DNA of 43,124 nt from contig CATLHC010000018.1 in NCBI GenBank assembly GCA_949948775.1, positions 1-43,124 on the forward strand, in the 5' to 3' direction. Below, in pieces: positions 1-43,124 of this stretch; within the stretch, counting starts at the first letter, position 1, and every line of letters starts with the position of its first letter. A program made the position numbers and the translations under genes. The notes under the pieces were generated by a model, which saw only the letters and a program-made list of their open reading frames with translations, made no database searches and was not told where the DNA came from. This DNA is from an uncultured Oscillospiraceae bacterium. GTDB taxonomy: Bacteria > Bacillota > Clostridia > Oscillospirales > Oscillospiraceae.

Positions 1-2092
1 GGATGTTGTTCTTGGTGTAGGCCATCATCTCGTCGGCCACGTCGGTGTCGCGGATGGTGGACTCGGCATCCTGGATGTTCTCGGTCATGACGGACAGGTT
101 GTTGATGGTGTGGTCCAGACGGTTCTGGGTGGCGCCCAGAGTACCACGCAGGTCGGACACCTGGTTGATGGCGGCCTTGATGGCGTCCACGGCGGCGGCG
201 GCGCTGTCCTGATCGGAGATCTTCACATCGCCCAAGCCCAGCGAATCCACGTGCATATCGCCGATAGACACCACCAGCTGGTTGTAGTCGTCTGCGGTAT
301 CGCCGATCTGGAGGGTCAGGCCCTTCTGGGCCTCCTTCGCCTCGGTGACGGTGGTCTGGTCAACGCGCATCTTGAAGTTGGCGGCCAGCTTCTCCAGGGT
401 GTTAAAGGCGCAAGAACTTCCGCCGCTGATGGCGTCCTTATCGTACGCAGTTGTACGCTGCACGGTCAGGCCCTTGGGGAAGCCCTCGCTGCCGTCGCTC
501 ACGCCGATCTTGAACTCAACGTTCTGCACGTTTCCGTCCTTGTCCAGAATCTTGAAGTTGACGGTGGAGCCCAGCGCCTTGCTGATCTTGCTCAGGGCGG
601 TGTTCAGATCGTCGCCCTCGTCGATCTTCACATAGCCGCTGGTAGCGGCAGTCGCTTCGATGCCGGTCTTGAACTTGCTGTCAACGCCCACGGCCAGGGT
701 GAGGGTGCGGGTGCCGATGGCAATCTTGGTGCCGTCCACGATGTCGGTTTCCTTGATGTTGAAGATGGTGTCGGCCTTGTTGGCGTTGGCCTTGGCCACG
801 CCGTCCGTGGAGACATAGGTGCCCGGCTTGATGGAGGCGGACATGGAGAAGCCGTTCTCGCCCTCCTTGGCGCCCTCAAGGGTGATCTTGAAGTCCTCAT
901 CGCCGTTGCTCTTTTCGATGCCGATGCTCACATCGAAATTGGCCCGGGCCTCATCGGCGGTCTCCGGGAGCCTGAGCTGCTCGAACTTCAGTATGCCGTC
1001 GCTGGCCTCCACAGACCACTTCATGCCGTTGATATCCACAACAGCGTTGTTGTCCGCAATGCTGCTGGCAATGATTTTTGCAATCGAGGCGCTCACCTTT
1101 CCAGCGCTGGAAGAAATCGTCAGGCCAGCTTTGCCGGTGGAAAGCTTGACGCCGTTTACAGTAACCGAGATGGTGTCTTTAATGGTCACCTCACTCGCCT
1201 GGTTGACAGTCGAGGCGCCTGTCACAGTTACAGCCGTATTGGTGCCGATGTTGACAACCTGTGCCTTAAGCACACCGCCGGTGCCCACTGTAACCTCGAG
1301 CTTGATGCCGGCAGCGCTGCCAGTACCGGAAACCGTAAAGGTTTCGCCAACCTGATAGACCCCCGATGCGGCAGCCTTAACTTTAATTATAGCGCTATCG
1401 GTGCCACCGCTAGCCGTTGCCATGGAGACAACAATAGCATGGGTTGCCTTAACCGTATAGGAGGGACTCTGCTCAAACTTCATGGTGGTCAGGTCGATCT
1501 CAAACTTGGCGCTCGCGGCGGAAGCGCCGGCGCCGTCCAAGATGGTCTTGTTGCCGGCCACATCATAGGCTTTCTCGTTCTCGCCGATGACGCTCTGGAT
1601 AATGCGGTCCATGCCGGATATTTCCACCGTTTCAGTCTTAGAGCTGCCCTCCACGGCCGCGCTCACGGCCATGGAGCCGTCCAGCAGCTTGATGCCGTTG
1701 AAGTTGGCGCTGTCGGCGATGCGGTTGATCTCGCTCTTCAGCTGGTCAACTTCCTTCTGGAGCTGGTTGCGGTCGGTGGTGTTGTCGTAGGTGCCGTTGG
1801 CGGACTGGGTGGCCAGCTCCACCATACGGTTGAGCATATCGTGAACCTCAGTCAAGGCTCCCTCGGCGGTCTGCACCAGGCTGATGCCGTCCTTCGCGTT
1901 CTTCTGGGCGGTTTCCAGGCCGGTGATCTGGGCGCGCATCTTCTCGCTGATGGCCAGACCGGCGGCGTCGTCGCCCGCGCGGTTGATCTTGTAGCCCGAG
2001 GAGAGCTTTTCCAGGTTGGACTTCATCGCGGACACGTTGTTCGTGTAGTTGCGATAGGCGTTCATGGCCATTATGTTGTGCTGGATCCTCAT
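1..2092 (-). CDS. hag: Flagellin, very long, C-terminus cut by window edge
   Basis: Structural subunit of the flagellar filament, exported by the flagellar type III system and polymerised outside the cell. The N-terminus reads MRIQHNIMAMNAYRNY, followed by the conserved D0/D1 helices (LSSGYKINRAGDDAAGLAIS; GISLVQTAEGAL; ATQSANGTYD). The left end of the window encodes the conserved C-terminal D1/D0 region (LGATQNRLDHTINNL; AESTIRDTDVADEM), so probably only a few tens of residues are missing. About 697 codons are visible, far more than the roughly 270-400 of common Clostridia flagellins; the excess is a Ser/Thr/Ala/Val-rich central domain that would be surface exposed. There is a cysteine in the GGSSCAF segment, unusual for flagellin. 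The start is set by AAAGGAA about 9 bases upstream of ATG. It follows csrA on the same strand and its leader has a CsrA-type hairpin, so translation is probably repressed by CsrA. Confidence 0.95.
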   Translation of the reverse strand, partial: MRIQHNIMAMNAYRNYTNNVSAMKSNLEKLSSGYKINRAGDDAAGLAISEKMRAQITGLETAQKNAKDGISLVQTAEGALTEVHDMLNRMVELATQSANGTYDNTTDRNQLQKEVDQLKSEINRIADSANFNGIKLLDGSMAVSAAVEGSSKTETVEISGMDRIIQSVIGENEKAYDVAGNKTILDGAGASAASAKFEIDLTTMKFEQSPSYTVKATHAIVVSMATASGGTDSAIIKVKAAASGVYQVGETFTVSGTGSAAGIKLEVTVGTGGVLKAQVVNIGTNTAVTVTGASTVNQASEVTIKDTISVTVNGVKLSTGKAGLTISSSAGKVSASIAKIIASSIADNNAVVDINGMKWSVEASDGILKFEQLRLPETADEARANFDVSIGIEKSNGDEDFKITLEGAKEGENGFSMSASIKPGTYVSTDGVAKANANKADTIFNIKETDIVDGTKIAIGTRTLTLAVGVDSKFKTGIEATAATSGYVKIDEGDDLNTALSKISKALGSTVNFKILDKDGNVQNVEFKIGVSDGSEGFPKGLTVQRTTAYDKDAISGGSSCAFNTLEKLAANFKMRVDQTTVTEAKEAQKGLTLQIGDTADDYNQLVVSIGDMHVDSLGLGDVKISDQDSAAAAVDAIKAAINQVSDLRGTLGATQNRLDHTINNLSVMTENIQDAESTIRDTDVADEMMAYTKNNI

Positions 2093-2128
2093 TTTTCTTG
2101 ATTCCTTTCAATTTAAATTTTGGGTATT

Positions 2129-2142
2129 CGCGATCCATCGCG
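2129..2142 (-). promoter_or_regulatory. CsrA-binding hairpin in flagellin leader
   Basis: On the minus strand the leader reads CGCG-ATGGAT-CGCG, a four base-pair GC stem presenting the hexaloop AUGGAU. This matches the ANGGAN loop that CsrA/RsmE proteins bind. A second GGA lies in the Shine-Dalgarno (AAAGGAA) about 30 bases downstream, the same two-site arrangement known for hag in Bacillus subtilis. CsrA bridging both sites would block ribosome loading. The motif is seen; binding is inferred. Confidence 0.7.
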
Positions 2143-2161
2143 CCTTCACGAATTTTCCATG

Positions 2162-2177
2162 CTCCAACGCGATGGAG
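2162..2177 (-). promoter_or_regulatory. Second hairpin with GGA in flagellin leader
   Basis: The minus strand reads CTCCA-TCGCGT-TGGAG, a five base-pair stem, followed directly by CATGGA. GGA motifs occur at the stem edge and just after it. It could be an additional CsrA contact or simply a leader structure. Confidence 0.35.
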
Positions 2178-2238
2178 TTTGCTCCGCCCTGCCTTGTTTC
2201 CGTGGCCTTTGGAAAGCCAGCGCGGCGCTGTATTTCAA

Positions 2239-2254
2239 CCGGCTCGTCAGCCGG
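2239..2254 (-). other. Small GC hairpin overlapping csrA stop
   Basis: Inverted repeat CCGGCT-(4)-AGCCGG spanning the csrA stop codon. No U-tract follows, so it is not a convincing terminator. It may be an RNA-processing or attenuation structure between csrA and flagellin. Confidence 0.4.
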
Positions 2255-2474
2255 AAGAAACCGGAATTGGGGAACCTTTTACTTTTTCTTCCTTCGGGTC
2301 GAGCAAGCCCTTGGGCCGCTCCTCGCCGTTCCGCTCCAGCACTTCGCCCCGGAGGATGGTCATATCCTTGGGCGCCTGCACGGAAACTTTAATGGTGGAA
2401 TTTGTAAACACCTGAACGACAATATCGTCGCCGATGGTCAGATACTCGCCGTCCTTGAGCTGCAAAAATAACAT
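2247..2474 (-). CDS. csrA: Carbon storage regulator CsrA
   Basis: RNA-binding translational regulator of about 75 residues; in Gram-positive bacteria its main known target is flagellin mRNA and its antagonist is FliW. The protein starts MLFLQLKDGEYLTIGDDIVV and contains the family hallmark APKDMTILRGEVLE around residues 34-47. The C-terminal tail (about residues 50-75) is longer and more charged than in many CsrA proteins. The start is fixed by AAAGGAG seven to eight bases upstream; an in-frame upstream extension exists but has CsrA-unlike, low-quality sequence. It sits between the TldR-like gene and flagellin on the same strand, so it is likely co-transcribed with one or both. No fliW is visible in the window. 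Confidence 0.93.
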   Translation of the reverse strand: MLFLQLKDGEYLTIGDDIVVQVFTNSTIKVSVQAPKDMTILRGEVLERNGEERPKGLLDPKEEKVKGSPIPVSSG

Positions 2475-2500
2475 GGCGGAGACTCCTTTCACCGCACAGC

Positions 2501-2513
2501 CCCATCCTTTGGG
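2501..2513 (-). promoter_or_regulatory. Possible CsrA site in csrA leader
   Basis: On the minus strand CCCA-AAGGA-TGGG forms a four base-pair stem with GGA in the loop, about 30 bases before the csrA start; the Shine-Dalgarno AAAGGAG supplies a second GGA. This arrangement suggests csrA autoregulation. The hairpin is short, so confidence is limited. Confidence 0.35.
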
Positions 2514-2521
2514 CAAGCTTT

Positions 2522-2717
2522 CATCGTCATAATATTTTGGACGCCCCAGGGGGCTTTGGCCGCGATTTTTCAAAGACGGCCTCTCGTTTCCCACTCGACG
2601 GCTTCGGAAACGCTGAGCGAAGCGGGAAATTGCAAGTTTTCTGTTTCGCTCAACGCTCCAGCCGGAAGCATGGGCTTTCACCGGCGTCCCGACCGGTATA
2701 GCGGAGGAATTGATTTA
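2522..2717 (-). ncRNA. Candidate guide RNA of the TldR-like protein
   Basis: TnpB and TldR proteins use an RNA encoded at the 3' end of their own gene, with the guide at the RNA 3' end. Directly after the stop codon of the TldR-like gene is a structured non-coding stretch. It contains hairpin ACCGG-(8)-CCGGT (2680-2697), a 12 base-pair stem with G-U pairs between 2645-2656 and 2610-2621, hairpin GTTTCC/GGAAAC (2586-2611), and GCCC-CCTG-GGGC near 2544-2556. The guide would begin after one of the last two hairpins. No convincing target match exists in this window. Boundaries are approximate; the call depends on the neighbouring gene's identity. Confidence 0.45.
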
Positions 2718-3899
2718 TTAAGCGGCTTTCCGCTTTTGCGTATTTCGATATTGGGCCAGCCCCTGGGCCTTGATATTTTTCGCGGCGTTGACCTCCCGGT
2801 CGTGGACCGCGCCGCATTTGGGACAGACCCAGCGTTTCTTTTTATAGGGAATCTCACTGTCCTGCACAAATCCGCACTCGAAGCAGGTGCGCGTGGTGGG
2901 AGCGTAGCGGTCAACTACGATCATCGCTTTACCCCGCTGCGCCAGCTTGTAGCGCAGGCACTCCCGGAACATTCCGAACCCGGAGTCCAGGGGGCCGCCG
3001 TGGGGGAGCCGCCGGGCCATTTCGTCCAGGGCATCGGGCCGCACACACACGGCGTCCCAGCCGTTGGCTATCCGGCTGGACTGCTTGTGGATGAAGTCGC
3101 GCCGCTGGTTGGCAACGTGTTCGTGGAGCAAACGGTATTTTTGGACCGCTTCCTGATAATTTTTAGACCCTGGCTGCATCCGATTGAGATGCTTTTGGAG
3201 CTTTGCCAGCTTCTCCTGGGACTGCCTCAGCCAGTGGGGGGCGTCGGCCAGCTCGCCGCTGTCCGCCACATAGAAGTGGCTCATGGAATATTTCAGCCCG
3301 ATTGTGGACTCCGGAGCGGGGATGACGGCCTCCGGTTCTTTCACCGTGTACTCATAGAGAATGCAGGCGAAGTATTTGCCGGTCTTGGTTTTCTCCACCG
3401 TGACCCGTTTCAGCCGCCAGCCGTTCCGGGGCCGGCGGGGGAACTTGGCCCGGACAATCCCGGCCTTGGTCATGCGGATGCCGTCCTTGGTGATGTAGAT
3501 GGTGGGGCCGGATTCAAACACATGGTTGCAGGCGGTAAAGGAGTCCCGGTCAGTTTTCTTTTTCTTAAAGTTGGGATAGCCAAAATGCTCGGGGCTTTTG
3601 AAAAACACCCGGAACGCCTGGGACAGCTTGTTGTGTTCCTGGATCAGCGCCTGGTTGTCTACCTCGGTCAAAAACGGCGCTTCCTTCTTGTATTTGGCCG
3701 GGGTGGGGATGAAGTGCTTGTCGGTTTCCAAGTAAAACCGCTGCTGGTCGGCCAGCATATGGTTCCAGATGTAGCGGCAGCAGCCGAAGGTTTTCTCAAA
3801 CAGTTCGACCTGGGCCTCATCGGGGTAAAGACGGGCCTTGATGGTGGTATATTGGATTTTCAAGCCATCTTTGCAGGCTCCTTTTGGCTTTCGAGGCAT
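2718..3899 (-). CDS. TldR-like nuclease-dead TnpB (IS605 OrfB family)
   Basis: 393-residue TnpB-family protein: N-terminal OrfB helical region (about 12-110), RuvC-like domain and a C-terminal zinc ribbon (C339, C342, C359, C362). Active TnpB needs Asp-Glu-Asp. In ungapped alignment to the family patterns, RuvC-I GIDLG is here GLKYS (K203 for Asp), RuvC-II VVVEDLN is VCVRPDA (R287 for Glu), and RuvC-III DRDxNAA is DREVNAA (E369 for the second Asp). The fold otherwise looks intact (KLAKLQKHLNRMQPGSKNYQ; HEHVANQRRDF), the frame is open and no TnpA neighbours it. This is the signature of TldR proteins, domesticated RNA-guided transcription factors first described beside flagellin and transporter genes. 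Here it precedes csrA and flagellin. An inactive relic transposase is the alternative, but an undamaged frame argues for selection. The start at MPRKPKG has a moderate Shine-Dalgarno (AAGGTGG). Confidence 0.85.
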   Translation of the reverse strand: MPRKPKGACKDGLKIQYTTIKARLYPDEAQVELFEKTFGCCRYIWNHMLADQQRFYLETDKHFIPTPAKYKKEAPFLTEVDNQALIQEHNKLSQAFRVFFKSPEHFGYPNFKKKKTDRDSFTACNHVFESGPTIYITKDGIRMTKAGIVRAKFPRRPRNGWRLKRVTVEKTKTGKYFACILYEYTVKEPEAVIPAPESTIGLKYSMSHFYVADSGELADAPHWLRQSQEKLAKLQKHLNRMQPGSKNYQEAVQKYRLLHEHVANQRRDFIHKQSSRIANGWDAVCVRPDALDEMARRLPHGGPLDSGFGMFRECLRYKLAQRGKAMIVVDRYAPTTRTCFECGFVQDSEIPYKKKRWVCPKCGAVHDREVNAAKNIKAQGLAQYRNTQKRKAA

Positions 3900-3935
3900 C
3901 CTGGCCCACCTTCTTTTCCATCCGGCTTATCTGTT

Positions 3936-3955
3936 CGCTCCCATGTTGGGGAGCG
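3936..3955 (-). promoter_or_regulatory. Hairpin in leader of TldR-like gene
   Basis: CGCTCCC-(6)-GGGAGCG inverted repeat about 37 bases before the proposed start. There is no U-tract, so it is more likely a 5' UTR structure than a terminator. Confidence 0.45.
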
Positions 3956-3975
3956 GTCTTATGGAGCCTGAATTC

Positions 3976-3993
3976 GAAAAAGTATACTTTTAC
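3976..3993. repeat. 18-bp palindrome, copy 1 (GAAAAAGTATACTTTTAC)
   Basis: Differs at one position from the perfect palindrome GTAAAAGTATACTTTTAC at 4091-4108. The two copies bracket a 97-bp AT-rich stretch upstream of the TldR-like gene and downstream of a serine recombinase gene. They could be operators, or crossover sites for the recombinase. Confidence 0.7.
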
Positions 3994-4080
3994 AAAACCA
4001 ATAAGCCTCAAGAGATTTTTTCGATTTCACTCTTAATTTTCAAGTTTTTGCGCCGAATAATAGGATGTAAGAAAAATGGA

Positions 4081-4118
4081 GCGGCACTTTGTAAAAGTAT
4101 ACTTTTACGAAGTGCCGC
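4081..4118. repeat. 38-bp palindrome overlapping recombinase 3' end
   Basis: GCGGCACTT-T-(18-bp core)-G-AAGTGCCGC: an inverted repeat with a single mismatch, whose core GTAAAAGTATACTTTTAC recurs at 3976-3993. The last codons and the stop of the recombinase lie inside it. On the minus strand it is followed by CATTTTTCTT, so the transcript could also form a terminator. It may serve as terminator, operator or recombination site. Confidence 0.75.
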
Positions 4119-4734
4119 AAACGTTTATCTCTAAGGATTTTTCAACGCGAACCGCTTTGGCGTAGAAGGTTCCCTCCGGCATGTCACACGCTCTGGCCGC
4201 CTGTTGGAGCGTCATCTTTTTGTTTCTCCAGTCCTTATGTACCTGATGGAAGTTATCAGGCAGCGGCTGGGATGGCCTGCCGAATCTCACGCCCCGGGCT
4301 TTTGCCGCCGCGATACCCTCTGCCTGCCGCTGACGGATATTCTCGCGCTCATTCTGCGCCACATAACTGAGAAGCTGGAGCACAATGTCCGCAATCAGCG
4401 TCCCGGTCAGGTCTCGGTGGATGCTGGTATCCAACAGGGGCATGTCAAGCACACGAATATCTGCCTGTTTCTCTTTGGTGATGATCCTCCATTGCTCCAG
4501 AATCTCCTCATAATTGCGCCCAAGCCGGTCGATGCTCTTGACAATCAGAAGGTCGCCCGGTTTTAGCTTTTTCATCATCCGCTGGTAAGCCGGACGGTTG
4601 AAGTCCTTGCCGGACTGCTTGTCCAAAAACAGATTTTTATGGGAAATATCAAAGATGGCCAGGGCCGCAAGCTGACGGTCCTCGCTTTGGTCGCGGGCAG
4701 ATACCCGCACATAGCCGTAAGTCGTTCCTTTCAT
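4105..4734 (-). CDS. Serine recombinase, resolvase/invertase family
   Basis: Site-specific recombinase of 209 residues with the small serine-recombinase layout. The catalytic domain is N-terminal (YGYVRVSARDQSEDRQ with nucleophile Ser12; KSIDRLGRNYEEILEQW around residues 66-82), followed by the long E helix (RQRQAEGIAAAKARGVRFGR) and a C-terminal helix-turn-helix (MTLQQAARACDMPEGTFY). An N-terminal catalytic domain excludes IS607 TnpA, which begins with a MerR-type HTH. The start has AAGGAGG upstream and a plausible promoter (TTGGGG-17-TAGAAT). It lies just upstream of the TldR-like gene, with palindromes between them, so DNA inversion or deletion controlling flagellar genes is conceivable. 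A close paralogue lies at 38741-39325. Confidence 0.92.
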   Translation of the reverse strand: MKGTTYGYVRVSARDQSEDRQLAALAIFDISHKNLFLDKQSGKDFNRPAYQRMMKKLKPGDLLIVKSIDRLGRNYEEILEQWRIITKEKQADIRVLDMPLLDTSIHRDLTGTLIADIVLQLLSYVAQNERENIRQRQAEGIAAAKARGVRFGRPSQPLPDNFHQVHKDWRNKKMTLQQAARACDMPEGTFYAKAVRVEKSLEINVCGTS

Positions 4735-4800
4735 AGGGCGGCCTCCTTAAAATAGTATCAGCTACCCTATTCTACATGAAATCCTTGTGTTCCCCAAAAT

Positions 4801-4886
4801 GAACGACCCTACCCAATCTGAACAACTTGCTGTCAGTTGTTCGGATTGGGTAGGGTCGTTCTTTGCCTGCAGCCCTTATATTTCAA
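4801..4886 (+). repeat. Dispersed 86-bp palindromic repeat, copy 1
   Basis: Two 25-base arms (GAACGACCCTACCCAATC... and its complement, one difference) separated by 11 bases, plus a 25-base tail beginning TTTGCCTG. The whole unit, including the tail outside the palindrome, recurs on the opposite strand at 22819-22904 with scattered substitutions and no length change. This looks like a small MITE or REP-type element, possibly one that doubles as a terminator. Confidence 0.85.
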
Positions 4887-5015
4887 GGAATACAGGTTTT
4901 TCGGTTTCGGATATCATATGTCATTGGAATCGAACCTCTGCCGACAACACCTGGGATCACATAGATTTTTGGACGCTCCTACGCATGATATCAAGCCAGA
5001 CTCTATCCTAACCTG
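4887..5015. other. Intergenic, no gene recognised
   Basis: Between the dispersed repeat and the 3' end of the chemotaxis receptor. I see no coding potential, RNA gene or clear terminator here. Confidence 0.5.
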
Positions 5016-6734
5016 TCAGCGTGCCGGAATTGTTATTGAAGAACCGCTTTTCAGCTTAAACCTTCCCACCAGACTCTTCATAAGCTGTGACTGACTGGAC
5101 AGTTCTTCGCTGGCCGCCGCGCTCTCCTCCGCGGTTGCCGAGTTTGTCTGTACAACATTGGAGATCTGGTCAATTCCCACGGTGAGCTGAGCGATGGAAT
5201 CCGCCTGATCGCTGCTGGCCTCCGAAATCTGTTGGATAATGCCGGCCATTTCGTTCACGTCATTGACCGCTTGAATCAAAGACTGCTCCGTATCGTCCGC
5301 AATCTGCGTTCCGTTTTTGATTGCCTGCAAAGAATTCTCAATCAAAACAGCGATATTTTCAGAGGCCTCCGTGCTTTTGTTCGCCAGATTGCGGACCTCA
5401 TCGGCTACTACGGCAAACCCTTTTCCGGCAGCGCCTGCGCGGGCGGCTTCTACGGCGGCGTTTAGGGCGAGAATATTGGTTTGGAAAGCAATATCTCCAA
5501 TAATTTTCATGATTTTGCCGATCTCGCTGGAGCAGTTGCTGATCTCCCCCATCGCCCGTGTCATCTGCTTCATTTTTTCTTTGCTCACATCCATCTTCAC
5601 GCTGACACCGCCTGCCGCTTCACTGGCCTGCCGCGCACTGTCTGCGTTCTGATTCACCTTGTTGGAGATTCCATCGATGGTGGCGGCGAGTTCCTGCACA
5701 GAGCTGGCCTGCTCAGTCGCCCCCTGGGCAAGCGCCTGGGCGCCATTGGACACCTGATCCGCCCCGCTGGCGACCTGGGAGGAGCTTTGACTGATTTGCA
5801 GCATTGTGTCGTTGAGCTTGTCCGCAATGCCCCGGAACGAGACAAGCAGCGGATAGAAGCAGCCTGTATACGCTTCCTCGCAGGTGGAATCCACCGTAAA
5901 ATCTCCCTCGGCCATTTTCGCAAGGAATTGGTTCTCATCCTCAATGATCATCTGAAGCTTATGGATCAATCTGCCCACCTGAGCGGCGAGGACACCCAAT
6001 TCGTCCTTCGAGGTATAAGAGATCTCTACATCCAGATCCCCTTCTGCCATTTTGATGGCGGCATTCTCAATTTCGGAGATAGGAGTTTTGATCAGGCGGA
6101 TAATCACAAATGAGAAGAAGACGCCCACGAGGATGATGGCAATAATAACCGCTGTCATGGTCAAGGTGGCATTTTTGTAAAGGGAGGCGCTTTCTGCCGC
6201 CGCATCATCACTGCCTTTTGTATTGTAGGCGATAATATCATTGAAGGCGCTGTTTAAAGAATTATAAAGCGTTACACATTCGCCTTCCAGAATTGCGCGG
6301 GCATCCTCAATACGGCCCTGTTGGGCCAGCATCATCATTTTTTCATCCGCCTCATTGTACTGAATCCAAAGGTTCATCGCATTATTATAGAAGTCGCTTT
6401 CCTCTTCATCAATTAAATCGCCATATACGGCCAGGAGAGCGGCCATATCTGCTTTTTCATTTTGGAGGTATTGAAGGCTGGATTCCTCCACGTCATCAGA
6501 AATTGCGGTGAGATACCCTAATTCATTCAGGCGAACATTCGATATGGTGGCGCTCAATTCCCTTGCCACATCGACACTGGGAAGCCAGCTTGTTGCAATG
6601 TCGCTTGTCATTTCGTTCATCTTACCCATGAGCAAAAATGACATCCCGCTGATAATGAACATTCCAAGCAGCGCAACTCCGATGAGGATATAGAGCTTTA
6701 GTCTGATTTTTAAATTTTTAATGTAGTGAATCAT
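5016..6734 (-). CDS. Methyl-accepting chemotaxis protein
   Basis: Membrane chemoreceptor of 572 residues that senses an external ligand and controls CheA. Order of domains: TM1 about residues 11-36, a periplasmic-type four-helix-bundle sensor (about 38-188) with the [12 protein letters not shown] segment, TM2 about 190-212, HAMP ([20 protein letters not shown]), and a long cytoplasmic coiled coil. The hairpin tip carries [20 protein letters not shown] and [15 protein letters not shown]. It lacks a C-terminal pentapeptide tether. The start has AGGGGAGATTGCAAAT before ATG. A sigma-D type promoter upstream ties it to the flagellar regulon. It is the last motility gene of the block. Confidence 0.96.
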
Positions 6735-6814
6735 ATTTGCAATCTCCCCTTATATTTCATTATCCGCAGTTGAACGCCCCAAAAATTATAGGTTGCAACT
6801 GCTACTTAAGAAAT

Positions 6815-6839
6815 ATATCGGAAAATTTTCTTCGTTTGA
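6815..6839 (-). promoter_or_regulatory. Sigma-D (FliA) type promoter for the MCP gene
   Basis: Minus strand TCAA-14-CCGATAT, close to the flagellar sigma consensus TAAA-N14/15-GCCGATAA/T, about 80 bases before the MCP start. A sigma-A-like TATAAT also occurs nearer the gene but without a good -35. Confidence 0.6.
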
Positions 6840-6983
6840 TAAGTTAATTGGTGAGAATATTATGGATGCGTTCTTTCGTATGGTTGTAAAGCCGCATCCC
6901 TTTTGTCAATGTAAAGATACTGTAGACAACACCTGTGTTTAACGATAGTTATACGTGGGTGTTGTTGCTTCTTGTTTAGGAAC

Positions 6984-7218
6984 CTCACCACGACATCAGG
7001 GGAGGTTCCGCTGCACGTTCCCCGCCCAAAGGGAGTCTCGTTTGAAACGGCCATCATTGAACGGCGCCGGCGGCGGGAGAGCAGCGTGGAGGAAGCGCTG
7101 ATTGAGATGTATCTGGCAGGAGTACCGTAGGCGGGTGGAGGACATCACAAAGGCGCTGTGGGGCGGCAAGGTGCCGCCCGCCGCGATCAGTAAGCTGAAT
7201 AAAAGAGGCTTCAATTAA
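6984..7218 (+). pseudogene. IS256-family (mutator) transposase remnant
   Basis: Translates as TTSGEVPLHVPRPKG, then FETAIIERRRRRESSVEEAL and IEMYLAGVP, then a stop. After a shift of frame it continues RVEDITKALWGGKVPPAAIS. These are the N-terminal conserved blocks of Transposase_mut (IS256) proteins, of which the rest is missing. It is frameshifted, has no start signal, and ends shortly afterwards. This decayed fragment and the sigma-D promoter are all I see in the 520-base gap between the MCP gene and the antiporter. Confidence 0.8.
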
Positions 7219-7255
7219 ATGTAGCATCTATGGGTTCTTAACAAGGACACAGGAT

Positions 7256-8470
7256 TTATCGGCTCTCAATTTCGCCCGCCAATTGAAAGCCCTTTTTCGC
7301 CACGATCACCGCGATGATCTCATTGATCACAGCCGCAGCGGCAATGGTCCCCTGCACCACGCCCACAAGCTCCGGCCTCGCGGCCAGGGTGGAGCAGGCG
7401 ATGCCCGTAAAGACCAGGGAGACGCCGGAATGAGGCAGCAGCGTCAGGCCCAGATATTTCTGCACGGTGTCCGGCATTCTCATGGCCCTGGCGCCCAGCC
7501 GCGCCCCAAAATATTTCCCCGCCCCTCTGGCCGCGATATACAGGAAGGTATACAGCCCCGCCCCCAGGATCAGGTGATAATTCAGCGGCGCGCCCAGATC
7601 CACAATGGCGGCCAGCAAGCTGACGGCCAGGATGGGGTGAAAGTCCTCCGTGATCTCCCTCAGCCGCTCCTCCCCCACCATGTTCGTGAAGGCCGCGGAG
7701 AAGGACACCCCCATCAGCATATAATTCAGCGTGACGCCGGACAAAACCTTCACGTTGATCAGCCAGCCCATCCCCGCCGTCAGCGTGATGCCGGCGAGCA
7801 AAACGGCCAGGGTATGCCCCCGTCCCCGCGCTCTGTTCAGCAGCCACCCGGCGGGAAGACCCGTAATCAGCCCGATCGCCACCGGCAAAAGGATCATCAC
7901 GGGGATCATGTATAGCGGGACGGCCCCGCCCGACACAAAGCTGGATATGATGGAGTTGACGGTGAAAAATACGATAATCGCCACCACGTCGTCCAGCACC
8001 GCCATGGGCAGCAAGGTGTCCGTGACCGGGCCCTTTGCGTGAAATTCGTTCACAATGGACAGCGCCGGGGCCGGCGCGGTGGCCAAGGCGATCCCCCCAA
8101 AGACAAAGGCGAGATAGACGGGGAGGCCCGCGAAGAAAAACACCGCCCCGAACACAAGCGACACAAAGAAAAAGGTGCCCAGGGACTGGGTCAGGGTGGT
8201 GACGATCAGCCCCTTGCCATAGCATTTGAGCTTGCTCCACACAAGCTCCGTCCCCAGCATCAGCCCAAAGGCGCACTGCATCCACATGATGACGGTCTTG
8301 TACCACCCTGCGTCCAGGACGGCTTGGGACATGAGGCCAGCGGCGTGGGGCCCCAGAAGCATTCCCACCACCAGCCACCCCAGAATAGAGGGCAGCCTGA
8401 GCTTTGAGATCAGCCTGCCGGCCAGCGCCGCCAGCGCCAGCACGGCCAGCCATTGAAGCAATTGTATCAT
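7256..8470 (-). CDS. CPA2-type cation/proton antiporter
   Basis: Integral membrane transporter of 404 residues, about 12 hydrophobic segments, exchanging Na+ or K+ for protons across the cytoplasmic membrane. The sequence shows the CPA2 pattern: LRLPSILGWLVVGMLLGPHA early, an LATAPAPALSIVNEF segment, and MAVLDDVVAIIVFF with the two consecutive aspartates expected in the transport core. There is no C-terminal RCK/TrkA domain. The start MIQLLQWL is chosen because AAAGGAGG lies 10 bases upstream; the longer frame adds 33 charged, non-membrane residues. Neighbouring genes give no functional hint. The substrate ion cannot be read from sequence. Confidence 0.9.
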   Translation of the reverse strand: MIQLLQWLAVLALAALAGRLISKLRLPSILGWLVVGMLLGPHAAGLMSQAVLDAGWYKTVIMWMQCAFGLMLGTELVWSKLKCYGKGLIVTTLTQSLGTFFFVSLVFGAVFFFAGLPVYLAFVFGGIALATAPAPALSIVNEFHAKGPVTDTLLPMAVLDDVVAIIVFFTVNSIISSFVSGGAVPLYMIPVMILLPVAIGLITGLPAGWLLNRARGRGHTLAVLLAGITLTAGMGWLINVKVLSGVTLNYMLMGVSFSAAFTNMVGEERLREITEDFHPILAVSLLAAIVDLGAPLNYHLILGAGLYTFLYIAARGAGKYFGARLGARAMRMPDTVQKYLGLTLLPHSGVSLVFTGIACSTLAARPELVGVVQGTIAAAAVINEIIAVIVAKKGFQLAGEIESR

Positions 8471-8675
8471 TTTTTGTTCCTCCTTTGATGATCGCCTGGA
8501 AGCCCTACAGACAGGGCGCAGGCGTCTTTTTGCCCGCGGTGGCGTCATGTCAACCGTCCGAGCGAGCAAGCAGGCCGCCCCGGATCACGGGGCGGCCATT
8601 TCTCATCGCCATGGAAAATGGAAAAATGGAGGCTTGCCCGCCTGACAAGCGGCGGTCCTTGCTTTCGTTAGAGGA

Positions 8676-9785
8676 CTATGCCGTACAGTGCTCCCGCACA
8701 AACGCCGCCATCTCGTCGATACAGTCCTCGCACTGGGGGTAGACGCCGGTGTTGTCGAAGTAGGCGTGGCCAAAGCCCTTATAGAGCACCATTTTTGTCT
8801 CCACCCCGGCTCGGTGCAGCTTCACGCCGTAGCCCAAGGTCTCAAGCTTTAAAAAGTCATGCTCCCCCACGCTTAAAAAGGTGGGCGGATTGTCGGCCGG
8901 GTCCCGGGTATAGGGGTTCAGATAGTCGCTGTTTACATCCCCGGTACCCAGGATGGGCTCCAGCCCCTCCGTCATGCCGGCAAACATCCCAATCATCTTG
9001 GTCAGGCCCCGCTTTTGGCTGGGCGCCATCTCAAACTGCTCCATGCCGGGCTGATAGAACTCGTCCTTCACCCCCGCCATGTTCAGCGTGGGATAGAGGA
9101 GCATCTGCCCCTTCACCAGCCCGCCAACCTCCTCCCGGTCCCGGGTGGTGCAGTACTGGGCCAGGTTGCCCCCGGCGCTGTCCCCCGCCACAAAAATGTG
9201 CCCCCCATCGCCGCCGAAGGTTTCGGCGTTTTCCCCGATCCACTGCAGTACCCGGTAGCAGTCCTGGTGCCCGGTGGGGTAGGGATGCTCCGGGGCCAGC
9301 CGGTAGTCCACCGACACGGCGCACAGCCCGGTCTTGGCCACAAACAGCTTGACGGACTCCTCCACCACGTCCGGCGAGCCCCCGAAGAACCCGCCGCCAT
9401 GGATGTAGTAGAGAACGGCCTTCCCGGCGTCCTCCCGGTTCGCCTTATAGATGCGGATGGGGATCTCATATCCGTCCTCCGCCGGGACGGTGCGCCGCTC
9501 AATCTGGATGGGCTCCTCCACGCAGGGGACGCTTTTAATGCCGTTGAACATCTTGCGCAGGTTGGCGATCCCCTTGGCCGAGGTGTCCATCTTCATCAGG
9601 AAGGAGGGCATCCAAGCCATCATCCTCAGCGCTTTTTTCTGATCCCGGTACAGCCTGGGGTCCATGGCACCCCGCTCGTCGCAGTCCGGCAGGTACTTCA
9701 CCAGCACGGGGGCCCCGTGGTAGTCCTCCTCCTTTTGCCGCTGCTTCAGGGCCTGCACCAGCTTGTCATCGTATTGTTTACCCAT
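8676..9785 (-). CDS. Alpha/beta hydrolase, HSL-family esterase
   Basis: Predicted cytoplasmic carboxylesterase of 369 residues. The hormone-sensitive-lipase family oxyanion motif HGGG (YYIHGGGFFGGSPD), the nucleophile elbow GDSAGG (VAGDSAGGNLAQ), an Asp in the GEHDFLK region and a His in GFGHAYFD make up the catalytic set. About 100 N-terminal residues precede the hydrolase fold as a cap region. The start MGKQYDD has AAAGGAGCATCACA upstream. It overlaps the 3' end of the GH3-like gene by 8 bases, so the two are translationally coupled. The natural ester is unknown. Confidence 0.93.
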   Translation of the reverse strand: MGKQYDDKLVQALKQRQKEEDYHGAPVLVKYLPDCDERGAMDPRLYRDQKKALRMMAWMPSFLMKMDTSAKGIANLRKMFNGIKSVPCVEEPIQIERRTVPAEDGYEIPIRIYKANREDAGKAVLYYIHGGGFFGGSPDVVEESVKLFVAKTGLCAVSVDYRLAPEHPYPTGHQDCYRVLQWIGENAETFGGDGGHIFVAGDSAGGNLAQYCTTRDREEVGGLVKGQMLLYPTLNMAGVKDEFYQPGMEQFEMAPSQKRGLTKMIGMFAGMTEGLEPILGTGDVNSDYLNPYTRDPADNPPTFLSVGEHDFLKLETLGYGVKLHRAGVETKMVLYKGFGHAYFDNTGVYPQCEDCIDEMAAFVREHCTA

Positions 9786-10968
9786 TGTGATGCTCCTTTC
9801 CATAACGGCGGGTCCGTTCATCCTGGATCACGCCGTCATAGTTCACGAAGCCGAAATCGTAGGTGTGGCCCTGGGAATCCCGGTAGCACTCCATGTCGAA
9901 CGCCACATCCTCCCGCTGGCGCTCCACGGTGTCCATATCCGCCGGGATCTGCACCGGCAGCAGGCCCTCCGGCGTAAACGCGCCGGCCAGCACGTCTACC
10001 ACCGCCCGGGGCGTCACGCCGTATTCCACCAGCAGCGCGTCGGTGGAGGGCTCCAGCTCCGCCATGACCATGGGGTTTTTCAAAGTGACCACCGTCACCA
10101 CCGGTTTGTCGCCCATCCGCTGTTTTGTCTCCAGCACGAGATCCAAATCCGCTTCATTGGCGGCGCTGTTCCGCTTGCCCCGGTAGCCTCGGTCGGCGTC
10201 CGCCTCCAGCGGGTCGCCCCCGGCGAGGCTGTGTTCCCGGGCGTTCACCGCGCAATAAGGCCGGTATTGCAGCGTCACCGGCACATAGCCGTTCCCGCCG
10301 GCCTTTCGATCCTCCGGGTCGTAGCCTGAGGAGATGGGGGACTCCACAAAGCAGACCGCCGCGTCCGCCTCCTCCGGCGTGTCCACCAGAGTGAACCGCG
10401 CCGCCAGCGCGCCCTTCCCGGTGGGAACCACGGTGGAACCGGGGACGGGATGGCTCATGAAATCCAGATGGGACTTGATAAAGCGGTCCGGCACATAGAG
10501 CTTCATCCCTTCCCGCAGGGGCAGGGTATGGTCCCTGTTCTTCAGCATGGTGACGGAGCGCAGCTGGGAGCGGTAGCCCTTCTCCACAAATTCCGGGCAG
10601 CCCACCGTCCGGAGGGAGGTCTCCAAATCCAGGTAGGGATTTTCAAACAGGCCGGTGCGGAAGATGTTCAGCAGCAGCCGGTAAGCCGAGCGGCGCATCC
10701 GCGCCTGGGCGGCCTCCTCTCCATAGGTCTCACAGAGCATGTCCTCTATGGACAGCCGCCGCGCCAGATCCTTTGCCCGCTCCTCGCTGGAAAGCCGCCA
10801 GTCCTCGTAGGGCGCCAGCTCTCCTGTGCGGAGGAAATCCTTAAAGGCATAGCCGTCCACGGTGAGTATGGGGACCGGGCTGTCCTTGGCGATGCCCAGC
10901 GTCCGGTCGTCTCCGTTGTCGAGGATGGTGTAGCCGTTCGCCTCGATCCGCTTCCATTTCTGTTCCAT
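9778..10968 (-). CDS. GH3-like protein lacking the catalytic barrel
   Basis: 396 residues resembling Firmicutes glycoside hydrolase family 3 beta-glucosidases, but with the middle gone. The N-terminus (SPVPILTVDGYAFKDFLRTG; DLARRLSIEDM) joins directly at about residue 80 to sequence normally found after the TIM barrel (GEEAAQARMRRSAYRLLLNI; FRTGLFENPYLD) and to the C-terminal alpha/beta sandwich (PVVTVVTLKNPMVMAE; VLAGAFTPEGLLPVQIPADM). Family members of this type usually approach 700 residues, so the barrel with its nucleophile Asp is absent. The frame is intact, implying a clean in-frame deletion. It probably no longer hydrolyses glycosides. The start MEQKWKRI follows AAGGAG. It lies between PAP2 and esterase genes in an apparent operon. 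Confidence 0.8.
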   Translation of the reverse strand: MEQKWKRIEANGYTILDNGDDRTLGIAKDSPVPILTVDGYAFKDFLRTGELAPYEDWRLSSEERAKDLARRLSIEDMLCETYGEEAAQARMRRSAYRLLLNIFRTGLFENPYLDLETSLRTVGCPEFVEKGYRSQLRSVTMLKNRDHTLPLREGMKLYVPDRFIKSHLDFMSHPVPGSTVVPTGKGALAARFTLVDTPEEADAAVCFVESPISSGYDPEDRKAGGNGYVPVTLQYRPYCAVNAREHSLAGGDPLEADADRGYRGKRNSAANEADLDLVLETKQRMGDKPVVTVVTLKNPMVMAELEPSTDALLVEYGVTPRAVVDVLAGAFTPEGLLPVQIPADMDTVERQREDVAFDMECYRDSQGHTYDFGFVNYDGVIQDERTRRYGKEHHNG

Positions 10969-11033
10969 TGGCAGCGTCTCCTTATCATGATTTGGCTTGG
11001 GAGAGGCGTGAAACGGCCCGCCCCGCACAAAAA

Positions 11034-11705
11034 TTACGTCAATCCCGCGTTTTGGGGAGCCCTCCGGCAGAGGACGGCCCGCAGCGCCTCAAAAATCGCC
11101 AAAGAGAGCAGGACGCCCACCGTCACGTCGCTGGAAAAATGGGCGCCCATAAACACCCGGCTGATCCCCACCAGCACGCACCAGATGTACACGAAGGCAT
11201 GCAGGGCCTTTTCCCTGCCCCGCAGCGCGGGGATCATGGGCGGCAACAGCATCAGCAGGATCACACCCGCGGAGTTCATGGAGTGCCCCGAGGGGAAGGA
11301 GGCGTAGATGTTATTGAAGCCGCCCCGTGGGACGATCTGATACCAGCGGGTGAACTGGTTCACGGGGTCGGTCATCTCCCGGAAGCGCATCCGCCCCCAG
11401 ACGGTTTTCAGGCTGTTCATGATGAGAATTACCAAAATGAAGTACAGCAGTGCCACCGCCGCGTAGCGCAGAACCATGCTTCGGCTCTCCGCGGGGACGC
11501 GCCGGGCGATCCAGATCCCAACCGCCGCCATCAGCAGGGCGGGCGGGATCATCCAGAGCTTGGAGATCTCCCCCACCACCTCCAGCACCCGGGCCCAGCC
11601 GGGTTTTTTCGCGATGGCCAGAGAAATCTGCAAATCCGCAAAGGTGAAGATCAGCAGCAGGGCCAGTCCCACCGCAAATACAATTCGTCTTTCCTTTTTT
11701 TCCAT
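11034..11705 (-). CDS. PAP2-family membrane phosphatase
   Basis: Integral membrane lipid phosphatase of 223 residues, likely acting on undecaprenyl- or phosphatidyl-type phosphates at the membrane surface. The three PAP2 motifs are visible: KTVWGRMRFR (motif 1, KX6RP-like with Phe-Arg in place of Pro), SFPSGHSMNSAG (motif 2, PSGH) and SRVFMGAHFSSDV (motif 3, SRxxxxxHxxxD). There are about five to six hydrophobic helices. The start MEKKERR follows GGGAGGAAGTAGGC. It is the first gene of the three-gene minus-strand run ending with the esterase. Confidence 0.92.
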   Translation of the reverse strand: MEKKERRIVFAVGLALLLIFTFADLQISLAIAKKPGWARVLEVVGEISKLWMIPPALLMAAVGIWIARRVPAESRSMVLRYAAVALLYFILVILIMNSLKTVWGRMRFREMTDPVNQFTRWYQIVPRGGFNNIYASFPSGHSMNSAGVILLMLLPPMIPALRGREKALHAFVYIWCVLVGISRVFMGAHFSSDVTVGVLLSLAIFEALRAVLCRRAPQNAGLT

Positions 11706-11941
11706 GCCTACTTCCTCCCGCTCAATGCCATACGCTTGACCGGCCGTCATCTCCGCCTGCCGCGCCGCTCCTCCCGCTCCTTCACCATCTGGGGAAGATT
11801 CTATTCAGCTTGCACAAATCCATTATACAAATCGCGGCCCATTCCAGTAAGGGAAAGCTATTCCCGGTTTTTCACCCTTTATTGCCCAATTTTCCGGCCT
11901 CGGTCGGGAAGGGATGACCGGCAGTGCAAGATTTCATAGTA

Positions 11942-11982
11942 AAAAGAGCAGGAATTAAGGTTATCTCAATTTCTGCTCTTTT
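11942..11982 (-). terminator. Rho-independent terminator (bidirectional)
   Basis: AAAAGAGCAG...CTGCTCTTTT inverted repeat with A- and U-tracts on both sides, immediately after the stop of the GH39-like reading frame. Confidence 0.8.
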
Positions 11983-11984
11983 AT

Positions 11985-13605
11985 TTATCTGCCAATGCGA
12001 ATCAACCACACATCCTGCGGCGCCAGGCTGGCCCTGATGTGAAGCTCGCCGTCCGCCGCCTCCATCCGCTCACTGTGATATTGGGGGCAGGCCAGCCGCT
12101 CCAGGGCCAGGCACGCACTTTTGGGGATGCCGTCCTGGGTGAACAGGCCGAAGCCGCCTTGAAACGGCTCTCGGGCGGGCGGAATCTCGTCCAGCCGGTC
12201 GTTGAGGGCAAAATACCCCATTGCCCCCAGAGTCCCGTTGTTTTCCAGGATATTTTTGAACAGATAGGCGGATTTATAGCAGGTGTCGTTGCACAAATCC
12301 CTCTGCCAGATGTTGTTGCTCCACTCCTCCAGGATCAGCGGCAGATCCGCCAGCCCCTCCGCCCGCAGGACACTTCGGATCTGCCGTGTCATGTGGGCCA
12401 GGTAGTCCTCGTCCCCGCTCACCGCAAAGGGAAAGCTCTCGTTGTTGCCCACCAGTTTCATCCCGTCCTCCTCTTCCTCCACCACGGTGGCAAAGGCGCG
12501 GAAGGACAGGATATCTGGCATACAGTCCCACTGGCGGCACATATCCAGAAACCAGGGCCAGACTGCGGCGAAGGACGTGCTGCCCGGCCCCACAATCAGG
12601 GCGTTTGGCAGGGCGTCCCGGATAGCGTGGTAGGAGGCGGAATAAACCTGGGCATACTCCTCCCGACCGCAGAGGCCCATGTCGATAAAATCCGGGGACA
12701 GCCAGGGCGAAAACAGCCATAGCGCCACCGTCCGGCTGCCATAGCGTTCCACAAAGTGCGCCATGAGCCTCTTAATCAGCTCCCGCCAGTGGGAGATCTC
12801 TTTTGGCTGGGAGACCAGGCTGCCCCGCATGGAGCGGGCCTGAGCGTCCTTGGCCAGCAGACTGGGCATAAACCCCAGCCCCAGCATGGCCCTTGCGCCC
12901 AGGGAGAGGATGAAATCAAGCCCCTCGTCCAGATAGGCATAGTTCATCACAGCGTTCCCATTCATGTCCAGGCGCAGCAGGCACATATCGTCGTCCAGCA
13001 CTACCTTGACCCGAAAGAACTCAAAAGCCCACCTTCTCCTGGAGCCGGCGCAGCTGGCCCTGTATCCCGGCGTCGGTGAGGCTTCTGGCGTAGCCCACGT
13101 TCAGCAGGCGCTTCCAGTGGGCCGGAAGCGGGCTTGACCGCCCCGCCGCGTCCACCGCCAGCTCGCATTCCCGCGCCGACGCGGGGTACGCCGCCGCCAT
13201 CCAGGGACGGGCCGCCGTCCAGAAAATACCGACTCAGGTCCTCCAGAATTACCGCGGCCCCGCTCCCGGCGTAGGCCGTGCCGGAGCCCTCCTTTTGTAA
13301 AACATCTGGAACGTCCGGGCCAGATCCTGCCGCAGCGCGTGAAAGGCCGGCTGCTTGTCCTCTGCATAAAAGAAGGAACGGCAGTTGATCCTGTGCGTCA
13401 ACAGCTCAGGGGCCACATTGTTGATAAACTGCGGCGATATCGTGAAGGAAAGGGCCAGGGAATCGCCATCCAGCTCAAAATCCTGCGCCTCAAAGCTGTT
13501 GATGACGAAAATATCCGCCTCCCGCTTTTTGATGTGCCCACAATAGAACGCCCCAGGCACAGAGCGCCCGTGAAGATTATACCAGAGGAGAATCGGTCTG
13601 CGCAA
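11985..13605 (-). pseudogene. Broken AraC-sensor / GH39 fusion
   Basis: Fragments in different frames assemble into a protein resembling Clostridia AraC-family regulators fused to a GH39 domain. The 5' part (from 13605) has the cupin sensor (GHIKKREADIFVINSFEAQD; LSFTISPQFINNVAPELLTH). A middle part in another frame reads HWKRLLNVGYARSLTDAGIQ and QGQLRRLQEKVGF. Near 13040 the frame shifts again into FEFFRVKVVLDDDMCLLRLD and the open GH39 section (LGFMPSLLAKD; LILEEWSNNIWQ). The AraC DNA-binding helices are missing. The GH39 acid/base NEP motif is replaced (LFSPWLSPD), while the nucleophile Glu region EEW remains. It is probably non-functional; the 338-residue 3' frame could still be expressed. 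Confidence 0.75.
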
Positions 13606-13718
13606 GCCGGAATCCCCTGAGGCCGTCCCCGTCTTCTGCCGCTATAAACCCATGTCACTCTGCATCGCGCCCGGCTGACTTACGTCGGGACAATAAAGCG
13701 GAAAACGGTGTGCGTGTG

Positions 13719-15509
13719 CTAGGCCCTCAGCGCCTCCGCCGGAGGGATGCGGATCAGCCTATGGCTGGCAAGGCCGCCCAGTGCCAGAATCAGGCCGGCA
13801 GCCGCTGCCAAAGACAGCAGGGCCTGGGCGGGGGAGAACAGCAGGGGGTATCCCAGCGCGGCGGCGAGGAGCAGACTCGCGGCCAGTAAGACCAGATACA
13901 GCGCCGCCGCCAACGCCGCCAGCAGAAGATTTTCCAGGCGGAGCATCTCCGCGATCTGTCCGCGCCCGTAGCCCAGCGCGGAGAGCAGCCCCACCTCCCG
14001 ATAGCGTGCGGCCTGCATCTTGAACAGCAGCACCGCCGCTAGAAACACGCCTACGGCCAGCACCAGGGCGGAGATGTCAAGAAACAGCCGGTTGAGCCGC
14101 TGGAAGGTGCTTTGCAGGGCGGACACTTCCCCGGCTGCGGTTTTCGCCTCGATGCCACGCAGCCGCAGATTGTTGCTTACCGGCACAATATCCTCAAACC
14201 GGCCCACGTCAAAGCTGATGGAGTAATTCTGTTGACCATCGGGAAGCTGTTGATACAGCCGCCGCTCCACATCGGCGCTGACAAAAAAATCGTCGTACCC
14301 GGCGTTGTAAATTCCGCTGACGGTCAGAGGGCAGGTTTCGCCGCCGTATTCCAGCACGACGGTCTTTCCAAGGAGGGTTTGAATCTCCCCTGCGAATTTT
14401 TTGGCCAGACTGGGGGTGAGGGCGATCTCAGCCGCCCCCTCCCGGGGCATGACCCCATAGGACAGGCTTTCCGTCGCCTTGGGCATGGGGAATTTTTCCG
14501 CCAGCCGCTCCGTTCTGCCCTCCGCCAACAGGGTTAAATTCTCCAGCTTGTACTGGTAATACGCGGACGAAATCCGCTCATCATGAAGGAGCACATCCAG
14601 TATCGCGCCGTCGTCCTCCCCCTTGATGTACCCGTTGTTGAACGCCGTGTTCTTCTCCTGGAACTCCTCAATGGAGCGGTCGATCACCCGGTCAAAGGAC
14701 AGGGAGAACAGAAATCCCATCAGCCCGATGGAGATGGCCAGCGCGGCCCCCAGATACCGCCCCAGGCGCACCCGGATATTCTGTTTCGCATGACCGCTCA
14801 GGGAGGGAGAGACCTTCCCGTCCGTCCGCAAAGAGCGCTGCGGGGGCGGGTTCGGCGCGGGCTGATTAGAGATGACCTTGCCGTCCTGGATGGAAATAAT
14901 CTCGTCGGCAAAGGAGCAGATCTGCCTGTCATGGGTGATCACCACCACCAGCCGCCGGGCGGCCAGCCCCCGGAGCAGCTCCATGATCTCGGTGGAGGTG
15001 GCCCGGTCCAGCGCCCCGGTGGGCTCGTCGGCCAGGATGATCCGGGGATCGCCCATCAAAGCCCGGGCGATGGCCACCCGCTGCTTCTGCCCGCCAGAGA
15101 GAGTTTCCACCTTTTGGTTGGATTTCTCCCCGATTCCCAACCGCTCCAGGATGGAGATCGCCTGTTTTTCCGCCTCCGCTGGGTCGATGCCGGGGGATCG
15201 GGCCAGGCAGACGTTCTCCAGCGCGGTGTACCCGGCCAGCAGGTGGTAATTCTGAAACACAAAGCCGATATTGTCCCGGCGGTAGCGGCACAGCGCGTCC
15301 TCGTCCAGCTCCCGGAGGAGCGCGCCGCCCACCGCGATGTCGCCGGAATAGTCCGTGTCAAACCCGGCCAACAGGTTGAGCAGGGTGGTCTTTCCCGCGC
15401 CGGAGGGGCCCATCAGGCACACCAGGCCCCGCTGGGGGAAGGTGTAGTCCGCGCCGTCGAGAATCACCGTTTCGCCGTATTGTTTTGTCACGCCGCGAAG
15501 CTCTATCAT
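13719..15509 (-). CDS. MacB-like ABC transporter, ATPase-permease fusion
   Basis: 596-residue half transporter. N-terminal ABC ATPase: Walker A GPSGAGKT (34-41), signature LSGGQKQRVAIARAL (about 138), Walker B IILADEPTGALD. After a linker comes a permease with one TM segment (about 255-275), a large external domain, and three C-terminal TM segments (FtsX/MacB fold, YREVGLLSALGYGRGQI between them). MacB-type systems act as mechanotransmitters or exporters of peptides, antibiotics or lipoproteins. It starts one base after the stop of the upstream ABC gene, so they are co-translated and could heterodimerise. They share an operon with a redoxin-like lipoprotein and probably the adjacent two-component regulator's regulon. 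Confidence 0.92.
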   Translation of the reverse strand: MIELRGVTKQYGETVILDGADYTFPQRGLVCLMGPSGAGKTTLLNLLAGFDTDYSGDIAVGGALLRELDEDALCRYRRDNIGFVFQNYHLLAGYTALENVCLARSPGIDPAEAEKQAISILERLGIGEKSNQKVETLSGGQKQRVAIARALMGDPRIILADEPTGALDRATSTEIMELLRGLAARRLVVVITHDRQICSFADEIISIQDGKVISNQPAPNPPPQRSLRTDGKVSPSLSGHAKQNIRVRLGRYLGAALAISIGLMGFLFSLSFDRVIDRSIEEFQEKNTAFNNGYIKGEDDGAILDVLLHDERISSAYYQYKLENLTLLAEGRTERLAEKFPMPKATESLSYGVMPREGAAEIALTPSLAKKFAGEIQTLLGKTVVLEYGGETCPLTVSGIYNAGYDDFFVSADVERRLYQQLPDGQQNYSISFDVGRFEDIVPVSNNLRLRGIEAKTAAGEVSALQSTFQRLNRLFLDISALVLAVGVFLAAVLLFKMQAARYREVGLLSALGYGRGQIAEMLRLENLLLAALAAALYLVLLAASLLLAAALGYPLLFSPAQALLSLAAAAGLILALGGLASHRLIRIPPAEALRA

Positions 15510-15510
15510 G

Positions 15511-17412
15511 TCAACGCTCCCCCGCTTTCAGCACGGCTTCCGCTTTTATCCCGGCGGATACCGCCGCGGTGACACCCCAGCCCAGAGCCGCCGTCAAAAA
15601 CGCCAGAAGCGGGCCGACCCACAAGGGCGCGGCCAGCAGAGGGGACGCGCACAGGAGCAGGACAGCGGCCCCGCCCCCCAGCAAGAAATATTCCAGGGCG
15701 GCGATCCAAAGCCGTTGGGGTGCCCCGTATCCGCTGACCTGGAGGATGGCATATTCACGGCGGCGGCTCACCGCCGTGAGCAAAGTCGCCGACAGCGCCA
15801 CCACCAGGGCGAGGACGGCGATGACCACGGCGGCGGAGCCGGACTGCCGGGCGGTCTGCCGGTCCAAGCGGACCAGATCCTCCACCAGCTCGAACCGCCC
15901 CAGGGGGACGATGCCTTGGGCGTTCAGCTCATCCTTCAGGTCAATGAGGTCGGCGGGGGTTTTGGCCCGGATGACGAAATTGCTCTCCCGCCGGGTGATA
16001 CCGGCCTGGGTGCGCATCTCGTCCAGGGCGCTTTTGCTGAAAAAGAAGGCGTCGTCCACCGTGTAGGACAGCACCTGCCCACCATAGTCGTACCGCACGG
16101 TGGTGTCCATCACCCCCACCACGGCGGCCCGGACGGACACCGGCCTGGACACCGGCTCCCCGCTGTCCCAGTTGTAGACGCTGCCGGAAAAGTCCACCGT
16201 CTTGCCCAGCAGCTCCTCCGCCGAGAGGCCCAGCCGGTCCGCGAAGCTCTGGGGAACCACGATCTCAAAGCCGTCCCCCATGGGCATGACGCCCGCCGTC
16301 AGCCGGTCGGCATAGGGGACGGAATTGCTCTGCTCCATGGCATAGGTCTGGCCGTCCACCGTAAGGGAGATGTCATTGTAGGCCTGCAAAAAGGCGATGT
16401 GGGCCACGCGCTCATCGTCCCGGTAGCGCTCATAGAGGCCGCCTATGTCCTGCTCCACGTCGGCGGAGGGCTCGTCCCGCGCCTGCCCGTCCGTGCCCCC
16501 GGCGCTGGTGAAGCTGCTCACCACGCTGATGTCCAGGATGCTCTCCCCATAGGTGTCAAACAGCTGCCGGAATGCCTCCGCGCCGCTGTTTGGGAGAATC
16601 CCGCCGGCGGCGGTGGTCAGCAGCGCGGCGGAAACCACAAGGCAGGCCAGAGACGCCGCCGCCCGTCCCAACCTGCACCGGATTCCGCCCCAGGCCAACC
16701 TGGCCGCGTTTCCAAGGGAGAGCCGCCCGGGGGCGGCGGGGAGCTTGGGCGCTTTCCCGGCCTCCCCCTGCTCCGGAGGGTTGGTCAGCTCTCCCTTGTC
16801 CAACTCATATACCTGATCTCCCTTGCGGATCAAAGAGGTGTCGTGGGTCACCACGATCACCGTCCGTTTTTTGGCGATGGCCCGCAAAAGCTCCATGGTG
16901 CGCCGGGCGGACTGCTCGTCCAGGGCGCTGGTAGGCTCGTCGGCCAAGATCACCTGGGGGTCCTTGGCCAGCTCCCGGGCGATGGCCACCCGCTGCTTCT
17001 GCCCGCCGGACAGCTTCCCCGCCCTCTGGCGGGCCAGCGACCCGACGCCCAGGTCCCGGAGTATTCCCATGGCCTTTTTCTCGCTGGGGCGCTCCTTCAG
17101 CAGCTGGGGCAGCATCACGTTTTCCAGCACGGTCCGGTCCTCCAGCAGGTTGAAGTCCTGCCAGACGAAGCCGAACACGCTGTTGTAATAGGCGCACCTC
17201 TCCCGGTCGGCCAGCGTCTTGAGATCTTGCCCGCAGTAAAACGCCTGGCCCTCAAAGTCTCGCTCCATACCGGTCATGATGTTCAGCAGGGTGGTCTTTC
17301 CGCTGCCCGACGGGCCGGTCAGGAAGTGGAGCCCCCTGCCTATGGACAGGGACACATCCCGCAGGGCGTATTCCCCGTGAAATTGCTTGGATATGTTCTT
17401 GAGTTCAAACAT
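15511..17412 (-). CDS. MacB-like ABC transporter, ATPase-permease fusion
   Basis: 633-residue partner of the downstream ABC gene with the same layout. ATPase: Walker A GPSGSGKT (33-40), signature KLSGGQKQRVAIARE, Walker B VILADEPTSALDE, H-loop VVTHD. Permease: one TM near 260-280, a long extracellular domain (about 285-530), then three TM helices with the FtsX motif SRRREYAILQVSGYGAPQRL. The start is 14 bases after the lipoprotein stop, with AGAGGAGACGCGCTG upstream. The pair of unequal half-transporters suggests a heterodimer. Substrate unknown. Confidence 0.92.
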   Translation of the reverse strand: MFELKNISKQFHGEYALRDVSLSIGRGLHFLTGPSGSGKTTLLNIMTGMERDFEGQAFYCGQDLKTLADRERCAYYNSVFGFVWQDFNLLEDRTVLENVMLPQLLKERPSEKKAMGILRDLGVGSLARQRAGKLSGGQKQRVAIARELAKDPQVILADEPTSALDEQSARRTMELLRAIAKKRTVIVVTHDTSLIRKGDQVYELDKGELTNPPEQGEAGKAPKLPAAPGRLSLGNAARLAWGGIRCRLGRAAASLACLVVSAALLTTAAGGILPNSGAEAFRQLFDTYGESILDISVVSSFTSAGGTDGQARDEPSADVEQDIGGLYERYRDDERVAHIAFLQAYNDISLTVDGQTYAMEQSNSVPYADRLTAGVMPMGDGFEIVVPQSFADRLGLSAEELLGKTVDFSGSVYNWDSGEPVSRPVSVRAAVVGVMDTTVRYDYGGQVLSYTVDDAFFFSKSALDEMRTQAGITRRESNFVIRAKTPADLIDLKDELNAQGIVPLGRFELVEDLVRLDRQTARQSGSAAVVIAVLALVVALSATLLTAVSRRREYAILQVSGYGAPQRLWIAALEYFLLGGGAAVLLLCASPLLAAPLWVGPLLAFLTAALGWGVTAAVSAGIKAEAVLKAGER

Positions 17413-17426
17413 CAGCGCGTCTCCTC

Positions 17427-18125
17427 TTACTTTTCCAGGAGCTTCCGGGACTCCTCCAGCAGTTCCTCATAGGTCATATTGCTGTCGGTCTCCCGCATCC
17501 GGTTGACGATCTGCCCGTCCGTCAGCGGCACCAAGGTACAGGAGGTCTGGATCTGGCCCCGGCTGTTGGCCCGGGTGGACACGGGGTCGCCGGGGATAGG
17601 CTGGGGGTCCATGTGCTCGTAGTCCTCCCGATCCTCCTCATAGCGGGTGCCGTCGAAAAAGGCCATGATGCCGTCATAGCACTGGGCCATCTCCTCGTTC
17701 CACACCAGGTTGACGAAGTGCAGATCCTCCGTCATCCGGGCGGCCTTGTCCGGGTTTTGACCGCCGTCCATCACCACGCCGACGATCTGGTAGCCGTTCT
17801 CCTCCGCCTGGGGCAGCAGGGCCTCCAGCTGGGCCAGGGCGGCGGCGCTCTTTTCGCTGTCCGTCTGCCAGAACAGCAGCCAGACCCCCCGCTCGCCCTC
17901 CGCAAAGATCTCATTGCCCACCGGGTTTCCGTCGGTGTCCACCGTGGTAAAGGCCATGTCCTCCTCGGGATCCAAGCCGGCCGCCCGAACCGGCTCCACC
18001 CCTTCGTCTCCGATCAGCTTGCCGGGGCAGATGTCCTCGCTGCCCTGGGGGGCAGAGGCGCTCGTACAGCCGGCCAAGGAGAGAAGCGCCAGCAGCGCGG
18101 TCAAAATCAGAGAGATTCTTTTCAT
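17427..18125 (-). CDS. Redoxin-like lipoprotein without CXXC
   Basis: 232-residue secreted lipoprotein. The signal peptide MKRISLILTALLALLSLAGC has a clear lipobox (LAGC). The segment GERGVWLLFWQTDSEKSAAA followed by QIVGVVMDGGQNPDKAARM has the spacing of a TlpA/thioredoxin fold, but the CXXC is replaced by residues without cysteine (QTDSE). It is therefore more likely a binding or sensing partner than an oxidoreductase. It leads the operon with the two ABC transporters, and a predicted response-regulator box precedes it. The 20190-20810 gene is a distant counterpart on the other side of the regulator genes. Confidence 0.8.
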   Translation of the reverse strand: MKRISLILTALLALLSLAGCTSASAPQGSEDICPGKLIGDEGVEPVRAAGLDPEEDMAFTTVDTDGNPVGNEIFAEGERGVWLLFWQTDSEKSAAALAQLEALLPQAEENGYQIVGVVMDGGQNPDKAARMTEDLHFVNLVWNEEMAQCYDGIMAFFDGTRYEEDREDYEHMDPQPIPGDPVSTRANSRGQIQTSCTLVPLTDGQIVNRMRETDSNMTYEELLEESRKLLEK

Positions 18126-18157
18126 TGGGAAAACCTCGTTTCTTTCAAGATGCCCCG

Positions 18158-18190
18158 AGTATACCAGAGGGGAGATAAAATCTGTGTTAA
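18158..18190 (-). promoter_or_regulatory. Response-regulator box and -10 of lipoprotein/ABC operon
   Basis: Minus strand TTAACACAGATTTT (18177-18190), then -10 TATACT at 18158-18163; 21 bases separate TTAACA from the -10. The same box and spacing occur at the two promoters around 20097-20157. The box replaces a canonical -35, as expected for an activated OmpR-type promoter. Confidence 0.7.
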
Positions 18191-18208
18191 GGGGTGCACG
18201 TCTCCAGC

Positions 18209-18240
18209 GAAAAAAGCCGGGCCGCTCACGCGGCCCGGCT
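18209..18240 (-). terminator. Rho-independent terminator after histidine kinase
   Basis: AGCCGGGCCGC-(4)-GCGGCCCGGCT followed by TTTTTT on the minus strand, just downstream of the sensor kinase stop. Confidence 0.88.
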
Positions 18241-18248
18241 TGGCAGAT

Positions 18249-19373
18249 TCAGGACAGGCGGACAGTGAAACGGCAGCCTCCCTCCGGGGCCTCCCCCACC
18301 TCGACGCTCCCGCCATGCCGCTCCACGATGGCCTTCACCGTAGACAGCCCCAGCCCCGCGCCCCCCATCTGACGGGAGCGGGACTTGTCCACCCGGTAGA
18401 AGGGCTCAAAAATGAGCTCCCGCAGCTCCTCGGGGACGCCAGGACCGGTGTCCGATACTGTCACAGCGCCCTCCGGGGACAGCGCCACATGGACGGAGCC
18501 GCCGGGGCGGTTATACTTGACGGCGTTTTCCAGCAGATTGAAAAAGACCCGGGCCAGCAGGGTTCGGTTCCCTATGACCGTCTGCTCCTCCCCATCCACG
18601 GTGAGTTCGATTTTGTGTTCCTCCGCCAGAGGGGCCAACTCCGAGCGTACCTGCTCCAGCAGCTCCAGCAGAGCAACCGGCCTCTGTTCCATCTCACGGT
18701 CCAGGTTTGCCAGCTCCAGCAGTTCCTTGACCAGCTCGGACAGGCGGCCGGTCTGGACGGCCACCGTCTCCAGCAGCCGGTCGTACTCCTCCCGGCTGCG
18801 GCCGGTTCGCTTTTGGAACACCTCCAATTTGGTTCGCAGAACGGTCAGGGGGGTGCGCAGCTCGTGGGCCGCGCTCTGGGCAAAGCGCCGCTGCATGGCG
18901 AAGGACTGGTCCAGCTTGCCGGTCATCTGGTTGAAGGCGTCCGTCAGATCCGCGATCTCGTCCCGACGGCGGGGGACGGGAAGCTGCCGGGACAGATCTC
19001 CGGCGGTGCAGGTTTTCATGTGCTCGCTCAGGCGCTTGAGGGGCTCCAGCGCCCGCCCCACCAGCACGTAGGTCAACCCACCCCCAGCGGCGATGATCAG
19101 CAGCATATAGAGGAGGCTGGCTTTGGAAAACGCCGTCCGCGCCTGCTGGGACGGGACGGACAGAGTGGTGCTGAAGATGGGCCCCACCTGCTCCGGTGCC
19201 GGCGGGATCGTGCCGCCGCTCCCCGGGAGGGCGGGCTGTACCACCGCCGCCTCGATTTCGCCGGCCATGTCGTAGGCGGAAAAATTCAGGGCCAGGGTCA
19301 GCCCCATACAGCAGACGGCCAGCAGGAGAACGCTCAGGGCGGTCAGCCGCGCCCGCAGCGAGATCGCTTTCAT
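18249..19373 (-). CDS. Sensor histidine kinase, HAMP type
   Basis: 374-residue membrane kinase of a two-component system. TM1 about residues 10-32, a short external loop (about 33-85, Pro-rich), TM2 about 86-107, HAMP (RALEPLKRLSEHM to about 155), dimerisation/phosphoacceptor helix AQSAAHELRTPLTVLRTKLE with His170, N-box LLENAVKYNRPGG, G1 DTGPGVPEEL, F-box EPFYRVDKSRSR and G2 GAGLGLSTVKAI. The small extracellular loop resembles kinases that sense cell-envelope stress or a partner protein rather than binding a ligand in a large domain. It overlaps the response regulator stop by four bases (ATGA), so the two are coupled. Confidence 0.95.
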   Translation of the reverse strand: MKAISLRARLTALSVLLLAVCCMGLTLALNFSAYDMAGEIEAAVVQPALPGSGGTIPPAPEQVGPIFSTTLSVPSQQARTAFSKASLLYMLLIIAAGGGLTYVLVGRALEPLKRLSEHMKTCTAGDLSRQLPVPRRRDEIADLTDAFNQMTGKLDQSFAMQRRFAQSAAHELRTPLTVLRTKLEVFQKRTGRSREEYDRLLETVAVQTGRLSELVKELLELANLDREMEQRPVALLELLEQVRSELAPLAEEHKIELTVDGEEQTVIGNRTLLARVFFNLLENAVKYNRPGGSVHVALSPEGAVTVSDTGPGVPEELRELIFEPFYRVDKSRSRQMGGAGLGLSTVKAIVERHGGSVEVGEAPEGGCRFTVRLS

Positions 19374-20050
19374 ACCGAGCCCTCCTCACGCAGACAGTAG
19401 CCCTGGCCGATCCGGGTGGCGATGGGGTCAAAGCCCATCTTTTCCTTCAGCTTTTTCCGCAGAGAGGCGATGTGCACCCGCACCGCGTTGCTGAAGCTGT
19501 CCGCCTCCATGTTCCAGACGTGCTCCATCAGCTCCTCCTGGCTGACCACCTTGCCCGGGTGGAGCATGAGGTACTCCAAAATGGCCAGCTCCTTCCGGGT
19601 GAGGGCGACCGGCCGGCCGTCCACGGCGGCGGCGCGCCCCAGGGTGTCCAGGGAGATGGCGGCAAAGCGCAGGACCGTGTCCTCCTGCACAAAGCTCCGG
19701 CGGAGCAGGTTTCGGATGCGGGCCTCCAGCTCCGCAAAGGCAAAGGGCTTGGCCAGATAATCGTTGGCGCCGGTGTCCAGCCCCTTCACCTTGTCCTCCA
19801 CGCTGTCCCGGGCAGACAGGATCAACACCTTCACCTCCCGGTTGACCTTTCGGAGCTCCTCCAGGAGATCCATCCCATCCATGCCGGGGAGGTTGAGGTC
19901 CAGCACCACCAGGTCATATTCCTCCGCCAGAAGCAACTCATGGGCCTCCGCCCCGTCATAGCAGGCGTCCACCGCGTAGCCGTCCAGCTCCAGCCCCTCG
20001 GCGATGGCGCCGCACAGCTCCATCTCGTCTTCCACAACTAAAATCCGCAT
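19370..20050 (-). CDS. OmpR-family response regulator
   Basis: 226-residue DNA-binding regulator. Receiver domain: acidic pocket VVEDE, phosphorylation site Asp51 in LVVLDLNLPGMDG, Lys in YLAKPF. The C-terminal winged helix contains LTRKELAILEYLMLHPGKVV and VRVHIASLRKKL. The start MRILVVEDE has GGAGGTGCGCC upstream; a 27-residue in-frame extension lies across the promoter and is rejected. It is likely autoregulated through the box at 20097-20110, and I infer it controls both flanking operons, since all three promoters share the box. Confidence 0.95.
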   Translation of the reverse strand: MRILVVEDEMELCGAIAEGLELDGYAVDACYDGAEAHELLLAEEYDLVVLDLNLPGMDGMDLLEELRKVNREVKVLILSARDSVEDKVKGLDTGANDYLAKPFAFAELEARIRNLLRRSFVQEDTVLRFAAISLDTLGRAAAVDGRPVALTRKELAILEYLMLHPGKVVSQEELMEHVWNMEADSFSNAVRVHIASLRKKLKEKMGFDPIATRIGQGYCLREEGSV

Positions 20051-20078
20051 GGCGCACCTCCACGTTTTTTCCATCATC

Positions 20079-20110
20079 ATTATAACACAGCAATATAAAA
20101 TCCGTGTTAA
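20079..20110 (-). promoter_or_regulatory. Response-regulator box and promoter of the two-component genes
   Basis: Minus strand TTAACACGGATTTT (20097-20110) followed by -10 TATAAT (20079-20084), 20 bases from TTAACA. The box is the inverted mate of that at 20125-20138. Confidence 0.7.
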
Positions 20111-20124
20111 AAAAGCCAGCTTTC

Positions 20125-20157
20125 TTAACACGGATTTTAAGCGTGATTTGGTAAACT
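20125..20157 (+). promoter_or_regulatory. Response-regulator box and promoter of redoxin/Fe-S operon
   Basis: TTAACACGGATTTT (20125-20138) with -10 TAAACT at 20152-20157, 21 bases from TTAACA. It drives the plus-strand operon divergent from the regulator. Confidence 0.7.
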
Positions 20158-20189
20158 GCCATCAAGTTTGAAGAAAGGAAGGCCATGTG

Positions 20190-20810
20190 ATGCGACACAA
20201 GACAATCATTTCCATTCTGATGGCGGGCCTGCTGGCCGTCTCCGCGGCGGGCTGCAGCTCCGTCCCATCGGACAACGAGATCGAAAAGGCTCTGGAGGAG
20301 GGCACGATCACCTTTGAGGACGCCAAGTCCAGAGGCTGGATCGACGACGCGTGGCTGGAGGAGCATTTTCCTCCGATGGAAGCGGGCTCGAAAATCCACT
20401 CCTTCCCGCCCTTTGAGACGACCTATTTAGACGGCGCTCCCGCCTCCTCCCAGCTGATTGAGGGAACCATGTGCTTGGTGTTTTTTGACAGCACCCAGGG
20501 GGACACGGTGGAGAAACTGCGGGAGATCAGCGGGATCAGCGGGGAGATGACCCAACTGGGGGTGCCTGTCCTGGGCATTATAACGGATGAAAATCCGGAC
20601 GGGGCCAGGGAACGCTTATCCGATCTGGACTTCCCCGTCATCGTCTATAACGATGAAATGCGGGCGTCTCTGGAGGTGTATGACGATATGATCGCCGGCG
20701 GCATGGTATCGGTGTTTACCAAGGACGGCGGGATCTACACGGCCTGGAGCATCGACTGCAGCGCTGGCTGGCTTCTGGAAGGAGCGGAGGGGCTGAACGA
20801 TGAGGGTTAA
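20190..20810 (+). CDS. Redoxin-like lipoprotein without CXXC
   Basis: 206-residue secreted lipoprotein; signal peptide with lipobox AAGC (residues about 18-22). The central segment TMCLVFFDSTQGDTVEKLRE, then VPVLGIITDENPDGARERL and FPVIVYNDEMRASLEVYDDM, follows the thioredoxin-fold pattern but has no CXXC. A helical N-terminal stretch (EIEKALEEGTITFEDAKSRG) precedes it. ATG at 20190 is preferred over GTG at 20187 because AAGGAAGG ends seven bases before. It heads an operon with the CXXC micro-protein, the Fe-S membrane protein and TlpA. It may work with them in extracytoplasmic redox chemistry as a non-catalytic partner. Confidence 0.82.
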   Translation: MRHKTIISILMAGLLAVSAAGCSSVPSDNEIEKALEEGTITFEDAKSRGWIDDAWLEEHFPPMEAGSKIHSFPPFETTYLDGAPASSQLIEGTMCLVFFDSTQGDTVEKLREISGISGEMTQLGVPVLGIITDENPDGARERLSDLDFPVIVYNDEMRASLEVYDDMIAGGMVSVFTKDGGIYTAWSIDCSAGWLLEGAEGLNDEG

Positions 20811-20934
20811 GCTTTCTGCTGTGCTACTGGCCGCAGCGGTGTGTTTCATCGCCGCCGGAGCGGCCCGGGGGGAGGCCGCCGCGGTATTGGACAAGGGGAT
20901 CAATCTCTGTTTGGAGTGTGTGGGAATTGGCTGA
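20800..20934 (+). CDS. CD1871A-family CXXC micro-protein
   Basis: 44-residue protein: a single membrane helix (about residues 4-22), then a short tail RGEAAAVLDKGINLCLECVG with a CXXC near the C-terminus. I recognise this as the CD1871A family CXXC motif-containing protein, small proteins that sit next to NapH-like Fe-S proteins and TlpA redoxins in Clostridia. The start ATG overlaps the upstream lipoprotein's last codons, and the 3' end overlaps the next gene's start, so all are translationally coupled. Its function is not known; a redox partner delivering electrons across the membrane is a reasonable inference. Confidence 0.85.
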   Translation: MRVKLSAVLLAAAVCFIAAGAARGEAAAVLDKGINLCLECVGIG

Positions 20935-21793
20935 CAAGCAACACCGCTGGAAGATCCAGGCGCTGTCCGCCCTGCTGACAAACACCCATCTCACCGGCTT
21001 TTTCACGGGGAAGCTGTACAAGGGCAGGCTGAAGGGCGTCTGCGTCCCGGGGCTGAACTGCTACTCCTGCCCCGGAGCGGTGGGTTCCTGTCCCATCGGC
21101 TCCCTACAGGCCGTCATAGGCTCCTCAAAATTTTCCTTCTCGTTTTACATTGTCGGGATATTGATCTTCTTCGGCGTATTGCTGGGGCGGGCGGTCTGCG
21201 GTTTTCTGTGTCCCTTCGGCTGGTTCCAGGAGCTGCTGCACAAAATACCCGGCAAAAAGTTCAGCACCAAGCGGCTCCGCCCTCTGACCTATTTGAAATA
21301 CGTCATCCTGGCCCTGTTTGTCATTGTCCTGCCCATGACGGTGGTGAACGAGGTGGGCATGGGCGATCCCTGGTTCTGCAAATGGCTGTGTCCGGCGGGG
21401 GTGCTGGAGGGCGCTATTCCGCTGTCCATCGCCGACAGCGGGATCCGAAGCGCGCTGGGCCCCCTGTTCACCTGGAAATTCTGTGTCCTTCTGGGCGTTG
21501 TCACGCTGTCAGTCTTTTTTTACCGCCCCTTTTGCAAGTGGCTGTGCCCCTTGGGCGCGTTTTACGCCCTGTTCCATGCGGTGACGCTCTACCGCTTCTC
21601 CATCGACCAGGACAAGTGCACCTCCTGCGGGGCATGCGCCAGGGTGTGCAAAATGGATGTAGACGTCCGCAAAACCCCCAATCATACGGAGTGCATCCGC
21701 TGCGGGGACTGCCTGCGCGCCTGTCCCCACGGAGCGATCCGCACAAGTATAGTTCAGAAGAAAGGAAGCACGCAGCATGAAAAAAGCAATTAG
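20918..21793 (+). CDS. NapH-like 4Fe-4S membrane protein
   Basis: 291-residue polytopic membrane electron carrier. About four to five TM helices carry the NapH/CcoG-type CxxxCP motifs (VCGFLCPFGWFQE; FCKWLCPAGVLEG; FCKWLCPLGAFYA), plus an extra cysteine cluster NCYSCPGAVGSCPIGSLQ. The C-terminus is a 2[4Fe-4S] ferredoxin domain (CTSCGACARVCKMD; CIRCGDCLRACPHG). It most likely moves electrons from the cytoplasm or quinones to the outward-facing redoxin. The start is GTG overlapping the micro-protein by 17 bases; a TTG nine bases later in a better position relative to TTGGAG is an alternative. The end overlaps tlpA. Confidence 0.92.
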   Translation: MWELADKQHRWKIQALSALLTNTHLTGFFTGKLYKGRLKGVCVPGLNCYSCPGAVGSCPIGSLQAVIGSSKFSFSFYIVGILIFFGVLLGRAVCGFLCPFGWFQELLHKIPGKKFSTKRLRPLTYLKYVILALFVIVLPMTVVNEVGMGDPWFCKWLCPAGVLEGAIPLSIADSGIRSALGPLFTWKFCVLLGVVTLSVFFYRPFCKWLCPLGAFYALFHAVTLYRFSIDQDKCTSCGACARVCKMDVDVRKTPNHTECIRCGDCLRACPHGAIRTSIVQKKGSTQHEKSN

Positions 21794-22301
21794 CCTGTTG
21801 ATGGCAGTCTTATGTATGTTCTCCCTCACCGCCTGCGGTCACGAGGGGATCGAGGCGACCAAAAAACCCTTCCCCAGCTTTGAAGGGGTGGATTTCGACG
21901 GAAATGCCGTCAGCAACGAGATTTTCTCCCAGTATGACGCCACCATCGTCAATTTCTGGACAAACGGCTGCGGGAGCTGCATCGAGGAGATGCCCGACCT
22001 GGAGGCCTACTATCAAACCTTCCGGGAGAAAAATATCAACGTGATCGCCGTCGCGGCCAGCGCCGGGGACTCGGAGGAGATGCGGGCCATGGCGGAGGAA
22101 ATCCTGCGGCAGAAGGGCGTGACCTACACCAATGTGATCCCTGACCCGGAAAGCAGCTTTTATCGGGACTTCATCTGCGAAATAGCCGGGTTTCCCACGA
22201 CCTATATCGTGGACAGCAAGGGAAACATGATTGGCGCCCCCCTGGTCGGTGTGGTCAAAAATCAGGAGGATGCCTTGATGAAGCGGCTGGAACTGGGATA
22301 A
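21777..22301 (+). CDS. TlpA-family thiol-disulfide lipoprotein
   Basis: 174-residue lipoprotein (MKKAISLLMAVLCMFSLTAC, lipobox LTAC) with a complete TlpA/ResA thioredoxin fold. The active site is NFWTNGCGSCIEEMP (CGSC), the cis-Pro loop EIAGFPTTYIVD is present, and the central insert is typical. It should reduce or exchange disulfides on the outer face of the membrane. The preceding Fe-S membrane protein is the probable electron source. It overlaps that gene by 17 bases and starts after AAAGGAAGCACGCAGC. It is the only one of the three redoxin-like lipoproteins in this region with catalytic cysteines. Confidence 0.94.
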   Translation: MKKAISLLMAVLCMFSLTACGHEGIEATKKPFPSFEGVDFDGNAVSNEIFSQYDATIVNFWTNGCGSCIEEMPDLEAYYQTFREKNINVIAVAASAGDSEEMRAMAEEILRQKGVTYTNVIPDPESSFYRDFICEIAGFPTTYIVDSKGNMIGAPLVGVVKNQEDALMKRLELG

Positions 22302-22323
22302 AGGCAACAAGAAGGAGGGGTTC

Positions 22324-22812
22324 CTATGATGCACATTCGTCCCACCTCTTTTGCGTCTGCGCCTTTTCCTGTTCCTCCCGCACGCTCCACTCCGGCGTGT
22401 AGTCCGCCGAGGTCCAGTCATTGCACCCCATGTACAGCGTTTGGTCAAAGGCGGCCAACTGGTTCTCCCACTCCTTGCCGGAGTACTTTTCCTGCCGCCG
22501 GGAGAGGGGCCGCACCACCACCCGGTTCACATCCCCCAGTCCCCGTTTTTCGATGGGGAGCAGATTGCCCTTGCCAGATTTTTGTCCCGGCATCGGGGGG
22601 ACAGCACCTGCTCCGCCTGCCCCTCCAGGGCGGTCATGGCGATCTGGGGAGAACCCCGGCTTTTGGCTGCGCAGATGGCGGCGTTGACCCGGTGCCGTCA
22701 TGATCTGGAGCTGTACCGCCCCGGTGGCGCCGCGGGACAGCAGATGGACGGGGAGTTGAAGGCAGCGGTACGCGCCGCCATAGGTGAGCAGCTGGGCATC
22801 TTTCTGTTCCAT
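22324..22812 (-). pseudogene. Decayed gene of unknown function
   Basis: A 162-codon open frame beginning MEQKDAQLLTYGGAYRCLQL and ending REEQEKAQTQKRWDECAS. Its middle (SPDRHDRPGGAGGAGAVPPM) looks like out-of-frame translation, while the neighbouring frame there reads more naturally (AAICAAKSRGSPQIAMTALE). The likeliest reading is one gene with two compensating frameshifts; I do not recognise the family. No Shine-Dalgarno is visible. A strong orphan one (AAGGAGGGG at 22313-22320, plus strand) faces it after tlpA, as if the next gene of the tlpA operon has been lost. Confidence 0.4.
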
Positions 22813-22818
22813 GGGCCA

Positions 22819-22904
22819 TTGAAACACAAGGGCTACAGGCAAAAAATGACCCTACCCAATCCGAACAATTGACAACAATTTGTTCAGATTGGGTAGGGTC
22901 GTTC
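22819..22904 (-). repeat. Dispersed 86-bp palindromic repeat, copy 2
   Basis: Reverse-strand copy of the unit at 4801-4886, same length, with the same tail (TTTGCCTG...). It begins four bases after the encoded CCA of tRNA-Leu. Read from the tRNA, the hairpin is followed by TCATTTTTT, so it also serves as a good rho-independent terminator. Confidence 0.85.
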
Positions 22905-22908
22905 AAGT

Positions 22909-22993
22909 TGGTGCGCCTGAAGGGACTCGAACCCACACGCGTTGCCGCACGAGAACCTAAATCTCGCATGTCTACCAATTCCATCACAGGCGC
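22909..22993 (-). tRNA. tRNA-Leu(UAG)
   Basis: 85 nucleotides with encoded CCA. Acceptor stem GCGCCTG/CAGGCGC, D-loop AATTGGTAGACA, anticodon stem-loop CGAGA-TTTAGGT-TCTCG giving anticodon UAG, a long class II variable arm, and T-loop GGTTCGAGTCCC. It decodes CUA/CUN leucine codons. Directly downstream is the dispersed palindromic repeat. Confidence 0.96.
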
Positions 22994-23037
22994 GTATTGG
23001 GGCGGCGGGCAGAGCCCGCCGCCGTTGTTTGATCCAC

Positions 23038-24294
23038 TTACCACACCAGCGTGGCGAAATAGTCCTCCGGCGTCTCGGCCCGGCGCATCAGCTCCACCGA
23101 TCCGTCCTCCCGCAGCAGCAGCTCCGCCGAGCGCAGCTTGCCGTTGTAGTTGTAGCCCATAGAGAAACCGTGGGCGCCGGTGTCGTGGATAACCAGCACG
23201 TCGCCCCTATCAATTTTGGGCAGCGCCCGGTCGATGGCAAATTTGTCGCTGTTCTCGCACAGGGAACCCACTACATCATAAACATGGTCGCAGGGGGCGT
23301 TCTCCTTGCCCAACACCGTGATGTGGTGGTATGCTCCGTACATAGACGGCCGCATCAGGTTGGCGGCGCAGGCGTCCACCCCGATATACTCTTTGTAGAT
23401 GTGCTTTTCATGGATGGCGGTAGTGACCAGGTGGCCGAAGGGAGCCAGCATAAACCGGCCCAGTTCGGTGAAGATGGCCACATCGCCCATCCCGGCGGGG
23501 ACCAGGATCTCCTCGTAGGCCCTCCGGACCCCCTCGCCGATGACCGCGATGTCATTGGCGCTCTGCTCCGGGCGGTAGGGCACGCCAACCCCGCCGGACA
23601 GGTTAATGAACGCCACGCGGCAGCCCGTCTCCTTCGCCACGTCGGCGGCGGTCTCAAACAGCAACCGGGCCAGGGCGGGGTAATACTCGTTGGAGATGGT
23701 GTTGGAGGCCAAAAAGGCGTGAATGCCAAAACGCTTCGCCCCCAGCTCCTTCAAGCGGGTGAACGCCTGGGCCAGCTGAGGCCGGGTCATGCCGTACTTG
23801 GCCTGGCCCGGATTGTCCATCACCTGGAAGCCCTCCTTGCTCTCCCCCAGGGTAAATACCCCGCCGGGGTTGAAGCGGCAGCACACCGTCTCAGGTACTT
23901 TACCCAGGGTCTTATGGAGAAACTCCACATGGGTCAGGTCGTCCAAATTGATATAGGCCCCCAGCCCGGCTGCCAGCGCAAACTCCTGCGCCGGGGTCTC
24001 GTTGGAGGAGAACATGATCTCGCCGCAGTCAAACCCGCACTTCTCCGCCATCATCAACTCGGTGAGGGAGGAGCAGTCCACGCCGCAGCCCTCCTCACGC
24101 AGCAGCTTGAGGATGCCGGGGGTGGGGGTGGCTTTGACGGCGAAGTATTCCTTAAACCCCGGGTTCCAGGCGAAGGCGGCGCGCAGAGCCCGGGCGTTCT
24201 CCCGGATGCCCCGCTCGTCGTAGATGTGGAAGGGGGTGGGATAGGTCTTTATGATCTCCCTGGCCTGGGCCAGAGTGAGGAAGGGCTTTTTCAT
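23038..24294 (-). CDS. lysA: Diaminopimelate decarboxylase
   Basis: PLP-dependent enzyme of 418 residues that converts meso-diaminopimelate to L-lysine, the last step of lysine synthesis, in the cytoplasm. It is a fold-III (alanine racemase-like) barrel with the PLP lysine in EYFAVKATPTP (Lys54). Other family marks are the GVDCSSLTEL segment, the Gly-rich phosphate loop NLSGGVGVPY, and the C-terminal barrel residues (HDTGAHGFSMGYNYNG). The protein is close to the usual length. A good sigma-A promoter lies upstream, and lysA stands alone between tRNA-Leu and the NTF2-like gene. Confidence 0.93.
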   Translation of the reverse strand: MKKPFLTLAQAREIIKTYPTPFHIYDERGIRENARALRAAFAWNPGFKEYFAVKATPTPGILKLLREEGCGVDCSSLTELMMAEKCGFDCGEIMFSSNETPAQEFALAAGLGAYINLDDLTHVEFLHKTLGKVPETVCCRFNPGGVFTLGESKEGFQVMDNPGQAKYGMTRPQLAQAFTRLKELGAKRFGIHAFLASNTISNEYYPALARLLFETAADVAKETGCRVAFINLSGGVGVPYRPEQSANDIAVIGEGVRRAYEEILVPAGMGDVAIFTELGRFMLAPFGHLVTTAIHEKHIYKEYIGVDACAANLMRPSMYGAYHHITVLGKENAPCDHVYDVVGSLCENSDKFAIDRALPKIDRGDVLVIHDTGAHGFSMGYNYNGKLRSAELLLREDGSVELMRRAETPEDYFATLVW

Positions 24295-24333
24295 CTGTGT
24301 ATCTCCTTGGGGCGTTCTTTTTTTGTGTCACTT

Positions 24334-24362
24334 ATCATACCGTATTCCCCGTCCGTTGTCAA
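24334..24362 (-). promoter_or_regulatory. Sigma-A promoter of lysA
   Basis: Minus strand TTGACA-17-TATGAT ending about 40 bases before the lysA start. Confidence 0.8.
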
Positions 24363-24507
24363 CTGCCGGACGGCGGTTTTGGGCCGCCGTACGCCTTGCC
24401 CTCCACATAGGCCGTCATACGGTTTCGCAGACAGCAGAACACTACTAGCCAAAGGGGCGAGATCAGCACCCACCGCCTCTGAGAATCCCTGCCCACAGAC
24501 AGCGAAT

Positions 24508-24927
24508 TTAGAACCACATGGCCTGTCCGTCTCGAAATTGGGGCTCGGGTCCATTTTCATAGGGGTCATAGCGATCCTGATTACAGCCGAACTCCTGAAG
24601 GAAGCATATCTTTTCCTCTTCCGTCCAGCGCACCAGAGTCATTCCCTCGAAAGCCTCCACCGTTCCATCACCCATCCGGTTCTCAAAGACCCATTCTGCC
24701 ACAGTCTGGTCCCCTTTGTGGAAAAACTGCTTGACGTCCCAGCGCACCACCACGCCCCGGGTGTTCCACTCCCGGAACCAGTGCCGTATCTTCCCCAGCC
24801 CGTGGTACTCCGGCCCCCAGCTCTCGATGTATACCGCGTCCCGGTCAAACAGCGCCTGCGCACCCTCGTCCGACCGGCGCAGCCACATCTCAAACCAGGT
24901 CCGTATCTTCTGTTCCCGCTCGTCCAT
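24508..24927 (-). CDS. SnoaL/NTF2-like protein
   Basis: 139-residue protein of the NTF2-like/SnoaL superfamily, a cone-shaped fold used as small-molecule binding or isomerase domain. Typical features are the N-terminal helix with MWLRRSDEGAQALFDRDAVY, the IESWGPEYHGLGKIRHWFREW segment and the beta-rich C-terminus (TVAEWVFENRMGDG; EGMTLVRWTEEEKI). ATG at 24927 is chosen since AGGAGG is seven bases upstream; a GTG two codons earlier is too close. It follows recD2 by two bases and is probably co-transcribed. The specific role is unknown. Confidence 0.82.
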   Translation of the reverse strand: MDEREQKIRTWFEMWLRRSDEGAQALFDRDAVYIESWGPEYHGLGKIRHWFREWNTRGVVVRWDVKQFFHKGDQTVAEWVFENRMGDGTVEAFEGMTLVRWTEEEKICFLQEFGCNQDRYDPYENGPEPQFRDGQAMWF

Positions 24928-24929
24928 GT

Positions 24930-27161
24930 TCACGCCTCCTGTCCCGTCTCCCGCAGCAATCTGGTGCGCAGAGCGGAATACCGCCGCGTCTGCCGGTCAT
25001 TGGCCACCATCTGGGCCATCAGTTCCCCGCTGCCCACCAGGATGAACAGCTCCCGCGCCCGGGTGATGGCCGTGTACAGCACCCCCCTGGCCAGCAGGGA
25101 GGGCGGCACGTCGCTGAGGGCCAAAATCACCGCCCGGTACTCGCTGCCCTGGGCCTTGTGGACGGTGACGGCGTAGGCGGGCTCCAGCTCCCCCAGCATT
25201 TCCGGGGGATATTCCACCAGCCGCCCGTCGAAGGACACGGTAATACCCCCGGCGTTTACCTCCAAAATGGTGCCGATGTCGCCGTTGAACACGCCCAGGT
25301 CCTTGGCTCCGGTGTCCGGGTCCTCCCAAAACAGGTCATAATTGTTCTTCACCTGCATCACCCGGTCGCCCTCCCGGAAAATGAAGGGGCCGAAGGCCCG
25401 CTCCCCCTTACCCTCGGCGGCGGGGTTCAGCGCGTCCTGAAGGGCCCGGTTCAGCGCGGCGGTGCCCGCACCCCGCTTCCGGGTGGGGGACAGCACCTGG
25501 ATCTGCTCCGGCGGGATGCCCATGTTGTTGGGCAGACGGGTCTTGCACAGCTCCACGATGGTGTCCGTCGTGCGCGCCGCGTCCCTCCGGCCCAGGTAGA
25601 AGAAATCCTTGGACTTGTTTTTCAGCTCCGGCACCGTCCCCCGGTTCACCCCATGGGCGTTCATGACGATGGCACTCTCCCGCGCCTGACGGAAGATCTC
25701 CGTCAGCGACACGGCGGGCACCACCTTGGAGCGAATCAGGTGGTCCAGCACGTTCCCCGGCCCCACCGAGGGAAGCTGGTCCGGGTCCCCCACCAGCACC
25801 AGGCGGCAGTCCCCCCGCAGTGCCGCCAGCAGCGCCGCCATCAGGGACACATCCACCATGGACGTCTCGTCCACGATGACCGCGTCCACTTCCAGGGGAT
25901 CGTCCTGGTTTTTGGTGAAGGCCAGCTGCCCGGTGAAAGGGTCCAGCTTGGTCTCCAGCAGCCGGTGGATGGTGAGGGCCTCCGCCCCGCAGGTCTCACC
26001 CATCCGCTTGGCCGCACGGCCCGTGGGGGCGGCCAGGGCCGTCTCCAGCCCCAGCATCTCGAACAGGGCCAGCACCCCCCGCAGGGAGGTGGTCTTGCCC
26101 GTTCCCGGTCCGCCGGTGAGCAGCATCACCTGGCGGCTGGCGGCCAGCTCCACGGCAGTGCGCTGCTGCTGGGCGTATTGAATCCCCTGCTCCCGCTGGA
26201 TGGAGTCGATGAGCCTTCCAAGCCCCTCCGGCGGCGCAATCTCGGTGCGGCACATCTCCCCCAGCCGCATGGCCACATAACACTCTGCGCCGTACAGTCC
26301 GGCGGGGTAGCAGGCCGTCACCCCGGCGATGTCCTCCCGGACCACCTCGCCCCGCTCGATGAGGGCGTCCAGCCCCTGGGTGAGACAGTCCCCCTCCACC
26401 CCGATGAGGGCAGCGGTTGCATTCAGGAGTTTGCTCTCCGGCAGAAAGACGTGGCCGTTGTCCGCGTTGTGGTCCAGCTCGAAGATGAGGGCCGCCTCCA
26501 CCCGCTGGGGGTCGTCCCCCGCCACGCCCAATTCGATCGCCAGCGCGTCCACCTGGGCAAAGGGAATTTCTAAGGAGCGGTCGGCCAGCAGGTAGGGGTT
26601 GTCATGGACCACGTCCACAGCCAGGTCCCCGAACCGTTTATACAGCGGCATGGCCGCGGCCAGGGGCAGCTTGTGCTCGGATAAAAACTCCGCCAGGCGG
26701 CGCATCCCCATCTTCTGCCGGAAATCCTCGCTGATGGCCCTGGCCCGTTTGGGGGACACGCCCCGAATCTCACACAGCTGTTCCGGGTCGTTCTCGATAA
26801 CCGCCAGGGCGTTCTCTCCGAAGCGGTCCACGATCTGCCTTGCCAGCCCCATGCGGATGCCCTTCACCGCCCCGGAGGCCAGGTACTCAAACACCGCCTT
26901 CTCCCCCACCGGCATACGCCTCGTGACCACCTCCGCCTTGAACTGCTCGCCGTAGCTGGGGTGGCGGCCCCAGGCGCCCTCCAGCTCCAGCGCCTCGCCG
27001 GGGGCCACGCCGGGCATACAGCCCACCGCCGTGATCTCCCCTTTTTCGGCGCAGTCCAGCTTGAGCACGGTGTAGCCGTTCTCCTCGTTGCAGAACAGCA
27101 CGGCGGTCACCGTGCCCGACACCTGGTTCTGTCCTGTCAGCATGGCAGTCTCATCCGGCAT
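24930..27161 (-). CDS. recD2: RecD2-type DNA helicase
   Basis: 743-residue superfamily 1B 5'-3' helicase acting in DNA repair and replication restart. An N-terminal OB-like region (residues 12-85) and tandem helix-hairpin-helix segments (about 95-190; FGENALAVIENDPEQLCEIR, GVSPKRARAISEDF) precede the motor. Walker A GGPGTGKTT lies at 350-358, Walker B VIVDETSMVD near 430, motif III LVGDPDQLPSVG, and motif VI AVTVHKAQGSEY with VLYTAITRARE. The start at MPDETAML has GGGGGGCTGGCC upstream and lies just after a strong promoter; a longer in-frame start would lie inside the promoter. Confidence 0.95.
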   Translation of the reverse strand: MPDETAMLTGQNQVSGTVTAVLFCNEENGYTVLKLDCAEKGEITAVGCMPGVAPGEALELEGAWGRHPSYGEQFKAEVVTRRMPVGEKAVFEYLASGAVKGIRMGLARQIVDRFGENALAVIENDPEQLCEIRGVSPKRARAISEDFRQKMGMRRLAEFLSEHKLPLAAAMPLYKRFGDLAVDVVHDNPYLLADRSLEIPFAQVDALAIELGVAGDDPQRVEAALIFELDHNADNGHVFLPESKLLNATAALIGVEGDCLTQGLDALIERGEVVREDIAGVTACYPAGLYGAECYVAMRLGEMCRTEIAPPEGLGRLIDSIQREQGIQYAQQQRTAVELAASRQVMLLTGGPGTGKTTSLRGVLALFEMLGLETALAAPTGRAAKRMGETCGAEALTIHRLLETKLDPFTGQLAFTKNQDDPLEVDAVIVDETSMVDVSLMAALLAALRGDCRLVLVGDPDQLPSVGPGNVLDHLIRSKVVPAVSLTEIFRQARESAIVMNAHGVNRGTVPELKNKSKDFFYLGRRDAARTTDTIVELCKTRLPNNMGIPPEQIQVLSPTRKRGAGTAALNRALQDALNPAAEGKGERAFGPFIFREGDRVMQVKNNYDLFWEDPDTGAKDLGVFNGDIGTILEVNAGGITVSFDGRLVEYPPEMLGELEPAYAVTVHKAQGSEYRAVILALSDVPPSLLARGVLYTAITRARELFILVGSGELMAQMVANDRQTRRYSALRTRLLRETGQEA

Positions 27162-27195
27162 GGCCAGCCCCCCAATCCAAACAAACGTTTTAGCT

Positions 27196-27224
27196 ATTAT
27201 AGCAGGAACCGCGGCCGTTTTCAA
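27196..27224 (-). promoter_or_regulatory. Sigma-A promoter of recD2
   Basis: Minus strand TTGAAA-17-TATAAT about 35 bases before the recD2 ATG. Confidence 0.8.
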
Positions 27225-27245
27225 GGGGCGCGGGCGGCCCGCCGC

Positions 27246-27276
27246 AAAAAGTCCCGGCGTTTCACGACGCCGGGAC
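27246..27276 (-). terminator. Rho-independent terminator after polysaccharide deacetylase
   Basis: GTCCCGGCGT-(6)-ACGCCGGGAC followed by TTTTT on the minus strand, just after the deacetylase stop. Confidence 0.88.
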
Positions 27277-27281
27277 CTCCC

Positions 27282-28562
27282 TTATTCCTGATAAGCGGCA
27301 TACACCTGCCGCCGGGTAAAGCCCTCCACCGGACCGAAATACCCGCCGGGCAGGGCGTTGACCGGACCGTCGGGCTTTGTCCCCTTAGGGATCAGCCCCT
27401 GCTCCACACACCACTCCAGCGCTCCGCAGTAGGCATCCTCGTGTTTCCCCGTCCGGCGGATCTTCGCCCAGCGGCGGCCCATGGCCTCCTTCCTGGGGGC
27501 CAGCAGCATGGCCAGCTCTCCCCAGGTCATGGGCTGGTCCAGCCGGACCCGGTTGTCGGAATAGGCCACCGCCCGGTCGCTTTGCAGGCGGCACAGCTTG
27601 TCAAACAGCGGGTCCTCCCGGCCCAGGTCGGCAAAGGGACTCTCCTCCATCAGCTCGGCCACCGTCACCACCTGATAGCCGTACTCTTTTAACAATTCCA
27701 GCTGCTTTTTCAATCCGAAGGCCACCGGCGTGCGCTTGGCCATGTTGTAGCCGTCCTTCTGGAAAATGATCTGGCCGCAGAAGAAATCCGGGTCCTTCTC
27801 CAAAGCTTTTTTCATGGGCTCCACCATGGCGCTGACCTCCGCCTCCAGCGCCGCGTCCGGATCGGACAGGGTGGAGGGCAGCCATCCCGCCCCGTCAAAG
27901 GAAGCGGCCATGTACTGGTAGCCCAGCCGGTCGCACACGTCGTAGCTGGTGAAGCCGTCCTGCATCTTGTCCACATAGTGGGGCGGGCGGGTCATGGAGA
28001 TGGAATAGCCGTACTTCTCCTCCATGAGCTGGTGCAGCTTGTTCAGATCGTCCACCGCCTTGTCCACACTGCCCAGGTACTCCCTGGCCCCGTAGACAAA
28101 GGGCTTTTTCCCGAAGATGATGTGCCGGTAGCCGTGGTTGGTGATCTGATGGCCCTCCTCCAAAATGCGGCGGACCAGCCGGTCGTTGTGGACCACGCCT
28201 CCCTTGTCGTCCCGGCCGATGTCGGGGTAATGGTCGAACTTGACGCCGCCCCAGGCGGCGCTGCCGATCTTCCCCGCCTGGTCGGGGTAGTTCTCGCTGG
28301 TGTCCCCGATGACGTCGAAGGTGCCGCGGGCCCCGAACTCCGCCAGGACGTCCAGCAGCACGTCGGTGAGGGACCTGCCCTCGAAGCGGTCCGGGGAGGC
28401 GGGCAGGTCCATGGGACCGTCGTCAAAGGTCATGGCACAGATGCGCTTGTCCGTCTTGACCCGCTCGATGCGGCGGGTGCAGCTGAGGTGGTGCTTCTCC
28501 TCCGGGAGCAGCTTTTTCACCAGCCGCTTCCCCTTTTTTCCGATCTTCACAATGAGCGACAT
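27282..28562 (-). CDS. Polysaccharide deacetylase (NodB/CE4)
   Basis: 426-residue carbohydrate esterase family 4 protein, expected to remove N-acetyl groups from a cell-wall or surface glycan. Motif 1 is TFDDGP (Asp47-Asp48), motif 2 NHGYRH (His143, His147), motif 3 about RPPHYVD. A large insert (residues about 50-130) and a C-terminal region with QPMTWGELAMLLAPRKEAMG and FTRRQVYAAYQE extend beyond the usual NodB core. There is no signal peptide, so it may act on a cytoplasmic or lipid-linked precursor. It follows the PHP gene by three bases; the ATP-grasp, PHP and deacetylase genes form one operon. Confidence 0.88.
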   Translation of the reverse strand: MSLIVKIGKKGKRLVKKLLPEEKHHLSCTRRIERVKTDKRICAMTFDDGPMDLPASPDRFEGRSLTDVLLDVLAEFGARGTFDVIGDTSENYPDQAGKIGSAAWGGVKFDHYPDIGRDDKGGVVHNDRLVRRILEEGHQITNHGYRHIIFGKKPFVYGAREYLGSVDKAVDDLNKLHQLMEEKYGYSISMTRPPHYVDKMQDGFTSYDVCDRLGYQYMAASFDGAGWLPSTLSDPDAALEAEVSAMVEPMKKALEKDPDFFCGQIIFQKDGYNMAKRTPVAFGLKKQLELLKEYGYQVVTVAELMEESPFADLGREDPLFDKLCRLQSDRAVAYSDNRVRLDQPMTWGELAMLLAPRKEAMGRRWAKIRRTGKHEDAYCGALEWCVEQGLIPKGTKPDGPVNALPGGYFGPVEGFTRRQVYAAYQE

Positions 28563-28565
28563 GGC

Positions 28566-29285
28566 TCAAACCCCTCTCCAAAAAATGTCCTGCAGGCAGC
28601 ACTTGGCGGCAAAGGCCGCCCATTTTACGTACGACAGCGGCTTCGCCCCCATCTTTTGCCGGCGGGTCAGCTGGCTCCGGGCGGTGTACCAGGCTCTGCT
28701 CCTGCGGCCCTGGACGGTAACCTCTCCCGTCATCAGCGCATCCTTCACCGCATCCAGGGCCGGCTCCGCCGCCTCCACCGTGGTGAAGCTGTTCCCCACC
28801 TCCTGGGGGCAGTGGGCGTCGCTGCCGCCAAAGGGCCGCAGGCGGCACACCTTGGCAAAGCTGCGGGCCAGGCGGTTGGCGTCGTGATTTTTCCGGTCCG
28901 CCCGGCTGTTCTGCACCTCGATGCCGTCCAGCAGAGGGACGGCGGGGGCCAGCCGGGACCCGTCCCGGCTGTGCTCGAAGGGGTGGGCCAGCACCGCCAG
29001 ACCCCCCTGGGCGTGGATGGCCTCCACCGCCTGAAAAAAGTCCTTTGTCTCCACCGGACCGGTGATGAACAGCCCCAGCAGGTGGCCGAACTGGGTGGAC
29101 ACCTCCACGCCGGGGATGAGGAGGAAATCGTCAAACCGGGGCGCGTCCACCAGGGCCAGGTCATGGTCGCAGACGGCCGCGCCGTTCAGGCCCCTGGCTT
29201 TCGCCAGGGACACGATCTCCTCAATGGCCATGATCCCATCCGGGGAGCGTTCGGAATGGACGTGCAGGTCCAATTTGATCTCCAT
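28566..29285 (-). CDS. PHP-domain metal-dependent phosphoesterase
   Basis: 239-residue PHP protein (polymerase and histidinol phosphatase fold). Metal ligands are visible in DLHVHSERSPDG (His8, His10), VCDHD, PGVEVST, AHPFEHSRDG and GGSDAHCPQEVGN. Such proteins hydrolyse small phosphate esters or nucleotides. The C-terminal 45 residues are basic and Trp/Lys-rich (YVKWAAFAAKCC) and may bind membrane. It lies between the ATP-grasp and deacetylase genes with only three-base gaps, so it probably acts in the same glycan or metabolite pathway. Confidence 0.88.
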   Translation of the reverse strand: MEIKLDLHVHSERSPDGIMAIEEIVSLAKARGLNGAAVCDHDLALVDAPRFDDFLLIPGVEVSTQFGHLLGLFITGPVETKDFFQAVEAIHAQGGLAVLAHPFEHSRDGSRLAPAVPLLDGIEVQNSRADRKNHDANRLARSFAKVCRLRPFGGSDAHCPQEVGNSFTTVEAAEPALDAVKDALMTGEVTVQGRRSRAWYTARSQLTRRQKMGAKPLSYVKWAAFAAKCCLQDIFWRGV

Positions 29286-29288
29286 AGT

Positions 29289-30395
29289 CTACCTTCTCAG
29301 CAGCGTATTGCGCAGATAGCGGCGCCACGGCGCGGGGTCGTCCTTGGCGCCCAGGGCCTCCTTGGCCCGGAACCAGTCGGCCATCCCCTGGAAAAAGGGT
29401 CCGGGCCTTCCGTGGCGCAGGTAGTCCAGCATGGCCGCGCCGTCGTTGAGGGTGAAGCGCATCCGCACGCCCGTTTTGTAATCCCGCGGGGCATAGTCCA
29501 GTCGCTCCCCCGCCGCCCCCTGGGCGTAGCGGCAGGCAAAGGGACTGCCTGTCCGCTCGGTCATGGGGAAGCTGCCCCACACGCGGGGGTTGACCTCCAG
29601 AACGCACTCCCCTTTAAACTCCACCATAGCCATCCCCACAAAGCCAAAGGAGGACAGCAGGCGGTATGCCTGGTCGATGAGGTTCTCGTCGTAAAAGCTC
29701 TCACAGCAGGTGGACGGCCCGCCGGAGGCGGGGTACTCCCGGATTCGCCGGTGGCAGACGGCGGCGATGAGCCTGCTGTCCCGGTCCAGCAGCAGGCTGG
29801 CCCCGGCGCCCGCCCCCTCCACCCGCTGCTGGACGATGGGATGGGGGTCGTATTTCGACATGGCGGACCGTTTGGCGGCGTACTCCTGAGCATTATTTGC
29901 CACGGCGTAGCGGTCCTTGGCCTTCAGACCAAATTTCTCCCCGCAGTGGGGCTTGATGACGACGGGATAGCGGTCCGGCTCCCCCTCGTACTCTCTGGGG
30001 ACGGGGATGCCCAGCTCCTCGCAGCGCCGGTGGACCGCCTCCTTGTCGTTGAGGGCGTCCAGCACGTCCGGCGGCGCGATGAGGAAATCACACACCTGGG
30101 CGAACCGCTCCCGCTGCCGGGACACGGCGTTCAGGGTGGCCGCCCCGGCGCAGAACAGCACCGGGCGGCCGTACTCCGCCAGCAGAGCATACAGCTTGTC
30201 CGGGTAGTCCGGGTCGTCCGCCGAACCGTCCAGCCAGCGGCTCTGGCTCACATAGCGGGAGGTGAACACCGGCGGCTCCAGCGCCAGGTCGCCCCGGGTC
30301 TGGGTGGCCACCACCCTCCATCCTCCCCGGCCCAGCATTCGGGCGGCGGCGATGGAGGAACGGTATTTCCCATCTGTGATGACGACGGTTCCCAT
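29289..30395 (-). CDS. ATP-grasp ligase, carbamoyl-phosphate-synthase-like
   Basis: 368-residue ATP-grasp protein. A Rossmann-like N-terminus (MGTVVITDGKYRSSIAAARM) binds the first substrate. The central lid contains NDKEAVHRRCEELGIPVP and YPVVIKPHCGEKFGL; the metal site includes MVEFKGECVLEVNPRVWGSF. Members ligate an amine to an acyl-phosphate, for example adding amino acids to a surface glycan or peptide. The start MGTVV has GGGAGGG upstream; a much longer frame crosses the opposite gene's promoter and is rejected. It is first in the operon with the PHP and deacetylase genes, divergent from the DUF815 gene. Confidence 0.87.
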   Translation of the reverse strand: MGTVVITDGKYRSSIAAARMLGRGGWRVVATQTRGDLALEPPVFTSRYVSQSRWLDGSADDPDYPDKLYALLAEYGRPVLFCAGAATLNAVSRQRERFAQVCDFLIAPPDVLDALNDKEAVHRRCEELGIPVPREYEGEPDRYPVVIKPHCGEKFGLKAKDRYAVANNAQEYAAKRSAMSKYDPHPIVQQRVEGAGAGASLLLDRDSRLIAAVCHRRIREYPASGGPSTCCESFYDENLIDQAYRLLSSFGFVGMAMVEFKGECVLEVNPRVWGSFPMTERTGSPFACRYAQGAAGERLDYAPRDYKTGVRMRFTLNDGAAMLDYLRHGRPGPFFQGMADWFRAKEALGAKDDPAPWRRYLRNTLLRR

Positions 30396-30484
30396 AGCCA
30401 GCCCTCCCTGCGCACATTTAAAAGATATTATAGCAAAGCCCGCCGCCAATTGCAAGGGATCGGGAGCCAACTCCAACGAGAGGG

Positions 30485-30513
30485 TTGTCATTTGTCGCGG
30501 AATATCGTATAAT
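30485..30513 (+). promoter_or_regulatory. Sigma-A promoter of the DUF815 gene
   Basis: TTGTCA-17-TATAAT, about 22 bases before the ATG at 30535. Confidence 0.8.
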
Positions 30514-30534
30514 GTCCCCACTGAGGTGATTTTC

Positions 30535-31728
30535 ATGAATGTGAAGACCATGCTGGCCGCCCTGCGGGGTGTGACGGCGTATAAGGACATACTCGCCGGG
30601 CCGGTGATGGAGTGCGCGCTGCGGCTGCTCACCAGCGCGGCCCACGGGGACGGCTTGGGCGGACTGGAGGCGTACACCGACCTGTTTTATCAGCTCCGGG
30701 TGGAGGCCCAGCCAGGGCTGGGACACTGGCTGGGAAACGCCCTGCGCTGGTCGGAGGGACCCTATCCCCTGCTGGCCGAGCGGGACGGCAGGGACCCGGC
30801 CCTGGAGCAGGCCGCCAAGCTGGACATCTCCGCCTTCGAGCTGCTGGCCAGCGTGGACTGCGACAAATGGCTGGCCCATCTGGGCAGGCTGCTGGACAGC
30901 GATTATCAGGGGGTGCTCACCTCCCTGCCCCGGTGGCAGAGGGGGGTCCCGTTTTCCTTTGACTCCTTGACGGAGGCTTACCGGAAGGAGGGCGCGGGAC
31001 AGTTTGCCCGGTACCGGGCCTTTGTGTGGGACAGCGGCGAGCTGATCCCGGTGGAACACCCGGACTGTCCCGCCGCCGATCAGCTCCTGGGATATGGCGA
31101 GCAGCGGGCCGAGGTGGAGCGCAATACCCGCGCCCTGATGGACGGCCGGTATGTGAACAACGTCCTGCTCTACGGCGAGAGCGGCACGGGCAAGTCGGCC
31201 ACGGTGAAGAACCTGCTCACCCTGCCGGGGATGGAGGAGCTGCGGCTCATCGAGGCGGACAAGGAGAACCTCGGCGGCCTGCCCGCCCTGATCCGGAAGC
31301 TGGACGGGCGGCGGCAAAAGTTTATCGTGTTTATCGACGACCTCACCTTCGACCGGGACGACCCGACCTACTCGGTACTGAAAACCATCCTGGAGGGGGG
31401 CGTGGAGCGGCGGCCCCAAAATGTGGCGGTGTACGCCACCTCCAACCGCCGCCACCTGGTGCGCCAGACCATCTCCGAGCGGGCCGGGGACGAGATGGAC
31501 CGGTCCGAGACCATCCGGGAAAAGACCTCCCTGGCCGACCGTTTCGGCGTCCGGGTGCTGTTCCAGGGGCTGAACAAACCGGAGTTCCTGGCCCTGGTGG
31601 ACATGCTGGCCGGGCAGCACGGCATTGAGCTGCCGCAGGAGGAGCTTCACCGCCAGGCGGTGGCCTGGGAGCGGTTCCACGGGGCCCAGACCCCTCGGAC
31701 CGCCCTGCAATTCATCCTGTCGCTGTAA
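30535..31728 (+). CDS. DUF815-family AAA ATPase
   Basis: 397-residue P-loop ATPase of the DUF815 family. The N-terminal 190 residues are helical without recognised motifs. Walker A is YGESGTGKS (213-221), Walker B KFIVFIDDLTFD (about 257-268), and sensor I VAVYATSNRRHLV. The C-terminal lid ends RTALQFILSL. The family is common in bacteria and of unsettled function. GAGGTGATTTTC precedes the ATG and a good promoter lies just upstream, so it is probably transcribed alone. It is divergent from the ATP-grasp operon. Confidence 0.92.
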   Translation: MNVKTMLAALRGVTAYKDILAGPVMECALRLLTSAAHGDGLGGLEAYTDLFYQLRVEAQPGLGHWLGNALRWSEGPYPLLAERDGRDPALEQAAKLDISAFELLASVDCDKWLAHLGRLLDSDYQGVLTSLPRWQRGVPFSFDSLTEAYRKEGAGQFARYRAFVWDSGELIPVEHPDCPAADQLLGYGEQRAEVERNTRALMDGRYVNNVLLYGESGTGKSATVKNLLTLPGMEELRLIEADKENLGGLPALIRKLDGRRQKFIVFIDDLTFDRDDPTYSVLKTILEGGVERRPQNVAVYATSNRRHLVRQTISERAGDEMDRSETIREKTSLADRFGVRVLFQGLNKPEFLALVDMLAGQHGIELPQEELHRQAVAWERFHGAQTPRTALQFILSL

Positions 31729-31764
31729 GGCGTGGGAAATAGAAAAGCATAGGAGAATCGTTTT

Positions 31765-31800
31765 ATGAAGATGAACTTTCATTCGGTGACTGTGCGCTGA
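31765..31800 (+). CDS. Putative 11-residue leader peptide (MKMNFHSVTVR)
   Basis: A short frame with a strong Shine-Dalgarno (AGGAGAATC) ending just before a 10 base-pair hairpin and the start of the RNHCP gene. The arrangement resembles a translational attenuator, in which ribosome stalling on the leader changes folding around the next gene. The peptide has no run of a single amino acid, so an amino-acid sensing role is not evident. Confidence 0.5.
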   Translation: MKMNFHSVTVR

Positions 31801-31802
31801 CC

Positions 31803-31864
31803 GGGAGGTTTGCGTCACAATCAACACACCCAAACCTCCCAAAAGAATCACATCTTTTAGGAGG
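31803..31864 (+). promoter_or_regulatory. Leader hairpins before the RNHCP gene
   Basis: Hairpin 1 GGGAGGTTTG/CAAACCTCCC (31803-31840) is followed by AAAAGA/TCTTTT (31841-31858), abutting AGGAGG at 31859-31864, the Shine-Dalgarno for the TTG start. The 5' arm GGGAGG is itself anti-Shine-Dalgarno-like in complement, so alternative pairing could mask or expose the ribosome site. Confidence 0.5.
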
Positions 31865-31872
31865 ATATTCCT

Positions 31873-32274
31873 TTGAACAGAGAAAACAAGCGCAAGCAAT
31901 ACGAAAAAGGCTATTACAAGACCCATCCCTGCCATGACACCTTCACCTGCCGGGCCTGCGGCTGGATAGTGGGTCCTCAAGGGGCTGGAAGCGATCACCG
32001 CAACCACTGCCCCAACTGTCTGTCCAGCCTCCATGTGGACGTGGAGCCCGGCGACCGGGAATCTGACTGCGGCGGGGTAATGGAGCCCATCGCGGTGTGG
32101 GTGCGCAAAGGCGGCGAGTGGGCGGTCATCCACCGCTGCCGCCGGTGCGGCACGCTGTCGTCCAACCGGGTGGCGGCGGATGACAATCCCAGAAAATTGA
32201 TGTCCATCGCCATGAAGCCTGTGGCCTTCCCTCCCTTCCCCATTGAACGGATGGAAGAGCTGGCGGGAGAATGA
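31873..32274 (+). CDS. RNHCP-domain zinc protein
   Basis: 133-residue RNHCP-domain protein, named for its conserved motif, here HRNHCPNC. It carries zinc-binding cysteine pairs: TFTCRACGWIV, NHCPNC, and HRCRRCGTLSSNRV near the C-terminus. The family is thought to bind nucleic acid or the translation apparatus, but its role is not settled. The start is TTG nine bases after AGGAGG. A putative leader peptide and two hairpins precede it, suggesting conditional translation. It converges on ttcA with a shared terminator. Confidence 0.88.
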   Translation: MNRENKRKQYEKGYYKTHPCHDTFTCRACGWIVGPQGAGSDHRNHCPNCLSSLHVDVEPGDRESDCGGVMEPIAVWVRKGGEWAVIHRCRRCGTLSSNRVAADDNPRKLMSIAMKPVAFPPFPIERMEELAGE

Positions 32275-32283
32275 GAACAGACC

Positions 32284-32314
32284 AGAGCCCCCGGCGTTTT
32301 ATGCCGGGGGCTCT
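32284..32314. terminator. Bidirectional terminator between RNHCP gene and ttcA
   Basis: AGAGCCCCCGGC-(7)-GCCGGGGGCTCT, a 12 base-pair GC-rich stem located between two convergent stops. The flanking U-tracts are weak. Confidence 0.75.
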
Positions 32315-32317
32315 ATG

Positions 32318-33088
32318 TCATTCTTCTTTGTCTGGCTCGTGGTCCGCCGCGTACCGCTTGATGCCGTGGCTGTTCTCCACTGGCCCCCACTCGGGCAGGG
32401 GCAGGCGCTGCATGGCCCCAAACACGTAGTCCTTCAGCTTGGGGTAGTCTTTGGACAATCTCGCCACCAGCTCCTTTACCTCCTGCCGCCGGGTGTTGCC
32501 GTCGGCGGGGCAGGGGTTGTGGACCACGGGCAGATTGTACCGAGCCGCGGCATTGCGCAGGGCGCCCTCCCCGCAGTAGAGCAGGGGGCGGATCTGGGTG
32601 ATGCCCGTGCGATCCAGATAGGTCACCGGCTGGAAGCAGGACAGCCGCCCCTCGTAGAACAGGGACAGGAAAAAGGTCTCCACCGCGTCGTCAAAGTGGT
32701 GGCCCAGGGCCACTTTATCAATGCCCAGCTCCTTCAGGGCGTTGTGCATGGCCCCCCGGCGCATTTTGGCGCACATGGAACAGGGGTTTTTCTCCTTTCG
32801 GTAGTCGAAAATGATGCGGAAAATCTCCGTCTGTACCAGGTGGTACTCCACCCCCAGCTCCTGGCACAGATCGGCCACCGGGCCAAAATCCATCTCTGCC
32901 GGACCAGGGTGGACCGTGATGGCGTGGAGCTCAAAGGGCACAGGGTAGAATTCCTTCAGCTTGGCCATGGCGTACAGCAGCACCAGGGAGTCCTTGCCGC
33001 CGGACACCCCTACGGCGATTTTGTCGCCGGGCCGGATCATGGCGTAGTCCTCCACGCACCGGCGCATATGGGATAAGATCAGGCGCAT
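32318..33088 (-). CDS. ttcA: tRNA 2-thiocytidine synthetase TtcA
   Basis: 256-residue ATP-pyrophosphatase-family enzyme that thiolates cytidine 32 of tRNAs. The PP-loop is SGGKDS (29-34). The Fe-S cysteines are NPCSMC (Cys103, Cys106) and a third in HNPCPADGNTRR. The HHFDDAVETFF segment follows the catalytic loop as in TtcA/TtuA proteins. The start is reached from GAAAGGAGGCC. It is monocistronic in appearance, between the convergent RNHCP gene and divergent rplM. Confidence 0.92.
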   Translation of the reverse strand: MRLILSHMRRCVEDYAMIRPGDKIAVGVSGGKDSLVLLYAMAKLKEFYPVPFELHAITVHPGPAEMDFGPVADLCQELGVEYHLVQTEIFRIIFDYRKEKNPCSMCAKMRRGAMHNALKELGIDKVALGHHFDDAVETFFLSLFYEGRLSCFQPVTYLDRTGITQIRPLLYCGEGALRNAAARYNLPVVHNPCPADGNTRRQEVKELVARLSKDYPKLKDYVFGAMQRLPLPEWGPVENSHGIKRYAADHEPDKEE

Positions 33089-33208
33089 AACGGCCTCCTT
33101 TCTCCGCGAAAAAGAAAAATATCAAAACGAGATTTGAAGAGCATCCAATTGAAAACAAGAGATAAAAAGAGGATTTCAAAAATATCTCGAAAAATTCCCG
33201 CTTTTTGG

Positions 33209-33237
33209 TTGACACAGGCGTCTTTCCGCATTATAAT
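33209..33237 (+). promoter_or_regulatory. Sigma-A promoter of rplM-rpsI
   Basis: TTGACA-17-TATAAT, near consensus, 75 bases upstream of the rplM ATG. Confidence 0.9.
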
Positions 33238-33243
33238 ACACCA

Positions 33244-33265
33244 TGCTCCTCGATGTAAAGAGGAG
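33244..33265 (+). promoter_or_regulatory. Leader hairpin of rplM, possible L13 leader
   Basis: GCTCCTC-(8)-GAGGAGC directly after the transcription start. Firmicutes rplM-rpsI operons often carry an L13-binding leader for autogenous control. I can see the hairpin but cannot confirm the conserved motif. Confidence 0.45.
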
Positions 33266-33311
33266 CATTCCCATGCTTCGTACAAATTTGAGATAAATGG
33301 AGGAAACCAGA

Positions 33312-33743
33312 ATGTCTACCTTTATGGCAAACAAGGGCAACATTCAGCGCAAGTGGTATGTGCTGGACGCTGCCGGCAAGCCTCTGGGCAAGACCGCCGT
33401 TGCCGCAGCCACCATCCTGCGGGGCAAGCACAAGCCCGAGTATACCCCCCACGCCGACTGCGGCGACTTCGTCATCGTCATCAACGCCGACAAGGCGGTG
33501 CTCACCGGCAAGAAGCTGGAGCAGAAGTACTACCGCACCCACTCCGGCTACGTGGGCGGCCTCAAGGAGACCAAGTACCGCCTGCTGATGCAGCAGCGGC
33601 CCGAGCTGGCCGTCCGGCTGGCGGTGCGCGGCATGATGCCCCGCAACATCGTCACCAAGGACTCCCTCACCCGGCTGAAGATCTACCGCGGCGACAGCCA
33701 CCCCCACGCCGCCCAGAAGCCCGAGACCTGGACCGTGGAATAA
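33312..33743 (+). CDS. rplM: 50S ribosomal protein L13
   Basis: 143-residue large-subunit protein and assembly factor. Conserved segments are [60 protein letters not shown] and [12 protein letters not shown] at 33312 follows ATGGAGGAAACCAGA; five extra in-frame residues upstream are not used. It is followed after 14 bases by rpsI, the universal pairing. Confidence 0.98.
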
Positions 33744-33757
33744 GGAGGTAACGGATC

Positions 33758-34162
33758 ATGTACAAGAGCAAGAAGCCTTATCATTACGGCACCGGCCGCC
33801 GGAAGTCCTCCGTGGCCCGCGTCCATCTGTTCCCCAACGGCACCGGCACCATCACCATCAACGGCCGGGACATCGAGGAGTACTTCGGCCTGGAGACCCT
33901 GAAGATGGTGGTCCGCCAGCCCCTGAACACCACCGGCGTGGTGGGCAAGGTGGACATCACCGCCACCGTCACCGGCGGCGGCGTCACCGGCCAGGCGGGC
34001 GCCCTGCGCCACGGCATCTCCCGCGCCCTGCTGGAGATGGACCCCGAGTTCCGCCCCGCCCTGAAGGCCGCTGGCTTCCTCACCCGCGACCCTCGTATGA
34101 AGGAGCGCAAGAAGTACGGCCTCAAGGCCGCCCGTCGCGCACCCCAGTTCAGCAAGCGCTGA
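33758..34162 (+). CDS. rpsI: 30S ribosomal protein S9
   Basis: 134-residue small-subunit protein whose C-terminal tail reaches the P-site tRNA. It has [40 protein letters not shown] and the expected basic end [10 protein letters not shown] strong Shine-Dalgarno (AAGGAGG) precedes ATG. Operon partner of rplM; a terminator follows. Confidence 0.98.
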
Positions 34163-34181
34163 TTTACAGCTCAAATTGTTC

Positions 34182-34217
34182 AAACGTCCCGGAAATCTAT
34201 GGGTTTCCGGGACGTTT
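34182..34217 (+). terminator. Rho-independent terminator of rplM-rpsI
   Basis: AAACGTCCCGGAAA...TTTCCGGGACGTTT, a stem of about 14 base pairs ending in CGTTTCATTGTT, 20 bases after the rpsI stop. Confidence 0.85.
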
Positions 34218-34316
34218 CATTGTTGTGCTTGTGAGATTATCTGCCGTGGGATATTTGTACGGCGCTTGATCGGAGCGGCGGATTGGGCAGCGCGTTCAGA
34301 CAACGGAAAAGAAGGG

Positions 34317-34350
34317 AACGAGCGTGCCGTGTTTTGCGGCACGCTCGTTT
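34317..34350 (-). terminator. Hairpin terminator after the SLH gene
   Basis: AACGAGCGTGCCG...CGGCACGCTCGTTT, long GC stem about 30 bases beyond the SLH gene stop on the minus strand; the U-tract is imperfect. Confidence 0.7.
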
Positions 34351-34380
34351 GATTGCTGCAGGGGGAAAGGTCTTGGCGGT

Positions 34381-36012
34381 TTACGCCGCGATGTCGGTCT
34401 CCAGGGCGTCCAGATCCTCGGGGAGCTCGTACTCCTCGCCGAAGAACTCGGCCAGCACCTGGTCGCAGTTGAGCACGGCCTCGCCGTCCTCACCCGTCAG
34501 GGTGGTCAGGTCGGCCACGGCCACGGCGTTGGTGCCGAACACGCCGGCGAAGTTGTCCAGGAACTCCCGGACAGCGGCCACGGTGACCAGCTCGTCGGGC
34601 TCGAAGGTGCCGTCCTCGTGGCCCTCGGCGTCAAGGTACGCCTGGGCCACGCCGTTCTCCTCCGCCCAGCACAGGGCGTCGAAGTACTCGTGGGTGTCCT
34701 CCACGTCGGTGAAGGTGCACACGCCCTCGCTGTCGGGCTCGCCCTCATGCCGCCACAGGTAGTCGATGAACTCCGCGCGGGTCACAGGGCCCGCGGCCAG
34801 AGGCACGGCCTGGTCGTCGATGGTGACGTCGGTGTCGCCGAAGTCGTAGTCGTAGGTGGGGTACGACGTGAAGGTGCAGGTCGCGGTATAGATGATGTTG
34901 CCGTTCTCATCCGGCTCCCCAGCAACCCAATTGGTGAAGGTGTAGTAGCCTCCGACACCGGGGACAGTGCCTTTGTTCTCCTGTGCGGTGAAGGTGTTAT
35001 TCACCTTGCCGTGGGTCGTGGTGGTGCTGTTGTCCTGACCGGCACCAGTGACGGTGTAGGTCACGTTGTAGGTCCTCTCGGTGTAGGTCCTGGTGATCTC
35101 GCCGGTCTCCGGGTCCCTCGTGTCGCTGTGCTTGTAAAACTGCTCATTGACTTTATCAAGCCCATCAACGATCATCGCAGTGGCACGGTCAACGACCGTC
35201 TTGCCGTCGCCGTCTGGCGTCTCAATGTTGGTGCCCTGACGGATGTACTTGGAGTCGGTCGCGACGTCGGTCTTCTCTTGGAACTGCGCATTGCCGTCCT
35301 CGTTCAGTGCTCCAGTAAAGTCCTTGATCACGACCTTGACCTCGGTGTTCTGGGACTTCTCAACGATAGCGTCAACGTGGATGGCGTTCCTGGCCGGATT
35401 CTCTGCAGTCCCATCTTGCTCAACAAATACAACCTTGTTGCTGCCATCAGCCTGGGGCACCGAGTCGCCGCTATACTCCTTGTTCCAAATCGGCCCACTC
35501 GCCTGGATCTCGTCAACATACGCAGCCGCGCCGTTTTCTTTCTTCACATCCCAGGTGACAGAGTAGGTGTACTGGTCGTTCAGCACGTCGTCGGTGCCAT
35601 TGCTGGTATCGTACACATACACCGTCTCACCCTCGGTGAGATTGCCCTGCTTGATGAGGTTGTCGACCTTACTCGTGTCCGCTTTGACCTGGACATCGAC
35701 CTCCTTCGTACCACTACCAATCAGCTTTGGCACTTCTCCTTTACCCTCGGTCGTCTGCATACCCTGGTTATCGCCCTTGGGCGCGGTGACAACATCCGTA
35801 TCCAGGACGCCATTCTCATCAACAGCACCTACCGCCTGGTCATTCCCATCAAAAGTGACGCTGTCATCGACCTCGCCTTTACCCGCGAACTCCCAGCCTG
35901 CGTCCCCGTCCTTGATGTAGAAATAGGCGTCCTGCGCGAACGCGGGGGCGATCATACCGGCGCACAGCGCCAGGGACAGGCCAATGGCCATCAGTTTGTT
36001 CATTTTTTTCAT
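34381..36012 (-). CDS. Secreted SLH-domain surface protein
   Basis: 543-residue exported protein. Signal peptide MKKMNKLMAIGLSLALCAGM with cleavage near APAFA-QD. The middle (about 35-420) is acidic, Thr/Asn-rich and beta-like, of no family I recognise. The C-terminal S-layer homology region includes GPVTRAEFIDYLWRHEG, CTFTDVEDTHEYFDALCWAE and ENGVAQAYLD, which would anchor the protein to cell-wall polymer. The family usually has three SLH repeats; here about one and a half are evident. The start follows AAAGGAATATTGTAAC. Four c-di-GMP riboswitch aptamers lie in its leader, so expression should respond to c-di-GMP, consistent with an adhesin or matrix role. Confidence 0.87.
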   Translation of the reverse strand: MKKMNKLMAIGLSLALCAGMIAPAFAQDAYFYIKDGDAGWEFAGKGEVDDSVTFDGNDQAVGAVDENGVLDTDVVTAPKGDNQGMQTTEGKGEVPKLIGSGTKEVDVQVKADTSKVDNLIKQGNLTEGETVYVYDTSNGTDDVLNDQYTYSVTWDVKKENGAAAYVDEIQASGPIWNKEYSGDSVPQADGSNKVVFVEQDGTAENPARNAIHVDAIVEKSQNTEVKVVIKDFTGALNEDGNAQFQEKTDVATDSKYIRQGTNIETPDGDGKTVVDRATAMIVDGLDKVNEQFYKHSDTRDPETGEITRTYTERTYNVTYTVTGAGQDNSTTTTHGKVNNTFTAQENKGTVPGVGGYYTFTNWVAGEPDENGNIIYTATCTFTSYPTYDYDFGDTDVTIDDQAVPLAAGPVTRAEFIDYLWRHEGEPDSEGVCTFTDVEDTHEYFDALCWAEENGVAQAYLDAEGHEDGTFEPDELVTVAAVREFLDNFAGVFGTNAVAVADLTTLTGEDGEAVLNCDQVLAEFFGEEYELPEDLDALETDIAA

Positions 36013-36059
36013 GTTACAATATTCCTTTCTTTGCATTTTGCGGACGCAAAGGGTCCGGC

Positions 36060-36150
36060 GGTCGGGCTGCCGTAGCGGAACCGGGAGACCCGGTTCATAC
36101 CGTAGGCCCCATAACTTTGCGTCCCACGGTTTCCCGTGGTTTGCTCAGTC
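36060..36150 (-). promoter_or_regulatory. c-di-GMP class I riboswitch aptamer 4
   Basis: Closest to the SLH gene. Core AGCAAACC-ACGG-GAAA-CCGTGG-GACGCAAAG followed by GGGGCCTACGG, a GAACCGGG/CCCGGTTC stem and GCTACGGCAGCC. The leading base of the usual GGCAAACC is A here. About 50 bases separate it from the start codon. Confidence 0.85.
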
Positions 36151-36251
36151 GCAGTCGGACGGGCATAGCGTCAAAGGGTTCGCGCAACCCCCCTCCGGCG
36201 CCGCAGCCTCCAAAACTTTGCGTCCCATTGTTTCCAATGGTTTGCCAAAAT
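36151..36251 (-). promoter_or_regulatory. c-di-GMP class I riboswitch aptamer 3
   Basis: GGCAAACC-ATTG-GAAA-CAATGG-GACGCAAAG, with covarying stem bases relative to its neighbours, then a longer second arm (about 15 bases more than aptamers 1 and 2) ending CTATGCCCGTCC. Less canonical downstream arm; it may be partly degenerate. Confidence 0.75.
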
Positions 36252-36334
36252 GCAGCCCGGCGAGCGTAGCGCGGCACCTGCCACCCCTTAGCCCCGTGGC
36301 TTTGCGTCCCGCAGTTTCCCGCGGTTTGCCGAAA
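36252..36334 (-). promoter_or_regulatory. c-di-GMP class I riboswitch aptamer 2
   Basis: GGCAAACC-GCGG-GAAA-CTGCGG-GACGCAAAGC, then ACGGGGCTAAGG and GCTACGCTCGCCGGGCTGC. Its 3' half is nearly identical to that of aptamer 1, pointing to duplication. Confidence 0.9.
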
Positions 36335-36420
36335 GCAGCCCGGCGAACGTAGCGCGGCACGCCCCGCGCCTTAGTCCCGTAGCTTTGCGTCCCACGGTTT
36401 CCCGTGGTTTGCCAATCGCC
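36335..36420 (-). promoter_or_regulatory. c-di-GMP class I riboswitch aptamer 1
   Basis: First transcribed of four. GGCAAACC-ACGG-GAAA-CCGTGG-GACGCAAAGC with GAAA tetraloop, then ACGGGACTAAGG and GCTACGTTCGCCGGGCTGC. These match the GEMM-I (c-di-GMP-I) consensus: GGCAAACC, GNRA-capped stem, GACGCAAAGC, CTA(A/C)GG receptor. Confidence 0.9.
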
Positions 36421-36546
36421 GTTTTCGTCTCACCCCGCCGCCGTCGGCGTACCCGGCGGCGGGTCCTTCCCCGGGGGGATTCGCTCCCATGACGCCCCCT
36501 CCTTTCGTTGTTTTATATTGGAATCAGCCGCCGAGGCGGCGGGTTC
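36421..36546 (-). other. Leader upstream of the riboswitch array
   Basis: Begins with GCCGCC/GGCGGC hairpin just after the transglutaminase stop and has an AT-rich CAATATAAAAC that may be a -10. A 39-codon frame with strong Shine-Dalgarno (AAAGGAGGGGG) runs into aptamer 1, probably by chance. No clear -35 is visible, so the array might be reached by read-through. Confidence 0.4.
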
Positions 36547-37533
36547 TCAGTACAGGTATTTGGTGGTGTAGTTGCTTCCGTTGCCGATGTATTTCATGAT
36601 GGCCTCGCTGCTGTTGCCGGAGGAGGCGAAGGTGGGGTCCATGCGCTGCCACTGGGAGCCGTCGAAGAAGATCACGCCGTCCACCCAGCCGGTCTCCTCC
36701 GTCCACACGCTGATCCAGGCGTGGTAGGCCGTGCCCGCGTAGCCCACCACCAGCTTGCAGGGCACGCCCTGGCTGCGCAGCATGCCCGCCATCAAAGCGG
36801 CGTAGTCAAAGCAGATGCCCTTCTTCGCCGCCAGCACCTCGTCCAGCACCGGCAGGTAGCCGCTCTTGACGCTGGACGCCTTTTGGGTGTCGTATTTCAG
36901 GGTGTTCACCACGTAGTCGTAGATCTTTTCCACCTTTTTCAGCGGGTCGCTGAGGCCGGCGGTGAGCTCCCCGGCCTTTTTAATAGTGTTCTCAGCGTTG
37001 GAGTAGTCCACATACTGGTTGGGGCGGATGAAGGGGGCGAACTCGTCCTTCAGCGTCACGCGGAAGGAGACGGAGGCCAGGGCGGCGTACTTCTTCCCCT
37101 GGGTGTTCTGCAGCACGGTGATCTTATAGCCGCCGTTGCCGTCGGAGAGGGGGAAGGTGGTCCACGCAGAGGCCGGAAGGTCATAGGTGTAGGTGGTGGA
37201 GGGACCGGTCACCTGGACCTTCATCCGGCTGGTGTTGGACGCGCCGTACTGGACCATGACATAGCCGTCGGTGATATTGGAGTAGTCGATGCGGACGCTC
37301 CCCTTTGTCTCCACAGCCGTGCCGGAGGCCACGGGCAGCAACAGCTCGTTCACCGCAGCGGGGGAGCTGGACAGCGCCACGGCCTCGTCCTCGATGAAGC
37401 TCTCCACCAGCGGGACCTGTCCCACATAAACCTCCTGCGGGTCGGAAGGGGCGCCGCCGGTCTGCGCGCAGCCGGACAGCAGTAGCGCCAGCGCCAGGGC
37501 CGGCAGGAGCAGTTGTTTGATACCTTTCATCAT
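36547..37533 (-). CDS. Transglutaminase-like lipoprotein
   Basis: 328-residue exported lipoprotein (lipobox LLSGC near residue 21). The N-terminal half (about 30-175) is a beta-rich domain. The C-terminal half is a transglutaminase-like cysteine-protease fold with Cys in KKGICFDYAALMAGMLRSQG, His in TAYHAWISVW and Asp in WQRMDPTFAS, a complete triad. Such proteins cross-link or cleave surface proteins or peptidoglycan peptides. It lies directly upstream of the riboswitch array and the SLH gene on the same strand, so it may act on that surface protein. GAGGTGTTTC precedes a double ATG. Confidence 0.9.
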   Translation of the reverse strand: MMKGIKQLLLPALALALLLSGCAQTGGAPSDPQEVYVGQVPLVESFIEDEAVALSSSPAAVNELLLPVASGTAVETKGSVRIDYSNITDGYVMVQYGASNTSRMKVQVTGPSTTYTYDLPASAWTTFPLSDGNGGYKITVLQNTQGKKYAALASVSFRVTLKDEFAPFIRPNQYVDYSNAENTIKKAGELTAGLSDPLKKVEKIYDYVVNTLKYDTQKASSVKSGYLPVLDEVLAAKKGICFDYAALMAGMLRSQGVPCKLVVGYAGTAYHAWISVWTEETGWVDGVIFFDGSQWQRMDPTFASSGNSSEAIMKYIGNGSNYTTKYLY

Positions 37534-37555
37534 GAAACACCTCGATTGATTGTTT

Positions 37556-37696
37556 TTACATGCCCATCCTTCGTCTGAGCTGGTCAGGGTTATCGGCGTA
37601 GGCCAGGGCGGCCTCGCCCTCCTCGCTTAAGTCTCGGGCGATCTTCTCCCCGGTACTGGCGCCGCGGCCAAAGAAATCAGCCGCCGGCTGCCGCAT
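37556..37696 (-). CDS. Hypothetical 46-residue protein overlapping AP2 gene end
   Basis: Reads MRQPAADFFGRGASTGEKIA then RDLSEEGEAALAYADNPDQL and a basic end. It overlaps the last 20 bases of the AP2-domain gene in another frame. The composition looks protein-like, so it is either a small coupled gene or the displaced C-terminus of a longer, frameshifted protein. No Shine-Dalgarno is evident and I recognise no family. Confidence 0.4.
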   Translation of the reverse strand: MRQPAADFFGRGASTGEKIARDLSEEGEAALAYADNPDQLRRRMGM

Positions 37697-38519
37697 CTTG
37701 GGCGGCGTCTGCGGAAAACTCCGCCAGAAACGGCTGGAAAAACTGTTCCTCGCCCCGGCTTCGGGCCTTCACCGCCTCCTGCTTCTCGGCGTAGGCGCCC
37801 AGGTAGTGCGTTTTCCCTTTAAACGTGATTTGCGCGATCCATTTCCCGCGCTTTTTATCCAGATACACACCGGTGTGCCCACTGGTGTTGCTGGCGATCA
37901 GGCGATCCATGGTCGCCTTCAGCATTGTCACGGAGGTGCCGTCGATAAGCTGCAGATTGTCCCGATAGACCTCCGACTGGAGGCAGCCGCAGCTCTTTGT
38001 TTTTCCCGTCTGGAGCGGGGTCTGCCCCACCACGGTTTCCTTGCCGCAGTCACAGCGGCACCGCCAGCGGTGCATTCCATTCCGCTTCCCGGCATAAGCC
38101 GTCACGGTCAGCCTTCCGAAGCGCTTTCCGATGAAGGCCTTCCTCGCCGGGTACCCAAGACAGCCGCAGCTTTTCCGGTAGCCCGCCGTCAGCTGGTGGA
38201 GCGGAGCGTGAACCTCGCCGCCGCAGTCGCAGCGGCACCGCCAGACTGCGCTGCCCCGTATGACCTCGCCGGTGGGTTCCACTGCGGTCAGCCTGCCGAA
38301 ACGCATTCCGGAGATGTCCCGCCGGCCTGGCCGTACTTTGGAGATACAGCCGCAGTCGGTTACCGTGCCCCGCTGCAGGCGCCGGGTATCCAGCAGTATG
38401 GAGCCGCCGCAGTCGCATTGGCACCGCCAGACCACATAGCTGTTTTTTCTCTGCTCGGTGGGGCCGGACACGGTGAGCATTCCGTATCGCCGTCCGGTCA
38501 GATCTGATTTCTTCCGCAT
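37677..38519 (-). CDS. AP2-domain protein with zinc-ribbon-like repeats
   Basis: 280 residues. Three tandem modules each pair a GxRFGRLTV strand with WRCxCDCG...SCGC cysteine clusters (WRCQCDCGGS; WRCRCDCGGEV; WRCRCDCGKET). A C-terminal AP2/ERF-like DNA-binding domain follows (SGHTGVYLDKKRGKWIAQIT; KTHYLGAYAEKQEAV). Such proteins occur in phages and mobile elements of Firmicutes and derive from homing-endonuclease DNA-binding parts; no HNH nuclease is present here. The start MRKKSDL is picked because the upstream frame crosses the likely promoter. It follows the second serine recombinase and may be part of the same mobile module. Confidence 0.82.
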   Translation of the reverse strand: MRKKSDLTGRRYGMLTVSGPTEQRKNSYVVWRCQCDCGGSILLDTRRLQRGTVTDCGCISKVRPGRRDISGMRFGRLTAVEPTGEVIRGSAVWRCRCDCGGEVHAPLHQLTAGYRKSCGCLGYPARKAFIGKRFGRLTVTAYAGKRNGMHRWRCRCDCGKETVVGQTPLQTGKTKSCGCLQSEVYRDNLQLIDGTSVTMLKATMDRLIASNTSGHTGVYLDKKRGKWIAQITFKGKTHYLGAYAEKQEAVKARSRGEEQFFQPFLAEFSADAAQDAAAGG

Positions 38520-38623
38520 GTGCGCCACCGCAAATTCCCCCCGCTGACGAAATGTTGGAAAGTGGCTCATAAGGTGTGGGTTGTGAGCCATTTTACCTAT
38601 TGCGGAGTTTAGAGGCGTGTGGT

Positions 38624-38655
38624 ATAATACAGTTGTAAAAACAGACAGAGCAAGG
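38624..38655 (-). promoter_or_regulatory. Possible promoter of the AP2 gene
   Basis: Minus strand TTGCTC-18-TATTAT roughly 100 bases before the proposed start. Moderate match only. Confidence 0.4.
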
Positions 38656-38736
38656 TACGCCACCTTGAAAAGCGGCATTGCCTCGCTCAAAACCATGGCT
38701 TATTTTGCGTGGCTTTCAACCCACGCTTTATAGTCC

Positions 38737-38747
38737 AAATTTACTCC
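38737..38747. repeat. 11-bp direct repeat AAATTTACTCC, left copy
   Basis: Overlaps the recombinase stop. An identical copy at 39386-39396 lies upstream of the gene; together they bracket it. Possible recombination site or remnant of element insertion; chance cannot be excluded. Confidence 0.4.
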
Positions 38748-39325
38748 TTACACCAGCGCTGGAAGGTTCCGTGGGCCACGCCCAGCCTTTTAGCCGCCGC
38801 CCGGCCGCTGAGTTCCCCCCGCCGCCAGGCAGCCATAACGCCCTCGTAAGCTTCGCCCCGGTCCTTGCGCCTGCGCCCGAAGCGGACGCCCTTGGCTTTT
38901 GCCGCCGCGATGCCCTCAGCCTGCCGCTGGCGGTTGAATTCCCGCTCTGTCTGCGCCACGTAAGACAGCAGCTGGAGGACGATGTCGGCGATCAGCACAC
39001 CTGTGAGGTCCCGGCCCCGGCAGGTGTCCAGCAGGGGCATGTCCAGCACCACAATGGCCACCTGCTTCACTTTGGTCAGCAATCGCCATTGCTCCAAAAT
39101 TTCATCGTAATTCCGCCCCAGCCGGTCGATGCTCTTGATGACAAGGGTATCGCCGGTTTTCAGTTTGCGCACCAGCCGCTGGTATCCGGGCCGGTCAAAA
39201 TCCTTGCCCGACTGCTTGTCCAGAATAATATTGCGGCTTTCAACCCCGAATTGCCGCATGGCGATGATCTGCCGGTCTTCGTTCTGCTCCTTCGTAGAGA
39301 CCCGTACGTATCCATAGGTGTTCAT
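38741..39325 (-). CDS. Serine recombinase, resolvase/invertase family (second copy)
   Basis: 194-residue small serine recombinase, paralogue of the one at 4105-4734. Catalytic start YGYVRVSTKEQNEDRQ with the nucleophile Ser at residue 10, KSIDRLGRNYDEILEQW, ADIVLQLLSYVAQTERE, E-helix RQRQAEGIAAAKAKGVRFGR, and C-terminal HTH SGRAAAKRLGVAHGTFQRW. AAGGAGGAGCACG precedes ATG. The two recombinases share long identical blocks but differ in the DNA-binding C-terminus, so they probably act on different sites. The direct repeat AAATTTACTCC occurs at its 3' end (38737) and upstream (39386). Confidence 0.92.
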   Translation of the reverse strand: MNTYGYVRVSTKEQNEDRQIIAMRQFGVESRNIILDKQSGKDFDRPGYQRLVRKLKTGDTLVIKSIDRLGRNYDEILEQWRLLTKVKQVAIVVLDMPLLDTCRGRDLTGVLIADIVLQLLSYVAQTEREFNRQRQAEGIAAAKAKGVRFGRRRKDRGEAYEGVMAAWRRGELSGRAAAKRLGVAHGTFQRWCKE

Positions 39326-39385
39326 CGTGCTCCTCCTTTTTTGGTAGTAGTTTCATTTTAGGGGAGCTGCGGCTTTGTACAATAT

Positions 39386-39396
39386 AAATTTACTCC
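39386..39396. repeat. 11-bp direct repeat AAATTTACTCC, right copy
   Basis: Identical to 38737-38747, just beyond the recombinase promoter region (TTGTAC-16-TAAAAT on the minus strand). Confidence 0.4.
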
Positions 39397-39405
39397 CAAT
39401 TAGAC

Positions 39406-39444
39406 AAAATCGGCTGTTCCCCATTGCGGGAAACAGCCGATTTC
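39406..39444 (-). terminator. Rho-independent terminator downstream of the alpha-glucan operon
   Basis: AAATCGGCTGTT-(13)-AACAGCCGATTTT with a U-rich end on the minus strand. It lies about 185 bases after the HAD gene; the sequence between holds nothing I recognise. Confidence 0.8.
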
Positions 39445-39627
39445 GTTTGATTTGGGTTTGCTTTCTTTGGGTGGTTCAAAATCCTCGCCTGTTTTAAGCG
39501 GCGTAACATACCACGCTGTGGGAGGGAAGCCGGGAAAAATAATTCCCCGCGGAGGATACCGGTATTGTTCGCAGGGACACAATTGGAGTGCTCTTACCAG
39601 GTCTCCATAATTTTTAGACGATATTTT

Positions 39628-40377
39628 TCATGCTTTTGACGGCCTCTCCCATGTCAAAATGCGCAGCGCCTTTTTCAGATCCATCCCCTCCAGCACGTCG
39701 TCCGCCTGCGGAAAGGGCTCGTCGGGGGAAAGGTTGGAACGGATGTAGAGGGTCGACAGCCCCACAGCCCGGGCGCCCTCAATATCGCACCGCCCGTCGT
39801 TGCCGACCATGACGGCGCGGTCGGGGGGGATGGCGTTCTCCTCCAGCAAAGCGCGGAAAAAACGGGGGTCCGGCTTTTTGCATCCGTAGTCGGAGGAGAG
39901 ATAGACGCCGTCGAACAGGCCGTCCAGACCCAGCCGCTTCAACTCCCAACGGGTGAAGACGGCCTGGGCGTTGGACAGCAGCCACACCCCGCACCCCCGC
40001 GCCCGCAGGCCGCCCAGCAGCTCCGCCGCGCCGGGGTACAGGCGCAGGTACTCGGTGGAGCGGCGGCGGAAGGTCAGCCCGGTGCGGACGGCCAGCTCCC
40101 GGTCCGCCGCCGCTCCCTTTTCCTGATAAAGCCGCTGAAAAACCTGCTCGATCTGAATCTCCGGGTGGGCCTCGTGGGCGTCCCCCTGCCGGGGCGCGTC
40201 CCGCTCCAGCCCGTTCACCAGCCGGAAGTAGGCGTCCCGCAGTTCGCCGGGCCGGTACAGCGCCCCGTTCCGGCGATATTCCTCCGCCATGCGCACCCAC
40301 AGCCGAGGGGAGCGCTCGTCGGTGTGGATGTCCACCAGGGTGCCGTAGAGGTCAAAAATGCAGTGCCGGTATCTCAT
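39628..40377 (-). CDS. HAD-family hydrolase
   Basis: 249-residue haloacid-dehalogenase phosphatase. Motif I DLYGTLVD (Asp nucleophile; the second Asp is replaced by Tyr, which is seen in dehalogenase-like and some phosphatase subgroups), motif II LLSNAQ, motif III Lys in YGCKKPDPRFF, motif IV VGNDGRCDIEGA. The cap domain is helical (type C1). Its start overlaps the alpha-glucosidase stop by four bases, so it is the last gene of the alpha-glucan operon. It may dephosphorylate a sugar phosphate from that pathway. Confidence 0.9.
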   Translation of the reverse strand: MRYRHCIFDLYGTLVDIHTDERSPRLWVRMAEEYRRNGALYRPGELRDAYFRLVNGLERDAPRQGDAHEAHPEIQIEQVFQRLYQEKGAAADRELAVRTGLTFRRRSTEYLRLYPGAAELLGGLRARGCGVWLLSNAQAVFTRWELKRLGLDGLFDGVYLSSDYGCKKPDPRFFRALLEENAIPPDRAVMVGNDGRCDIEGARAVGLSTLYIRSNLSPDEPFPQADDVLEGMDLKKALRILTWERPSKA

Positions 40378-41996
40378 ACGGTCCGATAATAGAGCATCCG
40401 GGTTTCATAGGGGCGCAGAACGCCGGACGGACCGGCGTAGTTGGCGGCAAGCACCCGCGCCTCCCGGAACGCCTCCGGGCACACCTCGGGCTGTTCCCGC
40501 GCGGTGAAATTACACACCACCAGAAGATGCTCCTCCTGCGTATCGCGGGTGTAGGCGAACACCGCTTCGTCCTCTGGGTTCAGCAGGGTGAACGCGCCCT
40601 CCCGGAACACTGGGTATCGCTTGCGCAGGGCGATGAGCTTTTGGTAGAAATAGAACACGGAGTCCGGGTCCGCCAGGGCGGCCTGGGCGTTGATTTCGGG
40701 GTAGTTGGGATTCACCGGAAGCCAGGGCTTGGCCTGGGAGAATCCGGCGTTTTCTCCAGCGGTCCACTGCATGGGCGTCCGGGCGTTGTCCCGGCCGTGG
40801 GCATAGATGCCCGCCATGATGTCCTCCGCCCTGTCACCCCGGGCCAGCCGCTCCCGGTAGGTGTTGAGGATCTCCAGGTCGTCATATTCCTCGATGGGCA
40901 GGCGGATGTTGGTCATGCCCAGCTCCTCCCCCTGATAGACGTAGGGAGTGCCCTGCATCCCGTGGACCATGGCCGCCAGCATTTTGGCGGACTCCACCCG
41001 GTACTTCCCGTCGTCCCCCCAGGCGGAGACGATCCGGGGCAGGTCGTGGTTCTCCAGGAACAGGCTGTTCCAGCCCTGGCCCGCCAGCCCCTTCTGCCAG
41101 CGCTCAAAGCACTTTTTCAGCTTCACCAGGGGCAGGGGCTTCACCTCCCACTTGTCCTTGCCGTAGTCCAGGCAGATGTGCTCGAACTGGAACACCATGC
41201 TCAGCTCACTGCCGTCCGGGGCGGCGTAGCGCCTGGCCTCCTCCACGCCGGCGCTCCAGGCCTCGCCCACAGTGACCAGGGTGTCCTCCTTGAATGCCTC
41301 CCGGCGCATCTCCTGGATGTATTCATGGAGGCGGGGGCCGTTGGAGGTGATTTTTTTGTCCGGCTCCTTGCCGATATTGTCGATGACGTCCAGCCGGAAG
41401 CCGCCCACCCCCTTGTCCACCCAGAAGCGGATCATGCCGTACAGCTCCCGGCGCATGGCCGGATTCTCCCAGTTCAGGTCGGGCTGCCAGGGGGAAAACT
41501 GGTGGAAATACCACTGGCCGATCTCCGGCACATAGGTCCAGGCGGGGCCGCCGAAGGTGGCCTTCATGTCGTTGGGTGGGCAGTCCGGCGTGCCGTCCCG
41601 CCAGATGTAGAAGTCGTGCCAGGGGCTGTTCCGGTCCGCCTTGGCGGACAAAAACCAGCGGTGCTGGTCGGAGGAGTGGTTGAGCACCAGGTCCATGATG
41701 ATGGTGATGCCCCGTTTTGCCGCCTCGGCGATCAGCGCTTCCATGTCCTCCATGGTGCCGAACCGGGGATCGACGGCCCGGTAATCGGCGATGTCATAGC
41801 CGTTGTCCTTTTGAGGGGAGGCACACACCGGGGACAGCCAGATGCCGTCGACGCCCAGCTTTTCCAGGTAGTCCAGGCGCCGGATGACGCCGGGGATATC
41901 CCCGACGCCGTCACCGTCGGTGTCCTGAAAGCTCTTGGGGTAGACCTGATAGAAGACGGCGGATTTCCACCAGTCCTTTTTTGTCTTATCCAGCAT
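40374..41996 (-). CDS. GH13 alpha-glucosidase (oligo-1,6-glucosidase type)
   Basis: 540-residue cytoplasmic GH13 enzyme releasing glucose from isomalto- or malto-oligosaccharides or trehalose-like substrates. Conserved regions: DLVLNHSSDQHRWF (region I), GFRLDVIDNI with nucleophile Asp (II), TVGEAWSAG with acid/base Glu (III), and FLENHDLPR with transition-state Asp (IV). The N-terminus KSAVFYQVYPKSFQDTDGDG is typical of the GH13_31 oligo-glucosidases. The start MLDKTKKDWW overlaps the debranching enzyme stop by 11 bases. Length is normal and all catalytic residues are present. Confidence 0.95.
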   Translation of the reverse strand: MLDKTKKDWWKSAVFYQVYPKSFQDTDGDGVGDIPGVIRRLDYLEKLGVDGIWLSPVCASPQKDNGYDIADYRAVDPRFGTMEDMEALIAEAAKRGITIIMDLVLNHSSDQHRWFLSAKADRNSPWHDFYIWRDGTPDCPPNDMKATFGGPAWTYVPEIGQWYFHQFSPWQPDLNWENPAMRRELYGMIRFWVDKGVGGFRLDVIDNIGKEPDKKITSNGPRLHEYIQEMRREAFKEDTLVTVGEAWSAGVEEARRYAAPDGSELSMVFQFEHICLDYGKDKWEVKPLPLVKLKKCFERWQKGLAGQGWNSLFLENHDLPRIVSAWGDDGKYRVESAKMLAAMVHGMQGTPYVYQGEELGMTNIRLPIEEYDDLEILNTYRERLARGDRAEDIMAGIYAHGRDNARTPMQWTAGENAGFSQAKPWLPVNPNYPEINAQAALADPDSVFYFYQKLIALRKRYPVFREGAFTLLNPEDEAVFAYTRDTQEEHLLVVCNFTAREQPEVCPEAFREARVLAANYAGPSGVLRPYETRMLYYRTV

Positions 41997-43124
41997 AGTA
42001 TTCTGCCTCGCTTTCGATTTTTTCCAGCGCTTCATAGACCCGCAGCAGCTCACCCACGCTCCACGCCTGGGCAAAGCAGCCCTTGGACCGTCCCGGCTCC
42101 AGTCCGTCGTACACCTCGGGAAGCTGACCCACACAGCCCTCCCGCAAAATGCTCTCCATGGGGGCCAGCTGCTCCCGCACCGCCCGGGCGGCGGCGGGCG
42201 AGTTCCCGTGGACCTTCAGATAGGCCAGGTAGTACGCCCCCAGGGGAAAGGGCCACACCGTTCCCTGGTGGTAGGCCAGGTCCCGGTCCCGCTGGGGCCC
42301 GGCGTAGACGGGGTGGAATTCCGGGTCGTCGGGGGAAAGGGTCCGCAGGCCGCAGGGGGTGTAGAGATGCCGGTACACGGTGTCCACCACCCGCCGCTCC
42401 CGCGACCGGGGCAGCATGGCAAAAGGCATGGACACCGCCCAAATCTGATTGCACCGCAGCTGGGTGTCCGCCCTTGTGCCGGAGAGTACATCCTTTAGGC
42501 AGCCCTGGTCTTCCATCCAAAACTGCTCGTTGAACGCCGTCTTGACCTGCTGTGCCAGGGCGGCGTATTCTCCAACCTCCGCCCCGGTCAGGGGGGCCAG
42601 CTCCCGCAGGACGCACAGGGCGTTGTACCAGTAGGCGTTGAGTTCCACCGGTTTGCCGTGGCGGGGAGTGGGCAGGAAGCCGTCCAGGTTCACGTCCATC
42701 CAGGTGACCTGATCCGTCCCCTCCCCGGCGGAGATAAGCCCATCCGTGTCCATGCGGATGGCGTGGCGGGTGCCCCGGCGATAGGCGGCGATGATGCGCG
42801 CCAGCGCCGGGAAGGCCTCCCGGACGAACGCGTCGTCCCCGGTTTTTTGATGATACAGCCACACACAGTTGACGAGCAGGAGGGCCGCGTCCGCCGTGTT
42901 GTACCGGGGAGGTTCCCCGCCTTCGGGGAACAGGTTGGGCACCAGCCCGTCCCGTTCATAGGCCAGAAAGGTGCGCAGCACGCTTTTGGCCTCCTCACAG
43001 CGTCCGGTGGACAGCAGGCACCCCGGCAGGGCGATCATGGTATCCCGGCCCCAGTCCCCGAAGAAGGGATAGCCCGCTGCGATGGTCATGCCACCGGTGG
43101 AGTCCCGGCGGGTGATAAAAGCGT
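41986..43124 (-). CDS. Glycogen debranching enzyme C-terminal part, cut by window
   Basis: At least 379 residues of an amylo-alpha-1,6-glucosidase (GDE_C, GH133-like, (alpha/alpha)6 barrel). The frame runs past the right edge without a start, and the first residues read AFITRRDSTGG, then TIAAGYPFFGDWGRDTMIAL and PGCLLSTGRCEEAK, a hallmark of bacterial debranching enzymes. Further motifs are EPPRYNTADAALLLVNCVW, TDQVTWMDVN and RDLAYHQGTVWPFPLGAYYL. It cleaves alpha-1,6 branch points of glycogen in the cytoplasm. It heads the visible operon with the GH13 glucosidase and HAD protein, forming an intracellular glycogen or oligosaccharide breakdown set. Confidence 0.94.
   Translation of the reverse strand, partial: AFITRRDSTGGMTIAAGYPFFGDWGRDTMIALPGCLLSTGRCEEAKSVLRTFLAYERDGLVPNLFPEGGEPPRYNTADAALLLVNCVWLYHQKTGDDAFVREAFPALARIIAAYRRGTRHAIRMDTDGLISAGEGTDQVTWMDVNLDGFLPTPRHGKPVELNAYWYNALCVLRELAPLTGAEVGEYAALAQQVKTAFNEQFWMEDQGCLKDVLSGTRADTQLRCNQIWAVSMPFAMLPRSRERRVVDTVYRHLYTPCGLRTLSPDDPEFHPVYAGPQRDRDLAYHQGTVWPFPLGAYYLAYLKVHGNSPAAARAVREQLAPMESILREGCVGQLPEVYDGLEPGRSKGCFAQAWSVGELLRVYEALEKIESEAEYYAG

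Follow-up and report, generated by a model that had tools for sequence, protein, structure and literature searches.

A nuclease-dead TnpB in a probable phase-variable flagellin-swap cassette of an uncultured Oscillospiraceae bacterium

Introduction

What does a TnpB-family protein do when its three catalytic positions are occupied by other residues and its neighbours are flagellar genes, and which gene would its guide RNA address? The question is raised by a 43,124-nucleotide stretch of DNA (contig CATLHC010000018.1, positions 1 to 43,124, assembly GCA_949948775.1), hereafter the window, from an uncultured Oscillospiraceae bacterium. A preliminary description, made from the letters of the window alone, held that a 393-residue TnpB encoded there is a TldR-like protein with Lys, Arg and Glu at the RuvC positions, a complete zinc ribbon and no TnpA gene, that it controls flagellin (the neighbouring one or a second one elsewhere) through a guide RNA, and that the csrA gene lying between the two adds a second RNA-based layer. 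It proposed as checks a structure-guided alignment to ISDra2 TnpB and a phylogeny of close homologues with the conservation of their neighbours, and took homologues scattered without linkage to csrA or flagellin as evidence against its reading.

csrA-associated TldRs of gut bacteria, with flagellin-targeting guide RNAs, have been described by Walker et al. 2026 (PMC13418256), whose main text defines the clade by the presence of csrA and fliC no more than 3 kb from tldR and reports hin upstream of most loci, with inversions of ~120 bp that carry a FliA-dependent promoter. For relatives of the protein studied here, the same main text describes binding of the guide RNA, targeting of DNA within fliC ORFs and binding of CsrA to the target leader (PMC13418256). 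Here we analyse the window and its relatives by comparison of their sequences.

Results

The tldR open reading frame (2718-3899, minus strand) is intact, and its 393-aa product, assigned from the list of reading frames, domain matches, profile alignment and relatives, matches three Pfam TnpB domains. It scored 225.9 bits with the NCBIfam model guided_TnpB (cut-off 100) and 259.9 bits with IS200_TnpB, below the cut-off of 425. In a profile of 14 homologues, to which the ISDra2 structures 8h1j and 8bf8 aligned with E values of about 2e-53 and 5e-53, K203, R287 and E369 align with the Asp, Glu and Asp of ISDra2 TnpB that we take to be the RuvC catalytic residues. A single-sequence search agreed at positions 1 and 3 and left a gap at the Glu in the ISDra2 rows; the placement of R287 was taken from the profile alignment, which replaced it. 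The structure-guided alignment thus finds the three catalytic positions replaced by Lys, Arg and Glu, as the preliminary description had it, and the zinc-ribbon cysteines that it listed are present. The absence of a TnpA gene also held: a search of the window's own genome (89.4% complete) revealed no Y1 TnpA, and in this genome the TNB domain occurs once and tldR is the sole TnpB-family gene found.

We compared 35 loci, namely the window, 30 from the genome_contigs scan and four from a search of 60 genomes. Lys occupies RuvC position 1 in 31 of the 35 (window included; the remainder have Asn, Ser, Gln and Ser), Arg position 2 in 32 of the 34 that include the region (the remainder have Lys and Thr) and Glu position 3 in all 32 that include it; the three occur jointly in 30/35, and the first catalytic Asp and the second catalytic Glu are absent from every row. 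Asp289, two residues past R287, is nearly invariant among the homologues, and a new role for it is conceivable.

Close tldR homologues were found in 11 of the 60 genomes, its own included, all of them in the window's genus. A phage origin of the cassette was considered and is without support, the viral collection holding one distant relative (34%). csrA and fliC each lie downstream of tldR in 30/35 loci, and hin or a piece of it lies upstream in 27/35, some of the misses being contig ends. In five of these 27 loci hin is on the other strand and in L026 only a fragment is present; of the eight loci without hin seen upstream, seven have none and L050 starts inside tldR. Five loci (L022, L024, L025, L026 and L036) have a C-terminal-half Hin fragment immediately upstream of tldR, accompanied in all except L026 by a further hin match. 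In a tree of 31 of the 35 rows (L014, L045, L050 and L051 were omitted as partial), the window pairs with L022 (99/93) inside a group of 28 rows, which includes Oscillibacter sp. 1-3 (L035), Lawsonibacter and Pseudoflavonifractor and has Lys/Arg/Glu throughout except for three rows with other position-1 residues. Phylogeny and neighbour conservation came out on the side of the preliminary description, linkage to csrA and flagellin being kept, the opposite of scattered homologues. The gene therefore has the marks of a TldR, a TnpB-family protein with lost RuvC catalytic residues whose gene is single-copy, lacks a transposase partner and is stably linked to non-transposon genes; the type assigned at the outset agrees with this evidence and with the experiments on relatives in the main text of PMC13418256.

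On the minus strand, the cassette runs from a chemotaxis receptor gene (5016-6734) through hin, inverted repeats around a promoter, tldR, the guide-RNA scaffold and guide, and csrA to fliC; the Hin-like invertase gene (4105-4734), the repeats and promoter before tldR, and the guide are elements beyond those in the preliminary description. csrA and fliC lie at most 3 kb from tldR, as in the csrA-associated clade. csrA (2247-2477, minus strand) encodes a paralogue of 76 aa (PF02599, E=1.1e-13) that scores below the NCBIfam csrA cut-offs, and another csrA of the genome adjoins fliW on contig C2. The linked (cis) flagellin gene (1-2092, minus strand) is truncated at base 1, where the contig ends, and a second, unlinked flagellin gene lies on contig C111; contig C1 has a third, weaker Flagellin_N match (40.7 bits). 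Positions 1-130 of the window and of the unlinked locus (L003, G000:C111) are the same 3' flagellin stretch, alike at 129/130 bases; the linked gene is cut because both flagellin contigs stop in this conserved 3' part, probably an assembly break. Elsewhere in the window, a terminator-like hairpin (30 nt, 93% complementary) at 4798-4864 separates hin from the chemotaxis receptor gene, and three consecutive c-di-GMP-I riboswitch matches (36054-36423, minus strand; the middle one 35.2 bits against a threshold of 35) sit upstream of a gene (34381-36036) whose 551-aa product has an S-layer homology match. Another small serine recombinase is encoded at 38741-39325 (minus strand); a search around it found no pair of long inverted repeats spaced as in an inverton.

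The Hin-like serine recombinase upstream of tldR (209 aa, minus strand; PF00239, E=1.6e-28) scored 45.5 bits with the Mpi invertase model, below its cut-off of 272, and its resolvase domain begins at residue 6. The TnpA of IS607 elements has a MerR-type head. An IS607 origin of the recombinase was rejected (23.4 bits with an IS607 model whose cut-off is 110), and no serine recombinase with such a head lies beside the TnpB gene. Two 24-nt arms, 96% complementary, lie on the hin side (4088-4111, minus strand) and the tldR side (3973-3996, minus strand), with 20/21 positions pairing in the best register, where 25 shuffles gave 12-15. Within the invertible segment is a sigma28-like promoter, TTAA-N15-GCCGAATAA (4033-4060, plus strand), which is directed away from tldR, so that the window as assembled is in the OFF orientation. 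Within the window this pattern by itself lacks significance, 0.65 occurrences being expected by chance, and the promoter call rests for this reason on its recurrence, in both directions, between hin and tldR of relatives.

Both arrangements of the segment were seen between relatives. By blastn, the promoter segment is inverted between L030 and L045 (85.5% identity), L038 and L041 (85.7%) and L039 and L041 (86.9%), over 130-152 nt and flanked by same-strand matches; the inversion between L031 and L032 is weaker (72.5%), the matches outside it being mainly the arms. The locus thus has the features of a Hin/Gin/Mpi-type invertase system, a recombinase beside repeats and both arrangements between relatives, not within the window's species, and, like csrA-associated TldR loci, it has hin and a promoter inverton upstream. 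Across 34 loci, 15 (the window included) were called OFF, four ON and 12 were left uncalled, and three were without clear repeats. On the repeat measure, shuffled sequences scored 12-16 of 21, so that 15 of the 19 called loci count as having clear repeats, 16/21 or less, as in the other four, being chance level.

In the OFF arrangement, a terminator-like hairpin forms over the hin-side arm (4081-4118, minus strand; -23.6 kcal/mol, z -7.77), and after in-silico inversion of the window no hairpin with a U-rich tail was found. A consensus terminator scan did not report the window hairpin, whose tail is poor, and we keep it as terminator-like on its folding and on the relatives. A strong hairpin with a U-rich tail (-22 kcal/mol or lower) stands behind hin in OFF only in 12 of the 19 called loci, comprising eight assembled OFF and four ON loci inverted in silico, and in 10 of the 15 called loci with clear repeats. 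The seven called loci without it are L012, L023, L027, L035, L042, L047 and L049, and L035, L042 and L012 have weaker hairpins in the other arrangement (-13.0, -12.2 and -7.4 kcal/mol respectively). Among uncalled loci, L020 has a hairpin of -25.8 kcal/mol after inversion and L034 one of -20.5 kcal/mol as assembled.

Downstream of tldR, alignment of 23 loci and folding predict a guide-RNA scaffold (2540-2700, minus strand) with a long stem-loop and an invariant GGGAAACGAGA; the strand folds at -66.4 kcal/mol (z -3.07 against shuffles) in the window. Of the 27 main-clade guide regions, the alignment (A1) includes 23, L012, L031, L032 and L034 being omitted for their long inserts, and gave a consensus fold of 39 pairs, 20 with kept two-sided change; its last helix (columns 220-238, 4 pairs) extends into the guide and was excluded from the scaffold. 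Right before csrA, the 23 aligned loci share a very similar 20-nt stretch that resembles flagellin codons 5-11, and alignment to these codons of fliC set the register of the predicted guide (2520-2539, minus strand), whose 5' edge could shift by about 3 nt. When 2201-3000 was searched with exact 12-mers against the genome's own flagellin loci, mismatches hid the target, which became visible through the comparison of relatives. A degenerate pattern was built to cover guides and flagellin starts, with one mismatch allowed, so that its matches to these are by design: in the window's own genome it finds the guide, the start of the unlinked flagellin gene and, at one mismatch, that of the linked gene, no further match being found and the reversed-pattern control giving 0. 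It also occurs in the flagellin starts of six genomes that yielded no close tldR (G002, G005, G010, G018, G027 and G033), and hence the target is ordinary flagellin sequence. As in TldR loci, a conserved guide RNA is predicted downstream, with a guide that appears to match a host target (3 mismatches in 20 nt).

Which flagellin does the guide fit? In the window's own genome, its 9-nt core, AATATTATG, has no mismatch with the unlinked flagellin gene and two with the linked one, and over 20 nt it has three and five mismatches respectively. For 24 guides, hand-chosen as having both kinds of gene and compared with the best unlinked gene where two exist, the core is nearer the unlinked gene in 22, tied in two and nearer the linked gene in none. 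This set omits outgroup-type guides, guides missing a linked or unlinked gene, and L020 and L111, in which the linked gene matches the guide and no other unlinked gene was found; one 'unlinked' gene of G064 (L154), counted here and in the codon comparisons, adjoins a broken outgroup-type tldR. In G015, AACATCATG is present both in the guide and in one of the two unlinked genes, while the linked gene carries AATATTATG; in G069, the unlinked gene has AATATTTTG in common with one of the two guides, at a place where the linked genes have CTG or TTA. These two genomes suggest that where the unlinked gene changed, a guide can change along with it. The predicted target is the unlinked second flagellin, not the linked one, which refines a preliminary interpretation that is largely right. 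Guide-RNA control of flagellin, as first proposed, thereby gains support at the sequence level, with its target narrowed to the unlinked gene. In the leader of the unlinked fliC (L003), 16 nt of the target, TTCAGCACAATATTAT, are repeated downstream of a sigma28-like promoter; no such copy was seen in the 15 other leaders compared, and L020 shows just its own guide.

The N-termini encoded by linked and unlinked genes are nearly identical, and the synonymous differences fall chiefly in codons 2-8. Eight pairs of a linked and an unlinked gene, drawn from seven genomes (11 were listed, three of them lacking sequence), use different codons for a shared amino acid in 34/48 cases in codons 2-8 versus 54/388 in codons 9-60, a contrast whose Fisher value of 3.6e-16 is not a clean probability, the pairs being related. 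Over 29 within-genome pairs, the differences amount to 53/86 in codons 2-4, 55/88 in codons 5-8 and 271/1392 in codons 9-60; the codon comparison omits L020, L111 and outgroup-type loci. This pattern fits a linked gene escaping the guide. Gene conversion whose tracts end near the start, or an effect on translation start, could leave a similar trace: the leaders of linked and unlinked genes diverge, conversion tracts may often end there, and codons 2-4, which fall outside the guide in the chosen register, differ as much as codons 5-8 (19/24 and 15/24 in the eight pairs). We nevertheless think such an origin unlikely, though worth serious attention, since between genomes the differences are raised at codons 2-8 in linked genes (0.47, versus 0.27 at codons 9-60) and not in unlinked ones (0.26 versus 0.24), and since guide and unlinked gene changed together in G015 and G069. 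Codons 2-4 may hold the TAM.

How far such differences would protect the linked gene bears on a second alternative, in which TldR is an autorepressor of its own linked flagellin or operon. A guide of 6 nt is enough for the Enterobacter TldR, which tolerates natural mismatches (PMC13418256, main text), so that one or two mismatches may leave the linked gene unprotected if they lie outside the seed; moreover, the linked fliC of the window matches the degenerate pattern with a single mismatch, and at L020 (G034:C72) and L111 (G062:C134) the linked flagellin is a perfect match to the guide core. Autorepression is nonetheless improbable, given one to four core mismatches in the linked fliC of all 25 main-clade loci with a guide (L020 omitted) and the better match of the unlinked gene for 22 of 24 guides. 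L020 also has no csrA match. That tldR is an ordinary decayed TnpB, a transposon leftover beside a flagellar operon, is scarcely credible: its family membership and the broken or partial relatives (L014/L019 and L051/L021; internal stops in 4 of 32 homologue matches) stand against an intact reading frame, Lys/Arg/Glu together in most loci, a conserved scaffold and guide, fixed neighbours and a genome in which, at its present completeness, neither a second TnpB nor a Y1 TnpA was found.

A role for the cassette CsrA was sought in the flagellin leaders. The CsrA motif predicted in the target leader is CAAGGAUG (PMC13418256, main text), which occurs exactly in 2/24 unlinked versus 0/33 linked leaders. 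A wider motif, CAA(N)GGA(T/A)G, widened after the leaders had been inspected, occurs in 11/24 versus 0/33, plain ATGGA in 11/24 and 9/33, and A(N)GGA in all. The difference between unlinked and linked leaders is suggestive and sensitive to how the motif is defined. Control in two layers by csrA and TldR, the other main proposal of the preliminary description, fits these sequences and the experiments on relatives; it is already in print (PMC13418256, main text), and a third layer, the Hin inverton, had been missed.

Discussion

Altogether, our analyses indicate that the locus is very probably a csrA-associated TldR cassette, chromosomal and phase-variable, that exchanges one flagellin for another. 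The parts and their order, their conservation, the lost active site, the scaffold, the guide-target match and the inversions between relatives were read directly from the sequences compared here. In the mechanism that we propose, Hin would flip a segment of ~115 bp (3985-4099) bearing a FliA (sigma28) promoter, which in the ON orientation would drive tldR, guide RNA, csrA and fliC as a single operon. TldR with its guide RNA would then bind the unlinked flagellin gene at its first codons and block its transcription, the cassette CsrA may block translation of leftover message, and the linked flagellin would be made instead, spared by its different synonymous first codons. Repression in the organism itself, use of the promoter there and escape by recoding are what its sequence would predict. 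Tentatively, and with somewhat more doubt than belief in the whole, we further propose that the cassette distinguishes its own flagellin from the target by the way in which the two genes are coded, and that four features act jointly: recoding of codons 2-8 with the peptide kept, by which the guide, and perhaps the TAM, would no longer fit; co-change of guide and target; a CsrA-like leader motif in unlinked genes only; and a flip that, in turning the promoter away, would build a terminator behind hin and so seal the operon.

The system is already known, and the window locus is a new example of it. It has in common with the clade of Walker et al. 2026 the dead TnpB with csrA and fliC, a guide to the fliC ORF, hin, the inversion and an enlarged scaffold stem-loop (PMC13418256, main text). 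That study tests an Oscillibacter member, for which its main text reports an RNase III-cut dual guide RNA (PMC13418256). Oscillibacter sp. 1-3 is in the present tree, and the species of the window is another member. The words 'terminator', 'synonymous' and 'self-target' are absent from its main text, the part of the paper to which this statement applies as distinct from figures and supplements, and the recoded start, the leader motif and the OFF hairpin would be additions beyond that main text; our literature search found no other paper on TldR and flagellin. The present work gives an independent comparative view of the guide's target gene, of the possible avoidance of the guide by the cassette's own flagellin and of a possibly tight on/off inversion. 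The co-changes of guide and target would moreover amount to a natural experiment on TldR specificity.

Comparison extends to the Enterobacter fliC-associated phage TldR, whose original study is reportedly that of Wiegand et al. 2024, and to Salmonella fljBA, in which FljA is the repressor of the other flagellin. The Enterobacter TldR belongs to a flagellin-remodelling prophage and has in common with the window cassette RNA-guided repression of one flagellin while the cassette supplies another; it is phage-borne and targets a promoter region (PMC13418256, main text), whereas the window cassette is chromosomal, includes csrA and hin and has a predicted target at the coding start. With Salmonella Hin/fljBA, the window cassette shares a Hin-inverted promoter that leads into an operon of one flagellin and the repressor of the other (the comparison with Hin is drawn in the main text of PMC13418256), the repressor being FljA in Salmonella and an RNA-guided protein with CsrA in the window. 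Finally, the putative OFF terminator resembles that of Clostridioides difficile cwpV, in which, according to the model set out in PMC2784873, inversion forms an intrinsic terminator in OFF. The cwpV promoter lies outside the switch (PMC2784873), whereas in the window cassette promoter and hairpin would switch together.
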